Assembly: GCF_900890425.1 (NCBI RefSeq)
Contig: NZ_CAAHFG010000001.1
Location: 868,001-932,000 of the forward strand
Length of the DNA: 64,000 nucleotides
Direction: 5' to 3'
From: Pontiella desulfatans
GTDB taxonomy: Bacteria; Verrucomicrobiota; Kiritimatiellia; Kiritimatiellales; Pontiellaceae
The notes beneath the pieces were generated by a model. The model saw nothing but the letters and a program-made list of their open reading frames with translations. It was not told the origin of the DNA and searched no databases. The position numbers were made by a program, and so were the translations under genes. Positions 1-64,000 of the stretch are shown here, in pieces. The first letter of the stretch is position 1. Every line of letters begins with the position of its first letter.

Positions 1-111
1 GGGGTGGGTTGGCTTTCGCCCAAATATTGCGCCGTCGGGATGGTCTTCTCCAACCTCGTCGTCATCTGGAACTCCATGCATGGCATGGCGCTCCCCGGGC
101 GCAAGGCGTAA
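1..111 (+). CDS. C-terminal end of a probable heavy-metal P-type ATPase (partial)
   Basis: An open frame enters from the left edge and stops at 109-111, giving 36 residues. The peptide has a proline, a hydrophobic run and then SNLVVIWNSM, which resembles the last transmembrane helix of copper/cadmium-type P1B ATPases, whose usual ending is a small-residue helix followed by a serine-rich SxxVVxNAxRL-like motif. Only the tail is visible, so the assignment rests on this short similarity. It converges with the minus-strand gene that ends at 139; no clear terminator lies between them. Confidence 0.4.
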   Translation, partial: GVGWLSPKYCAVGMVFSNLVVIWNSMHGMALPGRKA

Positions 112-138
112 CGAAGATTTAAAAAACCCCGCAGCGTG

Positions 139-2550
139 TCATTGCCGTGTTTCGAGGTAGTGCAGGAACTCGTTTTCCATGATGAACCCGTCGCCATTGG
201 CGTCGATGGTCCCGAATTTTTCAAGCAACGTCCCGAGGGCTTCGTCGGTGGAGAGCTTGCCGTTGCGGTCGAGATCGAACCGCCGGAGCATGGCATCGAA
301 TGCGCTGCCTTTCGGTTGGGCGGTCTTGGTGGCTCCGGTCACCGGCTTGGACGCCGAAACTTGGCGTCCAATGACCTGCCCGCCGAACGGATCCGGTTGG
401 AGATAGATGTGGTATTGCTGCGTGGCTTCGATGTTCTTTCGCGCGGAGAGGGAGTGCACGGAATAGTTGACCTGCAGGATGAGCGGTTTGGAGGGGTCGA
501 GTTTGCGTGCTTCCAGCAGGAACTCGCGGGGTTCGGCATCGGTGGCTTGGTCGGACACGCGGGGCGCGCTGTTCATGGACGGGGCAACCACCCCGACCGG
601 GGTCTTCAGGGCATATTTCATCGGTTCGCCCAGGTTGTTCCAGGCCACGCCGTAGAGCGGGTCGATGTGGAAGCCGAGGTAGATCTTGCCATTGCCGCTT
701 GCGAGCAGCTCCTTGTCGCCCTCGAAGCGGAGCTTCACATAGTGGGGCGAATTGGGATCGAGCGGGGTGGTTTCCAGCGGCAGGAAGCCACTGGCGATCA
801 ATACCTTCGCGCGCTCGACCAGTTTGCTGTCCGGGGAGCCGGCGCCCAGCTCGGTGTTGGGCAAGGCGCTCGCGGTGGTCGGGATCTCGACTTCGCCGGC
901 GATTTCCGCCAGCGCCTTGCGCAGGCCGGCTTCGTCGGAAATGGCACCGGCATAGACTTCCTCTCCGGCATTCGAAAAGATGAAAAGGTTGCTCTTGTTC
1001 GCTGGGGCCAGCGCTTCGGCGGCCTGGTTGTCCATCAGGTCGTACAACCACGGCACCGCCGTGAAAAGGAGTTCTTCGGCCACCTTGGCGTGGCGCGCTC
1101 GTTCCTGTTGCATGAAGGGTTCGATGTAGCCATTGCTTTCGGGATGGCGCAGGAAGCGGTAGAGGTAGAAAAAGTTGACACCCTTTGCCGTGTAGTCGCG
1201 CGCGGCGGCCTCCACATTCCGGTAGTGGCCAATAAAGTCCGGGTCGGTCAGGTCGCCCAGGGCAATGGCGGTATGGCCGGCATCCGCCACGATGCTACGG
1301 AGTTTCACCTTAATGTTTTGCGCATCGTGCACATAGACATCGGCCAGCTGTCGCTTGGGCTTCGATTCCGCTGGCGCGGCCGCCGGCGATGCCGAGCTTG
1401 AGCGGGGGATGGAGGCGCTTATTTTGGCGGCGGCATATTTGTCCGCCCGGTCGGCGGAGCGGAGGACGCGCGAAGCATCGTCCTTACCGATGTCGTCCTG
1501 CCCGGCCGCTCCGGCATTCTTGAAGAAGCTGGTGTCGGTGACGACGACGGAGGTGCCGGCCTCGATGCCGATGGCGCCCGCCCCCTTGCTGCAGAGGTTC
1601 TTGCTAAAGCTGCAGTTGGCGATGATCGGGACAAACTCGCCCTTGAGCGCAATGGCGCCGCCGTTGAGCTTTGCGCTGTTGTCGCTGAATTTCGTTTTAT
1701 GCAGCTCCAGGGCAATGCCTGCCTTCTTGCCGGTTGATGCCAGAATGGCGCCGCCGCTGGCGTCGGTGGAGTTGTAGGCAAAGCTGGCCCCGCTGATCCG
1801 GGCTTCCGAATCCGTCGGTAGCACGATGGCGCCGCCACCCTTCGGGGCAAAGTTGGAGGTGAATACGCAGTCGGTCGAATCGAACCAGCTACCCTTCGAC
1901 AACGAAACCGCGCCCCCCGTTTTGCCGGAGTTGGAGAAAAACGTGCAGTTGGTGGCCGTGAGTGCCGAGGATTCGCAATGGATGGCCCCCCCCGAAATGG
2001 CGGCGTTCTTTTCGAAGATGCAGTTGGCCACCGTGGCGTTCACGGTCCCCGCCGGAAGCAACAGGCCGCCGCCGTATTGGTTGTTTTCGCCCGAGTTGGC
2101 GTTGCCGCGCGATACGGTGAATCCATCCAGGCGCGTGTTCGATGCGCCGGTGACCACATGGTGGCAGTTATCCGAGCTGCTACCGGCGCGCCCGATGTCG
2201 CCGCTAAGGATCGTCCGGATCCCCTTGGGGTTGCGCTGGTCCAGGGCCGTTTCACTGCCCCGGAAACCGCCGTAGACCGCAACGCCCGGCTTCAAGGCAA
2301 AGGTCGTGTGGCGGTTGTCGCCATCCGGCTTGTAGGTTCCCGCCTTAACCCACACCTCGCCGCCCCCCAGCGCCGCCACATCGTCGATCGCCTGTTGCAG
2401 GGAAGGGAACGCCGTTTTCCACGATTCCCCCGTCGCGATCGAGGCCTTGGCCGCACCGTCAACATAGTTGGTTTTGGCATGGGACGCAGTGGCAACCAGC
2501 AGGCCAGCCACCGCAACGAGGACGCATCGATATCTATTTTGCAAAAACAT
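139..2550 (-). CDS. Secreted beta-helix / thioredoxin-like / EF-hand protein
   Basis: 803 residues from an ATG at 2550; a GTG 18 bases upstream would add six residues but the ATG places the signal peptide (basic RYR, then VLVAVAGLLVATASHA) at the N-terminus. Residues about 30-360 hold a right-handed parallel beta-helix of the polymorphic-repeat kind, with recurrent NCxF and GGAI motifs. An Ala/Ser/Pro-rich linker follows. Next comes a segment with NFFYLYRFLRHPE, like redoxin/deiodinase-type thioredoxin folds but with no CxxC seen, and then an uncharacterised beta-rich region. The C-terminus has two EF-hand loops (DLDRNGKLS and DANGDG) for calcium. Probably exported; substrate or partner unknown. 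No operon partner: upstream is the island boundary. Confidence 0.75.
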   Translation of the reverse strand: MFLQNRYRCVLVAVAGLLVATASHAKTNYVDGAAKASIATGESWKTAFPSLQQAIDDVAALGGGEVWVKAGTYKPDGDNRHTTFALKPGVAVYGGFRGSETALDQRNPKGIRTILSGDIGRAGSSSDNCHHVVTGASNTRLDGFTVSRGNANSGENNQYGGGLLLPAGTVNATVANCIFEKNAAISGGAIHCESSALTATNCTFFSNSGKTGGAVSLSKGSWFDSTDCVFTSNFAPKGGGAIVLPTDSEARISGASFAYNSTDASGGAILASTGKKAGIALELHKTKFSDNSAKLNGGAIALKGEFVPIIANCSFSKNLCSKGAGAIGIEAGTSVVVTDTSFFKNAGAAGQDDIGKDDASRVLRSADRADKYAAAKISASIPRSSSASPAAAPAESKPKRQLADVYVHDAQNIKVKLRSIVADAGHTAIALGDLTDPDFIGHYRNVEAAARDYTAKGVNFFYLYRFLRHPESNGYIEPFMQQERARHAKVAEELLFTAVPWLYDLMDNQAAEALAPANKSNLFIFSNAGEEVYAGAISDEAGLRKALAEIAGEVEIPTTASALPNTELGAGSPDSKLVERAKVLIASGFLPLETTPLDPNSPHYVKLRFEGDKELLASGNGKIYLGFHIDPLYGVAWNNLGEPMKYALKTPVGVVAPSMNSAPRVSDQATDAEPREFLLEARKLDPSKPLILQVNYSVHSLSARKNIEATQQYHIYLQPDPFGGQVIGRQVSASKPVTGATKTAQPKGSAFDAMLRRFDLDRNGKLSTDEALGTLLEKFGTIDANGDGFIMENEFLHYLETRQ

Positions 2551-2844
2551 GGGGCAAATACCTACCACGTTGCAATAACCCCCTCAAACCAAAAGCACAA
2601 ACACTTGACGCAACCGTACCGATGGAAAATGGATGAGTGGATGTTTGGATTGATGGATGACCGGAACAGCGATAGCGCGCGATCCGCTCGCGAATTACTC
2701 CGTCCCATTCCTCTTCAACCTGTTCCCGGGATAGGGATGAACCACTCTCCTCCAGAATCCGGTGAAGGGCTTGATCTGTTACCCGCCACGATGAAGACTA
2801 GATCCCGCTCTCCGCACATGCTCTTTACCGAACCCTAACACAGC
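2551..2844. other. Intergenic boundary between core gene and island
   Basis: No gene seen. Positions about 2621-2664 carry a word-like, TGGATGR-rich variable stretch similar in style to the low-complexity elements elsewhere in the window. Base composition shifts from GC-rich to nearer 48 percent at about 2840. No copy of the tRNA-Ser 3-prime end was found here by eye, so the distal attachment site of the island is not identified. Confidence 0.35.
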
Positions 2845-4641
2845 CTAAAACCTTTCCATTTTAAAGAGTCGTCCATCGGGACCACCATCGTGTAGCTCTA
2901 GCACCAGCTCGGAGGCCTGTGGGTTAAGCTCCTCTTCACCCACTTCCGTTGGTAGATCTTCATCGAGTGTACTGAAAATATACTGGATTCCATGCTTCTC
3001 CACGGTATCACGCACAATCTTAAGCAGTGCCCGTTTAACCTTGTCCTGCTTCTGCTCCAACCCACCATCATGGTATACGAAATGGTAAAAAGGATCTTCC
3101 CTGTAAGCAATGAGCACTGCCAGATCAAAGGCCATGCACAATATCTGTTTAAAGGTATTTCCCCGATGCTCTTCCGTGGTCTCGGATCGTGGATCTGTAA
3201 ACTGTGCGATAAAGTCCAGATTGCCCTTACCATTCAACTGCACATAGAACACCGCTGTTCGATGTAGCACTTCCTCTACTATACGGCTGAAGTTTCGCGA
3301 GATCTCTTCGTAGATCGGTATGCCACCCCGAGCCATTCCAACCATTCTTTCAATATCGAAAGCCAGGTTGTCTCTGGCTATCTTAGCGTTATGTATCTTC
3401 TCACTTAACGAGGAAATCTCGGCAACCTTCTTAAGTTTTTGCTCCATAAGGGCTAGGGCAGCACGGTCTTCATCCAACCGTTTTTGCAGGTCTTTATATT
3501 TTCTTAGGCTGTCGGTCCCACCAAGTACCGCCAATGCCTTCCTGCGCTGTTCCGACAGTTTACTGGAAGTTGCCTCATAGTCGCGAACAGTCTGCCGGAG
3601 ATCAGAGGCACGACGCTTTAAGTTGGTCTTCCTCTCCTGAAGGATACGATGATTAAACTCTACCAGTTCATCATAATCCTTAGAGAGCTGGCCAGGAAAG
3701 GCGAGTTCTGCCTCAGCAAACACGCGCTTTACATCAGCTAGATTGAACTCAACATTTTCCTGCAGTCCGCGATCGATTTGAGCAAGATCGTGGCGAGCGT
3801 TGTAAACGAGAGTGTTAACCTCTGCGAGGTCGGCCTCTACCTGCTCTGCAGTAGATTTAGCAAGGTCCGCTTCCTGCGAGTGAAAATCAAATCGATCTAG
3901 GGCTTCGACCTTAGCCTTAACACCATCACGAAGTACGGCCACATTAGCCTTCAGTTTCTCAAACTCAGGTGCGGAGACCGTTACTTCTGCCTGGAGTTGC
4001 TCCTGCTTTTGTTCAAGCTCCAAGACAAAATCGTCCGCTTTGTATTTTGCTTTGACCAGCTTTCCGTTGAATCCTAGTATATCCGCAAGGTAAGGCTTCC
4101 AGTCGGCATGTTTACCCCGACTGAATTTGGCCAGCTGAAAGACATCACCGTAGTCTTTCTGACTTCTTAAAAAATACGTAACCCCCTTGCGATACTCCCA
4201 GGGCTTAATCGATGTCAGCCCTAGGAATCCATCCAGCATTACGCGAGCACGCTTAAAGGTAATACGGGCATGATCCCACTGAAGATCGTCTAGGCAGGAG
4301 AAGTCCTGATGAGAGGACGAGTGGCGTTTAAATGATATCTTCGTCGGCTCTGAAACAGAACGGCGAATTGTTATATAGCCCCCGACATGCGTACGCAATT
4401 CCAGGTAAAACGTGAACTTTCCAAACCGCGTTCTTTGCGTCTTTAAGAAGTGGTTCTTTCCCATATTGCAGAGCAGTCCAAAGTCTATTACCTCGATCAG
4501 CAGTGACTTACCTAGGCAGTGAGAATGCTTATTCGGATCTTTAGGATATTGGACACGAGCAAGTATCGCATTCAGTCCGTCCCCAAAGTCGATGGGTTCA
4601 AACAACTCTGGTAGATTTGTATATAGGCGACTTAGTTTCAT
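2845..4641 (-). CDS. ABC-three-component system ATPase, DUF2326 family
   Basis: 598 residues. SMC/Rad50-like ABC ATPase with a degenerate Walker A (CLGKSLL, about residues 43-49), a long coiled coil at about 200-430, and a C-terminal half with the Walker-B-like FVYHDGG motif and the DUF2326 ending STLDEDLP. In ABC-3C systems this ATPase is thought to sense or remodel nucleoprotein and to license an effector nuclease; that is family knowledge (the Aravind-group classification), not shown here. Last gene of a five-gene operon, its start overlapping the stop of the middle component by 4 bp, so translational coupling is likely. Codon use is lower in GC than the flanking chromosome. Confidence 0.85.
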   Translation of the reverse strand: MKLSRLYTNLPELFEPIDFGDGLNAILARVQYPKDPNKHSHCLGKSLLIEVIDFGLLCNMGKNHFLKTQRTRFGKFTFYLELRTHVGGYITIRRSVSEPTKISFKRHSSSHQDFSCLDDLQWDHARITFKRARVMLDGFLGLTSIKPWEYRKGVTYFLRSQKDYGDVFQLAKFSRGKHADWKPYLADILGFNGKLVKAKYKADDFVLELEQKQEQLQAEVTVSAPEFEKLKANVAVLRDGVKAKVEALDRFDFHSQEADLAKSTAEQVEADLAEVNTLVYNARHDLAQIDRGLQENVEFNLADVKRVFAEAELAFPGQLSKDYDELVEFNHRILQERKTNLKRRASDLRQTVRDYEATSSKLSEQRRKALAVLGGTDSLRKYKDLQKRLDEDRAALALMEQKLKKVAEISSLSEKIHNAKIARDNLAFDIERMVGMARGGIPIYEEISRNFSRIVEEVLHRTAVFYVQLNGKGNLDFIAQFTDPRSETTEEHRGNTFKQILCMAFDLAVLIAYREDPFYHFVYHDGGLEQKQDKVKRALLKIVRDTVEKHGIQYIFSTLDEDLPTEVGEEELNPQASELVLELHDGGPDGRLFKMERF

Positions 4642-4886
4642 TTCTTCCCTTTAGGGTGAATGTATTCAAAGCAGTCGGTTTGGGAGTGGTATTCTATGCG
4701 CCCCAGGAGATAGAGAAAGTGAATCGTCGGCAGAAAGACAACATCACCATCGTTGCCCAACGGCTCGAGAGATTGCTTTAACTCTGAGTAACTGCATATG
4801 CGGTGTCGCTGCAGGCTCTTCAGTAGAATACTGGCGGCCCGTAGCACACACGAATTCAAGTTCAAATGTTTAGCGGCCCGGATCAC
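4638..4886 (-). CDS. ABC-three-component system middle component (small wHTH-like)
   Basis: 82 residues, overlapping the genes on both sides by 4 bp (ATGA type). The position between a DUF2326 ATPase and a nuclease effector, the size, and the helix-rich sequence with the ending FLYLLGRIEYHSQTDCFEY match the short middle components of ABC-3C systems (probably MC6). These are winged-helix adaptors. Assignment is by context plus overall pattern, since the family is short and poorly conserved. Expected to bridge effector and ATPase. Confidence 0.75.
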   Translation of the reverse strand: MIRAAKHLNLNSCVLRAASILLKSLQRHRICSYSELKQSLEPLGNDGDVVFLPTIHFLYLLGRIEYHSQTDCFEYIHPKGKK

Positions 4887-5815
4887 TCTTTCTCTCCAAT
4901 GTCACAGTCGACATACATGTAGTGAACCAACACTTTAGACAACCGTCTCCTCGAAGCAGGTTGCAACTCGGGACTGCGTTGATGGACGAGCTTGGCAACC
5001 TCTTCGAGGGCATGATCAAAATTAGGGTAACGTTCTTTGTGTAATATGAGCTGCCCCTTGAGTTCATCAGCTACTGCATGATACTGGTCAGCCTCTGTTT
5101 GATTCCGTGGGTTTTTAAGAAAGGCCCGTATATCTGAGAAGTGCATCATCGAGTCATCGCAGATGTATTTGTAGTATTCCTCGCTAACACCGTTGATCTC
5201 ATTCTTCTTGGCCATACCGGGATATTCAAAGTCATGCTGACTATCGAACGAGGTGGGGATGTTGTCCCGTTGTTCGTGAAACTGCACAATCACATCACGT
5301 ATGTCTTCAGGCGTGAACTGAATAGAAGAACGGAGTTTATCTAGGCCGGATATTCTTACGATATGAGAGTGAACAAGCAACTCGCGTTCGATGTCCTCCA
5401 ACCCTCTTAACCACACATGCTCAACACCGGTCTCATCTTTAATCCGCTGAGGTATTTTATCCTCTGCACCGCCAGTCTTTCGGCGGTTGGTAAATATAAG
5501 ATAATGGGTTAGCAACCCGTCTTCATGCTGCCGTTTTATCTTTGGTATTTCTTTGTTAATAATCGTTGTCGAAAAGTCGTATTCCGAACAAGAAGAGGGA
5601 AATGAAGTATGCTTTGCCTGAATAATAAACTTACCCTCCGCTGGCTCTGTATCGCTGGGAAAGCATGAGGCTTTGCCAACAAACTTTGCATCCTTACCCC
5701 CGTCCTTCCCTGGTGCAAAAGAGGTAACTCCTGCCCCGAGCAGCTCCCTGCATATAAGAGTGACCAAATCTTCAAACTCTGCATCTGTTAGCTCATGTAT
5801 TGGGAAACGAGACAT
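4883..5815 (-). CDS. ABC-three-component effector with restriction-endonuclease fold
   Basis: 310 residues. The N-terminal about 130 residues look like a PD-(D/E)xK/Mrr-type nuclease: FEDLVTLICRELLG, then GKDGGKDAKF with the metal-binding Asp, then FIIQAKHT, where QAK replaces the usual ExK. The remaining part carries the conserved C-terminal region by which ABC-3C effectors join the middle component (family knowledge). Likely cleaves DNA when the ATPase module is triggered, for example by phage or plasmid. It follows the preceding operon gene by only 9 bp. Confidence 0.8.
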   Translation of the reverse strand: MSRFPIHELTDAEFEDLVTLICRELLGAGVTSFAPGKDGGKDAKFVGKASCFPSDTEPAEGKFIIQAKHTSFPSSCSEYDFSTTIINKEIPKIKRQHEDGLLTHYLIFTNRRKTGGAEDKIPQRIKDETGVEHVWLRGLEDIERELLVHSHIVRISGLDKLRSSIQFTPEDIRDVIVQFHEQRDNIPTSFDSQHDFEYPGMAKKNEINGVSEEYYKYICDDSMMHFSDIRAFLKNPRNQTEADQYHAVADELKGQLILHKERYPNFDHALEEVAKLVHQRSPELQPASRRRLSKVLVHYMYVDCDIGEKE

Positions 5816-5824
5816 ATTATGACC

Positions 5825-6991
5825 TCAAACTCTACTTGATAGAAACCTTTGGGTCTCACTGAGTTGGCTCTTGGCCATGAATACTGTTGACTCAAGCTCA
5901 TTCCACGGCACATCCGGCAACTCCGCGGCCTTACGATCAAGCTCAGCCTGGTAGGCTTCTGCTATGCTGAAGTGTTGCTCTAAGTTCCCAAACATGGCGT
6001 TCAATACATCGTTCTGCTTACGAGCCATGGTTATGAACTCACCTCCCATGAGGTTGTTATACACTGCGTCAAAAGCCGTATTGACGGTTTTTCCCACTAC
6101 GGCACCGGTCGCGACACCGACTGGTATGGCTACCGCCAAACCAAGGCCTGCGGTTGGGATACCTATGGCCGCCATGGTTGCACCTACTGCAAATGAGGTG
6201 ACACCGCCTGTAACAGCTGCACGAACAGAGCAACTGACAGTATTATCCACCGCGTCATCGCTCCGCATGGTTCCCTTCGAACACTTGTAGAGGTTGATCG
6301 AGCCCTTGATAGCAAAAGATAGCACTGCAGCAATGCCCGCAGCCTTGAGTGCGTTGATCGCCAAGTGCTCTGTAAGATCGAAAGCTTCTAGATTGTCGCG
6401 AGCATGATCTTGCGCCTTGAGGAGGATGTCACGCGATGTATCGCTGTTCATCCCACTGTCAATCACCGTGGTTCCGGTATCACTGTTAACCGCGATTCCA
6501 GAGCCGGGAGATGATTCAATAAAACCGGGTTTATTTAAGATTGCCTGATAGGTCTCGGAGTTCACTCCAACCCCATCAACTCCGTTGGCGATACTATATT
6601 TCCCTGTAAGGATCTGGGGATCGACATGAGCGCCAATAGAGTGCTTTAGCTGAATATTCTCGCCCGTCTTGGAAACATAGTCTACGTATTGATCAATGCC
6701 ACTCGTTGAAAGAGTTCCTCCTGACAGGTTAGGAGCATGCCCTTCAGACACTAACTTCTCGAAGACGACACGGCCGGTATTTTGGCCCTGATAGGAACCA
6801 TAGTTCTTGGAGTCACCCAACCACTTACCCCATTCTTCAACAGTCTGGATTGAACCAGCCCCATTGCCCTTCATGAGCAACTGAAACCACTCGGGTTTAA
6901 ACAGATCTGATACATGTCGCCATATCCCGGCGTCGTGTGCGAAATAAACAGCAGGGGCAATGCCCTCTGCTCCACGTGTGTCGATACTCAT
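5825..6991 (-). CDS. Unrecognised protein with glycine-rich hydrophobic centre
   Basis: 388 residues, no family recognised. The N-terminal 200 residues are soluble-looking and rich in Gly/Ser/Asp. Residues about 209-230 (AAGIAAVLSFAIKG) and 258-310 form hydrophobic Gly/Ala segments resembling glycine-zipper or pore-type helices, around a short loop with two cysteines. The C-terminal 70 residues are helical and charged. Start ATG at 6991, 9 bp after the gene ending at 7001, and 9 bp before the ABC-3C effector, so it is the second gene of the same operon. A membrane-acting effector or a sensor for the ABC-3C system are both possible; neither is shown. Confidence 0.6.
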   Translation of the reverse strand: MSIDTRGAEGIAPAVYFAHDAGIWRHVSDLFKPEWFQLLMKGNGAGSIQTVEEWGKWLGDSKNYGSYQGQNTGRVVFEKLVSEGHAPNLSGGTLSTSGIDQYVDYVSKTGENIQLKHSIGAHVDPQILTGKYSIANGVDGVGVNSETYQAILNKPGFIESSPGSGIAVNSDTGTTVIDSGMNSDTSRDILLKAQDHARDNLEAFDLTEHLAINALKAAGIAAVLSFAIKGSINLYKCSKGTMRSDDAVDNTVSCSVRAAVTGGVTSFAVGATMAAIGIPTAGLGLAVAIPVGVATGAVVGKTVNTAFDAVYNNLMGGEFITMARKQNDVLNAMFGNLEQHFSIAEAYQAELDRKAAELPDVPWNELESTVFMAKSQLSETQRFLSSRV

Positions 6992-7000
6992 GCGTGCCCC

Positions 7001-8359
7001 TTATGCTGCGTTGGCTGTCACTCCAGCGGATTCTGCTTCCTTCACGATTTCTACCAACTGCTTATTTTGTGTGGCCAACTGCTTAACGGCCCCTTGAAGC
7101 TCTTCTGACAACGAAATCAAACGGAAGTGCTCATCGATAGCTGTCGTCAGTGTCTGCTGGTGCTGAACAATCTTCGACAAAAGATTACCAACGTCGTGAG
7201 CTACAACAGTCAACATTGCACCGCCTGCCGTGAGATTTTGACGATTCTCCGAAGAAATCTGATTCCAAAGCCCCTTGAGCCAAGCCTGCTCGGCAACCTC
7301 AGAATAGGCTTTATTCATGTTCTGCAGATAAAGGTGAATGTTCGAGCATAACGTCAACATCTCACCCGTTTCCGCCGCGAGTTTCTCGAAAATATTACGT
7401 ACCTCTATAATGCGCTCCTCCCTTACCTCGTCCTCGGCCTTCAGGGCGAGTGTGGACAGAATTGCATTCAGCTTCTTGTAATCCACTTTAGACAAGACTC
7501 CTGAGGCAATCACCATCCCGACAACACCAGTTAGAGCCGCCACTCCCGTAACCACTGCTCCCCGTGAAAACTTCGTTACTTCGGAAAAAACAATAAGTTC
7601 ATTAAAGTGTCGGCATCCCAGGATTTTCCCTAATTGTTTGTCGTCCTCATCCTGTGCATGCTCCGCCTCAACATCATCCCGAATTTCAAGCACACGATCC
7701 GGTGCAACCTTCATCACCCGAGCAAGGGTTTCGTGTAATGCCAACTCCTTGCGCTTAACAGTATCGCTGGCCAAAGCCATTGAATAGGTAAACCGAAGAA
7801 TCTGATCCTTGCCACCTGCATCTTGCGATGCACATATCTTGCCCAGAACCTTTTCCATGGAGCTTGACTCAGCTTTCTTATACAAAGCTTCCGCCTCGGA
7901 AAAGAAAACGGCTAAGAACTCCTTCTTAACCTCTTCGAGCACATCCAGATTCTTAATGAAAAACGTAAGGATGCGCTCTTCCTCTTGGTCAACTTCGTCA
8001 TCACATCTGGTCATGAAGTATCCGGCCGTAAGCATGGGCTTAACCTGCTTGATAATCTTTTCCCCAATATGTCGCCGAAACAACCGAAACAAGGCTTCAT
8101 CATCCAGGTTGCTGGTAAATGGCACCCTTAATTTCTTCATGAGAAGTTCTGTGCTGGCTCGCAGGATGGTGCTCTGCTCAGCAGTGGGGTCGGAAATGTT
8201 TGCAGCTGTCTGCAATTCTTTAAAGAATATCGTAGGCAGCTCACTCTCGGATGCCGTTCTAGCACTCTTTCTAACAGCAACATCTTCGGCCATATCCATG
8301 AGCAGCTCACGAACCTCTTCAGCACTCATGAGTGCGTAATAGTATACCAAATTCCTCAC
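7001..8359 (-). CDS. Unrecognised helical protein, weakly TerB-like, first gene of island operon
   Basis: 452 residues from a GTG at 8359. This start is chosen because AGGGGG lies 5-6 bases upstream; the internal ATG at codon 11 has no ribosome-binding site. The middle (about 100-230) is all-helical and acidic with a TerB-like feel (DEVDQEEERILTFF; KELALHETLARVM). Residues about 268-290 (VVTGVAALTGVVGMVIASGV) form one hydrophobic segment. The C-terminal 100 residues are a probable coiled coil. It leads the operon that ends with the ABC-3C genes. Function not recognised; an association with the neighbouring 388-residue protein is inferred from spacing and from both having hydrophobic Gly/Ala segments. 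Confidence 0.6.
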   Translation of the reverse strand: MRNLVYYYALMSAEEVRELLMDMAEDVAVRKSARTASESELPTIFFKELQTAANISDPTAEQSTILRASTELLMKKLRVPFTSNLDDEALFRLFRRHIGEKIIKQVKPMLTAGYFMTRCDDEVDQEEERILTFFIKNLDVLEEVKKEFLAVFFSEAEALYKKAESSSMEKVLGKICASQDAGGKDQILRFTYSMALASDTVKRKELALHETLARVMKVAPDRVLEIRDDVEAEHAQDEDDKQLGKILGCRHFNELIVFSEVTKFSRGAVVTGVAALTGVVGMVIASGVLSKVDYKKLNAILSTLALKAEDEVREERIIEVRNIFEKLAAETGEMLTLCSNIHLYLQNMNKAYSEVAEQAWLKGLWNQISSENRQNLTAGGAMLTVVAHDVGNLLSKIVQHQQTLTTAIDEHFRLISLSEELQGAVKQLATQNKQLVEIVKEAESAGVTANAA

Positions 8360-8468
8360 ATTTCCCCCTAACTAAATTATCGAACAACCCTTCACCAGTG
8401 AAATCACAAGGCGTCAAACCTACTCGTTTCTAATTTAGCCCATTAGACCAACCAGCTAAAGTGTATTG

Positions 8469-8738
8469 TTAAAAATAAGAAACTTGACTAATGACTGACA
8501 TTGGGTTTCTTGGAGCAAAAAAGAAGGGTGGAGCATTCCCTTCACCTCCTCCTACCGCAGCTTCTAACTCATCTGACGTTTTCAGGGGCTGGAGGATTTC
8601 CCGCTTTCCAATCGCCTCACGGCAGTCTGCCGGAACGGCTAGTCGGAAGTATAGGGTCTTGCCCCGTGGGATGACGTTTTTCATGGTAATAGTAATAACC
8701 ATAATTGCTCCAAATTTTGTAGCATAAATTTGTAGCAA
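8469..8738 (-). pseudogene. Truncated tyrosine recombinase (integrase N-terminus)
   Basis: The frame codes for NVIPRGKTLYFRLAVPADC followed by REAIGKREILQPLKTSDELEAA, the conserved beginning of phage-type integrases (the DUF6538-like SAM-like N-terminal region). The match then stops: the rest of the frame is unrelated and no catalytic R-H-R-Y domain follows. The likely native start is the ATG at 8684. It lies 50 bp from the 3-prime end of tRNA-Ser and reads away from it, the usual arrangement for an island integrase beside its attachment site, so it is read as the relic of the enzyme that brought in the 2845-8359 operon. Confidence 0.7.
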
Positions 8739-8786
8739 AACGCATTTTTCTCTAGGTTTTTAGGTATTTCCTAGAGAAAAAGGGAA

Positions 8787-8862
<76 letters not shown>

Positions 8863-8876
<14 letters not shown>

Positions 8877-9051
8877 TAAATCTGTTTTTGAGCCAACGGC
8901 GTCCCCAACCTGACTTGAGATACCGCTCTCTCTTTTCCGCTGTGTTCCTGTCTGGATGTTCCTCCAGAAAAACCCGCTCCCAAGGGCGGAAAGCCTTGGT
9001 CGATTTTACTCGGCCCGCATTGTGCGATTTTAAGCGCTCATCGGGCGGTGC
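8863..9051 (-). pseudogene. GIY-YIG nuclease C-terminal fragment overlapping tRNA-Ser
   Basis: Reading minus strand from about 9051 gives 62 residues including ERLKSHNAGRVKSTK, then FRPWERVFLEEHPDRNTAEK and REKYLKSG-like [15 protein letters not shown]. This is the second half of UPF0213/GIY-YIG single-domain nucleases, with the conserved HN, the Arg and the catalytic Glu region. The GIY and YIG motifs of the first half are absent; upstream in frame is sequence derived from a tRNA copy and a palindrome. The frame stops at 8863-8865 inside the tRNA 5-prime end. No start codon or binding site is convincing, so it is treated as a remnant. Confidence 0.6.
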
Positions 9052-9112
9052 CTTAAACCCGCGTGATGGCTCTTCGAGCCAAACGCGGCCGTCTGCACTC
9101 AGACATCTCTCC
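9047..9112 (-). repeat. Partial tRNA-Ser copy interrupted by a palindrome
   Basis: Positions 9096-9112 repeat exactly the first 17 nt of the tRNA-Ser gene, and 9047-9059 repeat the D-arm part that follows it in the tRNA with one change. Between them lie 36 extra bases (9060-9095) that fold on themselves: outer CGCG/CGCG and inner GGCTC-TTC-GAGCC. The rest of the tRNA is not recognisable, so this is a fragment and not a working gene. Confidence 0.6.
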
Positions 9113-9221
9113 GTTTGGAAGAGGCGGAATGTATAAAGACCGGTGCTTTCAACGCAAGTCCATTCTGCTGGAAACCTTCGGCTGCTGGGTGTTCGAACCC
9201 CCTGGGGTAAAAAAAGGAATC

Positions 9222-9346
9222 ATACCAAATTAAACTGATTTGAATTTTTTACCACAGAGTTCACTGAGACGCAGAGGGTGGCAGATATATTGGTTGCTCT
9301 GTGCCTCCGTGCGCTCTGTGGTGAGACTCTTCAGGTTAATTGCCTA
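9222..9346. repeat. Dispersed repeat with ACCACAGAG inverted ends (copy 1)
   Basis: About 125 bp that recur in inverted orientation at 53203-53328 with only a few differences by eye. The central part begins ACCACAGAGTTCACTGAG and ends with the near-inverse CTCTGTGCCTCCGTGCGCTCTGTGGT in two pieces, so the element has imperfect, variable inverted ends. No reading frame inside. Same word family as the ends of the GxxExxY locus near 29650-30105. Confidence 0.75.
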
Positions 9347-9433
9347 TCAGCAAAGTTCCGTATTACCCGTGAACCTTAAACCGGTAATGAACCTCGAAAT
9401 ACGTAGCCGCGGCAAAGGCCGCAACCATTTTTT

Positions 9434-9528
9434 TTAAACCACAGAGCATCCAGCCCCTCTGCGACTCAGTGTCCTCTAGCGTTGCGGGTGGTGAAAACTT
9501 GTTAGGAAAACAAGAAATTGACGGATAG
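9434..9528. repeat. Dispersed repeat, TCCTCTAGCG core (copy 1 of 4)
   Basis: Starts with ACCACAGAGCATCC, passes through GTCCTCTAGCG and GCGGGTGGTGAAAACTTG, and ends AACAAGAAATTGACGGATAG. The same core occurs inside 47368-47740, 48798-49174 and 56514-56771. Non-coding. Confidence 0.7.
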
Positions 9529-9545
9529 ATTAACCCTGGGGTTCG

Positions 9546-9576
9546 CAATAAAAAGGGAGACCCGAGGGTCTCCCTT
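9546..9576 (-). terminator. Rho-independent terminator after the XRE-type gene
   Basis: Perfect 11-bp stem (AAGGGAGACCC / GGGTCTCCCTT, 9553-9576) with a 2-nt loop, followed on the minus strand by TTTTTATT. It lies 30 bp downstream of the stop at 9606. Confidence 0.85.
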
Positions 9577-9605
9577 GCTAATACGGCACGCTTCGATGGG
9601 CTGGA

Positions 9606-10055
9606 TTATTTTTTCTTCGGCTCTTTTTCCAGCTCGGCCCAGGCGGAGCGTTTGTCCATGGCGCGGATTTGCTGCATGCGCGGCGGGGTGAGTTTGTTGC
9701 GGAAGGGAATCTTTCCCGAGGTTTTTTCCCAGCGCACCACGGTCTGGTGGGAGACGTCGGCGAGCTTGGCCAATTCCATTTGTGTGATGCCGAGGCGCTT
9801 GCGCAACGAGAGGACGCCTTTGCCGGAGATCCAGAAATTTTGCGCGGACTCATCGTCGGCTTGAACGGGAAGCGGCTTGTCGCTCGCCTTTTGTAGCCAT
9901 GCGATTTCACTTTGCAATTCGGTAACATCGCGCCGGAGGTTGGCGATCAATTTTCGTTGGGCCGCGTTGACTCGCTTGATGGGCTCGAGTTCCTTTTTGA
10001 TTTCCTTGCGGGCCAGGCGGCCGATTTCCGTTTTCAGTTCATTCATTAACGACAT
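9606..10055 (-). CDS. XRE-family helix-turn-helix protein with N-terminal coiled coil
   Basis: 149 residues from the ATG at 10055, which has AAGGAG 6-8 bases upstream. Residues about 1-60 are a charged amphipathic helix (MNELKTEIGRLARKEIKKEL and following), a likely coiled coil. Residues about 77-112 are a clear HTH: LSLRKRLGITQMELAKLADV then SHQTVVRWEKTSGKIP, the Cro/CI type. The lysine-rich tail ends EPKKK. It is transcribed alone, with its own terminator, and targets are unknown. Confidence 0.75.
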   Translation of the reverse strand: MSLMNELKTEIGRLARKEIKKELEPIKRVNAAQRKLIANLRRDVTELQSEIAWLQKASDKPLPVQADDESAQNFWISGKGVLSLRKRLGITQMELAKLADVSHQTVVRWEKTSGKIPFRNKLTPPRMQQIRAMDKRSAWAELEKEPKKK

Positions 10056-10139
10056 GCTGCTTCTCCTTTGTTTTGTAGTTGGAGTTTTAGGGGAATGTGG
10101 ATTAATCCGCAAGAAACAATGACATTTTCCGTGTTTCGG

Positions 10140-10556
10140 CTAGATCATGAAGTCGATGATGGGCGGGTTTTCGGCGGAGATGAGCTCGGCGAGATCGGCC
10201 ACGGTGATGGCCCCGGTCTGTTTGCGCAGGGAGTGGGTCAGCCGGTTCCAGATCTCGGTGGCCGTGTTTGTGTCGTGGTCGGAAACGAGTTCGAGTTTGC
10301 CTTCGAACAGCTCGATGATTTCGAGCAACGTGATTTCCGCGGAGGGACGGTCGAGCATATAGCCGCCATTGCGCCCGCGCACGGTTCTCACCAGCCCGGC
10401 GTTGCGCATCGGGATCAGGATCTGCTCGATGTAGGCGATCGAAATCCCTTGCTTGCGCGCCACCTCCTTGCCGCTGACGGGGGAGGCATCGCCCCCGTCG
10501 GCGGCAATCTGCGCAAGGATGCGCAAGCCGTATCTTGGCTTGGTGGAGAGTTTCAA
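10140..10556 (-). CDS. Rrf2-family regulator, CymR-like
   Basis: 138 residues from a TTG at 10556 with AGGAG six bases upstream. Winged-helix Rrf2 protein: MKLSTKPRYGLRILAQIA, IAYIEQILIPMRNAGLV, RGRNGGYMLDRP, the typical wing. It has no cysteine, so it cannot hold an iron-sulfur cluster as IscR or NsrR do; that fits the CymR type, which controls sulfur/cysteine genes. Its position as last gene of the cysHDN operon, 9 bp after cysN, suggests feedback control of sulfate assimilation (inference). Confidence 0.85.
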   Translation of the reverse strand: MKLSTKPRYGLRILAQIAADGGDASPVSGKEVARKQGISIAYIEQILIPMRNAGLVRTVRGRNGGYMLDRPSAEITLLEIIELFEGKLELVSDHDTNTATEIWNRLTHSLRKQTGAITVADLAELISAENPPIIDFMI

Positions 10557-10565
10557 CGCGGTCTC

Positions 10566-12413
10566 CTAGATGGTGTATTCCGGGAAGACGTTTTGGCGGT
10601 TGAGCTCGGTGGTGATCTGTGCAATGGCGTCGTTGCGGTCGATCTCTTCCCCAAGCTTCAGGTCGATGAAGTGGTCATCGACCGGGCTTTGGCCGACGCT
10701 GATCACCAGCAGTTCGTTGGGGGAGTTGAGGTGTTTGAGCAACGACAACTCATAGGCATCGATCCGATCCAGTGCGCTGATGAAGATCAGGCCGGCATCG
10801 GTCAGGATGCGGCCGAGCTCGCCGATGCGGCGGATGTGCTCCTCCCGGTTCTGGAAGTTGTTTTCCAGGTCGGCGTCGAGACCTTCCATCAGGCTGTTGA
10901 CGCCGAGGTAGAAGGATTGGTTGCGATTGTTGAACAACTTGAGTTCCAGGAATTTTGCCAGGTCGTTTTTCTTCGCGGCATTTCCGATGAAGAGTACGGC
11001 CTTGCCCTTGTGTCCGTTGCGGTTGGCGCGCACCCCGGCATCGATCTGGCTCTTTTCCCAGAGGAACTCGCGGCGGTCGACGCTGCCCACGGTTGCGGAT
11101 TCGCCTCCGACGTCGGCGCCGGGTTTGTCCACCGTGAGGCGGCCTTCGATCATGCCTGCTCCGGCGGTGGTGTTGGAGATCGGGTCGATGAGGATGAAGC
11201 TGCCGGTTTCGCGGTTTTTCGCATAGGGGTCGAAGAAGAGCGGCAGGTGGGTGGCCAGCACAATGCGGCCGATCTCGTTGAGCTTCAGCTCGGTGGTCGG
11301 ATTCTTTTCCAAGGTGTTGACATCGACGCTGAACTTGAGTTCGGAAATGCTGGCCTTGGTGGTGCGGCTGGTATGCCGGATCACATAGGTCTTACCCTCC
11401 TTGAGCGGGGTTTCGGTCATCCAGACAATGGAGGCTTCGAGATGGCTGGAAATGTGCGGGACGTTTTCCGCATGCACGATCATCTCGCCGTTGGAAATGT
11501 CGATCTCGTCGTTGAGTTCGAGCGTGACCGCCTGCGACGCAAACGCTTCCTCGAGGTCGCCGTCGGCCGTGACGATGCGCTTGATGGTGGATTCCTTGAG
11601 CGAGGGCAACGCCTTGATCTTGTCGCCGGGGCGGACGGTGCCCGAGGCCACGGTGCCGGCGAAGCCGCGGAAGTCGAGGTTCGGGCGGCTGACGAGCTGC
11701 ACCGGGAAGCGGAAGTCGTCGAGGTTGAGTCCGGCGGCCACATCGACCTCCTCGAGGATGGGCAGCAGCGGCTCGCCTTTGTACCACGCCGTCTTATCGG
11801 ATTTCTCCACCACGTTGTCGCCCTTGAGCGCGGAAATGGGAATGAAACTGACGTTCGGCAGATTGAGGTCGGCGCTGAATTCCTCGAAATCGGCTTTGAT
11901 GGAGTGGAAGACGGCTTCGTCGTAATCCTTCAAGTCCATCTTGTTCACGACCACGACGATGTGCTTGAGGCCAAGCAACGAGACGAGGAAGGTGTGGCGC
12001 TTGGTCTGGGTGATGACGCCGTAGCGCGCATCGATAAGGATGAGCGCCAGGTCGGCGGTGGAGGCTCCGGTGGCCATGTTGCGGGTGTACTGCTCGTGGC
12101 CGGGGGTGTCGGCAATGATGAACTTGCGCTTGGGCGTGGCGAAGTAGCGGTAGGCGACATCGATGGTGATGCCTTGCTCGCGCTCGGCCTTGAGGCCGTC
12201 GAGGAGCAGGGCGTAGTCGATCTCGCCTTCGCCGGCGTTGCCGACTTTTTCGGAGTCGGCGTGCAGGGCGCTGAGCTGGTCGTCGAATATCAGCTTGCTG
12301 TCGTAGAGCAGGCGGCCGATCAGGGTTGATTTCCCGTCGTCCACCGATCCGCAGGTCAGCAGGCGCAGCAGGCTTTTGTTTTCGTGTTGGTTCAAGAAAT
12401 TATCGATATCCAT
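10566..12413 (-). CDS. cysN: Sulfate adenylyltransferase large subunit CysN with degenerate APS-kinase-like tail
   Basis: 615 residues. GTPase motifs are intact: P-loop [10 protein letters not shown] (residues 21-30), [11 protein letters not shown], and NKMD. The EF-Tu-like domains follow to about 445. Residues about 455-615 align in pattern with APS kinase ([20 protein letters not shown] is the best kept motif), but the P-loop GLSGSGKS is replaced by IGNAAKKND (476-484), so ATP binding and PAPS formation are unlikely. CysN hydrolyses GTP to drive APS synthesis by CysD. AAGGAC precedes the ATG. Third gene of cysH-cysD-cysN-rrf2. Confidence 0.93.
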
Positions 12414-12459
12414 GGTTTTGTCCTTACGTAATTCGTAACGAGTGATGCGTAATTTGGGT

Positions 12460-13362
12460 TTAGAAGTAGCCTTCGCGTTTTTTCTGTTCCATCGAGGAGT
12501 CGGAGTCTTTGTCGATGGCGCGGGTGGAGCGTTCGCTGAGGCGGGTGGTCATCATTTCCTCCACGATTTTTTCGACGGTGTCGGCCTCGGAGGCAATGGC
12601 GCCGGTGAGGGGGTAGCAACCGAGGGTTCGGAAGCGGATCATCTCTTCGCGGGGCGTTTGGCCGTCGAGCGGCAGGCGGTCGTCGTCGACCATGACGGTC
12701 ATGCCGTTGTATTCGACCACCGTGCGCTTCTTGGCGAAGTAGAGCGGCACGATCGGAAGGTTTTCGAGTCGGATGTATTGCCAGATGTCGAGCTCCGTCC
12801 AGTTGGAGAGCGGGAAGACGCGGACGCTTTCGCCGGGATTGATGCGGGCGTTGTAGTTTGCCCAGAGCTCGGGGCGCTGGTTTTTCGGGTCCCATTGGTG
12901 ATGCTGGTCGCGGAAGGAAAAGATGCGCTCCTTGGCGCGCGACTTTTCCTCGTCGCGGCGGGCGCCGCCGAAGGCGCAGTCGAACTTGTATTTATCCAGA
13001 CCCGCCAGCAGCGCCTGCGTTTTCATGAGGTCGGTATATTTGCGGCTTCCCAGCTCGAAGGGGTTGGCGCCCGCCGCTTTGCCTTCAGCGTTCTGGTGAA
13101 CAATCAGGTCCAGACCCTCGTCTTTGCAGAACTGGTCGCGGAACTGGATCATCTCCTTGAACTTGAAGGTGGAGTCGATGTGCATGAGCGGGAAGGGCAC
13201 TTTGCCCGGATAGAACGCCTTTTGCGCAAGGCGCACCATGACGCCCGAATCCTTGCCGATCGAATAGAGCATGACCGGATTCTCGAACTGGCTGTAGGCA
13301 TCGCGGATGATGCGGATGCTCTCCGCTTCCAACTGTTTCAACTGGCTGAGCTGATATTTCAT
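12460..13362 (-). CDS. cysD: Sulfate adenylyltransferase small subunit
   Basis: 300 residues, full length for CysD. The ATP-pyrophosphatase motif is the SIGKDSGVM version of the PP-loop at residues about 34-42; other family marks are [32 protein letters not shown] and the ending [20 protein letters not shown]. Catalyses ATP plus sulfate to APS and PPi together with the GTPase CysN. AGGAAA lies upstream of the ATG, and cysH ends 10 bp before. The short gap to cysN contains TAATTCGTAACG-type words. Confidence 0.95.
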
Positions 13363-13372
13363 GGATGGTTTC

Positions 13373-14119
13373 CTATTGGTTTAAATCCTTGGTTCTAACA
13401 ATTTTTCCATCGGCCACATGCAGGCCGCATTCCTTCTGTTCCGGCGCTTCCCACCACCAGCGGCCGGCACGGATATCCTCGCCGGGCTGGATGGCCCGGG
13501 TGCAGCAGGCGCAGCCGATGCTCACGAAGCCCTGGGCGTGCAGCGGATTGCAGGGCACGCCGTTTTGCTGGATATAGGCGCGCACATCGTCGAGCGACCA
13601 ATCGATGAGCGGGTTGAATTTGGGAAGGTTGTTGGCGGCATCCCACTCGATTGCGTGCATCCCGGTGCGGGTGGGCGACTGGTCGCGACGCAGCCCGCAG
13701 ATCCAGCCGCTGGATTGGCCGAGCATGCGCCGGAGCGGCTGCATCTTGCGCACGCCGCAGCAGCGCTTGCGCGACTCGATGCTCTTGCGGAAAAGGTTGA
13801 TGCCTTCCTCGGCCACCATTCGCTCCACCTCGTTTGCATCGGGGAATGTGGTTTTGATCTTCAGGCCATACGTTGACTCGGTGGTGGCGATCAGCTCGTA
13901 GGTTTCGGGGAAGAGCCGGCCAGTATCGAGGGTGAAAACAGGAATATTCAACCCGCCTTTTGCAATGATATCGGTGATGACCTGGTCTTCCTCCCCGAGC
14001 GAGGTCGCGAAAACAGGGAATTCGAGGTGGGTGGCGGCAAAAGCGACGATCTCCTGCGCAGATGCTTCGGAAAGCTCGTTTTGCAGGGATTCGATTAGGT
14101 TTTCGGTAATTTTTTCCAT
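13373..14119 (-). CDS. cysH: Adenylyl-sulfate (APS) reductase, iron-sulfur type CysH
   Basis: 248 residues. PP-loop-like [24 protein letters not shown] and the catalytic-cysteine motif KECGLH near the C-terminus (Cys231) identify a PAPS/APS reductase. The Cys-Cys pair in [10 protein letters not shown] (120-121) and the CxxC in SIGCACCTR (203-206) are the [4Fe-4S] ligands found in enzymes that use APS instead of PAPS. It converts APS to sulfite with thioredoxin or a like donor. First gene of the operon; the intergenic region 14120-14292 must hold its promoter. Confidence 0.93.
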
Positions 14120-14292
14120 GATCGGTTTCGGGTCCTTTTCGTGTCAACAGGGCAATAACCTAAATAGATGATCGGAATAGTAAAGTAAAAAGTGAGTAAA
14201 ATTATAATGTATAGTGTGTATTAATGGTATTTGATGCCGTTTCGGAGGCGGTTGGCGGAAAAGTCGGGGAATTGTGTTTGCAAAGCCCGATT

Positions 14293-14312
14293 TGTTCAGT
14301 AAATTTTGAACA
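14293..14312. promoter_or_regulatory. Palindromic operator candidate before the GbsR-like gene
   Basis: TGTTCA and TGAACA form a perfect 6-bp inverted repeat separated by 8 bases, ending two bases before the ATG at 14315. A dimeric MarR/GbsR protein could bind here and block its own expression; that role is inferred from position and symmetry only. Confidence 0.45.
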
Positions 14313-14314
14313 TC

Positions 14315-14815
14315 ATGAATGGTGCGACCGACAGCCTACGAACGTTGAACGAACTCGAGAGCGAAGTGATTGCTCTGTTTGTCCGTATGGCCGATGTGCT
14401 GAACCTGCCGCGCTCGGTGGGGGAGCTCTACGGCATCCTGTTCATTTCCACCGATCCGCTCTGTCTCGACGATTGCCGGCTGAGATTGAACATCAGCAAG
14501 GGGTCGACGAGCCAGGGGCTAAAGATCCTGCGTTCGTTCGGGGCCATCCGGACGGTCTATATTCCGGGCGACCGCAAGGATTACTATGTGGCCGAAACCT
14601 CGTTGCGCAAAATTGCGTCGGGTTTCGCCAGCGAGCAGATCCAGCCGCATGTCGCCAGCGGCGCGGACCGCATCGACCGCATTCGCGCATTGCTTGATCG
14701 GCATGTGGGCGAAGAGCGCGAGGATTTGCTGGAAAAAATCGATCTGCTGGAAAACTGGCAGCGCCGGGCCGGGAAGACGCTGCCGCTCGTGTTGAAGTTG
14801 ATAGGCGGTAGCTAG
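14315..14815 (+). CDS. GbsR/MarR-family transcriptional regulator
   Basis: 166 residues from the ATG at 14315 (a TTG three codons upstream is in frame but lies in the palindrome). Conserved GbsR features: LPRSVGELYGILFISTDPL, CLDDCRLRLNISKGSTSQGL (the recognition helix), and LRSFGAIRTVYIPGDRKDYY (the wing). The C-terminal helices are for dimerisation. Such proteins often head polysaccharide loci in Verrucomicrobia-like bacteria next to a NusG paralogue, as here (3 bp spacing). Ligand unknown. Confidence 0.85.
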   Translation: MNGATDSLRTLNELESEVIALFVRMADVLNLPRSVGELYGILFISTDPLCLDDCRLRLNISKGSTSQGLKILRSFGAIRTVYIPGDRKDYYVAETSLRKIASGFASEQIQPHVASGADRIDRIRALLDRHVGEEREDLLEKIDLLENWQRRAGKTLPLVLKLIGGS

Positions 14816-14818
14816 GCC

Positions 14819-15370
14819 ATGGAAGAGACCTTCCAGTTTGAAAAGGGCGAGCATTGGTATTGCGTGCGCGCGAAGCCCAAGAAGGAGCGGATGGCGGCGG
14901 CCAACCTGGCTTCGATGCATGGGCTGGAGGTTTTCTGCCCGCAGATCCGCTTCCGCCGCAAAACCGTACGCGGCCCCGTTTGGTTCCAGGAGGCGATGTT
15001 CCCCGGCTATCTGTTTGCGCGGTTCGACATGTTCGACATGAAGCGCGCCGTTTCCTACGCGGTCGGCGTCATGAACATTCCCCAGTTCAACAACCGATAT
15101 GTGCCCGTTCCCGACCCCATGATCGAAGCCCTGAAAAGCGATCTCGACGAAGGCGATGTGGTGGACGGCGGTGTTCCGCTCGAAGTGGGCGACGAAACCA
15201 CGATTTTGGAAGGGTCGATGCGCGGCCTTAAGGTGAAGGTGATCAAGGTTATGCCGGCGGAGGATCGAGTTGCGGTTCTGCTGGAGATGCTCGGCACACT
15301 GGTGGAAGCCGAGTTCCCGTCGGAAGCCTTGGAGCACCGCCCCAAGCACAGGGTGGCGACGGAAGACTGA
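14819..15370 (+). CDS. Specialised NusG paralogue (UpxY/RfaH-like antiterminator)
   Basis: 183 residues. NGN domain: HWYCVRAKPKKERMAAANL, EVFCPQIRF and EAMFPGYLFARFD; C-terminal KOW domain with VGDETTILEGSMRGLKVKV. It resembles the RfaH/UpxY group that keeps RNA polymerase processive through long polysaccharide operons, not housekeeping NusG, which would sit in the secE-rpl cluster. Being the gene just ahead of a locus of nearly 50 kb supports that role. Start ATG 3 bp after the regulator stop, so co-translated. Confidence 0.88.
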   Translation: MEETFQFEKGEHWYCVRAKPKKERMAAANLASMHGLEVFCPQIRFRRKTVRGPVWFQEAMFPGYLFARFDMFDMKRAVSYAVGVMNIPQFNNRYVPVPDPMIEALKSDLDEGDVVDGGVPLEVGDETTILEGSMRGLKVKVIKVMPAEDRVAVLLEMLGTLVEAEFPSEALEHRPKHRVATED

Positions 15371-15432
15371 TTCCGCCACACCGGATATCCCATGGTTGGG
15401 TATTCAAAACAATTTGAGGATGCATGGAAGGT

Positions 15433-15471
15433 TTCAGCCAAAAGGGCTGAACGACCGAGGGCGGAAGCCTG
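15433..15471 (+). promoter_or_regulatory. Leader hairpin and ops-like motif before glmS
   Basis: The 5-prime leader has a hairpin TTCAGCC/GGCTGAA (15433-15451) followed at 15460-15471 by GGCGGAAGCCTG, which matches 10 of 12 bases of the enterobacterial RfaH-recruiting ops core GGCGGTAGCGTG. It lies between the NusG paralogue and the first biosynthetic gene, where such a loading site would be expected. The match could be chance; no second copy was searched exhaustively. Confidence 0.35.
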
Positions 15472-15489
15472 TACAAATGGAGTTATGTC

Positions 15490-17328
15490 ATGTGTGGAAT
15501 CGTAGGGTATTTTGGAAAACGCAATGCATCGGATATTCTGGTCGACGGTCTGCGGCGGATGGAATACCGGGGGTATGACTCGGCTGGAGTGGCCTGTTTG
15601 CACGGCGGGAAAATCGGTGTTGTAAAGAACCCCGGGAAGATCAAGGCGCTTAGGGAAAAGGTGGATGCCTCCGGGGTGGAGACGCTTCGGGCAGCAACGC
15701 TGGGCATCGGCCATACGCGCTGGGCCACGCACGGCCCGCCCAACGAGGTCAACGCACACCCGCACCTCGATGCCTCCGGCCATTTCGCCATGGTGCACAA
15801 CGGGATCATCGAGAACTACAAGCAGATCCGCGCCAAGCTCGCGCAAAACGGGATCGAATGCATTTCCGACACCGATTCCGAAACCCTCATCCAACTGATT
15901 GCCTATTGCTACAAGGACAACCTCGAGAAGGCGGTTAGCGAAGCGCTGAAGAAGGTCAAGGGCACCTATGGCATTGTTGTTATGACCGACAAGGAGCCGG
16001 GCAAGCTGGTGACGGCCCGTTGCGGCAGTCCGATTGTCCTTGGTTTGGGCAAGGAGGAAACCGTTATTGCCAGCGATGCCTCCGCCATTATCCCGCACAC
16101 CCGCGATGCGGTCTATCTCGAAGACTTCGATATGGCGGTGATCACCGCGGACGGCGTGCAAATGTTCGATCTCCAGCACGCTCCGATCAACCGCGAAACC
16201 ACGAAAATGGATTGGGAAGACGGCGCCGCCGAAAAGGGGGAATACGACCACTTCATGCTCAAGGAAATGTTCGAGCAGCCCGATGCCATCCGTAACGCCA
16301 TCCGCGGTCGCCTCGATTTCGACATGGGAACGGCCATCCTTTCCGGGCTCGATTTTTCCCCGCGCGACGCCGCGCAAATCGGGCGCGTTCTCGTGGTCGG
16401 TTGCGGCACCTCGATGCACGCGGGCATGGTGGGCGAGTATGCCTTCGAGGAAATGGCCGGCATTCCCGCAGAAGTGGAGCAGGCCGCCGAATTCCGCTAC
16501 CGCAACCCGATCGTCACCCCGCACGACCTCGTGCTGGCCATCAGCCAGTCGGGCGAAACCGCCGACACCCTCGCCGCCGTGCGCGAGGCCAAGCACAAGG
16601 GCGCGATTGTCGCCGGCATCTGCAATGTGGTCGGTTCCACCATTGCGCGCGAAACCGGGCGGGGCGTCTACCTGCATGCCGGCCCCGAAATCGGCGTTGC
16701 CTCCACCAAGGCCTTCACCTGCCAGGTTTCGGTCATGCTGATGATGGCGCTTAAGATTGCCCGGACGCGTCGACTGCCCCGGCACGAGGGCGAAGAGCTT
16801 TCCCGTTGGATCGAAAAGTTGCCGGAGCTGGTCGAAAAGGTGCTGGAGCAGAACGAAGCCATCAAGGTGGTTGCGCAAAAATATGCCCAGTGCGAAAACG
16901 CATTCTTCATCGGGCGTGGGTATCTCTTCCCGGTGGCGCTCGAAGGGGCGCTCAAGCTCAAGGAAATCAGCTATGTGCATGCCGAGGGCTACCACGCCGC
17001 CGAGCTCAAGCACGGCCCGATTGCCCTGCTTCAGGAAAACACCCCGGTTGTGGCGTTGCTCAACAATATTCCCGGCAAGGACAAGACGCTTGGAAACGCC
17101 GAGGAGTGCAAGGCGCGCAATGCGCCGGTCATTGCCGTCGTTAGCGAAGGCGACGAAGCAATCGCCGATGAATTCGATGATGTGATTGTTGTCCCCAACT
17201 GCCCGCCCTGCATCACCCCCATCCCGACCGTGGTGGCGCTCCAGTTGCTTTCCTACCACATCGCCGCCGCACGCGGCTGCGAGATCGACCAACCCCGCAA
17301 CCTCGCAAAATCCGTTACGGTGGAATAG
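15490..17328 (+). CDS. glmS: Glutamine-fructose-6-phosphate aminotransferase (isomerising)
   Basis: 612 residues, normal length. The N-terminal nucleophile Cys2 (MCGIVGYFG) and GHTRWATHG define the glutaminase domain; two SIS domains follow (GCGTSMHAG, SQSGETADT), and the end DQPRNLAKSVTVE is the usual C-terminus. Makes glucosamine-6-phosphate for UDP-GlcNAc, so a second copy within a polysaccharide locus would raise amino-sugar supply. ATG preceded by GGAG at 15479-15482. No glmS ribozyme is seen upstream. Confidence 0.96.
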   Translation: MCGIVGYFGKRNASDILVDGLRRMEYRGYDSAGVACLHGGKIGVVKNPGKIKALREKVDASGVETLRAATLGIGHTRWATHGPPNEVNAHPHLDASGHFAMVHNGIIENYKQIRAKLAQNGIECISDTDSETLIQLIAYCYKDNLEKAVSEALKKVKGTYGIVVMTDKEPGKLVTARCGSPIVLGLGKEETVIASDASAIIPHTRDAVYLEDFDMAVITADGVQMFDLQHAPINRETTKMDWEDGAAEKGEYDHFMLKEMFEQPDAIRNAIRGRLDFDMGTAILSGLDFSPRDAAQIGRVLVVGCGTSMHAGMVGEYAFEEMAGIPAEVEQAAEFRYRNPIVTPHDLVLAISQSGETADTLAAVREAKHKGAIVAGICNVVGSTIARETGRGVYLHAGPEIGVASTKAFTCQVSVMLMMALKIARTRRLPRHEGEELSRWIEKLPELVEKVLEQNEAIKVVAQKYAQCENAFFIGRGYLFPVALEGALKLKEISYVHAEGYHAAELKHGPIALLQENTPVVALLNNIPGKDKTLGNAEECKARNAPVIAVVSEGDEAIADEFDDVIVVPNCPPCITPIPTVVALQLLSYHIAAARGCEIDQPRNLAKSVTVE

Positions 17329-17348
17329 GGTAGGGGAAACAAGCCGTC

Positions 17349-18401
17349 GTGTTGAAAGTAGTGGTAACTGGAGGAGCTGGCTTCATTGGGTCGGCGGTTT
17401 GCCGCCACCTGGTGAAGGACAAGGCATGCGAGGTGCTGAACCTCGACAAGCTGACCTATGCCGGGGTTCCGGAGTCGTTGAAGGAAATCGAGGACAGCCC
17501 GCTCTACCGCTTTGAGAAAGCGGATGTTTGCGACAAAACCGCCGTTGCGGCAATTTTTGCGGATTACCAACCCGACGCGGTGATGCACCTAGCGGCGGAA
17601 TCGCACGTAGACCGGTCGATCGATGGCCCGGCGACATTCATTGAAACCAATATTGTCGGCACCTACACGATGCTGGAATGTGCCCGCGACTATTGGAATG
17701 GGCTTTCGGAAGGAAAGAAAGAGAGGTTCCGTTTCCACCACATTTCAACCGACGAGGTCTATGGCTCGCTTGGGGACGATGGCTTGTTCGAGGAAACCAC
17801 ACCCTATGATCCGCGTTCACCCTATTCGGCGAGCAAGGCCTCGAGCGATCATTTGGTAAAGGCCTGGTTCCACACCTATGGACTACCGGTCGTGATCACC
17901 AATTGCTCGAATAACTATGGCCCGTACCATTTTCCCGAAAAACTGATCCCGCTCGTGATCCTGAACGCACTGGATGAAAAACCGTTGCCGATCTATGGCA
18001 AGGGCGACAACATTCGCGACTGGCTCTACGTTGAAGACCACGCAAAAGCCCTGGTGGCCGTGGTCGCGTCCGGCGAGTTGGGCGAAACCTACAACGTCGG
18101 GGGCCGCAACGAACGCACCAACCTTGAAGTCGTGGAAACCATCTGCTCCATTCTCGACGAGCTCCGCCCGCGCACCGAAGGTTCCTACAAGGATTTGATC
18201 ACCTTCGTTGCCGACCGCCCCGGGCACGATGCTCGCTATGCGATTGACGCCACCAAGCTTGAAACCGAGCTGGGTTGGAAGGCGCAGGAAAACTTCGATA
18301 CCGGTATTCGTCGCACGATCCAATGGTATCTCGACAACGACTGGTGGTGGCGCCCGATCCGCGAGGGACGCTACTCGGGCGAACGTTTGGGGAAGGCATA
18401 A
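17349..18401 (+). CDS. rfbB: dTDP-glucose 4,6-dehydratase
   Basis: 350 residues, GTG start at 17349. Extended [12 protein letters not shown] for [28 protein letters not shown] and the YSASK catalytic pair. Converts dTDP-glucose to the 4-keto-6-deoxy sugar from which the locus likely makes a 3-amino-3,6-dideoxyhexose. Follows glmS by 20 bp and precedes rfbA by 13 bp. A more divergent SDR of the same type lies at 49732. Confidence 0.94.
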
Positions 18402-18414
18402 AGGGGGAAATGGG

Positions 18415-19287
18415 ATGAAGGGAATTATACTTGCGGGCGGATCGGGGACCCGGCTCTATCCTCTGACCCAGGTGGTGAGCAAGCAGATGCTGCCGGTCTA
18501 CGACAAGCCGATGATCTATTATCCGCTGTCGACCCTGATGCTGGCGGGGATCCGTGATGTGTTGATCATCAGCACACCGCACGACCTTCCCTTGTTTAAA
18601 ACGCTATTGGGGGATGGTTCAAAGATCGGCATGAAGTTTAGCTACGCCGAGCAACCGAGTCCGGATGGTTTGGCGCAGGCCTTCATTATCGGCAAGGAGT
18701 TCATTGGTGATGACTCGGTGGCCTTGGTGCTGGGCGACAATATTTTTTATGGACACGGTTTCCCCGGAATGTTGGCAGAGGCTGCCGGGAGGAAGTGCGG
18801 GGCAACCATCTTTACTTACCCCGTTCGGGATCCGGAACGCTATGGGGTTGTGGAACTCGATGCAACCGGGCAACCGATTTCGATTGAGGAAAAGCCTGCG
18901 GCGCCAAAATCAAACATGGCCGTTACCGGCCTCTATTTCTTCGATGGTCGTGTGGTGGCTCTTGCCGAACAGTTGACACCTTCCGCGCGCGGCGAATTGG
19001 AGGTAACGGATCTGATCCGCCGGTACATGGAATGGGGTGAGCTGGATATGGTCAACCTTGGGCGAGGATTTGCCTGGCTCGATACCGGTACGCATGATGC
19101 TTTGCACGATGCGGCAAGTTATGTTGAAACGATTGAGAAGCGGCAGGGTTTGAAGATTTCCTGCATCGAGGAAATCGCGTTTCGTCGAGGGTACATAGAA
19201 GTCGGCCAGTTGAAGGCTTTGGGACTGGCGATGAAGAACAATAGCTATGGCCAATACCTGTTGGGCTTGGTTAAACGACGTTATTAG
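18415..19287 (+). CDS. rfbA: Glucose-1-phosphate thymidylyltransferase
   Basis: 290 residues from the ATG at 18415, preceded by AAGGGGG. Signature [16 protein letters not shown] and [20 protein letters not shown], then [17 protein letters not shown] and [13 protein letters not shown]. Makes dTDP-glucose from glucose-1-phosphate and dTTP, feeding RfbB upstream. The frame is open for 69 codons before this start, but that part overlaps rfbB and is not expected to be translated. Confidence 0.95.
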
Positions 19288-19305
19288 GTAAAAAAAAGGG
19301 AACAC

Positions 19306-20358
<1,053 letters not shown>

Positions 20359-20866
20359 TCGTCGGTTGTTCTGTTGATGGTTGCTGGGGAGGTTCCTCGG
20401 AATGAATACGTTTGAGGATTTGGAGTGCTATATGTTGGCAAGGAAGCTCCGCAAAGAGGTGTCTTTGTTCTGCAAAACCCTTCCGCGAGAAGAGGAATAT
20501 CGGCTCAAGGATCAGATCATCAGGTCTTCCCGTTCCATTACCGCGAATATCGCCGAAGGCTATGGGCGTCACCATCATCAGGAAAATATTCAGTTCTGCC
20601 GTACCGCGCGTGGTTCCCTAACTGAGACGTTGGAACACCTGAATGTAGCTTTGGACGAAGAATATCTAACGGCAGAAGTATATGGCACCCTAAGGGTGTT
20701 GCTTGAAGATGCATGGAAGGTGCTTAATGGGTACATTTCCTATCTCAAGCGTTGTGCTGCTAATGGTGTTCCCGATAATTGAACAGCAAGTCAACAACTC
20801 AGCAACTTGGATTCTTAGACATGAACTCAGCAACCAACAACCAACAACCAACAACCAGCATCCCGC
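20359..20866 (+). mobile_element. Candidate element: four-helix-bundle gene with inverted word-like flanks
   Basis: Before the 4HB gene lies a GTTGTT/GGTTG-rich stretch (20360-20400). After it lies a stretch rich in CAACAAC and CAACCA words (20783-20862), the complement style. The inverted pair around a 4HB gene between gmd and fcl suggests a unit that inserted between two genes of one pathway. No transposase or clear target duplication is seen. Confidence 0.4.
20402..20782 (+). CDS. Four-helix-bundle protein (23S rRNA intervening-sequence protein family)
   Basis: 126 residues from the ATG at 20402, GGGAGG about 8 bases upstream. [38 protein letters not shown] and [19 protein letters not shown] are the PF05635 hallmarks, the fold also seen in Avd proteins of diversity-generating retroelements. 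The molecular role of free-standing members is not established; they are thought to bind nucleic acid. Uninterrupted, unlike the split copies at 50816 and 58104, and of a different subfamily. Confidence 0.88.
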
Positions 20867-21825
20867 GCGATGCGCGGATCTACGTCGCCGGCCATTTGGG
20901 GCTCGTTGGTTCCGGCATCTGGCGCGCGCTGGAACGGCATGGCTACACCAATTTGATTGGCAAGTCGGTCGATGAAGTCGATCTGATCAACCAGCAGGCG
21001 GTCGATGATTTCTTTGCTTCGGAAAAGCCGGAGTATGTCGTGCTGGTCGCCGCCAAGGTGGGGGGCATTGTCGCCAACAACACCTACCGAGGACAGTTCA
21101 TCTATGAAAACATGATGATCGAGATGAACGTCATCCATGCAGCAAAAAAGCATGGCGTGAAAAAGCTGCTGTTCCTGGGGTCGAGCTGCATCTATCCCAA
21201 GCTCGCGCCGCAGCCGATGAAGGAGGAGCATCTCTTGACCGGGCCCCTGGAGCCGACCAACGAACCGTACGCCATTGCCAAGATCGCCGGCATCCGGTTG
21301 TGCGATGCCTACAACCGGCAGTACGGCACGAACTTTATTTCCGCCATGCCGACCAACATGTATGGCCCGGGCGACAACTACCACCCGGAAAACTCGCACG
21401 TGCTCCCGGCCTTCATCCGCCGTTTCCATGAGGCGAAAGAACAAGGGGTGGAAAAGGTGAGTTGCTGGGGCAGTGGATCGCCATTCCGGGAATTCCTCTA
21501 TAGTGACGACCTGGCTGAAGCGTGTGTCTTCCTGCTTGAGAAGATCGACTATTCCGATGTGGCGTTCGAGGACGAAACCGGCACGGTGCAGTCGCACGTC
21601 AATGTTGGTTCCGGCAAGGAGACCTCCATCAAGGAGCTCGCCGAAACTGTTGCTTCTGTTGTTGGCTACAAAGGCGAAATCGAGTGGGATACCTCCAAAC
21701 CCGACGGCACCCCGCGCAAATTGATGGACTCCTCCAAGCTCATGAGCCTCGGCTGGTCGCCCAAGATCGACATGCGGGAAGGCATCGCCCGCGCCTATGA
21801 GGATTTTAAACAGAGATATCTGTAA
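20821..21825 (+). CDS. fcl: GDP-L-fucose synthase
   Basis: 334 residues from the ATG at 20821, or 348 from a TTG at 20779. [18 protein letters not shown] (NADP), [26 protein letters not shown] with catalytic Tyr/Lys, and [16 protein letters not shown]. Epimerises and reduces the Gmd product to GDP-L-fucose. The first residues ([15 protein letters not shown]) come from the CAAC-word repeat that follows the 4HB gene, so the native start seems to have been replaced by repeat sequence. No ribosome-binding site is evident at either start. Confidence 0.93.
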
Positions 21826-21855
21826 TAGTCTTTGTAAAACAGCTATTTACGTTCC

Positions 21856-22023
21856 ATGGGAATATCCAAGGCACATTTGAATACACACACGGGCGATGTC
21901 GGGTTTGATGTCCAGCGACTCGCGGATGTCATCCAAGCGCGTTATGGCGATGTGGCATTCTGCCTGTTGCTCGGGTCTGCCGTTGATGGAACCGTTCGGG
22001 AAGGATCTGATTTGTTGGATTAA
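21856..22023 (+). pseudogene. Truncated MNT-type nucleotidyltransferase
   Basis: 55 residues ending RYGDVAFCLLLGSAVDG then TVREGSDLLD and stop. This is the start of a minimal nucleotidyltransferase antitoxin (LFGSaarGtareDSDiDL), cut one residue into the catalytic GSx10DxD motif, where ATT GAC-like sequence would be expected. No HEPN partner follows. A relic of an MntA-like gene. Confidence 0.55.
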
Positions 22024-22198
22024 CCGCGTTCCCTGTCGGTCGGCTTCTTTTTCCTTCCATCTAGTAAAAAATACTAACAACGAGTTTCGTAAAAATGTAA
22101 GAATTTGTTTGTGATGGTTTTGACTTTGGGCTATTAGGTTTACCTGTTCGCGGTTGCGAATGTTGGTTGTTGAATCTAATCACTGAAGGGGAAACATC
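22024..22198. other. AT-rich leader before the secreted-protein gene
   Basis: Lower GC stretch with runs of T and A (for example AAAAATACTAAC near 22069). It must contain the promoter for the 22199 gene. GAAGGGG at 22186-22192 is the likely ribosome-binding site. No confident -35/-10 pair chosen. Confidence 0.3.
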
Positions 22199-22948
22199 AT
22201 GAATAAGTTGGTCGTTGTGTTGTTTGTTGTTGGGTTGGGTTTAGGTGTGAATGCGGAAATGGTCTATTTTAAAGGGATTGATGCATCGACCATTACAACG
22301 GGAGACCTTTTGGAAGGGGTTCGGAACCTGGGGATTACAACCAATGTCCAGGAAATAATGGGTTTGTTGATTTCTGCGCGTTCGGGTGAGACCAATCAGC
22401 AACTGAATGCCAATAATTCATACTTTGGCATCAACGATACGTTGACCACGAATGATGTGGCGGATGCTTTTGATGTTGGCGAACGAATGATCATTTCTTT
22501 TAGCAAGGATATTCAAGTTAATAGGCTGGACTTTAACCAGTTTACCGCAGGGGAATCCATTACGGTCTCAGTTGCAGGTGACGTTTTTGAGATCCACGAT
22601 CTAGAATTGACCCATAGAGGTAGCGACTATCTCGATACCAACCTGGTGGTTGCCGCTGGTGCCGAGATTGAATTCTATACGACCGGTTCCAGCGTGGTAG
22701 GGTTGGATGGCATCGACTTAACGGTTCTTGGAGGATCGGGGGAATTGCTCCTGTCCCTGATCCCATCGAATCATATGACCCATGTGACTGCCCACTTTGA
22801 TGGAGCCGCCACCACGAACTATATACTGCAATCCTGCACGAACATGGTTTCGAATGCCTGGGTAAATGTATCGTCTTTTGTCGGCGACACCAACTGGGTG
22901 TTCAATGCCACGAACGACGTTGAATACTATCGCGCCATCATCGACTAG
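22199..22948 (+). CDS. Secreted protein of unknown function
   Basis: 249 residues with a clear signal peptide (MNKLVVVLFVVGLGLGVNA). The mature part is rich in Thr/Asn/Gly and predicted beta, with a C-terminal region (TNYILQSCTNMVSNAWVNV and NWVFNATNDVEYYRAIID) like a short module that recurs at the C-terminus of secreted proteins in Verrucomicrobia-like bacteria. No PEP-CTERM tail. Two bases separate its stop from the next start, so the two secreted proteins are co-transcribed. Confidence 0.7.
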   Translation: MNKLVVVLFVVGLGLGVNAEMVYFKGIDASTITTGDLLEGVRNLGITTNVQEIMGLLISARSGETNQQLNANNSYFGINDTLTTNDVADAFDVGERMIISFSKDIQVNRLDFNQFTAGESITVSVAGDVFEIHDLELTHRGSDYLDTNLVVAAGAEIEFYTTGSSVVGLDGIDLTVLGGSGELLLSLIPSNHMTHVTAHFDGAATTNYILQSCTNMVSNAWVNVSSFVGDTNWVFNATNDVEYYRAIID

Positions 22949-22950
22949 CC

Positions 22951-23670
22951 ATGAGAGCCTGGGGATTCATGGTTTTGCTGGTTTTGTTGCCCATGGCCGG
23001 GGTGGCGGATCAGCTGGTGGCTTGGAATGTCGATGGGATCGATGTTGAAGCCGGTCTTATTCCGGGGGATTCCTATGGATTGGGTGCAACAACCCCGCAC
23101 GTCTCCGGAAAGATCTCGGGAATGCTGAGTCTTGGAGGGGGAGTCAATCCCAGCACCACGGCTGGGCAGTACGGCTTCAAGGTGTCTGAAGCCAACGAGC
23201 AGACGACACTGTCCGGGGCAATCGCGGAAAACCACTATATCCAGTTTACGCTTGTGGCCGATTCCGGTTATCGATTCGATCTGTTTTCCATCGACCTGAA
23301 TGGCGAATCCACTGGAAGTGGGTGCGATAATGTCGCCATCCTGTCGAGTGTGGATGGATTCAGTGACGCCGATGCAATGATGGAGTTGGCCAATCGTCAA
23401 GGTGTGACGGGCGGCTTCGATACGGATGGTAGTGGATGGGGGAGTCCCATTGATCTAACGGCTTCCGGGTATCAGGATCTAAGTACGGTAACCTTCCGCA
23501 TCTACGGATGGAACAGCACCTCCGGCAGTGGAGTCACCTACATCCGCAACCTGTCCGGCGACGACCTCGTCGTCAACGGCACGCTCAAGGCCATCCCCGA
23601 ACCGGCGGTGATGGGATTCATCGGCTTGGTTGGCATCGGGGCGCTGGTTGCACGCAGATTTGTGGAGTGA
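22951..23670 (+). CDS. PEP-CTERM-sorted secreted protein
   Basis: 239 residues. Signal peptide MRAWGFMVLLVLLPMAGVA, a beta-rich lectin-like middle with repeated Asp/Gly/Ser, and a C-terminal sorting tail: IPEPAVMGFIGLVGIGALVA followed by RRFVE, that is PEP motif, hydrophobic helix and basic end. Such proteins are processed by an exosortase, and exosortase systems co-occur with exopolysaccharide loci, which fits this location. No exosortase gene is in the window. Binding partner unknown. Confidence 0.85.
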   Translation: MRAWGFMVLLVLLPMAGVADQLVAWNVDGIDVEAGLIPGDSYGLGATTPHVSGKISGMLSLGGGVNPSTTAGQYGFKVSEANEQTTLSGAIAENHYIQFTLVADSGYRFDLFSIDLNGESTGSGCDNVAILSSVDGFSDADAMMELANRQGVTGGFDTDGSGWGSPIDLTASGYQDLSTVTFRIYGWNSTSGSGVTYIRNLSGDDLVVNGTLKAIPEPAVMGFIGLVGIGALVARRFVE

Positions 23671-23682
23671 TCCGCAGCGCAT

Positions 23683-23788
23683 GTGCCAACGGCACAACAC
23701 AACTTAGCCTTGGACGCAGTCCAAGGGGCATGGAGAAAAAGAACTATTTGCCCTGAATGGGCAACACAAGACGGCTGTTGTGCTGCCC
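23683..23788. repeat. Three tandem hairpins after the PEP-CTERM gene
   Basis: GTGCC-AAC-GGCAC (23683-23695), CCTTGGAC-GCA-GTCCAAGG (23708-23726) and an 11-bp stem with one mismatch, GGGCAACACAA / TTGTGCTGCCC (23759-23788). None has a strong T-tract. They could be REP-type palindromes, a processed RNA or a composite terminator for the two secreted-protein genes. Confidence 0.5.
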
Positions 23789-23972
23789 CTTATTGGAAAA
23801 ACCGATGATCGTTGTTCTGGGGAAAAGTTAAGGCCAATGGTTTTTGAATATTTACGGGGCTTGTCGTAACCGCCCTTGAGTTGACGAAAGAATAAGCCGG
23901 TCGGGAGTTTTCGCCTTTAACGGTTTCAATGCCTATTGTCTTCAACGCCTTGCACCCATCTCTTATTGCCAC

Positions 23973-25238
23973 ATGAAACCGCTGTCTCTCCATCTGAATA
24001 AACTGCTCTTGATGGGAGGTCTCCTGTTGTTGCCGCTGCCCGGCCTTGCGGTTCCGGCAGAGATCGCCCGGCAGGCCGAATGCCTCCGGGCCATCCTCGC
24101 CCAGGCCGACGATGCCTACTACAACAAGCATGAGTCGATCATGGGCAACGAAGCCTACGACGCTCTGCGCCGCCGCCACGAAGAGCTGGTGCAGCACTAT
24201 CCCGAATTGTCGGTAAACACGGTTGTCGGTGCGGTCGATGAAGGCAACGGGATTCCCCATGCGCAGCCCGTATTGAGTTTAAAGAAGGCCTATTCCGATG
24301 AGGATGTGGAAAAATTCATTGCGGCGTGCGGGACAAACCAAACGTATTGCATTGAACCGAAGATCGATGGCTTGACCGTGGTGCTTCAGTATGAGTCCGG
24401 GGTGCTGGTGCGGGCATTGACCCGAGGGGATGGGGCGACCGGGCAGGATATCACCAAGGCGGTTTTGGCGGCCGGTTGCGTGCCGCCGGCCCTGACCGGA
24501 GCCGCCGCCAATCTCTCCGTGCGCGGCGAGCTGTTTTTGGGCAAGAAAGCGTTCTCGGCATTGAATGCCCGCAGGAAAGAGAAGGGGATGCCCGTGTTGA
24601 AGAGCGCCCGCAACTCGGCTTCCGGAACGGTGCGGCTCACCGATTATGCCGAGATTTCCCGCCGGGGGCTGGACGCGCGGGTCTTCGAATGGATCGATGG
24701 GGATTTGCAACCCGAGTCGCATGCGGAGTCGCTGGCGCTGCTATGGGAGCTCGGGTTGCCAACGATTCAATCCCTCCAGGTTCCGTCCGACCGGGTTGTT
24801 GGGGAAATCGCCCGCTTGAATGGACGCCTCGGTGGTTTACCTTTTGAAACCGATGGCATTGTAATCAAAGTGGACAACCGGAACCGTTTTACGGAGCTGG
24901 GGGCCACCGCACACCATCCCCGGGGCGCATTGGCCCGGAAATACAAGGGGCATCCCGTGGTCACGCAACTGCTGCGCGTTGAGTGGTCGCAAGGGTCAAC
25001 GGGAAAATGGACTCCGGTGGCGCACTTTGCCCCGATTGAGATGGCCGGGGCAACCGTCCGTTCCGCCACGTTGCACAATGCCGACCATCTCCGCGCCCTC
25101 GATTTGCGCATCGGCGATTGGATCCAGGTCATACGGGCCGGCGGCGCCGTCCCCGAAATCGTCGGCGTCTGCACGGAGCGCCGCACCGGGAACGAAACCC
25201 CCGTCGAGGATTATCCAGATAGTGAAACCGATGAATGA
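23973..25238 (+). CDS. NAD-dependent DNA ligase, LigB-like, with signal peptide
   Basis: 421 residues. Motif IEPKIDGLTVVLQY carries the adenylated Lys130; ADDAYYNKHESIMGNEAYDA is domain Ia, VRGELFLGKKAF, SARNSASGTVR, FETDGIVIKVD and the OB-fold part complete the catalytic core. The zinc finger, helix-hairpin-helix and BRCT domains of LigA (about 670 residues) are missing. The N-terminus LNKLLLMGGLLLLPLPGLAV looks like a signal sequence, as in E. coli LigB. Where and on what DNA it works is unknown. GC-rich, isolated gene; start ATG has no clear ribosome-binding site. Confidence 0.85.
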   Translation: MKPLSLHLNKLLLMGGLLLLPLPGLAVPAEIARQAECLRAILAQADDAYYNKHESIMGNEAYDALRRRHEELVQHYPELSVNTVVGAVDEGNGIPHAQPVLSLKKAYSDEDVEKFIAACGTNQTYCIEPKIDGLTVVLQYESGVLVRALTRGDGATGQDITKAVLAAGCVPPALTGAAANLSVRGELFLGKKAFSALNARRKEKGMPVLKSARNSASGTVRLTDYAEISRRGLDARVFEWIDGDLQPESHAESLALLWELGLPTIQSLQVPSDRVVGEIARLNGRLGGLPFETDGIVIKVDNRNRFTELGATAHHPRGALARKYKGHPVVTQLLRVEWSQGSTGKWTPVAHFAPIEMAGATVRSATLHNADHLRALDLRIGDWIQVIRAGGAVPEIVGVCTERRTGNETPVEDYPDSETDE

Positions 25239-25400
25239 AACTTTGCCCTCTTATTTGGTTTATTCATCCGTAGGCTTTGGCCGAAAATGACGAGAAAAGC
25301 GTCTTGACCCTTTTCTTGACCCTTTTCCTTTTCTGCCGCTGAAAAGGCTTCAGAATCAGTAAAAAAAGCGTATAAAGGCGGAACATACCGAGGAAAAAGC
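25239..25400. repeat. Short TTGACCC-word repeat before a toxin-antitoxin pair
   Basis: CTTGACCCTTTTC occurs twice in a row (25302-25329), and related TGACCC-T-run words recur at 26121-26185 after the pair, giving another flanking arrangement of variable words around small genes. Non-coding. Confidence 0.4.
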
Positions 25401-25625
25401 ATGACAACGACCATCAATATGGAAATAGACGAAACGACTGCGAACATCTACACAGCAGCACCGGCTGAGGATCGAAACCGACTGTCCGTGCTCTGGGGCG
25501 TGCTCATTCGTGAATATCAGGCGGCCCCCTCCTCCCTTGGCAAACTGATGGACGAAATCGGAAATAAAGCCGAAGAACGCGGCCTAACTGCTGAAGAGCT
25601 GGAGTCCATCCTCCATGCCGGATAA
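25401..25625 (+). CDS. Putative antitoxin paired with a PIN toxin
   Basis: 74 residues, acidic, helical, with a short beta start (TTTINMEIDETTANIYT). It overlaps the PIN-domain gene by 11 bp and sits upstream, the order of antitoxin then toxin. No named family recognised, but similar short proteins accompany COG1569 PIN toxins. It would neutralise the PIN protein and repress the operon. Confidence 0.65.
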   Translation: MTTTINMEIDETTANIYTAAPAEDRNRLSVLWGVLIREYQAAPSSLGKLMDEIGNKAEERGLTAEELESILHAG

Positions 25626-26028
25626 ACAGGTTTTTGTCCTCGACGCCAACATTATTGTAAGTGCTGTGTTGCTGCCTCGATCCCTGACCCGCAAAGCATT
25701 CGATAAAGTCCTTCGTGATGGGGAAATTGTGGTTTCTGAAGCCGTGGTCAATGAGCTCGACGAAGTTCTGCGTCGTCCAAAGCTCAATAACTATGTCCAT
25801 GAAGAAGAACGAATCCAGTTCCTAATGATGTTGCTGCGTGAATCCCGGATCGTGCGTGGTAACCGTGTTGTCGAAGATTGTCGCGATCCCAAAGATAACA
25901 AATACCTGGAACTCGCCCTCGAAGCCGGTGCAAACTGTATTCTTTCCGGCGATAAAGATCTGTTGGTCCTGCATCCATACCACGGAATCAAGATACGGAA
26001 TCCACAACAGTTCCTCGATGGCGAATAG
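25615..26028 (+). CDS. PIN-domain toxin (COG1569 type)
   Basis: 137 residues. VFVLDANIIVSAVL gives the first catalytic Asp; EAVVNELDEVLRRPK, DCRDPKDNKYLELALEAGAN and LSGDKDLLVL supply the other acidic residues of the PIN ribonuclease site, and the end IKIRNPQQFL is typical of the putative toxin-antitoxin system PIN family. Likely cleaves RNA when free of its antitoxin. Confidence 0.88.
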   Translation: MPDKQVFVLDANIIVSAVLLPRSLTRKAFDKVLRDGEIVVSEAVVNELDEVLRRPKLNNYVHEEERIQFLMMLLRESRIVRGNRVVEDCRDPKDNKYLELALEAGANCILSGDKDLLVLHPYHGIKIRNPQQFLDGE

Positions 26029-26228
26029 GAATGGACAAAAAATCTGATCTCTGACCTCCGCTTGTCCGCCATAGCTTCAGCAACGGCGGGACCTTTTTTT
26101 TGATTACTATATTACGGGACCTGACCCTTTTTTTTGCTTGCGAGCCGTAGCCTTGGCGAAGGTTTGCCCCCTTTTTGACCCCGTTTTAAGATTGGATGCC
26201 GCCACGACCCTGTGCTATTAAAAAAACC

Positions 26229-26435
26229 ATGAGCATTACCGAAATAAAGTCCATGTCGCGAGACGAACAACTCCTCGCTATGGAAATGCTGTGGGACGAA
26301 CTTTGTCATCATGGTCAGGAACCGGAATCTCCACAGTGGCACAAGGATATACTGGACAAAAGGCAGGCCCGGATCGCCGAGGGGAATGCCGAATACTTAA
26401 CCATCGAGGACCTCAAGAATAGGATTCGTCCATGA
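26229..26435 (+). CDS. Addiction-module antitoxin (Unstab_antitox family)
   Basis: 68 residues from the ATG at 26229; the open frame before it has no binding site. SITEIKSMSRDEQLLAMEML, WDELC, then SPQWHKDILDKRQARIAEG, the pattern of PF09720 antitoxins paired with RelE/ParE toxins. The stop overlaps the toxin start by 4 bp (ATGA). Confidence 0.85.
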   Translation: MSITEIKSMSRDEQLLAMEMLWDELCHHGQEPESPQWHKDILDKRQARIAEGNAEYLTIEDLKNRIRP

Positions 26436-26740
26436 TGGCAGAACAGTTGCTCGTTCTGGAGGAAGCCGCCGCCGACCTTGATCAGGGAATCGATTTCTAC
26501 GAAGCCCGGAAGAACGAACTGGGAACCTACTTCTTCGATTCACTGCTTTCAGATATGGAATCCCTTAGACTCTCTGCCGGGGTGCATGCGATTCATTTTG
26601 GATTCCATCGTATGCTCGCCAGTCGCTTCCCCTTTGCGATATACTATGGATACGATGGACGGATTGCGAGGGTAGTAGCCATTCTCGACATGCGCAGTAA
26701 TCCGGCGTGGATACGCGATCAACTTGTCCAAAGAAACTAA
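26432..26740 (+). CDS. RelE/ParE-family toxin
   Basis: 102 residues. LVLEEAAADLDQGIDFYE, GTYFFDSLLSDMESL, and the C-terminal FPFAIYYGYDGRIARVVAIL followed by R-NPAW are the ParE/RelE fold. ParE members attack gyrase, RelE members cut mRNA on ribosomes; sequence by eye does not decide. Two adjacent ATG codons (26432, 26435) are possible starts. Confidence 0.88.
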   Translation: MMAEQLLVLEEAAADLDQGIDFYEARKNELGTYFFDSLLSDMESLRLSAGVHAIHFGFHRMLASRFPFAIYYGYDGRIARVVAILDMRSNPAWIRDQLVQRN

Positions 26741-27085
26741 CACCAACACACAAGGACAGCTTGTCCGCCAGAGCTTTACGCGCCGGCGGGACCCCCTTTT
26801 CTTTTCCCTTTTTCGGCAATGGTATCGCAGGCGCCCCGCCTGCCCCGCCGAACAGAAAAACCATGAAAAAACTGTTAACTTAGTGTCATCCCGTTCGCAG
26901 AATAGAATCCTTTGTTTCTTAGCGTCTTCGCGGTCATGAAAACGACTCTTGCTGGAAATTTTCGGTTGAACAGATCCTGAACAGGAGAATCGTCCTGTCG
27001 ATAAATCGTCCTGTAAAATATTCAGCATTTTTTTGCGGCTTTTCCGCTTTAGAAATTACCTGGTTAAACAACTCAAGAGGCCGGT
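26741..27085. other. Intergenic with dispersed words, no gene
   Basis: 26758-26796 carries a CTTGTCCGCC...GCGCCGGCGGGACC palindrome-like repeat, also seen at 26062-26094 and, reversed, inside the glycosyltransferase gene at about 29035-29060. Later words include CAGATCCTGAACAGGAGAATCG and ATCGTCCTGT twice (26983, 27006). The ribosome-binding site of the next gene is AAGAGG at 27073-27078. Confidence 0.45.
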
Positions 27086-28369
27086 ATGAAATTAGAAGAT
27101 ACAAAAGTTGGAATTATCGGACTCGGCTATGTCGGCCTGCCGCTGGCCGTCGAGTTTGGCAAAAAGTTTCCAACCATCGGATTCGATATCAATCAGGCGC
27201 GTGTCGATGAACTAAAAGGCGGAACCGACTCCACCCTCGAATGCTCCCCCGAGGAGCTCTCTGAAGCCGTTTCCCTCACTTACTCCACCAACATTCAGCA
27301 ACTATCAACCTGTAACTGTTTTATCGTCACCGTCCCAACCCCCGTCGACAACTCCAACCGCCCCGACCTAACACCGCTCATCAAAGCCAGTGAAACCGTC
27401 GGTAAGGTTATATCCGAAGGCAATGTCGTCATCTATGAATCAACGGTCTATCCCGGTGCCACCGAAGAGGATTGCATCCCCGTTGTGGAAAAGGTTTCCG
27501 GTCTCACATTCAACGAGGACTTCTTCGCCGGCTACAGCCCCGAACGCATCAATCCCGGTGACAAGGTTCGCCGATTGACCAATATTGTAAAAATCACCTC
27601 CGGCTCTACGCCGGAAGTGGCCGACTATGTCGATTCGCTCTATCGCAGCATCTTGACCGTTGGAACCCACAAAGCCCCGTCCTTGAAGGTTGCCGAGGCG
27701 GCAAAGGTCATCGAAAACACGCAGCGCGATGTCAATATTGCCCTGGTCAACGAGCTGGCCATGATTTTCAGCAAAGTCGGCATCGATACCATCGATGTGT
27801 TGGAGGCGGCAGGGTCGAAATGGAACTTTCTTCCGTTCCGCCCGGGCTTGGTCGGAGGGCACTGCATCGGGGTCGATCCGTACTATCTCAGCTTCAAGGC
27901 GCAGCAGGCCGGCTACTATCCCGAACTGATTTCCGCCCAACGCCGCATCAACGACCGGATGGGGCAGTTTGTGGTCGATGAAACCGTCAAGCTGATGTTG
28001 AAGAAGCGAATCCATGTCGATAAGGCCAACGTGCTGGTGCTGGGAATCACCTTCAAGGAAAACTGTCCCGATGTCCGCAACACCCGAGTCGTCGATATTG
28101 TCCGCGCCTTTGAAGAGTACGGCTCGAACGTCACCGTCTACGATCCATGGGCCGATCCCGGCGAGGTCAAGCATGAATATGGGCTCTCCATAGCAACCAG
28201 CAACCAGCAATTAGCAACCAGCCAATACGACGCCGTCGTCCTCGCCGTCGCCCACGACGAATTCAAGAAGATGGGGGAGCCCGAACTCAAGATGCTTTGC
28301 GCTGAAAAGAGTGTCATCTTCGATATTAAGAACATTTTGCCCCGCAACCTAGTCGATGCCCGGTTGTAG
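27086..28369 (+). CDS. UDP-HexNAc 6-dehydrogenase (nucleotide sugar dehydrogenase)
   Basis: 427 residues. NAD fold GIIGLGYVGLPLAVEFG; VTVPTPVDNSNRPDL; YESTVYPGATEE; SPERINPGD; AKVIENTQRDVNIALVNEL; catalytic-cysteine motif PGLVGGHCIGVDPYYLS. Closest in pattern to the TviB/WbpO/VpsB group that oxidises UDP-GlcNAc or UDP-GalNAc to uronates, not UDP-glucose. Residues about 369-380 (SIATSNQQLATSQ) are coded by CAACCAG/TTAGCAACCAG words and look like an in-frame repeat insertion in a surface loop; the rest is normal. Confidence 0.92.
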   Translation: MKLEDTKVGIIGLGYVGLPLAVEFGKKFPTIGFDINQARVDELKGGTDSTLECSPEELSEAVSLTYSTNIQQLSTCNCFIVTVPTPVDNSNRPDLTPLIKASETVGKVISEGNVVIYESTVYPGATEEDCIPVVEKVSGLTFNEDFFAGYSPERINPGDKVRRLTNIVKITSGSTPEVADYVDSLYRSILTVGTHKAPSLKVAEAAKVIENTQRDVNIALVNELAMIFSKVGIDTIDVLEAAGSKWNFLPFRPGLVGGHCIGVDPYYLSFKAQQAGYYPELISAQRRINDRMGQFVVDETVKLMLKKRIHVDKANVLVLGITFKENCPDVRNTRVVDIVRAFEEYGSNVTVYDPWADPGEVKHEYGLSIATSNQQLATSQYDAVVLAVAHDEFKKMGEPELKMLCAEKSVIFDIKNILPRNLVDARL

Positions 28370-28384
28370 GTTGGGGACAGGCGG

Positions 28385-29707
28385 GTGTTTACCAAACTAT
28401 TATTCAGTGGCTGCCTAGACTCCGATCCCTGGTTTTGTCTGAAGCAGTGCGACGGGTTTGTTGTAAGGGAGTTGAGGAGTAGAGGTGTAGGGGAGTTTGA
28501 GTGTGGGAGTGCGGGAGTAAGGGAGTTGCATAAGGAGTTGCCTAAAGGGAAGGTATTCCGAAAACTTAACCGCAATCTCTTCTATCCCCGTCTGATCTCG
28601 AAAGCAATACACCCAGCAAAAAAGCACCTGTCACCTGCCACCTGCCACCTGCCACCTGTTGTACACATTAGCTCCCAATGCTATGCCCACCTAATCCCCG
28701 CAGCACTTACAGCCAGGCCGTCCTGCACTCAATCCCCGGTATCCAGTATCCAGTATCCAGCGCCTCTGGTTTCCATCACCGTCCATGACGTGGCGGAGTT
28801 TTACTATCCCGAGGGGTATACCCCTGCACAGTTTAAGCGATGGAAGAAGCGGATCGATCTGGTAAAGCAGGCCGACCTTGTGTTTGCGGTTTCGGGGCAT
28901 ACCAAAAAAGACCTTGTTGAAAAGGCGGGTGTCCCTGCGGACAAGATTGTTGTTAATTACAATGGGGTGGATCCAGCTTTTCGGAAGCTATCTGAAGATG
29001 AGGTCTTGAAAGGAACTGAGGCACTTCCTCCTTCGGCAAGCCTATGGCGGACAAGAGGGGAAGCGCAGGAGGAGCGATTCAGGATATTGGCCGTGGGAAG
29101 CAACATTCATCGGAAAAATCTGCCAACGCTCATCAAAGCGGTGGAGGAGCTGGGGCGTAGGGGAGTCCCGATTACCTTGGTTAAGGTTGGTGAGGCGGTG
29201 CCCGATAGCCTAATACCCTCTGCTCAAAGCCCGGCACCCAACGCCAAGCATCCAGCATCCAGTGTCCAGAACCTAGAAGTGATCAATCTCGGGTTCGTGA
29301 ACCAAGACGAGTTGATTTCCCTCTACAACCTCTGCGATGTACTGGCCTTCCCCTCGCTCTACGAGGGTTTCGGGATGCCGGTGGTTGAGGCACAGCGATG
29401 TGGATTACCGTGTGTAATCTCGAATGCATCATCATTGCCCGAAGTCGGCGGTGATGCCGCGCTCTACCACGATCCGTTGGATGTGGACATGTTGGCCGAT
29501 CAGCTGGAACGAGTCTATGGCGATGAGGATTTGCGCTCTGGCATGCGCGAGAAGGGATTCCGTAACGCCCAGCGCTTCACGTGGAAGCAGCACGTGGATA
29601 TTTTGATGAAAGAGTGGGAGAAGCTTTCCGGGGTGGCGAGAAATATAGGTGTGATCTCACGGAGGTCACAAAGTGCACAAAGAGGTGCTAAATGGACGAG
29701 AAGCTGA
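28385..29707 (+). CDS. GT4-type glycosyltransferase loaded with repeat-derived segments
   Basis: 440 residues. The GT4 core is recognisable: VSITVHDVAEFYYPEGYTP, ILAVGSNIHRKNLPTLIKAV, VINLGFVNQDELISLYNLCD, LAFPSLYEGFGMPVVEAQRCG and EVGGDAALYHDP. Between these lie stretches coded by intergenic-type words: GGGAGTA-type at 28467-28550, CACCTGC-type at 28627-28663, CCAGTATC-type at 28735-28765, the CTTCGGCAAGCC/GGCGGACAAG repeat at 29025-29062, GCATCCAG-type at 29225-29272, and a CACGGAGG-type C-terminus. Start uncertain, and the N-terminal third may not match the native enzyme; activity is in doubt. Confidence 0.75.
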   Translation: MFTKLLFSGCLDSDPWFCLKQCDGFVVRELRSRGVGEFECGSAGVRELHKELPKGKVFRKLNRNLFYPRLISKAIHPAKKHLSPATCHLPPVVHISSQCYAHLIPAALTARPSCTQSPVSSIQYPAPLVSITVHDVAEFYYPEGYTPAQFKRWKKRIDLVKQADLVFAVSGHTKKDLVEKAGVPADKIVVNYNGVDPAFRKLSEDEVLKGTEALPPSASLWRTRGEAQEERFRILAVGSNIHRKNLPTLIKAVEELGRRGVPITLVKVGEAVPDSLIPSAQSPAPNAKHPASSVQNLEVINLGFVNQDELISLYNLCDVLAFPSLYEGFGMPVVEAQRCGLPCVISNASSLPEVGGDAALYHDPLDVDMLADQLERVYGDEDLRSGMREKGFRNAQRFTWKQHVDILMKEWEKLSGVARNIGVISRRSQSAQRGAKWTRS

Positions 29708-30105
29708 ATGAACTTTCGGAAAAAGTAATCGGAGCTGCGATACGTGTTCATCGGGAACTCGGGCCCGGATTGCTTGAGTCAGTTTATCAGAGCTGCCTCG
29801 CGCTGGAGCTTAAGTTAATGGGGATCAAAGTGGAGGTGGAGGTGCCAGTGCAGGTCGAGTACCGTGGACAGACTGTTAATGACATGGGCTATCGGTTGGA
29901 TTTACTTGTTGAGGAATGTTTGATTGTCGAGCTGAAATCAGTTGAGGCGGTGAAGCCGGTTCATAAGAAACAGTTACTGACATATTTAAAGTTGACCGAC
30001 TGTCGACTCGGATTGCTGATTAACTTTAATGAAGTTCTGCTAAAGGATGGAATTACCCGCATAGCAAACTAACTTCGTGTCCTCCGTGCCTTTGTGAGAA
30101 CCCCC
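29649..30105 (+). mobile_element. Candidate element: GxxExxY gene with inverted word-like flanks
   Basis: Left flank 29655-29685 reads CTCACGGAGGTCACAAAG and on; the right flank 30073-30101, read on the other strand, is CTCACAAAGGCACGGAGG. So similar but not identical inverted ends enclose one small gene. The left end now forms the C-terminus of the upstream glycosyltransferase. The same words occur as cargo-free repeats at 9251-9322 and 53230-53300. Confidence 0.5.
29692..30072 (+). CDS. GxxExxY protein
   Basis: 126 residues. LSEKVIGAAIRVHRELGPGL followed by LESVYQSCLALEL gives the GxxExxY name motif; later DLLVEECLIVELKSVEAV contains the D and ExK of a PD-(D/E)xK-like nuclease core, then QLLTYLKLTDCRLGLLINF and KDGITRI. 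A family of unproven function, widespread in Verrucomicrobia and Bacteroidetes-like genomes beside repeats. It overlaps the preceding glycosyltransferase end by 16 bp. Confidence 0.88.
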   Translation: MDEKLNELSEKVIGAAIRVHRELGPGLLESVYQSCLALELKLMGIKVEVEVPVQVEYRGQTVNDMGYRLDLLVEECLIVELKSVEAVKPVHKKQLLTYLKLTDCRLGLLINFNEVLLKDGITRIAN

Positions 30106-30495
30106 CCATACGGATTTGTCTCACGGAGTTCACTAAGAGCACAGAGGAATGGCCTCCGCTGGATAAGAAACATATAAATTAGGAAACTTGGTGTCCTCCG
30201 TGCCTTCGTGAGAGCAATCTACCTCACAGAGTTCACTAAGAGCACAGAGGAATGGCCTCCGCTGGATAAGAAACATATAAATTAGGAAACTTGGTGTCCT
30301 CCGTGCCTTCGTGAGAGCAATCTACCTCACAGAGTTCACCGAGAACACAGAGGAATGGTCTCCGCTGGATAAGAAACATATAAATTAGGAAACTTGGTGT
30401 CCTCCGTGCCTTCGTGAGAGCAATCTATCTCACAGAGTTCACTAAGAGCACAGAGGAATGGCTTAACGGAATTTATACTTAGTGTTCTTTGTGCC
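30073..30495. repeat. Four tandem copies of a 103-bp unit
   Basis: CTTGGTGTCCTCCGTGCC marks unit starts at 30187, 30290 and 30393, exactly 103 bp apart; a first, variant unit of 114 bp starts at 30073. Each unit joins a CCTCCGTGCCTTCGTGAG half to its near-inverse CTCACAGAGTTCACTAAGAG. Units differ at few positions. Non-coding; probably arose by duplication of the right end of the GxxExxY element. Confidence 0.9.
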
Positions 30496-30517
30496 TTTGT
30501 GAGAGAAAATAGTTGTA

Positions 30518-31696
30518 ATGAAGCGAATACTTCTTATTTCCCCGTGTCCCGGATTGGGCGGAGGGGCCGAGGTGGTTCTCGAAGAGCTGCTGCGGGCATG
30601 GGAATCCGAGGAGCTGCAACTTGTTCTGCTGGCACCGGAAGATAGCCGTATGCACTCCGTGGCCAAGGCTGTTGGATTTGAGTGGCATAAGCTTCCGATC
30701 AGAAGGAACGGAAACTACATGCGCGATATCTTGAAGGCGGTGAAGACCGCTGTGGCCGGCATTGAAAAATGCGACAAAGTCGTTGGCTGGACGATTCGAA
30801 CCTATCCCGCAGTCGAGTGGTTGGCTGCAAAGTGGCAGGTGCCATCGATGGGCGTATTGCATGATAATCCCTTTCCCAAGAAAATTCTTGGGCCGGTTCT
30901 GTGGGACCTGCGAGGCCTGGACTTTCGCAATATGAGTGCATGGGCGGATATGCTTTGGTGCAGTGGTGAATTTGTTTTCCGCATGGGATGGCAATGGCAG
31001 TGGGCGCATCGGGTGGCGAATCGGTTTTCAATGTTGATATGTGTCAGTGAAGCCGTGCGGAAAGACTGCATCCGAAAAGGCTATGAATGTGAAATGACCG
31101 TGATTCGAAATGGTCTTGCTGACATCCCTGTCCCCGAGAGGGCACCCAGTGAACGGCTGAGGATCGGTTTTCTGGGAATGTCCATGCCGGGGGCCAAGGG
31201 GTTTCCAATTGTGGAAAAATGGATAAAAGAACTTGGGGATAAGGCGGAATGGAAGCTCTATGGCAATGCCTCCGCTCGTTCCCTCCGTCGGGTTGAAAGA
31301 TTGAAGGCCTACGCCGATGTTGAATGCTGCGGGCAATGCCCGCGAGAGGAAATATTCGAGAACATCGATATCCTTGTTCATGCCACACCGGGTTTCGATT
31401 CCCTTCCGACCGTCCTGATCGAGGCGGCCAGGGCTGGCATTCCATGTGTTGCGTCATCGAATGGAGGCGCTTGGGAAATTGTTCGGGAGGATGCGAGCGG
31501 CTTTGTTTTTAATCCAGCCCATCCAGATGAGGGTTTGGTTGCACTCAAAAAACTCGATCATGCGGATCTCCGTTCCCGTATGGGGAATGATGCCAGAAAG
31601 CATTTCGAGGATAACTTCCGCGTCGGACGGATGGTGCGCAATTACAGGGGGAGTTTTCTTTCTTCGTTACGTGTAAATGCATGGATCGAAAACTAG
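30518..31696 (+). CDS. GT4-family glycosyltransferase
   Basis: 392 residues. ILLISPCPGLGGGAEVVLEE at the N-terminus is the acceptor-side glycine loop; C-terminal donor-site motifs are RIGFLGMSMPGAKGFPIVEK, DILVHATPGFDSLPTVLIEA and ARAGIPCVASSNGG. The usual EX7E is present as F-DSLPTVLIEA. Transfers a sugar to the lipid-linked repeat unit in the cytoplasm; sugar unknown. Wzx starts 4 bp after its stop. Confidence 0.85.
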   Translation: MKRILLISPCPGLGGGAEVVLEELLRAWESEELQLVLLAPEDSRMHSVAKAVGFEWHKLPIRRNGNYMRDILKAVKTAVAGIEKCDKVVGWTIRTYPAVEWLAAKWQVPSMGVLHDNPFPKKILGPVLWDLRGLDFRNMSAWADMLWCSGEFVFRMGWQWQWAHRVANRFSMLICVSEAVRKDCIRKGYECEMTVIRNGLADIPVPERAPSERLRIGFLGMSMPGAKGFPIVEKWIKELGDKAEWKLYGNASARSLRRVERLKAYADVECCGQCPREEIFENIDILVHATPGFDSLPTVLIEAARAGIPCVASSNGGAWEIVREDASGFVFNPAHPDEGLVALKKLDHADLRSRMGNDARKHFEDNFRVGRMVRNYRGSFLSSLRVNAWIEN

Positions 31697-31700
31697 CCTG

Positions 31701-33065
31701 ATGGCCAAGCTAAGTACAATCATTCCAAAGAGGCTGAAAAGCAGGCTTGAAACTGGGCCTTCCGCTCGGCGTATTGTTGGAAACATGGGATGGTTGCTGG
31801 GTGAAAAACTGGGCACGGTCGCGATCGCGTTTCTCGTTAGCCTGGTTGTTGCCCGCTACCTTGGCCCTGAAAAATATGGCTTGATGTGCTATGCCTTGGC
31901 CTTTGTTGCCATGTTCGAAATGATCGGAACGCTTGGGAGTCAGGAAATTCTCGTGCGCGAACTGCTTGCGGCGGAAGGAGAGGAAGGAAGGATTCTTTGC
32001 ACGGCCTTCATTCTGCGCTGCTGCGGCGTTGTTGTTGCCTCGGTTGTTGCGTTGTTGAGTGTATATCTTTCGCGGCCAGACGATGCTGTGTCCGTTATCC
32101 TGGTTTTGATCGCCTGTGGCATGTATGTCGGGCAGCTCTTTTTGATGGTGCAGCAGTGGTTCGCTTCCCAACTTCTAGCCAAATATGTCACGATAGCGAC
32201 CCTGGTTGGTTTGTGCATTGCTTCGGTGGCAAAACTGTTGATGGTGCGCTATCAGCAGGATGTGGTCTATTTTGTTGTTGCGTCCGTTGCCCAGGTGGTG
32301 TTGGCCGGTGGAATATTGTTTTTTCTGTACTTCAGAAAAAACAGGCAACTTCGGCATCGCTGGACGTGGAGCGGTCGTTGGGCGAGAAAATTGCTGGGCG
32401 ATTGCTGGCCTCGAATCATCAGTGGAATGTCTACGTCCGCGATCAATAATCTATCCACGATCTTCGTGGGAAACCTTCTGGCCTCACAGATTTTGGGTGA
32501 ATTTTCGGTGGCCAAGCGCCTATTGTTTTTTCTTTTGTTTGCTCCGGGAATTATAACCCAATCCTTGGCTCCTTCGTTGGTGAAGGCCAAGGAATCAGGG
32601 GACGCTGGAGAATATGAAAGGCAGTTGGTTCGGCTCTACCGCTATCTAATGCTGCTGGGTTTGGGACTGGGCCTTCTTCTGGCGCTTGTCGGATGGCTTG
32701 TGGTGCCGGTTCTATATGGCCATGAATACCCCAAGGCCGGTTTCTATCTAATGGGGATGGCTGCCACGTTTCCTTTTTACAGTGTTGGTCAAGGCCGGGT
32801 TTGGTTCATCATCACGCAACGGGCCTACCAATATAACATGTGGGTAGGCGTTGCGTCGGCACTGATGAGTTTGGGGCTTACCTATCTTGGGATTCAACTG
32901 TTTGGGGTTTGGGGGGCCATCGGGGCCCAGGTTGTAACCGTGGTGTGGATTGTCCTCTTCCAGGACTTGGCCTTTAGCCGATATCGGATCAACAGCCTGT
33001 CGGCATGGCGCGCTTTGTCACCCGTCTGGATTTTTGGGGTAATGCGTGATTCGGTTAAGCCATGA
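31701..33065 (+). CDS. Polysaccharide flippase (Wzx/MATE-like), first copy
   Basis: 454 residues from the ATG at 31701. About 12-14 hydrophobic helices with LGEKLGTVAIAFLVSLVVAR, YLGPEKYGLMCYALAFVAMF and GWLVVPVLYGHEYPKAGFYL, the Polysacc_synt pattern. Moves undecaprenyl-PP-linked units across the inner membrane. It overlaps the following GT2 gene by 4 bp. A second flippase of the same type is at 38367. Confidence 0.88.
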   Translation: MAKLSTIIPKRLKSRLETGPSARRIVGNMGWLLGEKLGTVAIAFLVSLVVARYLGPEKYGLMCYALAFVAMFEMIGTLGSQEILVRELLAAEGEEGRILCTAFILRCCGVVVASVVALLSVYLSRPDDAVSVILVLIACGMYVGQLFLMVQQWFASQLLAKYVTIATLVGLCIASVAKLLMVRYQQDVVYFVVASVAQVVLAGGILFFLYFRKNRQLRHRWTWSGRWARKLLGDCWPRIISGMSTSAINNLSTIFVGNLLASQILGEFSVAKRLLFFLLFAPGIITQSLAPSLVKAKESGDAGEYERQLVRLYRYLMLLGLGLGLLLALVGWLVVPVLYGHEYPKAGFYLMGMAATFPFYSVGQGRVWFIITQRAYQYNMWVGVASALMSLGLTYLGIQLFGVWGAIGAQVVTVVWIVLFQDLAFSRYRINSLSAWRALSPVWIFGVMRDSVKP

Positions 33066-34084
33066 ATCCGATTGTCTCCGTAGTACTGACGGCGTTTAAT
33101 GCCGATGCCCATGTGGGCGATGCGATAGAAAGCATACTCAAGCAAACATGGACGGATTTTGAGTTCATCATTGTTGATGATGGGTCGGACGATGGAACCC
33201 GTGGAATCATCGAGGAATTTGCCGCGCGTGATGATCGCATTGTCTTCATCTGCAATGAAAAGAACCAGGGGCAACCCCAAAGCCGGAATGCGGCGATCGA
33301 ACAGGCAACCGGTGAGTTTATCGCGATCATGGATGCGGATGATGTCGCCTATCCCCATCGTTTGAAAACGCAGGTTGAATATTTAAAGAACCATTCGGAG
33401 ATTGGGGTTGTGGCATCGCTGGTGCGCATGATTGATGGAAACGGCAAGCGTTTGGGCATGATTGGGGGATATGCGGCCTCGGCCCCCGAGATCGTTTGGC
33501 GGGAATTAACCCAGCTTTCCTCCTCCATGGTGCATCCATCGGTAATGTTTCGGAGATCCTTGGTTCGGCAGTACAATCTGCACTACAATCCCGAATATCC
33601 CCACTCTCAGGACAAGGAGCTGTGGGGGCGATTCCTGCTGCATTCCAAGGGAACCGTCATATCGAAGGTATTGTTGAAATATCGAACACATGCAAACAGC
33701 ATTTCCCAGGCAAAGGCTGCGTCGCAACAGGAATATGCCTTACGTGCCGTTGTTCAAATGAATTGCAGTCTGTTTGGCGATGGGGCTTTAACTTCCGCGG
33801 AATTGGAACAGATGGTTCTGGATGATGGTTCCTTTGGTTCCAAAGGATGGCAACTGAAAATGGAACGGCTTGATCAGCTTAAGGCAATTTCGCGGTTTAA
33901 CGATTCGGATGTCGGTCTGTTGAGGGGCATGGCTTGGATCGATGCCGGGGTGCGGGGAACGGGATATCTGGCCATGGACTGGTGGCGATATGGTTTTTCT
34001 GCCCTTGGTGTCGTAGGGATGTTCAAAGCATTTTCCCTGAAAATGGCAAGGTTTTGCAGGAAAGCGTGGGCATATTTTTCGTGA
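33062..34084 (+). CDS. GT2-family glycosyltransferase
   Basis: 340 residues. VSVVLTAFNADAHVGDAIES, FIIVDDGSDDGT and GEFIAIMDADDVAYP give the GT-A fold with its DxD-type metal site (MDADD). The C-terminal third is helical and may lie on the membrane. Coupled to the flippase by a 4-bp overlap. Sugar specificity unknown. Confidence 0.87.
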   Translation: MNPIVSVVLTAFNADAHVGDAIESILKQTWTDFEFIIVDDGSDDGTRGIIEEFAARDDRIVFICNEKNQGQPQSRNAAIEQATGEFIAIMDADDVAYPHRLKTQVEYLKNHSEIGVVASLVRMIDGNGKRLGMIGGYAASAPEIVWRELTQLSSSMVHPSVMFRRSLVRQYNLHYNPEYPHSQDKELWGRFLLHSKGTVISKVLLKYRTHANSISQAKAASQQEYALRAVVQMNCSLFGDGALTSAELEQMVLDDGSFGSKGWQLKMERLDQLKAISRFNDSDVGLLRGMAWIDAGVRGTGYLAMDWWRYGFSALGVVGMFKAFSLKMARFCRKAWAYFS

Positions 34085-34430
34085 GCTAGTACACAGAAAA
34101 CCTTAAACATTCGGATATGCAAACCACTAATTCGCACTAATCGTCACTAATTTTTGCAGGATACGAACCGACTACTGTTGATTAGTGAAGATTAGTGGTT
34201 CCAAAACTCGGAAGCCTGAGTTTGCGAAAGTTTAAGTGGTACTGGGCACATAGGTACATAGTCATCAAATAACTGTCCTGCATACGATTTCTGCTCGAGC
34301 GGAATGTTTGACCGCAAAGACGCTAAGAAACAAAGAAAATAGATCTTCGCAACTTTGTATCATCGCGGTCAATTAGGATTAGTGTTCATTAGCGTATATT
34401 AGTGGTTAGACCTTATTTCTTTTTGGTTAA
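34085..34430. repeat. Intergenic with ACTAAT-word inverted element
   Basis: 34122-34200 begins with ACCACTAATTCGCACTAAT and ends with its near-inverse ATTAGTGAAGATTAGTGGTT, around a 25-bp centre with TGCAGGA. A further half (ATTAGTGTTCATTAGCG) lies at 34377-34410 and an ACCGCAAAGACGCTAAG word at 34310-34330. The same family is at 54984-55137. No gene. Confidence 0.6.
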
Positions 34431-35201
34431 ATGGTTTTGAGATTGGCATACGGATTTTTGGCTAAGGCGCACCGGGCCGTGGTGCTGTGTCGATTGCTGA
34501 AGTTTTGGGAGGGAATGACCTTCTTTTTTGACGAATGGGCAGGTCGTGAAAGGATTCGCAACATATCCATCAACGGCGTGGATCTGCAGGTTCGGTCGGG
34601 ATCATCGGATCTGGACGTGGTCATCAGTAGTCTGGTAGAGGATGAATACGGCCATTTGGATTGCCCCAATCCCCGGATTATCGTCGATGCCGGGGCCAAC
34701 ATTGGGACATCCGCGATCTCCTTTGCCCGGAAATATCCGCATGCAAAGGTATTTGCCATCGAACCCGAAAACGGGAACTATGGCCTGCTTGTGAAAAATA
34801 CGGAAAGCTATGGCAATGTGGTTCCAATCAAGGCGGCCATCTGGGGCGCGGAGGGGGAGAAGTTTATCCAAAACCGTGCAACCGGAGCCTGGGGCTACAC
34901 CATCGCCGATGGCGTCGATGGAGCGGAAAGCATGGGACAAGCGACAAAATGCATCACCATGCCGCATTTAATGAAGGAATATGGCATAGAGACCATCGAT
35001 ATCCTGAAAATGGATATCGAGGGCGGCGAAAAGGATGTTTTGGAAAACTCCAGTGCATGGATCGATCGCGTTCAGGTAATGACGGTTGAGCTCCACGATT
35101 ATATATGCATGGGGTGCGACCGCGCCTTTTATTTGGCGACCCGGTCGTTCAACCGCTTCGAGCGGCATGGTGAAAAGGTTACGGCTTATCGCGAGCAATA
35201 A
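34431..35201 (+). CDS. FkbM-family methyltransferase
   Basis: 256 residues. PRIIVDAGANIGTSAISFAR is the SAM-binding loop, AKVFAIEPENGNYGLLVKN and TIDILKMDIEGGEKDVLENS are FkbM signatures. Likely O-methylates a sugar of the polymer or its precursor. Start ATG at 34431; GGTTAAATGG gives no strong binding site. Confidence 0.88.
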   Translation: MVLRLAYGFLAKAHRAVVLCRLLKFWEGMTFFFDEWAGRERIRNISINGVDLQVRSGSSDLDVVISSLVEDEYGHLDCPNPRIIVDAGANIGTSAISFARKYPHAKVFAIEPENGNYGLLVKNTESYGNVVPIKAAIWGAEGEKFIQNRATGAWGYTIADGVDGAESMGQATKCITMPHLMKEYGIETIDILKMDIEGGEKDVLENSSAWIDRVQVMTVELHDYICMGCDRAFYLATRSFNRFERHGEKVTAYREQ

Positions 35202-35228
35202 GATGTTTAACGTAGGATTTTGGTTTAA

Positions 35229-36722
35229 ATGACAAGTCAATCGGTAGATGCGGAAAGAATTAAGCGAAGTTTGCTGGTATTGTTCCTCATTGCGGTCTCG
35301 GTTTATCTTTCCTGGTTTGGTCTTTCAAAAAACCTGCCATGGATGGGATTGTTGATTCCTGCTTTGGGCGTTGTTACCGCCCTGATAAGCCGTCCTGCCG
35401 CCTTGTTTATTCTGATTCTTTTTATTCGTTCGGGCAACTTTATGGTTCCTGGGTTGCCCGGTACGCTTACACTTGCACGCCTTATGCTGCTTATGATGAT
35501 TGGCTGGGCAATGGTGGAAAGTGCACTTCGCCAAGAGAAGGCTAAAAACTCATATGTACCGGGGATGGATTTTTGGATGGGCGTTTTCCTGTTGGATATC
35601 TTTCTCATCATGGCGGTTCGGGGGGCCGGATTCCGCATGCTCGGAGGCTCAAGTTATGGAGGAGCGACCTATGTTGGATTGATTGCCGCAATACTGTTCT
35701 ATTATTCTGTGGTGCGAATCCGGTTGTCTGATCAACACGTTAAACTGGTTCTAATGGGAATCGTTATTGCATCGATTTTGCCCATGGCCGTCGAGATTCT
35801 GGTGTACCATTTTCCGGGGCAGTCTTGGTGGCTAACCTCTTATTTTGACGTGGCTCCTGAATATGCGTTGGGGCAAAAGGGTATGGAGGGTGGCGTCGAA
35901 CGCTGGGGAACATTTTCCAACTTCGCTTTCGCGCTGATTCCGATCATCTATGTGCTCTGTCGCAACGCGAAGCTTCGCTTTATATTGATTGTGCTGGCAG
36001 TCCTGTTGGTAGGCATGACGGGATTTCGCAACCGGGTTTTGAAGGTTGGGACTCTCATCTTCTTCGCCAGCATGTATTATTCAAAAAACCGGATGAAAAC
36101 ATTCATGGGATGGGTTCTGGTCGGCGTGGCAGGATTGGTCGTCCTGGTCATTGCGGCACCCTATCTGCCGCCAGCCATGCAGCGAGCGGTTTCGTTTCTT
36201 CCCTTCCTTGAGATCGATTTCGATGTCGCGCGAACCGCGACGGGCTCAGCCACTTGGCGCTTTGATATGTGGAAGGAATATTGTATTCCCAACGTACCAA
36301 AATATTTTTTTGTTGGTCGCGGGTTGTCTAGGGATATCACTAGTTTCGCTTGGTTGAGTAGTTCGTGGTATGGGACCTATGAATTCTATTACCATATGGG
36401 GCGTTACCATAGCGGGCCGTTTAGTTTGTTATTGGACTATGGTTTGTTAGGTACGGTTTCCTTTACGGTATTCTTTATCATGGTTGTCGTTGATGGGTGG
36501 AAGACGGTTAAGCAATATGCCATGCATCTGGATTCCTTCGCAGCGCGATACTATGTCTTTCTTACCTTGCTCATGACCTATAACCTCGTTGCTTTCTATT
36601 TGATTTTTGGAGACGTGGATTCACAACTATTGGATTTGCTTTTGATTGCAGCTCAAATGCGAATACTAAAGAAGAACTTTCTTGATGTCGATAGGGTTGA
36701 TGGCGAATCACTTGTTTCTTGA
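35229..36722 (+). CDS. O-antigen/exopolysaccharide polymerase (Wzy-like membrane protein)
   Basis: 497 residues, about 11-12 transmembrane segments, with a large loop at about 310-390 that includes the FVGRGLSRDITSF region and the motif HSGPFSLLLDYGLLG, comparable to the H-xx-G/ liGlPG part of the Wzy_C family. Polymerises lipid-linked repeat units at the periplasmic face. The only polymerase candidate in the window. Assigned by topology and motif, as Wzy proteins vary strongly. Confidence 0.8.
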   Translation: MTSQSVDAERIKRSLLVLFLIAVSVYLSWFGLSKNLPWMGLLIPALGVVTALISRPAALFILILFIRSGNFMVPGLPGTLTLARLMLLMMIGWAMVESALRQEKAKNSYVPGMDFWMGVFLLDIFLIMAVRGAGFRMLGGSSYGGATYVGLIAAILFYYSVVRIRLSDQHVKLVLMGIVIASILPMAVEILVYHFPGQSWWLTSYFDVAPEYALGQKGMEGGVERWGTFSNFAFALIPIIYVLCRNAKLRFILIVLAVLLVGMTGFRNRVLKVGTLIFFASMYYSKNRMKTFMGWVLVGVAGLVVLVIAAPYLPPAMQRAVSFLPFLEIDFDVARTATGSATWRFDMWKEYCIPNVPKYFFVGRGLSRDITSFAWLSSSWYGTYEFYYHMGRYHSGPFSLLLDYGLLGTVSFTVFFIMVVVDGWKTVKQYAMHLDSFAARYYVFLTLLMTYNLVAFYLIFGDVDSQLLDLLLIAAQMRILKKNFLDVDRVDGESLVS

Positions 36723-36957
36723 TCTATGTGATCTGGTTTTATTTTGATTCTTTTGATTGTCTTTTAAATATTTTCTTCTATTTGCAGGGTTGCGTGTTGG
36801 CTTCGCATATCATTACGGCGTCTGAGGAGCGGCGAATTTAGGGCCTTTTTATTATAATTATCTCAGATGCCGCTCGTCGGACTGATTATGATTGATGAGA
36901 AGTTCTCTGGCTTACTGTGTTTTGCGAGTGAAAATTGAGTAATGGATCAACGCTGTT
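36723..36957. other. AT-rich gap before the FrhB-like gene
   Basis: GC falls here and stays lower through about 42800, so 36723 may be the left edge of a transferred block. No gene, tRNA or clear repeat seen. Confidence 0.3.
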
Positions 36958-38340
36958 ATGAAAAAAGCTATGGGGTCGGGAATGCTAGCACAAATTGTTA
37001 AAGGGGGCTTTTGCATCGGCTGTGGGGCCTGTGCATCCGTTATTCCTTCCAAAATTTCGATGGAATTTGACGGGTATGGATTGTTTAAGCCTGTGTTGCC
37101 AGAACAGTTGGATGAGGAAGAATTACTCAATGTGTGTCCGTTCGCCGACGAAGGTTCCAATGAGGATCAACTCGCAGAATTGTTTTTCCCAAAAGGCAAG
37201 AAAGATGTCCATCTCGGTCATTATGAATCAATATATACAGGGCATGTAACGGAAGGGGATTACCGTAGCCGAGGTTCGTCGGGAGGAGTCGTATCATGGA
37301 TATTAGCCGAACTACTTAAACAGGGATTGGTTGATGGAGTCATTCATGTAAAAGCAGGTCCGTCGCCAACAGATCGCTTGTTTGAGTACACGATTTCCAC
37401 TTCTGTCGAAGAGGTGCTGGCGGGAGCGAAGTCAAAGTATTATCCAATTGAGATGTCACGGGTAATGGATGAAATTCGAACCCGAGAAGGACGTTTTGTT
37501 TTTGTGGGGATTCCTTGCTTTATTAAAGCCGCTCGGAATCTCGCGTGTCTCGATCCTGAGATAAATAAACGGATTCGCTATTATGTTGGTTTGGTATGCG
37601 GACATCTTAAGAGCAAGGCCTTTGCGGATTGTGTGGCTTGGCAGGCAGGCATTGAACCTGGAAAGTTGGAGTCGGTTGATTTCCGGGTTAAGCTACCTGC
37701 GGGGCGTGTTTCCGAGTATGGGATCAAGGTGTGCGGAGATGGAGTTGAAAAAACCGCTCCCGTCGCAAGCTATTACGGAACTGACTGGGGGCTGGGTTTC
37801 TTTAAATACTCGGCATGCGAGTATTGTGATGATGTATTTGCCGAAACAGCGGATGTTGCGGTGGGTGATGCATGGCTCGCAAAATACATGGATGATCCAC
37901 TAGGGAACAGTGTTGTTATTAGCCGTACGGGAGATCTTGATAACCTTATTCAAATTGCGCTTAAAGAAACCCGCTTAAATTTTGTCGAGTGTTCGGTTGA
38001 GGATGCTGTTGAGTCTCAGTCCGGTGGTTTGAGGCATAGGCGGGATGGGCTTTCTTTTCGACTGGCAATGAAGAGGGATGCTGGGGAATGGGCTCCATTA
38101 AAGCGAGTGCCCGTTAATTGCAATGCAGTCGGCAAGCATCGGCGGAAGATTTATGCGCTGCGTGAAGATCTTCGTGTTCGTAGCCACGAGTTGTGGAGAG
38201 ATGCGGTTGCTCAGGGCGATTTTAACTACTTTAGAAAGGGAATGCGAAATCTGCTGAATCGGTATAGCCGACTCTATGTTTCCTTCCCCCGTCGTTTGGC
38301 TCGCAAAATTAAGCTTTTGCTGCTTGGCGAAAAAGGCTGA
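36958..38340 (+). CDS. F420-hydrogenase beta-subunit-like (FrhB) protein of polysaccharide loci
   Basis: 460 residues. The N-terminal CIGCGACASV cluster and a later cysteine pair (ACEYCDD) bind iron-sulfur; SRGSSGGVVSWILAELLKQG and VGIPCFIKAARNL are FrhB/FdhB-N and -C signatures. In bacterial surface polysaccharide clusters such proteins accompany a pyruvyl-transferase-type partner, as at 39799, and are presumed redox enzymes acting on a sugar. Base composition is lower in GC than the early part of the locus. Start ATG at 36958. Confidence 0.85.
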   Translation: MKKAMGSGMLAQIVKGGFCIGCGACASVIPSKISMEFDGYGLFKPVLPEQLDEEELLNVCPFADEGSNEDQLAELFFPKGKKDVHLGHYESIYTGHVTEGDYRSRGSSGGVVSWILAELLKQGLVDGVIHVKAGPSPTDRLFEYTISTSVEEVLAGAKSKYYPIEMSRVMDEIRTREGRFVFVGIPCFIKAARNLACLDPEINKRIRYYVGLVCGHLKSKAFADCVAWQAGIEPGKLESVDFRVKLPAGRVSEYGIKVCGDGVEKTAPVASYYGTDWGLGFFKYSACEYCDDVFAETADVAVGDAWLAKYMDDPLGNSVVISRTGDLDNLIQIALKETRLNFVECSVEDAVESQSGGLRHRRDGLSFRLAMKRDAGEWAPLKRVPVNCNAVGKHRRKIYALREDLRVRSHELWRDAVAQGDFNYFRKGMRNLLNRYSRLYVSFPRRLARKIKLLLLGEKG

Positions 38341-38366
38341 GGCCTGCGCGGAGACGGATCGGCATT

Positions 38367-39707
38367 ATGAAGATACTTGATAAGCTCCTCCTTCGGACTA
38401 ATTTGTCGGGTAATCGGCGCAAAGTTGTCAAAAATGTCTACTGGGCCGTTGTCGGGAAGCTGGTTAACATTGCCAGCGGACTGCTAGTCGGCGTGTTGGT
38501 GGCACGGAATCTCGGGCCTGAAAATTTCGGGCTGATGAACTATGTCATCAGTTATGTGACCCTCTTCTCGGTATTGGCCGCTTTTGGGCTAGACAATATT
38601 GAGGTTCGGGAGCTGTCCAGAACCGGGGCTGACCGGAATACGCTGATGGGTACTGCGTTTGTTCTGCGTATTGGATTTGCTCTGGTGGCGCTTCTGCTGA
38701 TATTGGGGACGTTGCTGTCGTTTGAATCAGATCACTTTACGTTCGTGATGGTGATGGTCTATTCGCTCTCATTGGTGTTTAGTTCGCTCAATGTTATTCG
38801 CAACTATTTTACCTCAATTATTCTTAACGAATATGTGGTGAAGACAGAAATATCGCGCACGGTTTTGGGTGCGTTGATCAAAATAGTGTTGCTGATAAAT
38901 AATTGTTCGGTGGGCTGGTTTATCGTTGCAAGTATGTTTGACTTTTTCCTGGTCGGAGCGGGGTATTTGTTTTCCTATCGGCGGAAAGTCGGTACGATTC
39001 TGGAATGGAATGTTGACTGGGGTGTGGCAAAAATGCTGATCCGAGCCTCGTTCCCGCTCTTACTTTCCGGAGCCGCCGTAATTATCTACCAGCGGATCAA
39101 TGCAGTGATGATTCGGAATATGATCGATAATGCATCGGTTGGACAGTTTTCAGCAGCGGCAAAAATATCGGAAATCGCGATTTTTATTCCCATGGTTATA
39201 GCCCAGTCCATAACGCCGCTTCTGGTTAAGGCCCACGAGGCGGATCCTCAAAAGTATTTGGAAAAAAAACAGTATTTTGTCGATATTATGGTTTGGAGCT
39301 CCATTGCTATTTCGGTTGCGATGGCCCTGCTAGCGGCCCCGGGGATTCGAATCCTGTTTGGCGAAAAATATTTGGAGGCTATTCCGGTATTGCAGATTAT
39401 GTCCTGGAAAGCCCTTGCAACGGCTCTCTTTGGCGCATCGGGACAGTTGATTGTTATTGAAAATCTACACAAGTATGTCGTGTTGCGTAATCTGGCGGGG
39501 TGTGTTTTTAGTGTGGTGCTCAATTATTATCTCATCCCGGTTTGGGGGATTGCCGGATCGGCCATCGCGACGATCGTAGCCATGATTTTTGCTGGTTATT
39601 TTTCACATTTGATTATTCGGCCCTATCGCTATCTTTTTACGGTTCAAACCAAGGCGTTGGCGTTGGGGTGGCGACAATTGGTTGGTTTGAAACACTTGTG
39701 GAGATAG
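38367..39707 (+). CDS. Polysaccharide flippase (Wzx-like), second copy
   Basis: 446 residues, 12-14 hydrophobic helices. VYWAVVGKLVNIASGLLVGV, LVARNLGPENFGLMNYVISY, and PGIRILFGEKYLEAIPVLQI. Related to but clearly diverged from the flippase at 31701. It lies with the FrhB/pyruvyl-transferase genes, suggesting that this sub-cluster exports its own unit. Confidence 0.87.
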   Translation: MKILDKLLLRTNLSGNRRKVVKNVYWAVVGKLVNIASGLLVGVLVARNLGPENFGLMNYVISYVTLFSVLAAFGLDNIEVRELSRTGADRNTLMGTAFVLRIGFALVALLLILGTLLSFESDHFTFVMVMVYSLSLVFSSLNVIRNYFTSIILNEYVVKTEISRTVLGALIKIVLLINNCSVGWFIVASMFDFFLVGAGYLFSYRRKVGTILEWNVDWGVAKMLIRASFPLLLSGAAVIIYQRINAVMIRNMIDNASVGQFSAAAKISEIAIFIPMVIAQSITPLLVKAHEADPQKYLEKKQYFVDIMVWSSIAISVAMALLAAPGIRILFGEKYLEAIPVLQIMSWKALATALFGASGQLIVIENLHKYVVLRNLAGCVFSVVLNYYLIPVWGIAGSAIATIVAMIFAGYFSHLIIRPYRYLFTVQTKALALGWRQLVGLKHLWR

Positions 39708-39798
39708 ATTGAGGCGTTGCTGTTGTAGCAGTGTCGGCATCACTTTTTGTTGTATGGAGCAAGCGAGTTATTGTCGTTTATAGTGGGGAATATGGATC

Positions 39799-40902
39799 AT
39801 GCGTGTTGGGATTTTAACTTATCAATATGCCTATAATTTTGGGGCAGTGCTTCAATGCATTGCGCTGCAGGAAGCAATAAAGGGACTGGGAGCCGAAGTC
39901 GAGGTTATACATTTTTATCCGCAGGGCATGGAACCGCCGCCTTTTTGGAAAGGATGGGGATTAAGAGACGGATCATTTGCTGGTACCGCACAAAGACGAG
40001 TGCTTCAGTTTTTAAAGGGGCCTGCTATGATGCGTAAGTTTGATGACTTTCGGGGCGATTTCATGCAGTTAACTTCTCGCTGTTATGGAGCGTCCGATGT
40101 CGCCGACATGGTTGAATGCTATGATGCGATTGTCGCGGGGAGTGACCAGATTTGGCATCTGAATCGTGATGCTGTGTATTTTATGGAATGGGGACGCAAA
40201 TTTGATGGGAAGCGGATAAGTTATGCCACTTGTTGTGGTAGTGATCTGCAATCAGAGGAAAGGTTGGATATCGTTGCTCCGTGGATTAGGCAAGTTGATT
40301 GTTTGTCGGTTCGCAACGAATTTTCCCGGAAGTGGATTGAGCGAGCATCTGGACGAGCAGTTGATGTTGTGGCAGACCCAGTATTGTTGAGTGATTTGGA
40401 TTTTGTCCGGAGACAGGTCTTGGAGGTACCTAAAGATTACATTTTTATGTATAGCTTAGGAGATGAAATTATAGGTGGCCATGAAAAAGTCATTAAGCAA
40501 CTGCGAACACGTTTTGGCGATATACCAGTACTTGCCGTGGTTCCTTCTGCTACACATCCTAGAAAATGCCCCTGGGCGGATATAGTGATCTGGGATGCTG
40601 ATCCGGGAGAGTGGCTTGATTTACTAGTTAATTCTAAATATGTCTATACAGACTCATTTCATGCGGCCGTCCTGGCGTTGAAGTATGAGAAGCCCTTGTT
40701 GGCATATTACACCGATCCAGTAAGGGCTCCTCGCCTTATTGATTTGGCAAACCGCTATGCAATCGACGTAGCGGTAGTCGGTAGCTTTAGAGAGGCTGTA
40801 GACAAAGAGTTCTCAATTCATCTTGATTATCGTAGAACCAAAGAAATGATGAAGATGCATGAATGCCAGTCGATGGAATACTTAGTATGTTCATTGAAGT
40901 AA
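39799..40902 (+). CDS. Polysaccharide pyruvyl transferase family protein
   Basis: 367 residues. RVGILTYQYAYNFGAVLQCI, YDAIVAGSDQIWHLN, YFMEWG-KRISYATC and VYTDSFHAAVLALKYEKPLL are the CsaB-like PS_pyruv_trans pattern. Family members add ketal-linked pyruvate from PEP to sugars, though those paired with FrhB proteins may do something else. Low GC. Confidence 0.86.
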   Translation: MRVGILTYQYAYNFGAVLQCIALQEAIKGLGAEVEVIHFYPQGMEPPPFWKGWGLRDGSFAGTAQRRVLQFLKGPAMMRKFDDFRGDFMQLTSRCYGASDVADMVECYDAIVAGSDQIWHLNRDAVYFMEWGRKFDGKRISYATCCGSDLQSEERLDIVAPWIRQVDCLSVRNEFSRKWIERASGRAVDVVADPVLLSDLDFVRRQVLEVPKDYIFMYSLGDEIIGGHEKVIKQLRTRFGDIPVLAVVPSATHPRKCPWADIVIWDADPGEWLDLLVNSKYVYTDSFHAAVLALKYEKPLLAYYTDPVRAPRLIDLANRYAIDVAVVGSFREAVDKEFSIHLDYRRTKEMMKMHECQSMEYLVCSLK

Positions 40903-40929
40903 TACGCAATACAAATATTGGAGCATATG

Positions 40930-42102
40930 ATGAAAGTTGGTGTCGCTGGCCCCGTTGCAATAGACCCTCTTGTTGGTTTCTTTAGAGGTCAAGTATTGCC
41001 TAACGTATATTCATTTCCTCTTCTTTCTAATTATGTTTTGAAATTAATAGAGCTAGGGCATGCAGTAACAGTGTTTTGCGGAAGTGATGAAATCGAATCG
41101 ACGCAATGGATTCAAGGTGATGGAATTCTCTTGTGCATAACTCCAAGGCGTCATAAACGGATGGCCTTGGATTTTTACCGGACTGAGCGGCGTTTCATTG
41201 CTGAGGCCATGAGAGAGTCGGACTGCGACTTGATCCATGCGCATTGGACATATGAGTTTGCCGCAGCAGCCATGCAGTCTCAAAAGCCTACTTTGATTAC
41301 TGCACATGATGCACCTTTGAACATTCTTCCATATTATCTAGGAGATCGGGGTTCTTTGCATTGGATTATGCGTATTATGTTAGGCATAAAAGTGATGCAT
41401 TGCGCCAACTATCTTACCGCCGTATCTCCATATGTTGCACAACACATTGAGCGGTTTTTTAGGCCAAGAAAAAAGATCATGGTTGTTCCCAACGGAGTAG
41501 ACCCATCTATAGCAAGGTGTGCGAGGAAGGAAGATATGGCGCCGCCGGTAATTTGTAGTGTGATGACCGGTTGGGGTAAACTTAAGAATGCTCAGCCTGC
41601 CTTGAAGGCATTCGCACTTGTTCGGCAACAATTTCCAACAGCAAAATATCGTATTTTCGGCACCGGATATGAGGTTGGAGGTGCTGCTTGTACTTGGGCG
41701 ACTACTCAAGGCCTCTCCGAAGGGGTTGAATTCTGCGGAAAGGTTCTTTTTGCTGCATTGATGGAGGAAATTGCTGGGAGTTCTGTTTTTTTGCATCCGG
41801 CACTCGAGGAGTCCTTTGGAATGAGTATAGCCGAGGCCATGGCGTTAGGCGTGCCTGTCGTTGCTGGAGAGCGATGCGGTGCAGTCCCTTATGTCCTGAA
41901 TGATGGGCAGGCGGGTTTACTTGTTGATGTTCAGTCACCCGACGCGATTGCCCGGGCTCTATTGCAACTTTTGAACGATGGCGCGAAACGTGGGGAGTTG
42001 TCAAAGGCCGGGCGAGAGTTTGTCTTGAGCAACTTTACCCTTGATAAAATGGCGGAAGGTTATCTCGAGGCTTACCAGAAAATTTTGGATGACCAATGGT
42101 AA
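40930..42102 (+). CDS. GT4-family glycosyltransferase
   Basis: 390 residues from the second of two adjacent ATGs, which has GGAG at the better distance (40920-40923). DLIHAHWTYEFAAAAM, VVPNGVDPSIARC, ALEESFGMSIAEAMALGVPV with EX7E, and AGERCGAVPYVLNDG. Retaining GT-B enzyme; sugar unknown. Among the lowest-GC genes in the locus. Confidence 0.86.
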   Translation: MKVGVAGPVAIDPLVGFFRGQVLPNVYSFPLLSNYVLKLIELGHAVTVFCGSDEIESTQWIQGDGILLCITPRRHKRMALDFYRTERRFIAEAMRESDCDLIHAHWTYEFAAAAMQSQKPTLITAHDAPLNILPYYLGDRGSLHWIMRIMLGIKVMHCANYLTAVSPYVAQHIERFFRPRKKIMVVPNGVDPSIARCARKEDMAPPVICSVMTGWGKLKNAQPALKAFALVRQQFPTAKYRIFGTGYEVGGAACTWATTQGLSEGVEFCGKVLFAALMEEIAGSSVFLHPALEESFGMSIAEAMALGVPVVAGERCGAVPYVLNDGQAGLLVDVQSPDAIARALLQLLNDGAKRGELSKAGREFVLSNFTLDKMAEGYLEAYQKILDDQW

Positions 42103-42136
42103 CATCCCTGATTGAGGATTTGGGTCTCGATATCTA

Positions 42137-42817
42137 TTGAAGGTAATATGGCGGGAGAGTGAGGGAAAATTGAGCGGCTTTAATAGGAAATATGATTTTC
42201 CGATTCATTTTGTGGTGGCCTGGGATCGGCTGATGTCGCAGTTGTTCTGCCTTGCTGGAACCTTGTGGGCCAAGATCATGCTGAGAGTGCATCATGGAAG
42301 CTATGGACGAAATCTACAGGTCGATGGATTCGTTTGGGTTCGTTGTCGGAGACGAGGTCAGATAGTTTTGGGGGATAACTGCAAGATCAATTCGCGATTT
42401 GGGGCAAACCTCGTAGGGAGAATGAATCCTGTCGTTCTTCAATGCACGGAGAATGGGAGGATAACGATTGGAAATAATAGCGGGGTTTCGTTTGCCATAC
42501 TTTCTTCTCGGTCTTCGATTGATATCGGGCAACACGTAAATATAGGAGGCAATGTTCGCATCTTCGATCATGATTATCATTCACTTAATTACATGGATCG
42601 TCGGGACGGGGCATTGGATGTGAACGGCACCAAATCTTCCCCAATCAAAATAGGGAATGACGTGTTTGTTGGGACGAACAGCATCATTCTGAAGGGGGCT
42701 ACGATTGGGGATCGTTCGATTATTGCGGCGGGATCAATCGTATCCGGATCTATCCCGCCCGATGAAATATGGGGAGGTAATCCTGCGCGTCTGATTCGGA
42801 AGATAAACGTTGGGTGA
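42137..42817 (+). CDS. Left-handed beta-helix acyltransferase
   Basis: 226 residues if the TTG at 42137 is used; a TTG at 42170 after GAGGGAAAA is the likelier start. Hexapeptide turns (ITIGNNSGVSFAIL, IDIGQHVNIGGNVRI, IKIGNDVFVGTNSIIL, ATIGDRSIIAAGSIV) and the ending EIWGGNPARLIRKI define the LbH family. HDYHSLN supplies the catalytic His. Probably O-acetylates a sugar. Confidence 0.82.
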   Translation: MKVIWRESEGKLSGFNRKYDFPIHFVVAWDRLMSQLFCLAGTLWAKIMLRVHHGSYGRNLQVDGFVWVRCRRRGQIVLGDNCKINSRFGANLVGRMNPVVLQCTENGRITIGNNSGVSFAILSSRSSIDIGQHVNIGGNVRIFDHDYHSLNYMDRRDGALDVNGTKSSPIKIGNDVFVGTNSIILKGATIGDRSIIAAGSIVSGSIPPDEIWGGNPARLIRKINVG

Positions 42818-42886
42818 TTTCCGACTCGATAAAAAAAATGGTTATCAATTTGTTTATGACGATTAGGGCAATGTGTATGGGGTGCG

Positions 42887-43723
42887 ATGAGATGTATGGG
42901 AGCTGACTTGAAGATTGCAGTACTGATGACTTGCCATAACCGCAAGGAAACGACGTTGCGGTGCCTGGAATTGCTTTATGCCCAATTGTTGCCTGAAGAA
43001 GTCTCTTTCAACGTATATCTGGTTGATGATGGCTGTACGGATGGAACCGGCGAGGCGGTTAAAAAGGCTTATCCCGATATTACTGTACTCCAGGGCGATG
43101 GTTCCCTGTTTTGGTGCAACGGAATGCGATTGGCGTGGGATGTGGCCGCAAAGGAAGATCCTGATTTTTACTTGTGGTTGAACGATGATTCCATGCTGGA
43201 GCCCCACGCCGTATCCATCCTGCTTGAAACCGCTTCAAGTGCAGATGATGCCGGCATTGTGGTGGGATCTTGCTGCGATGCATCGACGGGTGGTTTTACC
43301 TATGGAGGGCAGAGGCGGTCGGGAGCGCATCCCTCGAAGCTGGTGCCTGTTGAACCGGGGGAAGAACCCGTGGTCTGCGATACCTTCCAGGGTAATATCG
43401 TGCTGGTTTCCAGGGGAACTTATCAAAAGGCCGGGAACCTGCAGTCGTTTAAGCATGCCATTGGGGATACGGATTATGGATATCGGGCGCAAAAAGCGGG
43501 ATGCGCAATTTATGTGGCACCTGGATTTGTGGCAACCTGTAGTAAGAATGCGCATAGCATGGAGCGCATGCCGTTGGATAAGCGCTGGAAAACCATGATG
43601 ACGCGACTTCCCCCGGGGGATTATTATCGTTTCCTCCGGCAGCATGCGGGGATCAGATGGGTCTTCTATTGGCCAAGACCCTACATCCGGATTCTCTTTT
43701 CTACACGGATGGAAAACCAGTGA
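42887..43723 (+). CDS. GT2-family glycosyltransferase (rhamnosyltransferase-like)
   Basis: 278 residues, with an alternative ATG nine bases on. IAVLMTCHNRKETTLRCLEL, VYLVDDGCTDGTGEAV, GSLFWCNGMRLAW and FYLWLNDDSML, where the NDDS replaces the usual DxD, as in the GT2 subgroup with rhamnosyl transferases. GNIVLVSRGTYQKAGNL and DTDYGYRAQKAG follow. The next gene starts 5 bp after its stop. Confidence 0.86.
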   Translation: MRCMGADLKIAVLMTCHNRKETTLRCLELLYAQLLPEEVSFNVYLVDDGCTDGTGEAVKKAYPDITVLQGDGSLFWCNGMRLAWDVAAKEDPDFYLWLNDDSMLEPHAVSILLETASSADDAGIVVGSCCDASTGGFTYGGQRRSGAHPSKLVPVEPGEEPVVCDTFQGNIVLVSRGTYQKAGNLQSFKHAIGDTDYGYRAQKAGCAIYVAPGFVATCSKNAHSMERMPLDKRWKTMMTRLPPGDYYRFLRQHAGIRWVFYWPRPYIRILFSTRMENQ

Positions 43724-43728
43724 GCACT

Positions 43729-44877
43729 ATGAAAAAAGTTGTAATGATTCAGCGGGTGGCGTGCGACTACCGCCTTGCTTTTTTCCAGCAGCTGCATGCC
43801 GGGTTGCAGGAGAAGGGCATTGCCTTCGAGCTGGTGGCCGGTTTGCCGTGGGAAGGGGAAGGTTTCGTTGATGTTCTCGATCAGTTGCCGTTCGGGACGC
43901 GACTACGGAACATCAGGCTATTCAAGAACGTATATTGGGAAGAGGGCGCGCTTGCTGCGTGCAAGAATGCGGATCTGGTCATATTCGAGCAGGCCAACGC
44001 GGCGTTGCATCTATATCCCTTGCTGTTGGGGATTCACCACCGGGGGCAAAAGATTGCATTTTATGGACATGGGGCGCATCTCAACAAAAGCAAGCCACAC
44101 CCTATGAGGGATGCTTGGCGCAGGTTCTGGAGCACCCGGGTTGATTGGTGGTTCGCCTATACGCAGCTTTCAGCGGATATTGTGTTGAATGACGGTTTCC
44201 CTATGGAAAAAATGACCGTGGTGAACAATGCCATCGATACCGATGAGCTGCGCGTTGCACGGAATGCGCTCTCCGATGGGGATTTGGATGCAACCTATCA
44301 AAAGCTGTTTGGGCTCCCAAAAGGAAAAGAAATTACCGGCATCTTTTGTGCCCGGTTGACCGAGCTGAAATGGATTCCTTTTTTGTTGGAGGCTTTGTTG
44401 CTGATTAAGGCAAGGGTGCCCGGATTTACCATGATCATTATCGGTGATGGCCCCTACGCGGATGAGGTGAAAAACTTTTGCACGGAACATCCCTGGTGCC
44501 ATTGGGCGGGGGCGGTGCATGGCACCAAGCGGGTGGAGCTTCTTGCCCTGGGAGACGTTTGGCTGAATCCGGGAATGACGGGATTGTCCATCCTGGATGC
44601 CTTTGCCATGGGTATGCCCTTCTTTACAGTCGACAGCGGTATCCATTCCCCTGAGATCGCTTATCTTCAGGATGGCCGCAACGGAGGGCTGTGCGGGAAT
44701 GACCCGAAGGAGTTTGCTGCTTCGGTGGTGGAGGTTTGTCTGGATGCCGGACATTTGAGCGCCATGAAGCAGGCCGCAACCAAGGACGGCGAAAAATATA
44801 CAACGGCAAGCATGGCAAAAAACTTTGCCGGTGGCATTGCTGTGGCATTGGGGATCGGAGAGAAGGCGACCTCATGA
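43729..44877 (+). CDS. GT4-family glycosyltransferase
   Basis: 382 residues from the ATG at 43729. IQRVACDYRLAFFQQLHAGL is the start typical of transferases that read like WsaF/PelF-type; GIFCARLTELKWIPFLLEAL, MIIIGDGPYADEV and NPGMTGLSILDAFAMGMPFF complete the donor domain. Overlaps the next gene by 4 bp (ATGA). Confidence 0.86.
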   Translation: MKKVVMIQRVACDYRLAFFQQLHAGLQEKGIAFELVAGLPWEGEGFVDVLDQLPFGTRLRNIRLFKNVYWEEGALAACKNADLVIFEQANAALHLYPLLLGIHHRGQKIAFYGHGAHLNKSKPHPMRDAWRRFWSTRVDWWFAYTQLSADIVLNDGFPMEKMTVVNNAIDTDELRVARNALSDGDLDATYQKLFGLPKGKEITGIFCARLTELKWIPFLLEALLLIKARVPGFTMIIIGDGPYADEVKNFCTEHPWCHWAGAVHGTKRVELLALGDVWLNPGMTGLSILDAFAMGMPFFTVDSGIHSPEIAYLQDGRNGGLCGNDPKEFAASVVEVCLDAGHLSAMKQAATKDGEKYTTASMAKNFAGGIAVALGIGEKATS

Positions 44878-46052
44878 AAGTTTTGGTGATTCATAATGAA
44901 TATGGCCAGAAGGGCGGAGGAGAGCATCAGGTGTTCATGGCCGAGACCGAGCTACTCCGCCGCCACGGCCATGAAGTGCTCACCTATGCCCAAAGCAATC
45001 TGGATGTTTTGGAGCGTGGTAGGCTCGCGACAATAAAAATGCTGTTCCAATCCAGGTTCAATCGAACTGTTTATCATGAGCTTAGGCGACTCTGCGAAAT
45101 AGAAAAACCGGATGTGGTTCACGTACACAATTTTTGGTTTAGCATCTCTCCATCGGTTTATGCTGCATGCCTTGATTCGGGCGTACCTGTTGTGCAATCC
45201 CTTCATAACTTCCGTACAATCTGTGTTAACGCCTTGTTGTTGCGAGACGGCAAGCCTTGTGAGGATTGCGTGGGGAGAACCGCGCTCAAGGGGGTGCTGA
45301 AACGGTGTTATCACGGTTCCAGAATTCATGGATGGTTTGTGTATCGAATGCAACGGGGGTTTAGGAAACTAATCAATGTGCCGGCCTATTATTTGGCTTT
45401 GACCGAGCATAGCCGTGACATTTTTGTGCGTTCCGGTTTCCCCTCGGACCGGGTTTGGGTGAAAAACAACTTTGTTGCCGACCATTTTGCTGGAATCACA
45501 AACCTACCATCCAAGCCTCGTGCGCTCTTTATTGGAAGCCTGATGACTCATAAGGGAATTCGAACGCTTCTGGACGCCTGGGGGCGCATTCCCGACATCG
45601 AACTCGTTGTGGTTGGTGATGGGGAACTAAAGGATGGCTTAATGGAGTTATGCCGCTCAAAAGATTTGACCCATATCGAGTTCCGGGGATACCTCAATCC
45701 GGCGGAAGTCATGAAGGAAATTCGGCAATGCTCTTTTCTTGTTGTTCCTTCCGAATGGTATGAGACGTTTGGCTTGATTGTGGTTGAAGCTTTTTCCGCT
45801 GGAAAACCGGTTGTCGCGGCGAACATCGGGGCGTTGGGGAGACTTGTGGAAGACGGCGTGAACGGATTGCTCTTCAATCCTGGTGACGCTACTGATTTGA
45901 TTCGTTGTGTTGGTTTAATGCGGGATGAGGTGCTGGCTAAATCCATGGGTGAGTGCGCGCGGAAGTGCTATCAACAAAGGTATAGTGAAAACGTGGGGTA
46001 TCGGAATTTAATCGAGGTCTACGAAAAGGCAACGTTGCAGGGGGGCTCATGA
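44874..46052 (+). CDS. GT4-family glycosyltransferase
   Basis: 392 residues. VLVIHNEYGQKGGGEHQVFM, VVHVHNFWFSISPSVYAACL, then a four-cysteine insertion (NFRTICVNALLLRDGKPCED and CVG) that may bind metal, and SEWYETFGLIVVEAFSAGKPV for the EX7E motif. A frequent member of O-antigen loci. 4-bp overlaps on both sides. Confidence 0.88.
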   Translation: MKVLVIHNEYGQKGGGEHQVFMAETELLRRHGHEVLTYAQSNLDVLERGRLATIKMLFQSRFNRTVYHELRRLCEIEKPDVVHVHNFWFSISPSVYAACLDSGVPVVQSLHNFRTICVNALLLRDGKPCEDCVGRTALKGVLKRCYHGSRIHGWFVYRMQRGFRKLINVPAYYLALTEHSRDIFVRSGFPSDRVWVKNNFVADHFAGITNLPSKPRALFIGSLMTHKGIRTLLDAWGRIPDIELVVVGDGELKDGLMELCRSKDLTHIEFRGYLNPAEVMKEIRQCSFLVVPSEWYETFGLIVVEAFSAGKPVVAANIGALGRLVEDGVNGLLFNPGDATDLIRCVGLMRDEVLAKSMGECARKCYQQRYSENVGYRNLIEVYEKATLQGGS

Positions 46053-47257
46053 ATTTGCTTTTCGTCTGCCACCAAAGGCGTTTCAAGGCGGATCTGCGGC
46101 CAGGGCGATTGGCCCGGTTTTTAGCGGAGCGGGGTCATCATGTGACTCTGCTGTGCATCGCCGACCACGCCAAGTTTCGCATGAAAAAATATATGCAAGA
46201 CGGTGTTTGTTTCATTGAAACGCCCGATTTGTTATTTGGTAGTTTGCGGTCGGGATGGGATCCGGCAAGCGTGTTGCGTCGCCGTACAATGCTCGGCAAG
46301 CTTGGTGTATTCGACCTCGTCCATGTTTTTGAAACACGGCCGGCAACGATATATCCTGTTCTGAGATTTCTAAAAAAGCATCCTGCTCCTTTGGTCATCG
46401 ACTGGATCGACTGGTGGGGGCGGGGCGGCATCATCACCACCAATCGCCCTAAATGGTACCAAGTCCTGTTTGGTCCGTTCGAAACGTTCTATGAGGAGCA
46501 TTACCGAACGCTGGCCAACGCAACAACCGTGATTTGCACGGCGTTGGGGCATCGGGCCGAGGGGCTTGGAGTGCATCCGGATTCCATCTTCAAGGTTCCC
46601 ATCGGTGCAGACACGGAAGCCATACCTTTTGTCGATCCTGCTACGCACCGTTCCGCATTCGACTTTTTGGAAACGGATCGAATTGCTCTGTTTTCCGCGA
46701 TGGATGCCGTGATGGATGTGGAGCTGGTTTTCAGTGCGGCAAAACGAGTCCATGCCGTGTGTCCGGAGTTCAAGCTGGTGATGACAGGCAATGGTGCCGA
46801 GCGGTTAACGCAGCAGGCCAAGGCGTTTGGTATTGGAGACTTTTTTGTTCATTTGGGGCGCCTGCCGCAGGAACAATTTGTCGAGGCATTGACCTGTGCG
46901 GATGTATTCCTGCTTCCCTTTGCGGACGAGATTTATAATCGCGGTCGTTGGCCCTGCAAGATTGGGGATTATCTAGCGGCGGGCCGTCCCATTGTTTCCA
47001 ATCCAGTCGGTGAGGTGCGGGAGCTTATGCAGAAGCATCAGGTTGGGATATTGACGGATTTTGATTCAGACAAATTTGCCGAAGGAATCAAAAACGTGCT
47101 CGAAGATTTGGATCAATCCCGGAGCATGGGGCAGAATGCCCGCCATGTGGCTGAAAATGAACTTGCATGGGATGGAATCTTGGATGAACTTGAACATGCG
47201 TATGGGTATGCCATGAAGAAACATCAAAAAGTTGTGGGGCTGGGTTCTGGACACTAG
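46049..47257 (+). CDS. GT4-family glycosyltransferase
   Basis: 402 residues. NLLFVCHQRRFKADLRPGRL, LVIDWIDWWGRGGII, VICTALGHRAEGLGV, and a donor site of the DVFLLPFADEIYNRGRWPCK / YLAAGRPIVSNPVGEV kind. Last of four tightly packed transferase genes (42887-47257). The final residues run into the word-repeat that follows. Confidence 0.86.
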   Translation: MNLLFVCHQRRFKADLRPGRLARFLAERGHHVTLLCIADHAKFRMKKYMQDGVCFIETPDLLFGSLRSGWDPASVLRRRTMLGKLGVFDLVHVFETRPATIYPVLRFLKKHPAPLVIDWIDWWGRGGIITTNRPKWYQVLFGPFETFYEEHYRTLANATTVICTALGHRAEGLGVHPDSIFKVPIGADTEAIPFVDPATHRSAFDFLETDRIALFSAMDAVMDVELVFSAAKRVHAVCPEFKLVMTGNGAERLTQQAKAFGIGDFFVHLGRLPQEQFVEALTCADVFLLPFADEIYNRGRWPCKIGDYLAAGRPIVSNPVGEVRELMQKHQVGILTDFDSDKFAEGIKNVLEDLDQSRSMGQNARHVAENELAWDGILDELEHAYGYAMKKHQKVVGLGSGH

Positions 47258-47367
47258 AGACTAGAAGCTGGGTGAAGGGCGTGTATGAGTGTGGGCGTAT
47301 GGGGGTTGAACGGGATTTAAACAGGAGAAGTCTGAAGACAGATGTCTGGGATCAGTTGTTCGCTTAA
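47258..47367. repeat. G-rich word repeat after the transferase operon
   Basis: GAGTGTGGGCGTATGGGGGTTGAACGGG in two overlapping words at 47289-47316, followed by a TTTAAACAGGAGA stretch. The same pair of sequences recurs at 49210-49300, just before the fragment of an epimerase gene, so the intervening 1.9 kb may be an insertion. Confidence 0.5.
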
Positions 47368-47740
47368 TTTTCGTGTGGTTGGTGTATTTCGTGGTTGATA
47401 ATCTGGTTTTAGTCCCTCTCTATTCAAATCCCATCATGTATGCGACGGATTTTTACTACAGAGGACCTAGCGCGGTATAGCCGCAACCAAATTGTTTAGA
47501 ACCACTGATTAACACCGAAGACACGGATTTTTTTACCACAGAGAACTCGGAGACACAGAGCATCCTAATCCTCTGAGCCTCAGTGTCCTCTAGCGCAGCG
47601 GGTGGTGAAAACTTGCCAGGAAAACAAGAAATTGACGGATAGTAGTACGGAGACACAGAGTTTTGTATTGCTCCGTTCCTCTGTGTCTCTGTGGTAGAAA
47701 ATCCATTTGGTTCTGGCTCTGCCGGGTTGGGATGGAGATA
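47368..47740. repeat. Long direct repeat, left copy, beside mntA-hepT
   Basis: 373 bp recurring at 48798-49174 in the same orientation with scattered differences. Contains TTTCGTGGTTGATAATCTGG, ACCACAGAGAACTCGGAGAC, the CCTCTAGCGCAGCGGGTGGT core, and ends TTCTGGCTCTGCCGGGTTGG. The two copies enclose the toxin-antitoxin genes. Confidence 0.85.
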
Positions 47741-47804
47741 TAAAACTGCCACTGTGGCGTGAAACGCTTGCTTTTGTGTTGAAAAGCAATAAACATACTC
47801 GGAA

Positions 47805-48098
47805 ATGAGACTGTTGAAACAGGAAAAGAAGGCGTTAGCCCATGCGCTTGCTGGAGTCAATGGAGAGGTGTATTTGTACGGGTCGCGCACGGATGACAGC
47901 AAAAAAGGCGGGGACATTGATGTGCTTGTTTTCGCCCGCGTTGACTCGCCATATCGTCTTTCCCAAGACATTTCTGTCCGGTTCCGAATGGAGTGCGATG
48001 AAAAAATCGACGTTTTAGTGGTCAACCCCGATTCCATCCCTGAATCACAGAAGAGTTTTATCTCGCTGATCCAGGAGGATGCCGTTGCAATACAATGA
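47805..48098 (+). CDS. mntA: MNT-domain nucleotidyltransferase antitoxin
   Basis: 97 residues. VYLYGSRTDDSKKGGDIDVL is the GSx10DxD polymerase-beta site. Paired with the HEPN gene that overlaps it by 4 bp. In MntA/HepT systems the antitoxin modifies the toxin by AMP transfer (family knowledge). Confidence 0.88.
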   Translation: MRLLKQEKKALAHALAGVNGEVYLYGSRTDDSKKGGDIDVLVFARVDSPYRLSQDISVRFRMECDEKIDVLVVNPDSIPESQKSFISLIQEDAVAIQ

Positions 48099-48544
48099 GT
48101 GCGAATAAACAAGCTGAGATTACCCGCCACGGCCGGCAAAAAATGAATGATGCGGTTGCGCTGGTTCAGGCGTCTTTAAATAAGCTGAAGCCTTACGACG
48201 AGAAGCATGCATATAGTGCCGACGAGAGCGAGCCGTATGATGCGCTCAGCGACCGCTTTATCCGGGCGGTTGAGGTGGGCATCAAATTTTTCCGGAGTTA
48301 TGAGCGGTTGCAGTTCGCCGAAAATTCGGACGCGTTGCGCGATTTACTCAATCGGATGGAAAAGCTTGAGATGATCAGCTCGGTCGAGGTCTGGTTCAGA
48401 ATGCGGGATGTGAGAAACCGGATCGTGCATGACTATCTGCCGCATGAAATAAAAATCATGTATGATGACATCATGGGGCTGTTCGGACAGGAACTGGTCG
48501 GGTGCGCCGAAAAGGCACGCCAAGTCAGTCTGGATGAACCATAA
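48095..48544 (+). CDS. hepT: HepT-like HEPN toxin
   Basis: 149 residues, helical, with RDVRNRIVHDYLPHE carrying the Rx4H ribonuclease motif near residues 108-113. Longer than the minimal HepT by an N-terminal helix. Probable tRNA/mRNA nuclease held inactive by the neighbour. Confidence 0.86.
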   Translation: MSANKQAEITRHGRQKMNDAVALVQASLNKLKPYDEKHAYSADESEPYDALSDRFIRAVEVGIKFFRSYERLQFAENSDALRDLLNRMEKLEMISSVEVWFRMRDVRNRIVHDYLPHEIKIMYDDIMGLFGQELVGCAEKARQVSLDEP

Positions 48545-49306
48545 TGGCCTGTGGCGACTTGGCAGAAGGTGAAGATGCCCCGTGCAATAACACGCCCAAT
48601 CGCACGGCCTTAAGGCCTCCGCGGGACAGATCTGCTAAAGGGGGACTGAGGCGGGTTGCTCCAAGGCCTCAATATACGGGGCTCAGGTCTTCCAGAACCG
48701 TCCTAATGACAGGGCTGGGTTTTTTGATAAAAGGGGCTGACGTTTCCGTTTTACATTGTAAATTGTCCATAGTGCAACGGATTCGCTGTTCTTTTGGTTT
48801 TCGTGTGGTTAGTGTATTTCGTGGTTGATAATCTGGTTTTAGTCCCTCTTTATTCGAATCCTATCAAGTATGCGACGGATTTTTTACCACAGAGGACCTA
48901 GCGCGGCATAGCCGCAACCAAATTGTTTAGAACCACTGATGAACACCGAAGACACAGATTTTTTTTTACCACAGAGAACTCAGAGACACAGAGCACCCTA
49001 ATCCTCTGAGCCTCAGTGTCCTCTAGCGCAGCGGGTGGTGAAAACTTGTCAGGAAAACAAGAAATTGACGGATAGTAGTACGGAGGCACAGAGTTTTGTA
49101 TTGCTCCGTTCCTCTGTGTCTCTGTGGTAGAAAATCCATTTTGGTTCTGGCTCTGCCGGGTTGGCATGGAGATAAACGAACATTGGGTATGGGCGTTGGG
49201 CTGTTGTTGGGAGATTAGGTGTGAGGGCGTATGGGGGTTGAACGGGTGTCGACTTCATCGTTTTAACGATTCAACTTTGAACGGTTATAAACAGGAGAGT
49301 GAGAGA
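48545..49306. other. Intergenic region right of hepT, repeats only
   Basis: 48595-48680 holds a GCCTCCGCGGG...GGGGGACTGAGGCGGG palindrome-like word. 48798-49174 is the right long direct repeat. 49175-49300 holds GGGAGATTAGGTGTGAGGG words and a TTTAACGATTCAACTTTG stretch. No credible gene. Confidence 0.55.
48798..49174. repeat. Long direct repeat, right copy, beside mntA-hepT
   Basis: 377 bp, near-copy of 47368-47740. Differences include a few added A residues near 48965 and single changes such as the one in the TTGGCATGG versus TTGGGATGG ending. Non-coding. Confidence 0.85.
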
Positions 49307-49402
49307 ATGAAAAAGCTATTGGTACCGGGGGGACTTTGTTCCAGAATACACCCCGAGAGACGGGGGCTGAGCGAGGTCGGAAGACAGCTGACAGAGGATT
49401 GA
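49307..49402 (+). pseudogene. Remnant 5-prime end of an epimerase-type gene
   Basis: MKKLLVPGGL matches the first residues of the gene at 49732 (MKKLLVTGGLGFIGS), including a good ribosome-binding site (CAGGAGAG), but the frame then becomes unrelated and stops at 49402. Read as a broken earlier copy of the start of that gene. Confidence 0.5.
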
Positions 49403-49411
49403 GTGCAGTTT

Positions 49412-49450
49412 GCGGCAATGCCGCTTTGGAGTGCGGTGGCTCGACACCGC
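49412..49450. repeat. REP-like double hairpin (copy 1)
   Basis: GCGGCAATGCCGC and GCGGTGGCTCGACACCGC, two adjacent palindromes joined by TTTGGAGT. A second copy with the same layout but different loop bases is at 52369-52405. Confidence 0.65.
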
Positions 49451-49525
49451 TTTAACTATTCGAATGCTTTTAAAATATAAGTCGTTATGAGGAACTTGCA
49501 AAACCTCTGGTTTTGCCGTTCCAGT

Positions 49526-49601
49526 TATCAGGTACTGGTTATTGGTTATCAGGACAAGTCATACGCAACCAGCGGGTTAGTCCAATAACCAATAACTTTT
49601 A
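49526..49601. repeat. Inverted word-like repeat, GGTTATTGG / CCAATAACC
   Basis: Left part ACTGGTTATTGGTTATCAGG and right part CCAATAACCAATAAC are variable inverses around a 25-bp centre. Followed at 49609-49646 by an imperfect hairpin GCCTC-GCAAA / TTTGC-GAGGC. No gene in 49403-49731. Confidence 0.55.
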
Positions 49602-49731
49602 ACAAAAAACCGCCTCGCAAACTCGAAGGGTTTTGCAAGAGGCTCGTTATTACTTTAAATTATGTGGTTAACAATCTGAGTAAATCGGTGTTGATCTGTG
49701 GTTCTGGAATTAGCTGAAAGGAAGGGGATAT

Positions 49732-50670
49732 ATGAAAAAATTATTGGTAACAGGCGGTCTGGGATTTATCGGTTCCTATTTCGTGGATCTGGCGCTCAAG
49801 CGTGGGTTTTACGTGATTAACGTGGATAAAAAGACCTATGCGGCGCGGACGGATGTCGATTTTGATGGTCGGGATCATTATGAATTTATCGAAGAAGATA
49901 TTTCGACCATGACCCATATTCCGCCGGGCGTGGATTATGTGGTGAACTTTGCGGCGGAGTCGCATGTGGACAACTCGATCCATGCCAACGAGGCGTTCTA
50001 CAACAGCAACATTGGCGGGGTGTACAATATTCTGGAGCTGATCCGTGCCAAGGATGAAACCGACCGTCCGATTCTGTTCCATATTTCGACGGATGAAGTC
50101 TACGGAACGGCGCACGCCGGCTCGTTCACGGAAGAGGACAAGCTGCTGCCGTCCAATCCCTATTCCGCCACCAAGGCGGCGGCGGAGCAGTTGATTTTTG
50201 GCTGGCGCCACACCCATGGCATCAAGGCGATCATTTGCCGCAGCTGCAACAACTATGGCTTTGGCCAATATCCGGAAAAACTGCTGGCCAAGACGATCGA
50301 GTTCCTGCTCAACGGCAAGAAAATGACGGTGCATGGCGACGGAACCTATCTGCGCGAGTGGATCTATGCCGAGGATAACTGCGAAGGCTTGCTGGCCGTG
50401 CTGGAAAAGGGCGAAGAGGGGCAGGTTTACAATATTTCATCCGGCGAGGAACATTCCGTGATGGATGCCGTCCGCATGGTGGTGGAGGCCATGGGCATGA
50501 AAGAAGAGGATGCCGTGGTGCACATTCCCAATCGTCCCGGACAGGATCTGCGTTATTCCGTCGATTGCTCAAAAGCCCGCGCCCTGGGCTGGGCACCGAA
50601 GACGACGCTGAAGGAATATATTCCGGAGTACATTCGGCTTTATAAGGAGAAGCTCGGCATCGCCGAGTAA
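49732..50670 (+). CDS. NAD-dependent epimerase/dehydratase, RfbB-like
   Basis: 312 residues. [55 protein letters not shown], and PYSATKAAAEQLI with catalytic Tyr/Lys. Closest to dTDP-glucose 4,6-dehydratases but short and divergent from the copy at 17349; it could act on another NDP-hexose. GGAAGGGG lies before the ATG. Confidence 0.87.
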   Translation: MKKLLVTGGLGFIGSYFVDLALKRGFYVINVDKKTYAARTDVDFDGRDHYEFIEEDISTMTHIPPGVDYVVNFAAESHVDNSIHANEAFYNSNIGGVYNILELIRAKDETDRPILFHISTDEVYGTAHAGSFTEEDKLLPSNPYSATKAAAEQLIFGWRHTHGIKAIICRSCNNYGFGQYPEKLLAKTIEFLLNGKKMTVHGDGTYLREWIYAEDNCEGLLAVLEKGEEGQVYNISSGEEHSVMDAVRMVVEAMGMKEEDAVVHIPNRPGQDLRYSVDCSKARALGWAPKTTLKEYIPEYIRLYKEKLGIAE

Positions 50671-50815
50671 GGGAGTTGTGGAGTGTGGGTGTACGGGAGT
50701 TTTGGGTAAGGGAGTTGTGGAGTAAAGGTGTCGGTTTTTTTCCTCTGGCTCGTAGTGAGTAAGGAGTTTTGGATGTTACACCATTGCTCCGATACAAAAA
50801 GAAACGGAGTGAAAC
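50671..50815. repeat. G-rich variable words left of the split 4HB gene (copy 1)
   Basis: Words such as GGGAGTTGTGGAGTGTGGG and GGGTAAGGGAGTTGTGGAG at 50669-50730. The C-rich counterpart lies at 51541-51610 (ACTCCCATAAACACG and on), so the pair flanks the gene in inverted orientation. Confidence 0.6.
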
Positions 50816-51034
50816 ATGGGTGAATTTGCTAATAGTTTCCGAGATCTGGATGTGTATCAAGATGCATTAAACTTGTCCTTGGATATTCATGAGTTTGCTA
50901 AATCCCTTCCAATAGAAGAGCGGTACGTTCTCGCGGATCAAATGCGTCGAGCTTCTCGCTCCGTGCCAGCTAATATTTCCGAGGCGTGGCTTCCTGCTCG
51001 TAGAGATATGTATGTTTGTTGTGTATGCAATTGA
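50816..51034 (+). pseudogene. Four-helix-bundle protein, N-terminal half (split copy 1)
   Basis: Codes for RDLDVYQDALNLSLDIHEFA, RYVLADQMRRASRSVPANIS and EAW, the first half of a 4HB protein, then enters the insert at 50990 and stops at 51032-51034 after 14 foreign codons. The ORF is intact up to the insertion point. Its stop overlaps the start of the nuclease gene at 51012, so translation of the nuclease may be coupled to it. Whether the half protein is functional, alone or with the C-terminal half, is unknown. Confidence 0.75.
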
Positions 51035-51277
51035 AAGTTATTCGACAGGGCGAGTATACATTGGCCAGACGCAAGATATTGATGCTCGCCTTAGGCTTCA
51101 TAATCTCGGGCGCGTTAAATCAACATCTAAAGGTGGAGTGTGGCATCTTGTAGCACTGGAAAGCTTTGAAACGAGAGATCAAGCTCGCTGGTGCGAGACT
51201 TTGCTGAAGAGATCACTTGGGCGACGTTTAAAATGGTTGCAACAACACAAAATATAGTTCGCATACAGCTTGGAGAG
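50990..51277 (+). mobile_element. 288-bp GIY-YIG insert in a four-helix-bundle gene (copy 1)
   Basis: Bounds are inferred from the host protein: GAG GCG TGG before (EAW) and CGC AAA CGT after (RKRRY), which together restore the family motif. By eye the 288 bp are identical to 58278-58565. The 52 bp of host sequence starting GAAGAGCGGTACG are identical too, while the rest of the host gene differs. The nuclease gene fills all but 22 bp at the left and 20 bp at the right, leaving no room for a group I or II intron. Confidence 0.75.
51012..51257 (+). CDS. GIY-YIG nuclease inside split 4HB gene (copy 1)
   Basis: 81 residues. FVVYAIESYSTGRVYIGQTQ gives the GIY (YAI) and YIG motifs; DIDARLRLHNLGRVKSTSKG contains the active-site Arg and the HN; then FETRDQARWCETLLKRSLG with the catalytic Glu. 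Single-domain UPF0213-like, without a DNA-binding extension. It is a candidate homing nuclease because the same gene sits at the same place in two 4HB genes. Confidence 0.85.
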   Translation: MFVVYAIESYSTGRVYIGQTQDIDARLRLHNLGRVKSTSKGGVWHLVALESFETRDQARWCETLLKRSLGRRLKWLQQHKI

Positions 51278-51481
51278 CGCAAACGTAGATATAAAGCCGC
51301 ATTTATTGCTAAATTGAGTGATTCTGAAACAGAGGCATCTGAAATGCAGTGCTGGCTGGACTTTTCTTTAAAAGCCAAGTTTATGGGTCAGGCCGTGTAT
51401 GAAGGTTTTGATAAGCGATATGAACGCATTATCGGTCAACTTGTGACGATGATCGACGGAGCCGAAAAATGGTGTCGTTAG
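51233..51481 (+). pseudogene. Four-helix-bundle protein, C-terminal half (split copy 1)
   Basis: From 51278 the frame codes for RKRRYKAAFIAKLSDSETEA, SEMQCWLDFSLKAKF and DKRYERIIGQLVTMIDGAEK to WCR. This is the second half of the 4HB protein, in the same frame as the first. An ATG at 51233 (or 51191), within the nuclease gene, could start it by coupling. Differences from copy 2 are mostly silent or conservative, so the half was under selection until recently. Confidence 0.7.
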
Positions 51482-51622
51482 GTGTGAAGCTCTCGACTCG
51501 AACCGTTGTGCGTGCAGAGATGTCTGATGGAAGAACGGCCACTCCCATAAACACGTATACTCATACTCCCTTACGCAACTTCCCCGGTACTCCCATACCC
51601 CACAACCCCCAGACGTGAATTT
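51482..51622. repeat. C-rich variable words right of the split 4HB gene (copy 1)
   Basis: 51541-51610 has ACTCATACTCCCTTACG, GGTACTCCCATACCCCAC and similar, the complement style of the G-rich words at 50671-50730. Non-coding. Confidence 0.6.
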
Positions 51623-52174
51623 ATGAACACTTTATACAAAATAATTCCGTTCGACATAAAACACGGAAATTGCGGCGGATCGCTGGTGCAGTTCCAGCAG
51701 GGTGAGGACGCGGAAAACGCGTTGCCGTTCAGCATTGGCAAGGTTCTGGTCTCCTCCGACATGCAGCCCGGTGACGTGCGTGGCAACCATGCCCACCACG
51801 AAACCGAGGAGATCGTGGTTGCCCTCAGCGGTGGTTGCACCTTTGAGCTGGATGATGGCAAGGGCACGCGGGAACGCGTACGCCTTGCTGCGTGTGGGTG
51901 TAAGGGAGTAGTGGAGTGTGGGAGTAAAGACGCCGCTGCCTTAGCCCCCATACGCCCAAACCCCGAAACACCCATACCCAACCACTCCGACACACAACCA
52001 GCTTTGCTGCTTTATCCCCACGTCTGGCGCACGTTCTATGATTTCGAACCGGGGACGGTCTTGCTGGTGGTGGCTAATATCACCTACGATGAAAAAGACT
52101 ATATTCGTGACCGGGCTGAGTTTGAGCGCATCGCGAAGACTTGGGCCGGGCTGGGTGGGAGCGCATCGCCGTAG
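51623..52174 (+). CDS. WxcM-like dTDP-sugar ketoisomerase (FdtA/QdtA type) with repeat insertion
   Basis: 183 residues. Cupin fold: MQPGDVRGNHAHHETEEIVV with the HxH site, TFELDDGKGTRERVRL, then LLLYPHVWRTFYDFEPGTVL and YDEKDYIRDRAEF. Converts dTDP-4-keto-6-deoxyglucose to the 3-keto isomer for transamination. About 35 residues between VRL and LLLYP are coded by G-rich then C-rich words (51892-52003) and are foreign to the family. The frame stays open, but the insert falls within the barrel and function may be impaired. Confidence 0.83.
   Translation: MNTLYKIIPFDIKHGNCGGSLVQFQQGEDAENALPFSIGKVLVSSDMQPGDVRGNHAHHETEEIVVALSGGCTFELDDGKGTRERVRLAACGCKGVVECGSKDAAALAPIRPNPETPIPNHSDTQPALLLYPHVWRTFYDFEPGTVLLVVANITYDEKDYIRDRAEFERIAKTWAGLGGSASP
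51892..52003. repeat. Word-like inverted element inside the FdtA-like gene
   Basis: GTGTGGGTGTAAGGGAGTAG and following G-rich words, a short centre (GACGCCGCTGCC), then CCCATACGCCCAAACCCCG and C-rich words. The 7-bp TTGCTGC stands on both sides (51885-51891 and 52004-52010) and could be a target duplication or chance. Confidence 0.6.
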
Positions 52175-52651
52175 GCGGTATGCAGCGGACTGAGGACAGA
52201 TGACAGAAGTCAGCATATTGCTCCGGCAACTAAATGTTGTGACTGAACAGGTTTTTTTTTAACCGCGAAAGAACGCATAGAACGCAGAAAACTTGGCAAT
52301 AGGCATCTTTGTGTTCCTTGCGTTCTTTCGCGGTTAATCCCAATATTAAGTCGCCGGATCTATAGTATGCGGCGCAGCCGCTTTGGTGCGGTAGCTCGAT
52401 ACCGCTTTTCTTTCGGTTGATTTGTATTTGGCCGCGAGAGAACGCATAGAACTCAGGGGTTGAAGGACAACGGTTGGTCGATGAAGGATGAGGTTTTGGC
52501 AAAATGATTGGGGCAAAATAATTCTGGCACTGCTGCTTTCATCGCTAGTAAATAGTCTTGTTATCAATCGTCCTGTAAAACAGGCATAGGAATACTAATT
52601 GTGCCTCTAAATTATTTTGCCTGAAATATTGCTGTGGTAGGGAGCGATTTT
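52175..52651. repeat. Intergenic with perfect inverted repeat and REP-like hairpins
   Basis: 52261-52277 AACCGCGAAAGAACGCA and 52319-52335 are a perfect 17-bp inverted pair around 41 bp. 52369-52405 is the second REP-like double hairpin (GCGGCGCAGCCGC, GCGGTAGCTCGATACCGC). Further right are GGCAAAATGATT/GGCAAAATAATT words and AATAGTCTTGTTATC, the inverse of a word in the 54920-55323 repeat. No gene. Confidence 0.65.
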
Positions 52652-53203
52652 ATGAACAACGTCTATATCCACGAAAAAGCATTGGTTGAAACGGAGACCA
52701 TTGGCGAGGGCTCTCGCATTTGGGCTTTTGCGCATGTGATGTCCGGCTCTTCCATTGGAAAAGACTGCAACATTGGCGACCACGCATTTATCGAGTCCGG
52801 AGTGAGGATCGGCAATGGTGTAACCATCAAGAACAATGTTTTGGTTTGGAAGGGGGTTCACGTTGCCGACTATGCTTTTCTTGGGCCCAATGTGGTTTTC
52901 ACCAACGATCTCCGTCCCCGTAGCCCCCGCATGCCGCTCATGAAAGAGCTGGCATTGGCTGAAGAAGACTGGCTCGTCGAAACCCACCTGGAAGAAGGTG
53001 CGTCGATCGGTGCGAATTCCACCATCCTGGCTGGCGTGACCCTTGGGAGATATTGCTTGGTCGGTGCGGGAAGCGTGGTCACAAAGGATGTGCCTCCGTT
53101 TGCCTTGGTGGTGGGGAACCCAGCGCGCCAGATTGGATTTGTCGATAAGCTGGGCAGACGGGTTGACGAGCGACCCTCGGAACCAGACGCTTCTAGCACC
53201 TAA
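52652..53203 (+). CDS. Acyltransferase of the WlbB/FdtC type (hexapeptide)
   Basis: 183 residues from the ATG at 52652, GGGAG upstream. LVETETIGEGSRIWAFAHVM, GVTIKNNVLVWKGVHV, GPNVVFTNDLRPRSP, and a C-terminal end VGNPARQIGFVD. N-acylates 3-amino-3,6-dideoxyhexoses or 3-amino uronates. With the isomerase at 51623 and aminotransferase at 56858 it completes a dTDP-3-acylamino-3,6-dideoxyhexose pathway. Confidence 0.88.
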   Translation: MNNVYIHEKALVETETIGEGSRIWAFAHVMSGSSIGKDCNIGDHAFIESGVRIGNGVTIKNNVLVWKGVHVADYAFLGPNVVFTNDLRPRSPRMPLMKELALAEEDWLVETHLEEGASIGANSTILAGVTLGRYCLVGAGSVVTKDVPPFALVVGNPARQIGFVDKLGRRVDERPSEPDASST

Positions 53204-53328
53204 TAGGCAATTAACTTGAAGAGTCTCACCACAGAGCGCACGGAGGCACAGAGCAACCAATATATCTGCCACCCTCTGCGTCTCTGTGAACTCTGTGGTA
53301 AAAAATTCAAATCAGTTTAATTTAGTAT
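53203..53328. repeat. Dispersed repeat with ACCACAGAG ends (copy 2, inverted)
   Basis: Reverse complement of 9222-9346 with a few differences; the two are 44 kb apart. It starts at the very end of the acyltransferase gene, and its first bases form the sequence just after the stop. Confidence 0.8.
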
Positions 53329-53451
53329 AAAACCTAAAACCTAACGCCTAGCACTTTCTGTTTCTTTGTGGATGTTGTGCCTTTTAGTGGCTAAAAAAGT
53401 CCTGCTCGCTGACTTCTGGGGTCTGATCTTCGGCGTAGCGCCTTTCAGTCG

Positions 53452-54882
53452 CTAGCCATCCGCGCGTCCCGCAAGGATGATCCAGACGGTGCCAAAGATG
53501 ACCATCAGGTCCATGGCGGGATTCATGTTCCGGGCATAGTAGATGTCGTAGAGCACGGTATCGTTGAAGGTGACGCCGGTTTTGGCGGCATAGAGCTTCC
53601 AGAGTCCGGTGCAACCGGGGCTGATGGCAAAGCGGCGCTGGTGCCATTCGTCTTCCATCTCATATTCACCCGGCGGTACGGGGCGGGGGCCGACCAAGGC
53701 CATATCGCCCTTGAGCACATTGAACAGCTGGGGGAGCTCGTCGATCGCCCATTTCCGGATAAACTTTCCAACGGGAGTGACATAGGCGGTGTTGACGACC
53801 TTGCTGAGCGTTTCCCCTTCCTGTTGGTTCTGGATAAAATTCTTGATCTGGTCGTTGCGGTTTTGGTCCTGGTCGGCGCCGACGGCCATGGAACGGAATT
53901 TGTAGAAGGGGAAGGGTTTCCCGTTCCGGCCAATGCGATCCTTGGTATAAAACACGGGGCCAGGGGAGGTGAGCTTGATGGCAATGGCCGTGCCGATGAG
54001 GAGCGGGGACAGCAGGATGATCCCAATCAGCGAGGCGATAAAATCGAAAATCCGCTTCCACGATTTGAGCAGGAATCCCCCCGGGATGCCATGCATGCGG
54101 ATGAAGGGGATATCGAAGTGGGCGTCGGCGCTATCGGAGCGTTGCAGGGCTGCTGATTTGTCGGAATGGACATCCACCCAGCCGAATAGGCGGATGCAGT
54201 TTTCGATTAGATCCATCAGCTTCTGGTGCGATAGTTCGGGGTTGCAGATGACCGCACCTTCAAGGTTGTAGAGATCGGTGACATCGGGCATTTCGCTGGG
54301 GCTTCCAATGAAGGGCACGGATGATACGTTGGCCGCTTTTTCAACATCGTCCATCATTCCAACGACCTTCATTCCGCAGTCGTGTTTTTTGCAACATCCG
54401 GTTATAAACTCTTCGGAAAGCGCCGTGTCGCCAATCACGACCACCCTGCGGCGCATGTCGGTTCTGGAAAGAACGGTGCAAAGGATGCGTAGAATGAGCA
54501 AGCGGTGGAGCGCAAGGGCCGGGAGCAGCAGGCTTCCCCAATAGATCATGACCCAGCGGGAATGGATGAACAGGTCGGATTTGGAGAATCCCTTGGCTAA
54601 AATATAGACCGCCAATGTAATTGCGATGGCCTTGATGATGGCGACAAAGTGCTGAAGCGGAACCAGCTGTGTTTTGCGCTTATAGAGCCCCAGGGCGCTG
54701 AAAACCCCGAGCATCACGAAGGAATGGATGAACACCAGCACCATTTCCGGAACAATGTGGTGGCGCGAAACAATGTTCATGCCCGGGTCATAGGGGCGGA
54801 AATAGAGCGCGACGGCGAATGTTCCGACCAGAATTATCCAGTCGGTGGCCATCAGGTATAGAAATGTGCGGCTTCGCTTCAT
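53452..54882 (-). CDS. Polyprenyl-phosphate sugar-1-phosphate transferase (PHPT), first copy
   Basis: 476 residues, the only minus-strand gene of the polysaccharide region. Four N-terminal helices, the RRVVVIGDTALSEEFI CoA-binding-like domain, a fifth hydrophobic helix (FDFIASLIGIILLSPLLIG) and the bacterial sugar transferase end: FYTKDRIGRNGKPFPFYKFR, WAIDELPQLFNVLKGDMALV and GPRPVPPGEYEM. Starts repeat-unit synthesis on undecaprenyl phosphate; sugar unclear. Confidence 0.9.
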   Translation of the reverse strand: MKRSRTFLYLMATDWIILVGTFAVALYFRPYDPGMNIVSRHHIVPEMVLVFIHSFVMLGVFSALGLYKRKTQLVPLQHFVAIIKAIAITLAVYILAKGFSKSDLFIHSRWVMIYWGSLLLPALALHRLLILRILCTVLSRTDMRRRVVVIGDTALSEEFITGCCKKHDCGMKVVGMMDDVEKAANVSSVPFIGSPSEMPDVTDLYNLEGAVICNPELSHQKLMDLIENCIRLFGWVDVHSDKSAALQRSDSADAHFDIPFIRMHGIPGGFLLKSWKRIFDFIASLIGIILLSPLLIGTAIAIKLTSPGPVFYTKDRIGRNGKPFPFYKFRSMAVGADQDQNRNDQIKNFIQNQQEGETLSKVVNTAYVTPVGKFIRKWAIDELPQLFNVLKGDMALVGPRPVPPGEYEMEDEWHQRRFAISPGCTGLWKLYAAKTGVTFNDTVLYDIYYARNMNPAMDLMVIFGTVWIILAGRADG

Positions 54883-55468
54883 CGGTGGTGCATCCCCTTA
54901 ATAAACCCCGTGGATAGTATTCACAGGACTATTGATAACAAGACTATTGTTTCTTTTCTCCAACCTACCTCTGGGCTGAACAAACCTCTAATCTTCACTA
55001 ATGGGCACTAATCTCTACGAACTGCAGGACATGCCTTTGAAAGCATCTTTATTCCGCCGCTTCCTTGCCGGGTGAGACAACGATCTTTCCTAGCATGTTA
55101 TCAATTAGTGAGTATTAGTGCCCATTAGTGGTTCCATTTTAAAATCGTAGGACAAAATGATCTTAGCTGGCCGGAGAGAAATGGTTCTGCCTCCAAATTA
55201 TTCTGCCTTCCCTCGCTTTTGCCTAGTTTCATTCATGTATTTCACAGGACAATTGATAACAAGACTATTGTTTCTTTTCTCCAACCTACCTCTGGGCTGA
55301 ACAAACCACTAATCTTCACTAATCACTAACGAATAGGCGCTTCTCTTTTTCGTCCTGTTCAAAAACTAGTCCTGTTAACTGCCTCGCATGCTGCGTCCAT
55401 CCGCGTGAATCTGTGGTTCAAAAAACGGAAAACATGGTGTAGTAAAAAATACTAAAAGTAAAGTGGGC
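54883..55468. repeat. Intergenic with 83-bp direct repeats and ACTAAT-word element
   Basis: 54920-55002 and 55241-55323 are near-identical direct repeats (TTCACAGGAC, GATAACAAGACTATTG, CCAACCTACCTCTGGGCTGA). Between them ACTAATGGGCACTAATC and the inverse GATTAGTGCCC-like ATTAGTGCCCATTAGTGG (to 55137) form an inverted word pair around 90 bp. Also GGTTCTGCCTCC/TTATTCTGCC words near 55180. No gene. Confidence 0.65.
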
Positions 55469-55558
55469 TGTGGATGGAAATCGGAGGTCTACGGTGTATG
55501 AGTGTGAGGGGGTTGTGGATGGAAATCGGAGGTCTACGGTGTATGAGTGTGAGGGGGT
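55469..55558. repeat. Two tandem copies of a 45-bp unit
   Basis: TGTGGATGGAAATCGGAGGT and the rest of the unit (55469-55513) repeat exactly at 55514-55558, followed by TGTGGAGTAAGGGCG words. Confidence 0.85.
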
Positions 55559-55600
55559 TGTGGAGTAAGGGCGTTGTGAGGAAATCAAAGGTCAGGGGGC

Positions 55601-55705
55601 GGAGGACGGAGGACGGAGGACTGCGGACTGCGGACGGAGGACTGAGGACTGAGGACTGCGGACTGAGGACGGAGGACTGCGGACTGCGGACGGAGGATAG
55701 CGGAC
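55601..55705. repeat. Fifteen variable heptads (GGAGGAC / TGCGGAC / TGAGGAC)
   Basis: 105 bp made of 7-mers that keep GGAC at positions 4-7 and vary mainly between GGA, TGC and TGA at positions 1-3, in irregular order; only the last two units deviate (GGAGGAT, AGCGGAC). Directly followed by the promoter of a toxin-antitoxin pair. Confidence 0.9.
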
Positions 55706-55717
55706 ATGTTATGCATA

Positions 55718-55746
55718 TTGACAGACGTATTGGGTGGGCATATTGT
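55718..55746 (+). promoter_or_regulatory. Sigma-70-type promoter of the PIN toxin-antitoxin pair
   Basis: Consensus -35 TTGACA (55718-55723), 17-bp spacer, -10 TATTGT (55741-55746). The ATG of the antitoxin begins 8 bases after the -10, so the transcript would be leaderless or nearly so; no ribosome-binding site is visible. Confidence 0.6.
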
Positions 55747-55753
55747 ACGTCAC

Positions 55754-55993
55754 ATGAACTCAAAGCTTACATTACGCATGGATGAGGGGTTGATTGCCTT
55801 GGCCAAGGCCGAGGCGGCGCAACGCGGAAAATCGGTATCGCAGATGATTGGGGAGTTTATTGATGTGCTTGGCCATGCAGAGAAATCGAAAGGAAAACTT
55901 CCGCCGGTGACGTCCTCGCTGCGCGGTGTGCTCAAGGGATCAGATGTTTCGGAAGAGTCGCATAAAAAGCACCTGAGGGAAAAATACGGGTGA
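55754..55993 (+). CDS. Antitoxin of a VapBC-like pair (DUF6364-like)
   Basis: 79 residues from the ATG at 55754. KLTLRMDEGLIALAKAEAAQ, RGKSVSQMIGEFIDVLG is a ribbon-helix-helix N-terminus; the C-terminal part would block the toxin. Overlaps the PIN gene by 4 bp. Confidence 0.85.
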   Translation: MNSKLTLRMDEGLIALAKAEAAQRGKSVSQMIGEFIDVLGHAEKSKGKLPPVTSSLRGVLKGSDVSEESHKKHLREKYG

Positions 55994-56403
55994 TCATTTT
56001 GGTCGATACCAATGTGGTTTTGGATTTGCTACTGGATCGCGTTCCTTTTTCGGAATCCGCCGCTCATGTTTTTTCTTTGATCGAAAAATCTGAGGTAGAG
56101 GCGTTTCTCTGCGCGACGACGATAACAACCATCGACTATTTGTTGACCCAATCCATGCCCCGCCCGGCCGCGAAGAAAGCGTTGCAACGCCTCATGGTAC
56201 TCTTTGAAATCGCTCCCGTTAACCGCCCGGTAATCGAGGAAGCGCTACGGGGGCGCATGGATGGTTTTGAAGATGCTGTTTTGGCTCATGCGGCACATCT
56301 GGTTGGCGCAACGACTGTGGTTACGCGGAATACAAAAGACTTCCGGAATTCCCCGGTCAAGGCCATGGATCCTGTATCATTCCTGTCCGCCTTCAACCCA
56401 TAA
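55990..56403 (+). CDS. PIN-domain toxin (VapC-like)
   Basis: 137 residues from a GTG at 55990. IILVDTNVVLDLLLDR (first Asp), ATTITTIDYLLTQ, GFEDAVLAHAAHLVGA (Glu/Asp) and VTRNTKDFRNSPVKAMDP, the fourth acidic site. RNase of the PIN family. Confidence 0.88.
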   Translation: MIILVDTNVVLDLLLDRVPFSESAAHVFSLIEKSEVEAFLCATTITTIDYLLTQSMPRPAAKKALQRLMVLFEIAPVNRPVIEEALRGRMDGFEDAVLAHAAHLVGATTVVTRNTKDFRNSPVKAMDPVSFLSAFNP

Positions 56404-56857
56404 ACCCCACCTGGGTGAAATCATTCAAGTAGGTTGTCTAGCGACTCATTAAAACTTTTTAATACAGATGGTTCCCGCATTTAATTGACTGATATGAACT
56501 TAACTTGAATGGTTTCACCACAGAGGACTTGGAGCAGCGGTGCCGCAACCAAATTATTTGAAGCTACAGATGAACACCGAAGACACGGATTTTTTACCAC
56601 AGAGATCTCAGAGACACAGAGCATCCTAACCCTCTGTGCCTCAGAGTCCTCTAGCGCAGCGGGTGGTAAAAAAATTTGCCAGGAAAACAAGAAATTGACG
56701 GATAGTAGTACGGAGGCACAGAGGAGCGGGAATGTTCAATTGCCCTGTGTCTCGGTGACCTCTGTGGTAATAAACAAATCGGTTTAATTGGGTATGAAAA
56801 CCGAAAACCTAAAACCTTAAACCTGAAGATGGGATCCATCTTTATTGGAAGAAAACT
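56404..56857. repeat. Intergenic with TCCTCTAGCG repeat (copy 4)
   Basis: 56514-56771: ACCACAGAGGACTTGG, ACCACAGAGATCTCAGAGAC, the core GTCCTCTAGCGCAGCGGG, AACAAGAAATTGACGG, then CCTGTGTCTCGGTGACCTCTGTGGT as an inverse end in two words. 56798-56826 has AAAACC-words (CCGAAAACCTAAAACC). Binding site for the next gene is GGAAG at about 56846. Confidence 0.65.
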
Positions 56858-57961
56858 ATGAACGTACCTTTTTTGGATTTGAAGGCGGCGTCGGCCGAGG
56901 TGGCGGACGAAGTGGCGGATGTGTGGCAAACGATTGTCGAGGACTCCAATTTTATCCTCGGCCATCAGGTCGAGATGTTCGAAAAGGAGTTTGCGGCATA
57001 TTGCGATTGCAGGCACGCCATTGGCGTGGCGTCGGGATTGGATGCCCTGAAACTGATTCTCCGGGCAATGGACATCGGGGCGGGAGACGAAGTTGTTACG
57101 GTGGCCAATTCGTTCATTGCAACAGCACTGGCCGTTTCTTCGGTTGGCGCTCAACCCGTATTGGTGGACATGGACGACACGGATTTCCTGATCGATGTCC
57201 AACTGCTGGAGGCCGCCATTACACCCCGGACCAAGGCGATCATCCCCGTTCATCTCTATGGCCAGTCCGCCGCCATGGATCCCATCATGGCGGTCGCCCG
57301 CCAGCATGGCCTCAAGGTGATCGAGGATGCTGCCCAGGCGCACGGTGCGCTCTACAACGGGCGCAAGTGCGGTTCGCTGGGCGACGCCGCTGCGTTTAGC
57401 TTCTATCCCGGAAAAAACCTGGGGGCCTTTGGCGACGGTGGGGCGGTCACCACCAACGACGATGCCTTGGCCGAAAAACTGTTGTCGCTCCGGAACTATG
57501 GTTCTCCACGGCGATACCACCACGAACTCTTGGGGGAAAACAGCCGGCTCGACACCGTACAGGCGGCGGTGTTGTCGGCCAAACTGAAGCATCTGGACCG
57601 ATGGAATGCCGGCCGCCGCCGTGTCGTGGAGCAGTATGCGGCAGGTCTATCCGGGGTTGGAGACCTTCGACTTCCGCGCTCCGACGACCCGGCGGGCCAT
57701 GTCCACCACCTATATGTGATTCGCTCAGCCCGGCGTGATGGATTGAAGGCGCACCTTGAATCGCAGGGCATTGGCTGCATTATCCACTATCCGATCCCGA
57801 TCCACCTGCAGGAGGCCTATGCGTTCATGGACTGGAAAGAAGGGGATTTCCCCGCTGCAGAGCAAGCCGCGAAGGAAATCCTCTCGTTGCCCATCTTCCC
57901 GACCATGACGGAAGAGCAGGTAGGTGGCGTCGTGGACGCGGTAAGGGCGTTCTTTGATTAG
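56858..57961 (+). CDS. DegT/DnrJ/EryC1-family PLP aminotransferase (FdtB/QdtB type)
   Basis: 367 residues. [73 protein letters not shown], and [19 protein letters not shown] with the PLP Lys. Transaminates the 3-keto sugar to a 3-amino-3,6-dideoxyhexose. Its partners are at 51623 and 52652, separated by repeats and a PHPT gene. Confidence 0.92.
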
Positions 57962-58103
57962 GGGCGTGTTTGGTGTAAGGGTGTGTGGGGGTCAGGGCGT
58001 GAGGGGGTGTGGGAGTGCTTGGGTACTGGCAACGTGCGAGCGGTTGCTACCCCCATACCCCGATACTCAGCTACCCTCATACATCGACGGTAGGAGATAA
58101 GCC
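57962..58103. repeat. Word-like inverted element left of split 4HB gene (copy 2)
   Basis: G-rich words (GGTGTAAGGGTGTGTGGGGG and on) to about 58020, a short centre GGCAACGTGCGAGCGGTTGC that itself pairs, then C-rich words (ACCCCCATACCCCGATACTC) to 58085. The whole is an inverted pair without cargo, placed next to the 4HB gene. Confidence 0.6.
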
Positions 58104-58322
58104 ATGGGTGAGTTTGCGAAAAGTTTTCGGGATTTGGACGTGTATCAGGAGTCTTTGGCTCTTACTTTGGAAATCCATGAATTTGCCAAAACCCTCCCGT
58201 CTGAAGAGCGGTACGTTCTCGCGGATCAAATGCGTCGAGCTTCTCGCTCCGTGCCTGCCAATATTTCCGAGGCTTGGCTTCCTGCTCGTAGAGATATGTA
58301 TGTTTGTTGTGTATGCAATTGA
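58104..58322 (+). pseudogene. Four-helix-bundle protein, N-terminal half (split copy 2)
   Basis: RDLDVYQESLALTLEIHEFA, RYVLADQMRRASRSVPANIS, EAW, then insert codons and stop at 58320-58322, exactly as in copy 1. The first 100 bp differ from copy 1 at many third positions; the 52 bp from GAAGAGCGGTACG onward are identical, suggesting co-conversion. Confidence 0.75.
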
Positions 58323-58565
58323 AAGTTATTCGACAGGGCGAGTATACATTGGCCAGACGCAAGATATTGATGCTCGCCTTAGGCTTCATAATCTCGGGCG
58401 CGTTAAATCAACATCTAAAGGTGGAGTGTGGCATCTTGTAGCACTGGAAAGCTTTGAAACGAGAGATCAAGCTCGCTGGTGCGAGACTTTGCTGAAGAGA
58501 TCACTTGGGCGACGTTTAAAATGGTTGCAACAACACAAAATATAGTTCGCATACAGCTTGGAGAG
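58278..58565 (+). mobile_element. 288-bp GIY-YIG insert in a four-helix-bundle gene (copy 2)
   Basis: Same length, place and, by reading, same sequence as 50990-51277. Flanked by GAG GCT TGG and CGT AAG CGG CGC, which give the same EAW and RKRR residues as copy 1 with different codons. Confidence 0.75.
58300..58545 (+). CDS. GIY-YIG nuclease inside split 4HB gene (copy 2)
   Basis: 81 residues identical to the protein at 51012-51257, start ATG overlapping the stop of the N-terminal half. Longer upstream in-frame codons come from the C-rich words and host gene in another frame and are not expected to be native. Confidence 0.83.
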   Translation: MFVVYAIESYSTGRVYIGQTQDIDARLRLHNLGRVKSTSKGGVWHLVALESFETRDQARWCETLLKRSLGRRLKWLQQHKI

Positions 58566-58769
58566 CGTAAGCGGCGCTATAAAGCTGCATTCATCGCAAA
58601 ACTGAGTGATGCGGAGACTGAAGCCGCAGAGATGCAATGCTGGCTGGATTTCTCTTTGAAAGCGAATTATATGGATCAGACAAAGTATTCGGATTTTGAT
58701 CGACGATACGAAAGGATCATATCACAAATAGTGACCATGATTGATGGAGCTGATAAATGGTGCCGATGA
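58521..58769 (+). pseudogene. Four-helix-bundle protein, C-terminal half (split copy 2)
   Basis: From 58566: RKRRYKAAFIAKLSDAETEA, AEMQCWLDFSLKANY, DRRYERIISQIVTMIDGADK and WCR. Roughly 80 percent identical to copy 1 in protein with many silent changes in DNA. Possible restart at the ATG 58521 inside the nuclease gene. Confidence 0.7.
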
Positions 58770-58938
58770 GTAGTGGGGTATGCATGTTGTGGTTTATGGG
58801 GGTAGAGGTTCCTGCGCATTCTCACACGATTACACCCATACGCCATAACGCCCATACTCCCTTGCCCCCACATTCAAATACACCGCAACTCCCTGACCCC
58901 TATACTCTTTCACCCCCTTACCCCTCCGGCTCACACAC
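58770..58938. repeat. C-rich variable words right of split 4HB gene (copy 2)
   Basis: A short G-rich part (GTGGTTTATGGGGGTAG) and then CACCCATACGCCATAACGCC, CATACTCCCTTGCCCCC and similar to 58930. Counterpart of the G-rich words at 57962-58020. Confidence 0.6.
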
Positions 58939-60345
58939 ATGAATAACGTTCTCAAAGGCCGGTCAATGGCGTTCCACCAGTTCTGGAACTCATTCTGGTT
59001 GTTGGTGACCGATAGTGTCATCCTGTTTGCTGGATTGCTGTTGGGTAATATTCTCCTATTGCATATTCAGGGGATTCCCGTTTCCATTCAATATTCCGCC
59101 CTGATTGTTCCGGTTTGGTGGGTGGGTGCCCTGGTTTCCGGGCAAGCTCCCGGTTGGGGGCTGGGAATGATCGAAGAGCTTCGGCGCATCGAATTGTTGC
59201 TGATCACCGTTTTCGGTATTGCCGGTGTGGCCTACGTGCTTGGGCAGGACCGCATGCTGCCCAGCCGTATCGTCTACCTGAGTTCCTATGCGTTTTCCGC
59301 CTTCCTGCTCCCGTTCGGGCGCATTGCCTGCCGCCGTCTTCTCGGCCGCCTGCACTTGTGGGGATGCAATGTGGCGCTCTATGGCGACACCCAGGCCATC
59401 GAGCGGATGGTTCAGGTATTCAAGGCCGAAGCGAACATTGGATACCGTCCGGCAGGCATCTTCTCGGACGACCTGGAGCGGGGTGCCCGGGTGGGGAAAA
59501 TCCCGGTGCTGGGCGGTTTGCATGAAGCTTCGTCGCACATCGGTGTGGCCGTGGCATCCATCGCCCATCTGCGCAAGCATGACTTGGTCGATTTTGTCGA
59601 CCATGATCTCGCCGGATACCGCAAGGTCGTTCTGTTTCCCGATATCAATGAACGGGTCTTTGCCTGGGTGACGCCGCGCGACTTCAATGGATTGGTGGGG
59701 CTGGAGGTTTCCCGCAACCTGCTCGTTCCCATTGCAACCCTGGTCAAGCGGATCTATGAAACCATGTTGGTGCTTCTTTTCCTGCCAGTCTGGCTTCCCC
59801 TTGTGGGGGTGTTGGCTCTTGTTTTGTTCTGTACCGATGGAAAGAACCCGTTCTATTCCCAATCCCGCATTGGAAAAACCGGACAGTCGTTCAAGGCCAT
59901 CAAGTTGAGAACCATGGTTCCGAAGGCCGACCAGGTGTTGCAGGATGTCCTGGATCAGGATGAGGGTGCGCGGCGGGAATGGGAGACCTATTTCAAGTTG
60001 AAGACCGATCCGCGCATTACCCCGGTTGGTCGTTTCCTCCGCCGGTTCTCATTGGATGAGCTGCCTCAACTCTTCAATGTGCTGGCTGGCGAAATGGCGT
60101 TGGTGGGGCCGCGCCCGTTACCGGACTACCATCAAGAGGAGCTCCCGGAAAAAGCCCGGTTGTTGCGGGGGAAGGTGCGGCCGGGCATGACCGGCCAGTG
60201 GCAGGTTTCGGGGCGTAGCGACTGCAGTCTTGCGGAAATGGAATTGTGGGATAATTTCTACGTGCGCAACTGGTCGGTCTGGATGGATATCTACATCATG
60301 GCCCGCACCGTCCGCGTCGTTTTCTTTCCTCTCGGAGCGTATTAG
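58939..60345 (+). CDS. Undecaprenyl-phosphate sugar-1-phosphate transferase (WbaP-like PHPT), second copy
   Basis: 468 residues. N-terminal helices (LLVTDSVILFAGLLLGNILL), CoA-binding-like NVALYGDTQAIERMVQVF, fifth helix ETMLVLLFLPVWLPLVGVLA, and catalytic part FYSQSRIGKTGQSFKAIKLR, FSLDELPQLFNVLAGEMALV, GPRPLPDYHQEELP and VRPGMTGQWQVSGR, the WbaP (galactose-1-phosphate) pattern. Different from the copy at 53452. Confidence 0.92.
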   Translation: MNNVLKGRSMAFHQFWNSFWLLVTDSVILFAGLLLGNILLLHIQGIPVSIQYSALIVPVWWVGALVSGQAPGWGLGMIEELRRIELLLITVFGIAGVAYVLGQDRMLPSRIVYLSSYAFSAFLLPFGRIACRRLLGRLHLWGCNVALYGDTQAIERMVQVFKAEANIGYRPAGIFSDDLERGARVGKIPVLGGLHEASSHIGVAVASIAHLRKHDLVDFVDHDLAGYRKVVLFPDINERVFAWVTPRDFNGLVGLEVSRNLLVPIATLVKRIYETMLVLLFLPVWLPLVGVLALVLFCTDGKNPFYSQSRIGKTGQSFKAIKLRTMVPKADQVLQDVLDQDEGARREWETYFKLKTDPRITPVGRFLRRFSLDELPQLFNVLAGEMALVGPRPLPDYHQEELPEKARLLRGKVRPGMTGQWQVSGRSDCSLAEMELWDNFYVRNWSVWMDIYIMARTVRVVFFPLGAY

Positions 60346-60491
60346 TAGGAGCGTAATAAGTTGGGGAGTATGGGAGTGATGGTGTTTGCGGGTCGGGGCT
60401 TGTTGGATTAGAGATATTTCGGTGCTACTCCCATACCCCACAACTCAGATACCCTTTTCTTTCCGCAGGTAGAAATCATGGGTAATTTTTC
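60346..60491. repeat. Word-like repeat between PHPT and glycosyltransferase
   Basis: G-rich GTTGGGGAGTATGGGAGTGA at 60359-60378, later C-rich CTACTCCCATACCCCACAAC at 60425-60444: again an inverted pair without cargo. Confidence 0.6.
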
Positions 60492-61634
60492 ATGGCAAAC
60501 AAAATAAATACCGATCCAACAATTGTCTTCGTGGGGCAGACTCCTCCTCCGACAACCGGTCAATCGGTTATGATTCAGGTTTTGCTGGATGGATTGAAGA
60601 GGCGCTTGCATGTTGAATTTGTCCGGATGGATTTCAGTGCTTCCGTTCAGGAGATGGGGACGTTCAGTTTGAGGAAGGTAAAAACGCTGGTTTCGCTCAT
60701 TTTGCAGACGCGTTCGCTTCTCCGTCGATATCCCGATTCTGTGCTTTACTATCCGCCCGCCTCGCCCTCGCTGGTTCCTTTGGTCCGTGATATTGTTTTT
60801 TTGCTAAGCGTGCGGTCATTGGCCGGAGCCGTGGTCTTTCACTATCATGCCTACGGTATGGCAGGTTTCCTTGAAAACCGGCCACTTCTTCTTTGGTTGG
60901 CTCGAAAGGCGTACGCCCGTGCTGATTTGGCTGTGGTACCCACGCCTTCCTGTGCTGAAGAACCCCGGATCTTTTTCCCCCGCAGGATAGAGGCTGTGCC
61001 CTATGGACGTGACCTGCCTGGCACCACTAGCCAGCATAAAAAAAGGGGAGGGGGAACCTATAGAATTCTATTTGTCGGCATCCTCACCGAAGGCAAGGGA
61101 ATATTTGAATTGGTGGAAACCGTTGCTCGTTTGGTCGCTTTAGGTATGGAGGTGGCGGTTCGTTGCGTAGGTGTTTGGCGCTCTGAAAAGGAAAAAGAAG
61201 AGGTGGTGGCAAGGGTTGAGCGTTGTAATCTGCAGCAGATCATAGAGTTCTGCGGACATTTGGAGGGGGAAGACTTGTGGCTTGAGTATCTCCACGCAGA
61301 TGTGCTCTTCTTTCCTACCCATTATGTATATGAGACACAAGGCATGGTTGTTGTTGAAGCCATGGCCTTTTCCCTTCCTGTTGTTTCCAGCGACTGGCGT
61401 GGCCCGTGCGATATTGTCAAGGATGGTGAAACCGGCATATTGTGTCGTGCCGGTTGCATCGATGATTATGTGGGTGCCTTGGTTAAGTTATGCAAGGATT
61501 CCCGGTTACGTAAAGCAATGGGGCATGCCGGTTATCAGCACTATCAATCTTGTTTCACTGAGGGGCGCTACATTGGGAGATGGATTGATTTGATTGGTGA
61601 GCTAAGGATAACGCTGGAAAATGACCGTGATTGA
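60492..61634 (+). CDS. GT4-family glycosyltransferase
   Basis: 380 residues. IVFVGQTPPPTTGQSVMIQV, VLYYPPASPSLVPLVRDIVF, ILFVGILTEGKGIFELVETV, VLFFPTHYVYETQGMVVVEA and MAFSLPVVSSDWRG. Retaining GT-B enzyme acting after the WbaP-like transferase upstream. Confidence 0.86.
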   Translation: MANKINTDPTIVFVGQTPPPTTGQSVMIQVLLDGLKRRLHVEFVRMDFSASVQEMGTFSLRKVKTLVSLILQTRSLLRRYPDSVLYYPPASPSLVPLVRDIVFLLSVRSLAGAVVFHYHAYGMAGFLENRPLLLWLARKAYARADLAVVPTPSCAEEPRIFFPRRIEAVPYGRDLPGTTSQHKKRGGGTYRILFVGILTEGKGIFELVETVARLVALGMEVAVRCVGVWRSEKEKEEVVARVERCNLQQIIEFCGHLEGEDLWLEYLHADVLFFPTHYVYETQGMVVVEAMAFSLPVVSSDWRGPCDIVKDGETGILCRAGCIDDYVGALVKLCKDSRLRKAMGHAGYQHYQSCFTEGRYIGRWIDLIGELRITLENDRD

Positions 61635-61693
61635 TGAGTTGGCAACGGGTTTTTCCGGCTATGAATATAACTGTTATGGCAATGGGGTGGTAG

Positions 61694-62374
61694 ATGGTTT
61701 CTTCCCACACAAATAAAGGCAGCATATCCGCCCGAATGCGTAAAAGAAGAATGCGTTTTCTGGATGATGTCATTTCCGCATCCAACGGGAAACCGTTGTC
61801 GATTGCCGATCTCGGAGGGACGCTTTCCTTTTGGGAAATGAACCTGGAACATCTTGCCGAAGAGGGACGTATTGGCAAAATTGATGTGTTTAATCTGGAA
61901 TCCTCTTCCGGCAGGGTGTTGCGAATCGGGGATGTCGAGATCCGGGAGTTCAATGCCGATGTGACCGACCTTCTTGAGATTGGGAAAACGGAATACGATA
62001 TTGCCTTTTCGAACAGCGTGATCGAGCATGTGGGTAATCTGCATTCCCAATCCCTTTTTGCTAAAGAAATCCGCCGGATTTCCCGGCGCTATATCATGCA
62101 GACCCCGAACCGGCGCTTCCCGATCGAGCCCCATTTTTATGTCCCTTTCTTCCCTTATATTCCTTTAGGAATCCGTTCGTGGTTGCACCAGCGATTCAAG
62201 CTCGGATGGTTGATGGCCGAATCCGATCCCCTGCAAGCTCGAATTGATTGCGACCAGATTCGTCTACTGACGCGTAGGGAATTGGAATTGTTGTTCGATG
62301 ATGCCCAAATTCATGTGGAGTGGATATGCGGTTTTGCAAAATCATACATTCTGGTTGGGGAAACAACGGCATGA
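61694..62374 (+). CDS. Class I SAM-dependent methyltransferase
   Basis: 226 residues. SIADLGGTLSFWEMN as motif I, DIAFSNSVIEHVGNLHSQSL as motif IV, and MQTPNRRFPIEPHFYVPFFP, the typical part of Methyltransf_11 proteins of polysaccharide loci. Target unknown. Confidence 0.82.
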   Translation: MVSSHTNKGSISARMRKRRMRFLDDVISASNGKPLSIADLGGTLSFWEMNLEHLAEEGRIGKIDVFNLESSSGRVLRIGDVEIREFNADVTDLLEIGKTEYDIAFSNSVIEHVGNLHSQSLFAKEIRRISRRYIMQTPNRRFPIEPHFYVPFFPYIPLGIRSWLHQRFKLGWLMAESDPLQARIDCDQIRLLTRRELELLFDDAQIHVEWICGFAKSYILVGETTA

Positions 62375-62429
62375 GTCGATTGCTTAGGAAATCTGAAGCA
62401 TATCGGATCGGAAATTGGATGGATTGCAT

Positions 62430-63185
62430 ATGGTAACGCGAGTTCAGATTGGTACCTCACGATTGGAAAATCTGGAAGCCCAGGCGCTAGACACCTTTCT
62501 GGATAAATCATGGATCCATCTTGGAGAACCATGCCAGGGGAGTGGTAGTGATCAGAAGGGCGGTTTGGCTTGGGAAATGGTGGTGGCCAGACTCTATGCT
62601 TTAAGCCTCGCAGAGCTTAACGAAATTATTAAACGTCGATTTGCTCGGCGAGGAGCCGAAAGGCGGCCGCATGGTTTTTCGAGGAAAGCGCTTTATGAAA
62701 AAACCAATTTTTCAGAATTCTATTTTGAAAAAGGCGGGCGTCTTCCATTTGACGATGAAACGGTGGATTTTATTTTTTCGGAACATTTTTTCGAACATTT
62801 GTTCCTGGATGAAGCGGTTGATCTATTTCGGGAATGTCATCGTGTGCTCAAGCCAAATGGGCTCATAAGAACCTGTGTTCCAGATGCCGACTTGAGAACC
62901 TACGAACCGGTGGAAAGCGTGGGGTATCCGAATCAGTGCCTGCCCTATTCCCACCCTGACAAGCATAAGAGCCGATGGTCGGTATATTCATTGTGCGAAG
63001 CCCTGGAGCATGCCGGTTTCGCTACTTATCCGCTAAGATATTGCGATCGGCATGGTCAATATATAAAATCCAATCCCGAAGATAACCAGGCGTTCTACAA
63101 GGATTGTCCAGAAGAGGAACTGGCGTTTAGCACAACATATATTCAACGGATCGACTCGCTTATTGTTGATGGAATAAAGTTGTGA
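62430..63185 (+). CDS. Predicted SAM-dependent methyltransferase
   Basis: 251 residues from the ATG at 62430 (a TTG at 62415 is in frame). LPFDDETVDFIFSEHFFEHL and FRECHRVLKPNGLIRTCVPD are the C-terminal half of a class I methyltransferase; the glycine-rich motif I is not obvious, so it belongs to the short COG4627-like group. Next gene 19 bp downstream. Confidence 0.78.
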   Translation: MVTRVQIGTSRLENLEAQALDTFLDKSWIHLGEPCQGSGSDQKGGLAWEMVVARLYALSLAELNEIIKRRFARRGAERRPHGFSRKALYEKTNFSEFYFEKGGRLPFDDETVDFIFSEHFFEHLFLDEAVDLFRECHRVLKPNGLIRTCVPDADLRTYEPVESVGYPNQCLPYSHPDKHKSRWSVYSLCEALEHAGFATYPLRYCDRHGQYIKSNPEDNQAFYKDCPEEELAFSTTYIQRIDSLIVDGIKL

Positions 63186-63204
63186 TGGGGAAGAGTGTTC
63201 TAGC

Positions 63205-63960
63205 ATGAGTCCTTGTTTTGAAAAGAAGAGCGTTCTGGGGATTGGTGTGTCGGTCGTGGATCAGTTGCAATTGCTTGCAGCCATCGCCGAGCTGGCGAGG
63301 GGCGGCACTCCGGCCTTGGTCAACAACGTCAATGTCCATGCCTGCAACCTGGCCTATGAACACCCGGAATTCCGCGATGTGCTGAACCATTCCGAGATTG
63401 TTTTTTGCGATGGATTCGGGGTCAAACTGGCCGGGGTGCTGACGGGCAACCGGCTTGGGCCGCGGATGACGCCGCCGGATTGGATCGACGACCTGTTTTC
63501 GATGTGCGAAAGGGATGGTTTTTCCGTTTATTTCATCGGCGATGAAGACGAAGTGGTTGGAGCGTTCGTGAAGACGGTTGTGGCACGGCATCCTCAACTG
63601 AAGGTGGCGGGATGGCGAAATGGTTTTTTTGATTTAGAGGACAAGGGCGTCGTGGCCGAGGTTTCGGATGCCAACGCGGATATCATTATCACCGGCATGG
63701 GCATGCCGCGGCAGGAGCTTTGGGCATGGCAGGCCAAGGATCATGTTGACAAGGGGGTGTTCATTGCGACCGGTGCCTTGTTCCGCTGGTACACGGGCAT
63801 GGAACGCCGCGCCCCCAGATGGATTACGGACTGTGGGCTGGAATGGCTGGCCCGGTTGGTTGCGCAACCCCGCCGGCATTTCCGGCGCTATGTGGTCGGC
63901 ATCCCCCTGTTTTATTGGCGGGTGTTGACCAGTCGTGGCAAGGTCAAGCCTAGTGAATGA
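63205..63960 (+). CDS. WecG/TagA/CpsF-family glycosyltransferase (GT26)
   Basis: 251 residues. VLGIGVSVVDQLQLLAAIAE, NNVNVHACNLA, FCDGFGVKLAGVL, TPPDWIDDLF, FFIG-type VYFIGDEDEVVGAFVKTV, and GMGMPRQELWAWQAKD. Family members transfer N-acetylmannosamine(uronic acid) in early steps on lipid-linked intermediates. Complete; the window ends 40 bases later without a further gene. Confidence 0.92.
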   Translation: MSPCFEKKSVLGIGVSVVDQLQLLAAIAELARGGTPALVNNVNVHACNLAYEHPEFRDVLNHSEIVFCDGFGVKLAGVLTGNRLGPRMTPPDWIDDLFSMCERDGFSVYFIGDEDEVVGAFVKTVVARHPQLKVAGWRNGFFDLEDKGVVAEVSDANADIIITGMGMPRQELWAWQAKDHVDKGVFIATGALFRWYTGMERRAPRWITDCGLEWLARLVAQPRRHFRRYVVGIPLFYWRVLTSRGKVKPSE

Positions 63961-64000
63961 TGGGTTGCTCAAACCGAAGGTTCGTGTAAAGGTTCCAGTC

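Follow-up and report, generated by a model that had tools for sequence, protein, structure and literature searches.

A probable minimal, intron-less GIY-YIG homing element faithful to one site of bacterial four-helix-bundle genes

Two paralogous genes for four-helix-bundle (4HB) proteins in the genome of Pontiella desulfatans are split after the same codon by the same short insert, which encodes a small GIY-YIG nuclease, and the question is what kind of element this insert is and by what route it came to occupy both genes. The window, by which we mean the whole stretch of 64,000 nucleotides that was analysed (C1:868001-932000 of the 8.66-Mb genome), contains the two genes, here called copy A and copy B, with the following features.

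50816-51481, + strand: copy A, split 4HB gene with insert, 666 bp
50816..50989, + strand: copy A, 4HB N half (PF05635 profile 1-50, E 3.7e-16)
50915..50967, + strand: copy A, putative co-conversion tract of 53 bp without differences from copy B (A/B alignment)
50987..51003, + strand: conserved left end TGGCTTCCTGCTCGTAG, counted from the host TGG codon (comparison with L053-L057, L060 and L074)
50990..51277, + strand: copy A, 288-bp insert between TGG (EAW) and CGC (RKRRY) (A/B alignment; uninterrupted homologs)
51012..51257, + strand: copy A, GIY-YIG nuclease gene, 81 aa (PF01541, E 2.8e-12; invariant residues)
51261..51277, + strand: conserved right end GCATACAGCTTGGAGAG (comparison with related elements)
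51278..51481, + strand: copy A, 4HB C half (PF05635 profile 49-104)
58104-58769, + strand: copy B, split 4HB gene with insert, 666 bp
58104..58277, + strand: copy B, 4HB N half (PF05635, E 7.2e-17)
58203..58255, + strand: copy B, 53-bp tract, same as in copy A (A/B alignment)
58278..58565, + strand: copy B, 288-bp insert, same as in copy A (A/B alignment)
58300..58545, + strand: copy B, GIY-YIG nuclease gene, 81 aa (ORF reading)
58566..58769, + strand: copy B, 4HB C half (PF05635, E 1.1e-8)

Both hosts belong to the family named 23S_rRNA_IVP in Pfam, and the insert follows the same Trp codon in each. As the first-pass annotation of this DNA had reported, the two inserts are identical: copies A and B align without gaps over 666 bp with 89 differences, none of them in the insert, and their longest identical run extends over 293 bp (50987-51279). 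Host identity between them is 70.7% over the first 99 bp and 72.6% over the C half. The identical stretch of host flank described in the annotation is present, with a length of 53 rather than 52 bp, and three mismatches that had gone unmentioned (50968, 50971 and 50986, all third-codon and silent) separate it from the insert. At a host divergence of 28%, the probability of a 293-bp identical run arising by chance is about 1e-42, and that of the 53-bp tract about 3e-8. The host differences include amino-acid changes as well as the silent ones that had been noted. The paralogs lie 7.3 kb apart, and the DNA flanking them is not collinear beyond the genes. In the whole genome the insert is present in two copies, both in 4HB genes, with no copies at many unrelated sites of the kind expected for an insertion sequence; among about eleven 4HB loci, A and B only are split. 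Upstream of the 4HB genes stands a G/T-rich tract specific to each locus, and downstream an imperfect reverse complement of that tract (window 50671-50731 and 51551-51610 at copy A); the score of the pair exceeds that of 300/300 shuffled sequences at A, B, L128, L001 and L055, and does not at L053 and L054.

The element consists of the nuclease gene and about 20 bp at each end, only 42 of its 288 bp being non-coding. The domain that it encodes is that of a homing nuclease family, with the active-site residues in place: Y5, Y16, G18, R26, H30, N31 and E62 are invariant among its relatives, and the usual GIY-YIG active-site positions, R26 and E62 among them, are kept. The 81-residue protein is limited to the GIY-YIG domain and lacks the DNA-binding domain of typical GIY-YIG homing enzymes. 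Proteins of the UPF0213/YhbQ-like group are stand-alone, of unknown function and not known from split genes. With these proteins the 4HB nuclease has in common the single small GIY-YIG domain, and members of the group are the closest solved structures by sequence (PDB 1ywl, 1zg2).

The association of this nuclease with 4HB genes is not confined to the window. When relatives were sought in 388 genomes of the phylum, the three nearest (53-58% identical) were all located inside 4HB genes. A wider search through 84,980 species genomes, for which four nuclease proteins were aligned as the query, added further residents of split 4HB genes, in Pontiella sulfatireligans (74% identical), a Verrucomicrobia bin (68%, for the best segment only), Cloacimonadota (59%), Calditrichota (58%) and an unclassified bacterium (48%), so that the nearest relatives in split 4HB genes come from Kiritimatiellota, Verrucomicrobiota, Cloacimonadota and Calditrichota. 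(The contig of one related locus, L056, is also contained in G257, a genome of the same class.) Comparison of genomes with and without the insert, as the first-pass annotation had suggested, maps the insertion codon: in EAW-type hosts the insert stands directly after the Trp codon, and in two hosts of the NIAEGF type it stands about three codons upstream. One exception is L058, from Desulfobacteraceae, where a nuclease gene with 51% identity has no recognisable 4HB gene around it. The genus and the order also contain uninterrupted genes of the EAWRKRRY type, with 78% (G228, genus) and 80% (G029, order) identity to copy A. On a tree of 73 small GIY-YIG proteins, many forks of which are unresolved because the protein is short, the 4HB-inserted set requires 2 label changes, compared with a mean of 8.7 for shuffled labels, and none of 500 shuffles gave a value as low. 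Two apparent additional split 4HB genes, in G160 and G178, proved to be an ordinary frameshift and a 5' truncation, and neither contains a nuclease.

Hosts and inserts have had different histories. Across the related loci host identity ranges from 18 to 94%, and insert identity from 48 to 73%, and the discordance runs in both directions: between copy A and L055 the hosts are 18% identical and the inserts 58%, whereas between copy A and Pontiella sulfatireligans the hosts are 94% identical and the inserts 73%. For the latter pair the DNA of the host halves is 88% identical and that of the insert ORFs 70%, and synonymous divergence is greater in the insert than in the host (Fisher p 8e-5), from which it follows that, since the separation of the hosts, the inserts have not been passed down with them. 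A phage or plasmid origin was considered and rejected: comparison with phages gave only weak partial matches, several of which adjoin thymidylate synthase genes, matches in viral contigs were likewise weak, and plasmids gave no match.

On the basis of these data, we consider it likely that the insert is a minimal intron-less GIY-YIG homing element, dedicated to one site in 4HB genes and moving between alleles and paralogs as well as across phyla. The nuclease would cut an uninterrupted 4HB gene, and the break would be repaired from an occupied copy, with transfer of the insert and some of the flank; in this way the element could travel between the 4HB alleles and paralogs of one cell and also horizontally between phyla. 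DNA cleavage and double-strand-break repair are here deduced from sequence comparison. In the window, one paralog would have been converted very recently from the other, or both from the same donor lineage. The first-pass annotation had likewise proposed homing with co-conversion, and the site fidelity, the discordant histories, the empty alleles and the 53-bp tract all support that proposal. What fits it less well is the nuclease gene of L058 outside a recognisable 4HB gene, the bare catalytic domain, and the form of the tract, which is patchy and one-sided.

This form, within N halves that are otherwise 71% identical, deserves closer consideration. In the 5' to 3' direction, the 53 bp common to A and B are followed by paralog-specific silent bases at -22, -19 and -4, by the common insert, and by differences from +3 onward. 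At -4, copy B has the base of an uninterrupted relative (L128). If the three differences were mutations acquired after the transfer, the chance that all of them would fall within 22 of the 368 otherwise identical sites is about 2e-4, which makes patchy conversion the likelier origin. The end of the identical tract suggests a nuclease cut approximately 22-23 bp upstream of the insertion; with a break near -22/-23, the right-hand end would pair across the looped insert while the left is copied, which would yield the patchy tract observed. The shared bases match both lineages and so fit a transfer from A to B as well as one from B to A.

Ordinary gene conversion by RecA between paralogs that had the site in common already, with the insert as a passenger and the nuclease uninvolved, would also be compatible with the tract. 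Homogenisation of 53 bp outside the insert and the location of both paralogs in one region, 7.3 kb from each other, are in keeping with such conversion, yet it explains neither why diverged inserts occupy the same 4HB codon in four phyla, in discordance with their hosts, nor why conversion ends at the 3' end of the insert, and we regard it as rather improbable. A single old segmental duplication, or a split gene inherited vertically, has in its favour little more than the proximity of the two split copies, and the probability that we attach to it is very small. The first-pass annotation had named a recent segmental duplication, and fixation of the insert by descent in all members, as findings that would overturn homing; the inserts are 100% identical against about 72% for the hosts, in surroundings that are not collinear, uninterrupted alleles exist, and host and insert divergence disagree between species. 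This discordance and the empty alleles together exclude both, and on these two counts the homing reading was not overturned. It is equally improbable that the insert is a tiny intron or a segment bypassed during translation, although it does lie between two open host halves: the annotation had argued that the insert has no room for a ribozyme, only 42 of its base pairs are non-coding, no Rfam intron was matched at either the gathering or a permissive threshold, and related elements contain stop codons and changes of frame. Neither is it an intein, given the stop codons in the insert and a nuclease frame that differs from that of the host N half.

A more serious competitor of the homing reading, though still an unlikely one, is a site-specific, transposon-like element, the GIY-YIG protein of which would recognise the ends of its own element and not the empty target. 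The ends are indeed conserved across phyla. The left one reads GGCTCCGCCCCGTAG in L054, L055, L057, L060 and L074, and in the window copies and L053 it takes the diverged form CTTCC(T/A)GCTCGTAG; the right one is CTACGCGCCGGAGGG or a variant of it across the related elements. Left GGCTCCGCCCCGTAG and right CTACGCGCCGGAG resemble imperfect inverted repeats, and L060 contains (1925-2000) an ORF-less miniature copy of 47 bp, a left end joined to a right end, which is stacked onto the full element on its left side. Against this, the pairing between element ends is no better than that of shuffled sequence (p 0.18-0.76), no target-site duplication was seen, and the ends are not dispersed: the left-end 15-mer, exact in five genomes, has no exact match away from the elements in the nine genomes searched, and in the same nine, matches to either end with one mismatch are no commoner elsewhere than those to a control pattern. 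Without enrichment beyond the elements the ends are not a dispersed repeat, and a REP-like or MITE-like dispersed palindrome is thereby ruled out as well. As a separate observation, the Pontiella sulfatireligans insert (L052 1945-1995) has within its left end, relative to the window, an additional short palindrome-like segment.

There remains the fate of the interrupted host. None of the 4HB inserts carries 4HB codons that would restore the gene, and most likely the insertion inactivates the host or leaves it as two fragments. The three overlapping frames that the first-pass annotation had pointed out are present at copy A, where the N-half ORF continues inside the insert to a stop at 51034, the nuclease occupies 51012-51257, and the C-half ORF extends over 51191-51481. 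The split protein might thus be kept as a working two-piece protein through coupled translation of these frames, a possibility that we rate on a par with the transposon-like element. The frames overlap in A, B and Pontiella sulfatireligans, the nuclease stop overlapping the ATG of the C half in the last (ATGA), possible C-half starts lie within the nuclease gene in copy A (GTG 51191 or ATG 51233) and likewise in copy B, and dN/dS between copy A and Pontiella sulfatireligans is about 0.07 in each host half. The low ratio may, however, predate the insertion, the insert being more diverged than the host, and the C half shows no clear ribosome-binding site. Moreover, L053 and L055 lack a usual C-half start, the host of L056 is frameshifted, that of L074 is truncated, and that of L060 contains further insertions. 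Missing starts and decayed hosts mean that a working split protein is not a general property, although coupled translation is conceivable in the window copies and in Pontiella sulfatireligans.

With homing as the preferred reading, the element can be compared with known systems. Most of what is known of free-standing homing endonucleases comes from phages. Like intron-encoded enzymes such as I-TevI of the td intron, the 4HB nuclease has a GIY-YIG core and a gene inserted beside the presumed cut; I-TevI cuts upstream of its intron insertion site, a position that the cut proposed here at about 22-23 bp upstream would resemble. Unlike I-TevI, the 4HB element lacks a ribozyme as well as a linker and a DNA-binding domain, and leaves its host unrestored. 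Intron-encoded enzymes cut "within 25 bps" of the insertion (PMC2988022). Intronless homing by free-standing endonucleases has been described in T4-like phages (PMC2988022, PMC1564403, PMC3984707), where the Seg proteins likewise have a GIY-YIG domain, a gene outside any intron or intein, and gene conversion of the flanks (PMC2988022, PMC1564403). In contrast to these phage systems, the 4HB element is found in bacterial chromosomes and within coding sequence, has an insertion codon as its conserved address, and encodes a bare catalytic domain of 81 residues. Similar in layout are mobE in nrdA of phage Aeh1, where the split enzyme works, and mobA in gene 60 of T4, as intron-less homing endonuclease genes that split a host coding sequence (PMC2988022); these are HNH genes in phage hosts and the split NrdA is functional, whereas the 4HB nuclease is of the GIY-YIG type and its hosts are often decayed. 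The statement in the first-pass annotation that no such case had been described therefore needs amending, as both intronless homing and endonuclease-split genes have precedents in T4-like phages (PMC2988022). Insertions with a GIY-YIG ORF and no match to any intron have been reported from the rRNA genes of CPR bacteria, and the authors doubted homing (PMC11270868); they too are GIY-YIG ORFs in non-intron insertions of bacterial chromosomes, but with rRNA hosts and sparse sites, in place of one site in 4HB genes. We found no paper that pairs the phrase "four helix bundle protein" with GIY-YIG, which, with partial coverage of the literature, is weak evidence. What appears to be new is an intron-less homing-type element in bacterial chromosomes that is faithful to one site of one gene family. 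Two paralogs have apparently been caught just after conversion, the fidelity to the codon holds across phyla, and a testable question arises, namely how a nuclease of 81 residues without a DNA-binding domain finds a single site.

The relatives of the 4HB nuclease point to a broader setting. Among 81 small GIY-YIG loci examined (L018-L101, a few of them counted twice), 47 have a tRNA gene within 200 bp, in every case on the same strand. In 23, a direct repeat of 14 bp or more is common to the two flanks, and many of these repeats are pieces of tRNA. Duplicated tRNA pieces lie on both sides of the nuclease gene in L023, L026, L027, L033, L035, L063, L064 and L076, and in L033, L035 and L038 a palindromic segment breaks the anticodon loop of the displaced tRNA-Ser copy. 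Three further loci are tandem arrays of head-to-tail units, each consisting of a tRNA 3' end and a small GIY-YIG gene.

L161, G175:C160:35300-36900: tandem array, unit of 329 bp
L162, G251:C17:500-2200: tandem array, unit of 351 bp
L163, G175:C6:39500-41000: tandem array, unit of 413 bp

The units are 100% identical in two of the arrays and about 88% identical in one, and in L162 and L163 tandem tRNA 5' halves stand upstream of an intact tRNA gene. For and against evenly balanced, in our judgement, is the wider proposal that the small bacterial GIY-YIG genes with a single domain are for the larger part undescribed minimal target-specific mobile elements of about 290-415 bp, mostly in tRNA genes, which carry a restoring 3' (or 5') piece of the tRNA and are sometimes tandem, and that one branch switched to a fixed 4HB codon without restoring its host. 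The tRNA-targeting relatives would then form a broad family, the mobility of which is apparently undescribed in the literature searched.

Some other features of the window were recorded in passing. The ORF pairs at 47805-48544 and 55706-56403 resemble toxin-antitoxin modules (nucleotidyltransferase/HEPN-like and VapBC-like) in translations read by eye only. An Acido-Lenti-1 RNA is matched at the gathering threshold at 23682-23726 (- strand). A tRNA-Ser(TGA) gene at 8789-8876 (- strand) has ahead of it both a decayed remnant of a GIY-YIG gene (match 8887-9048) and a duplicated 5' fragment of the tRNA, GGAGAGATGTCTGAGTG (9096-9112, - strand).
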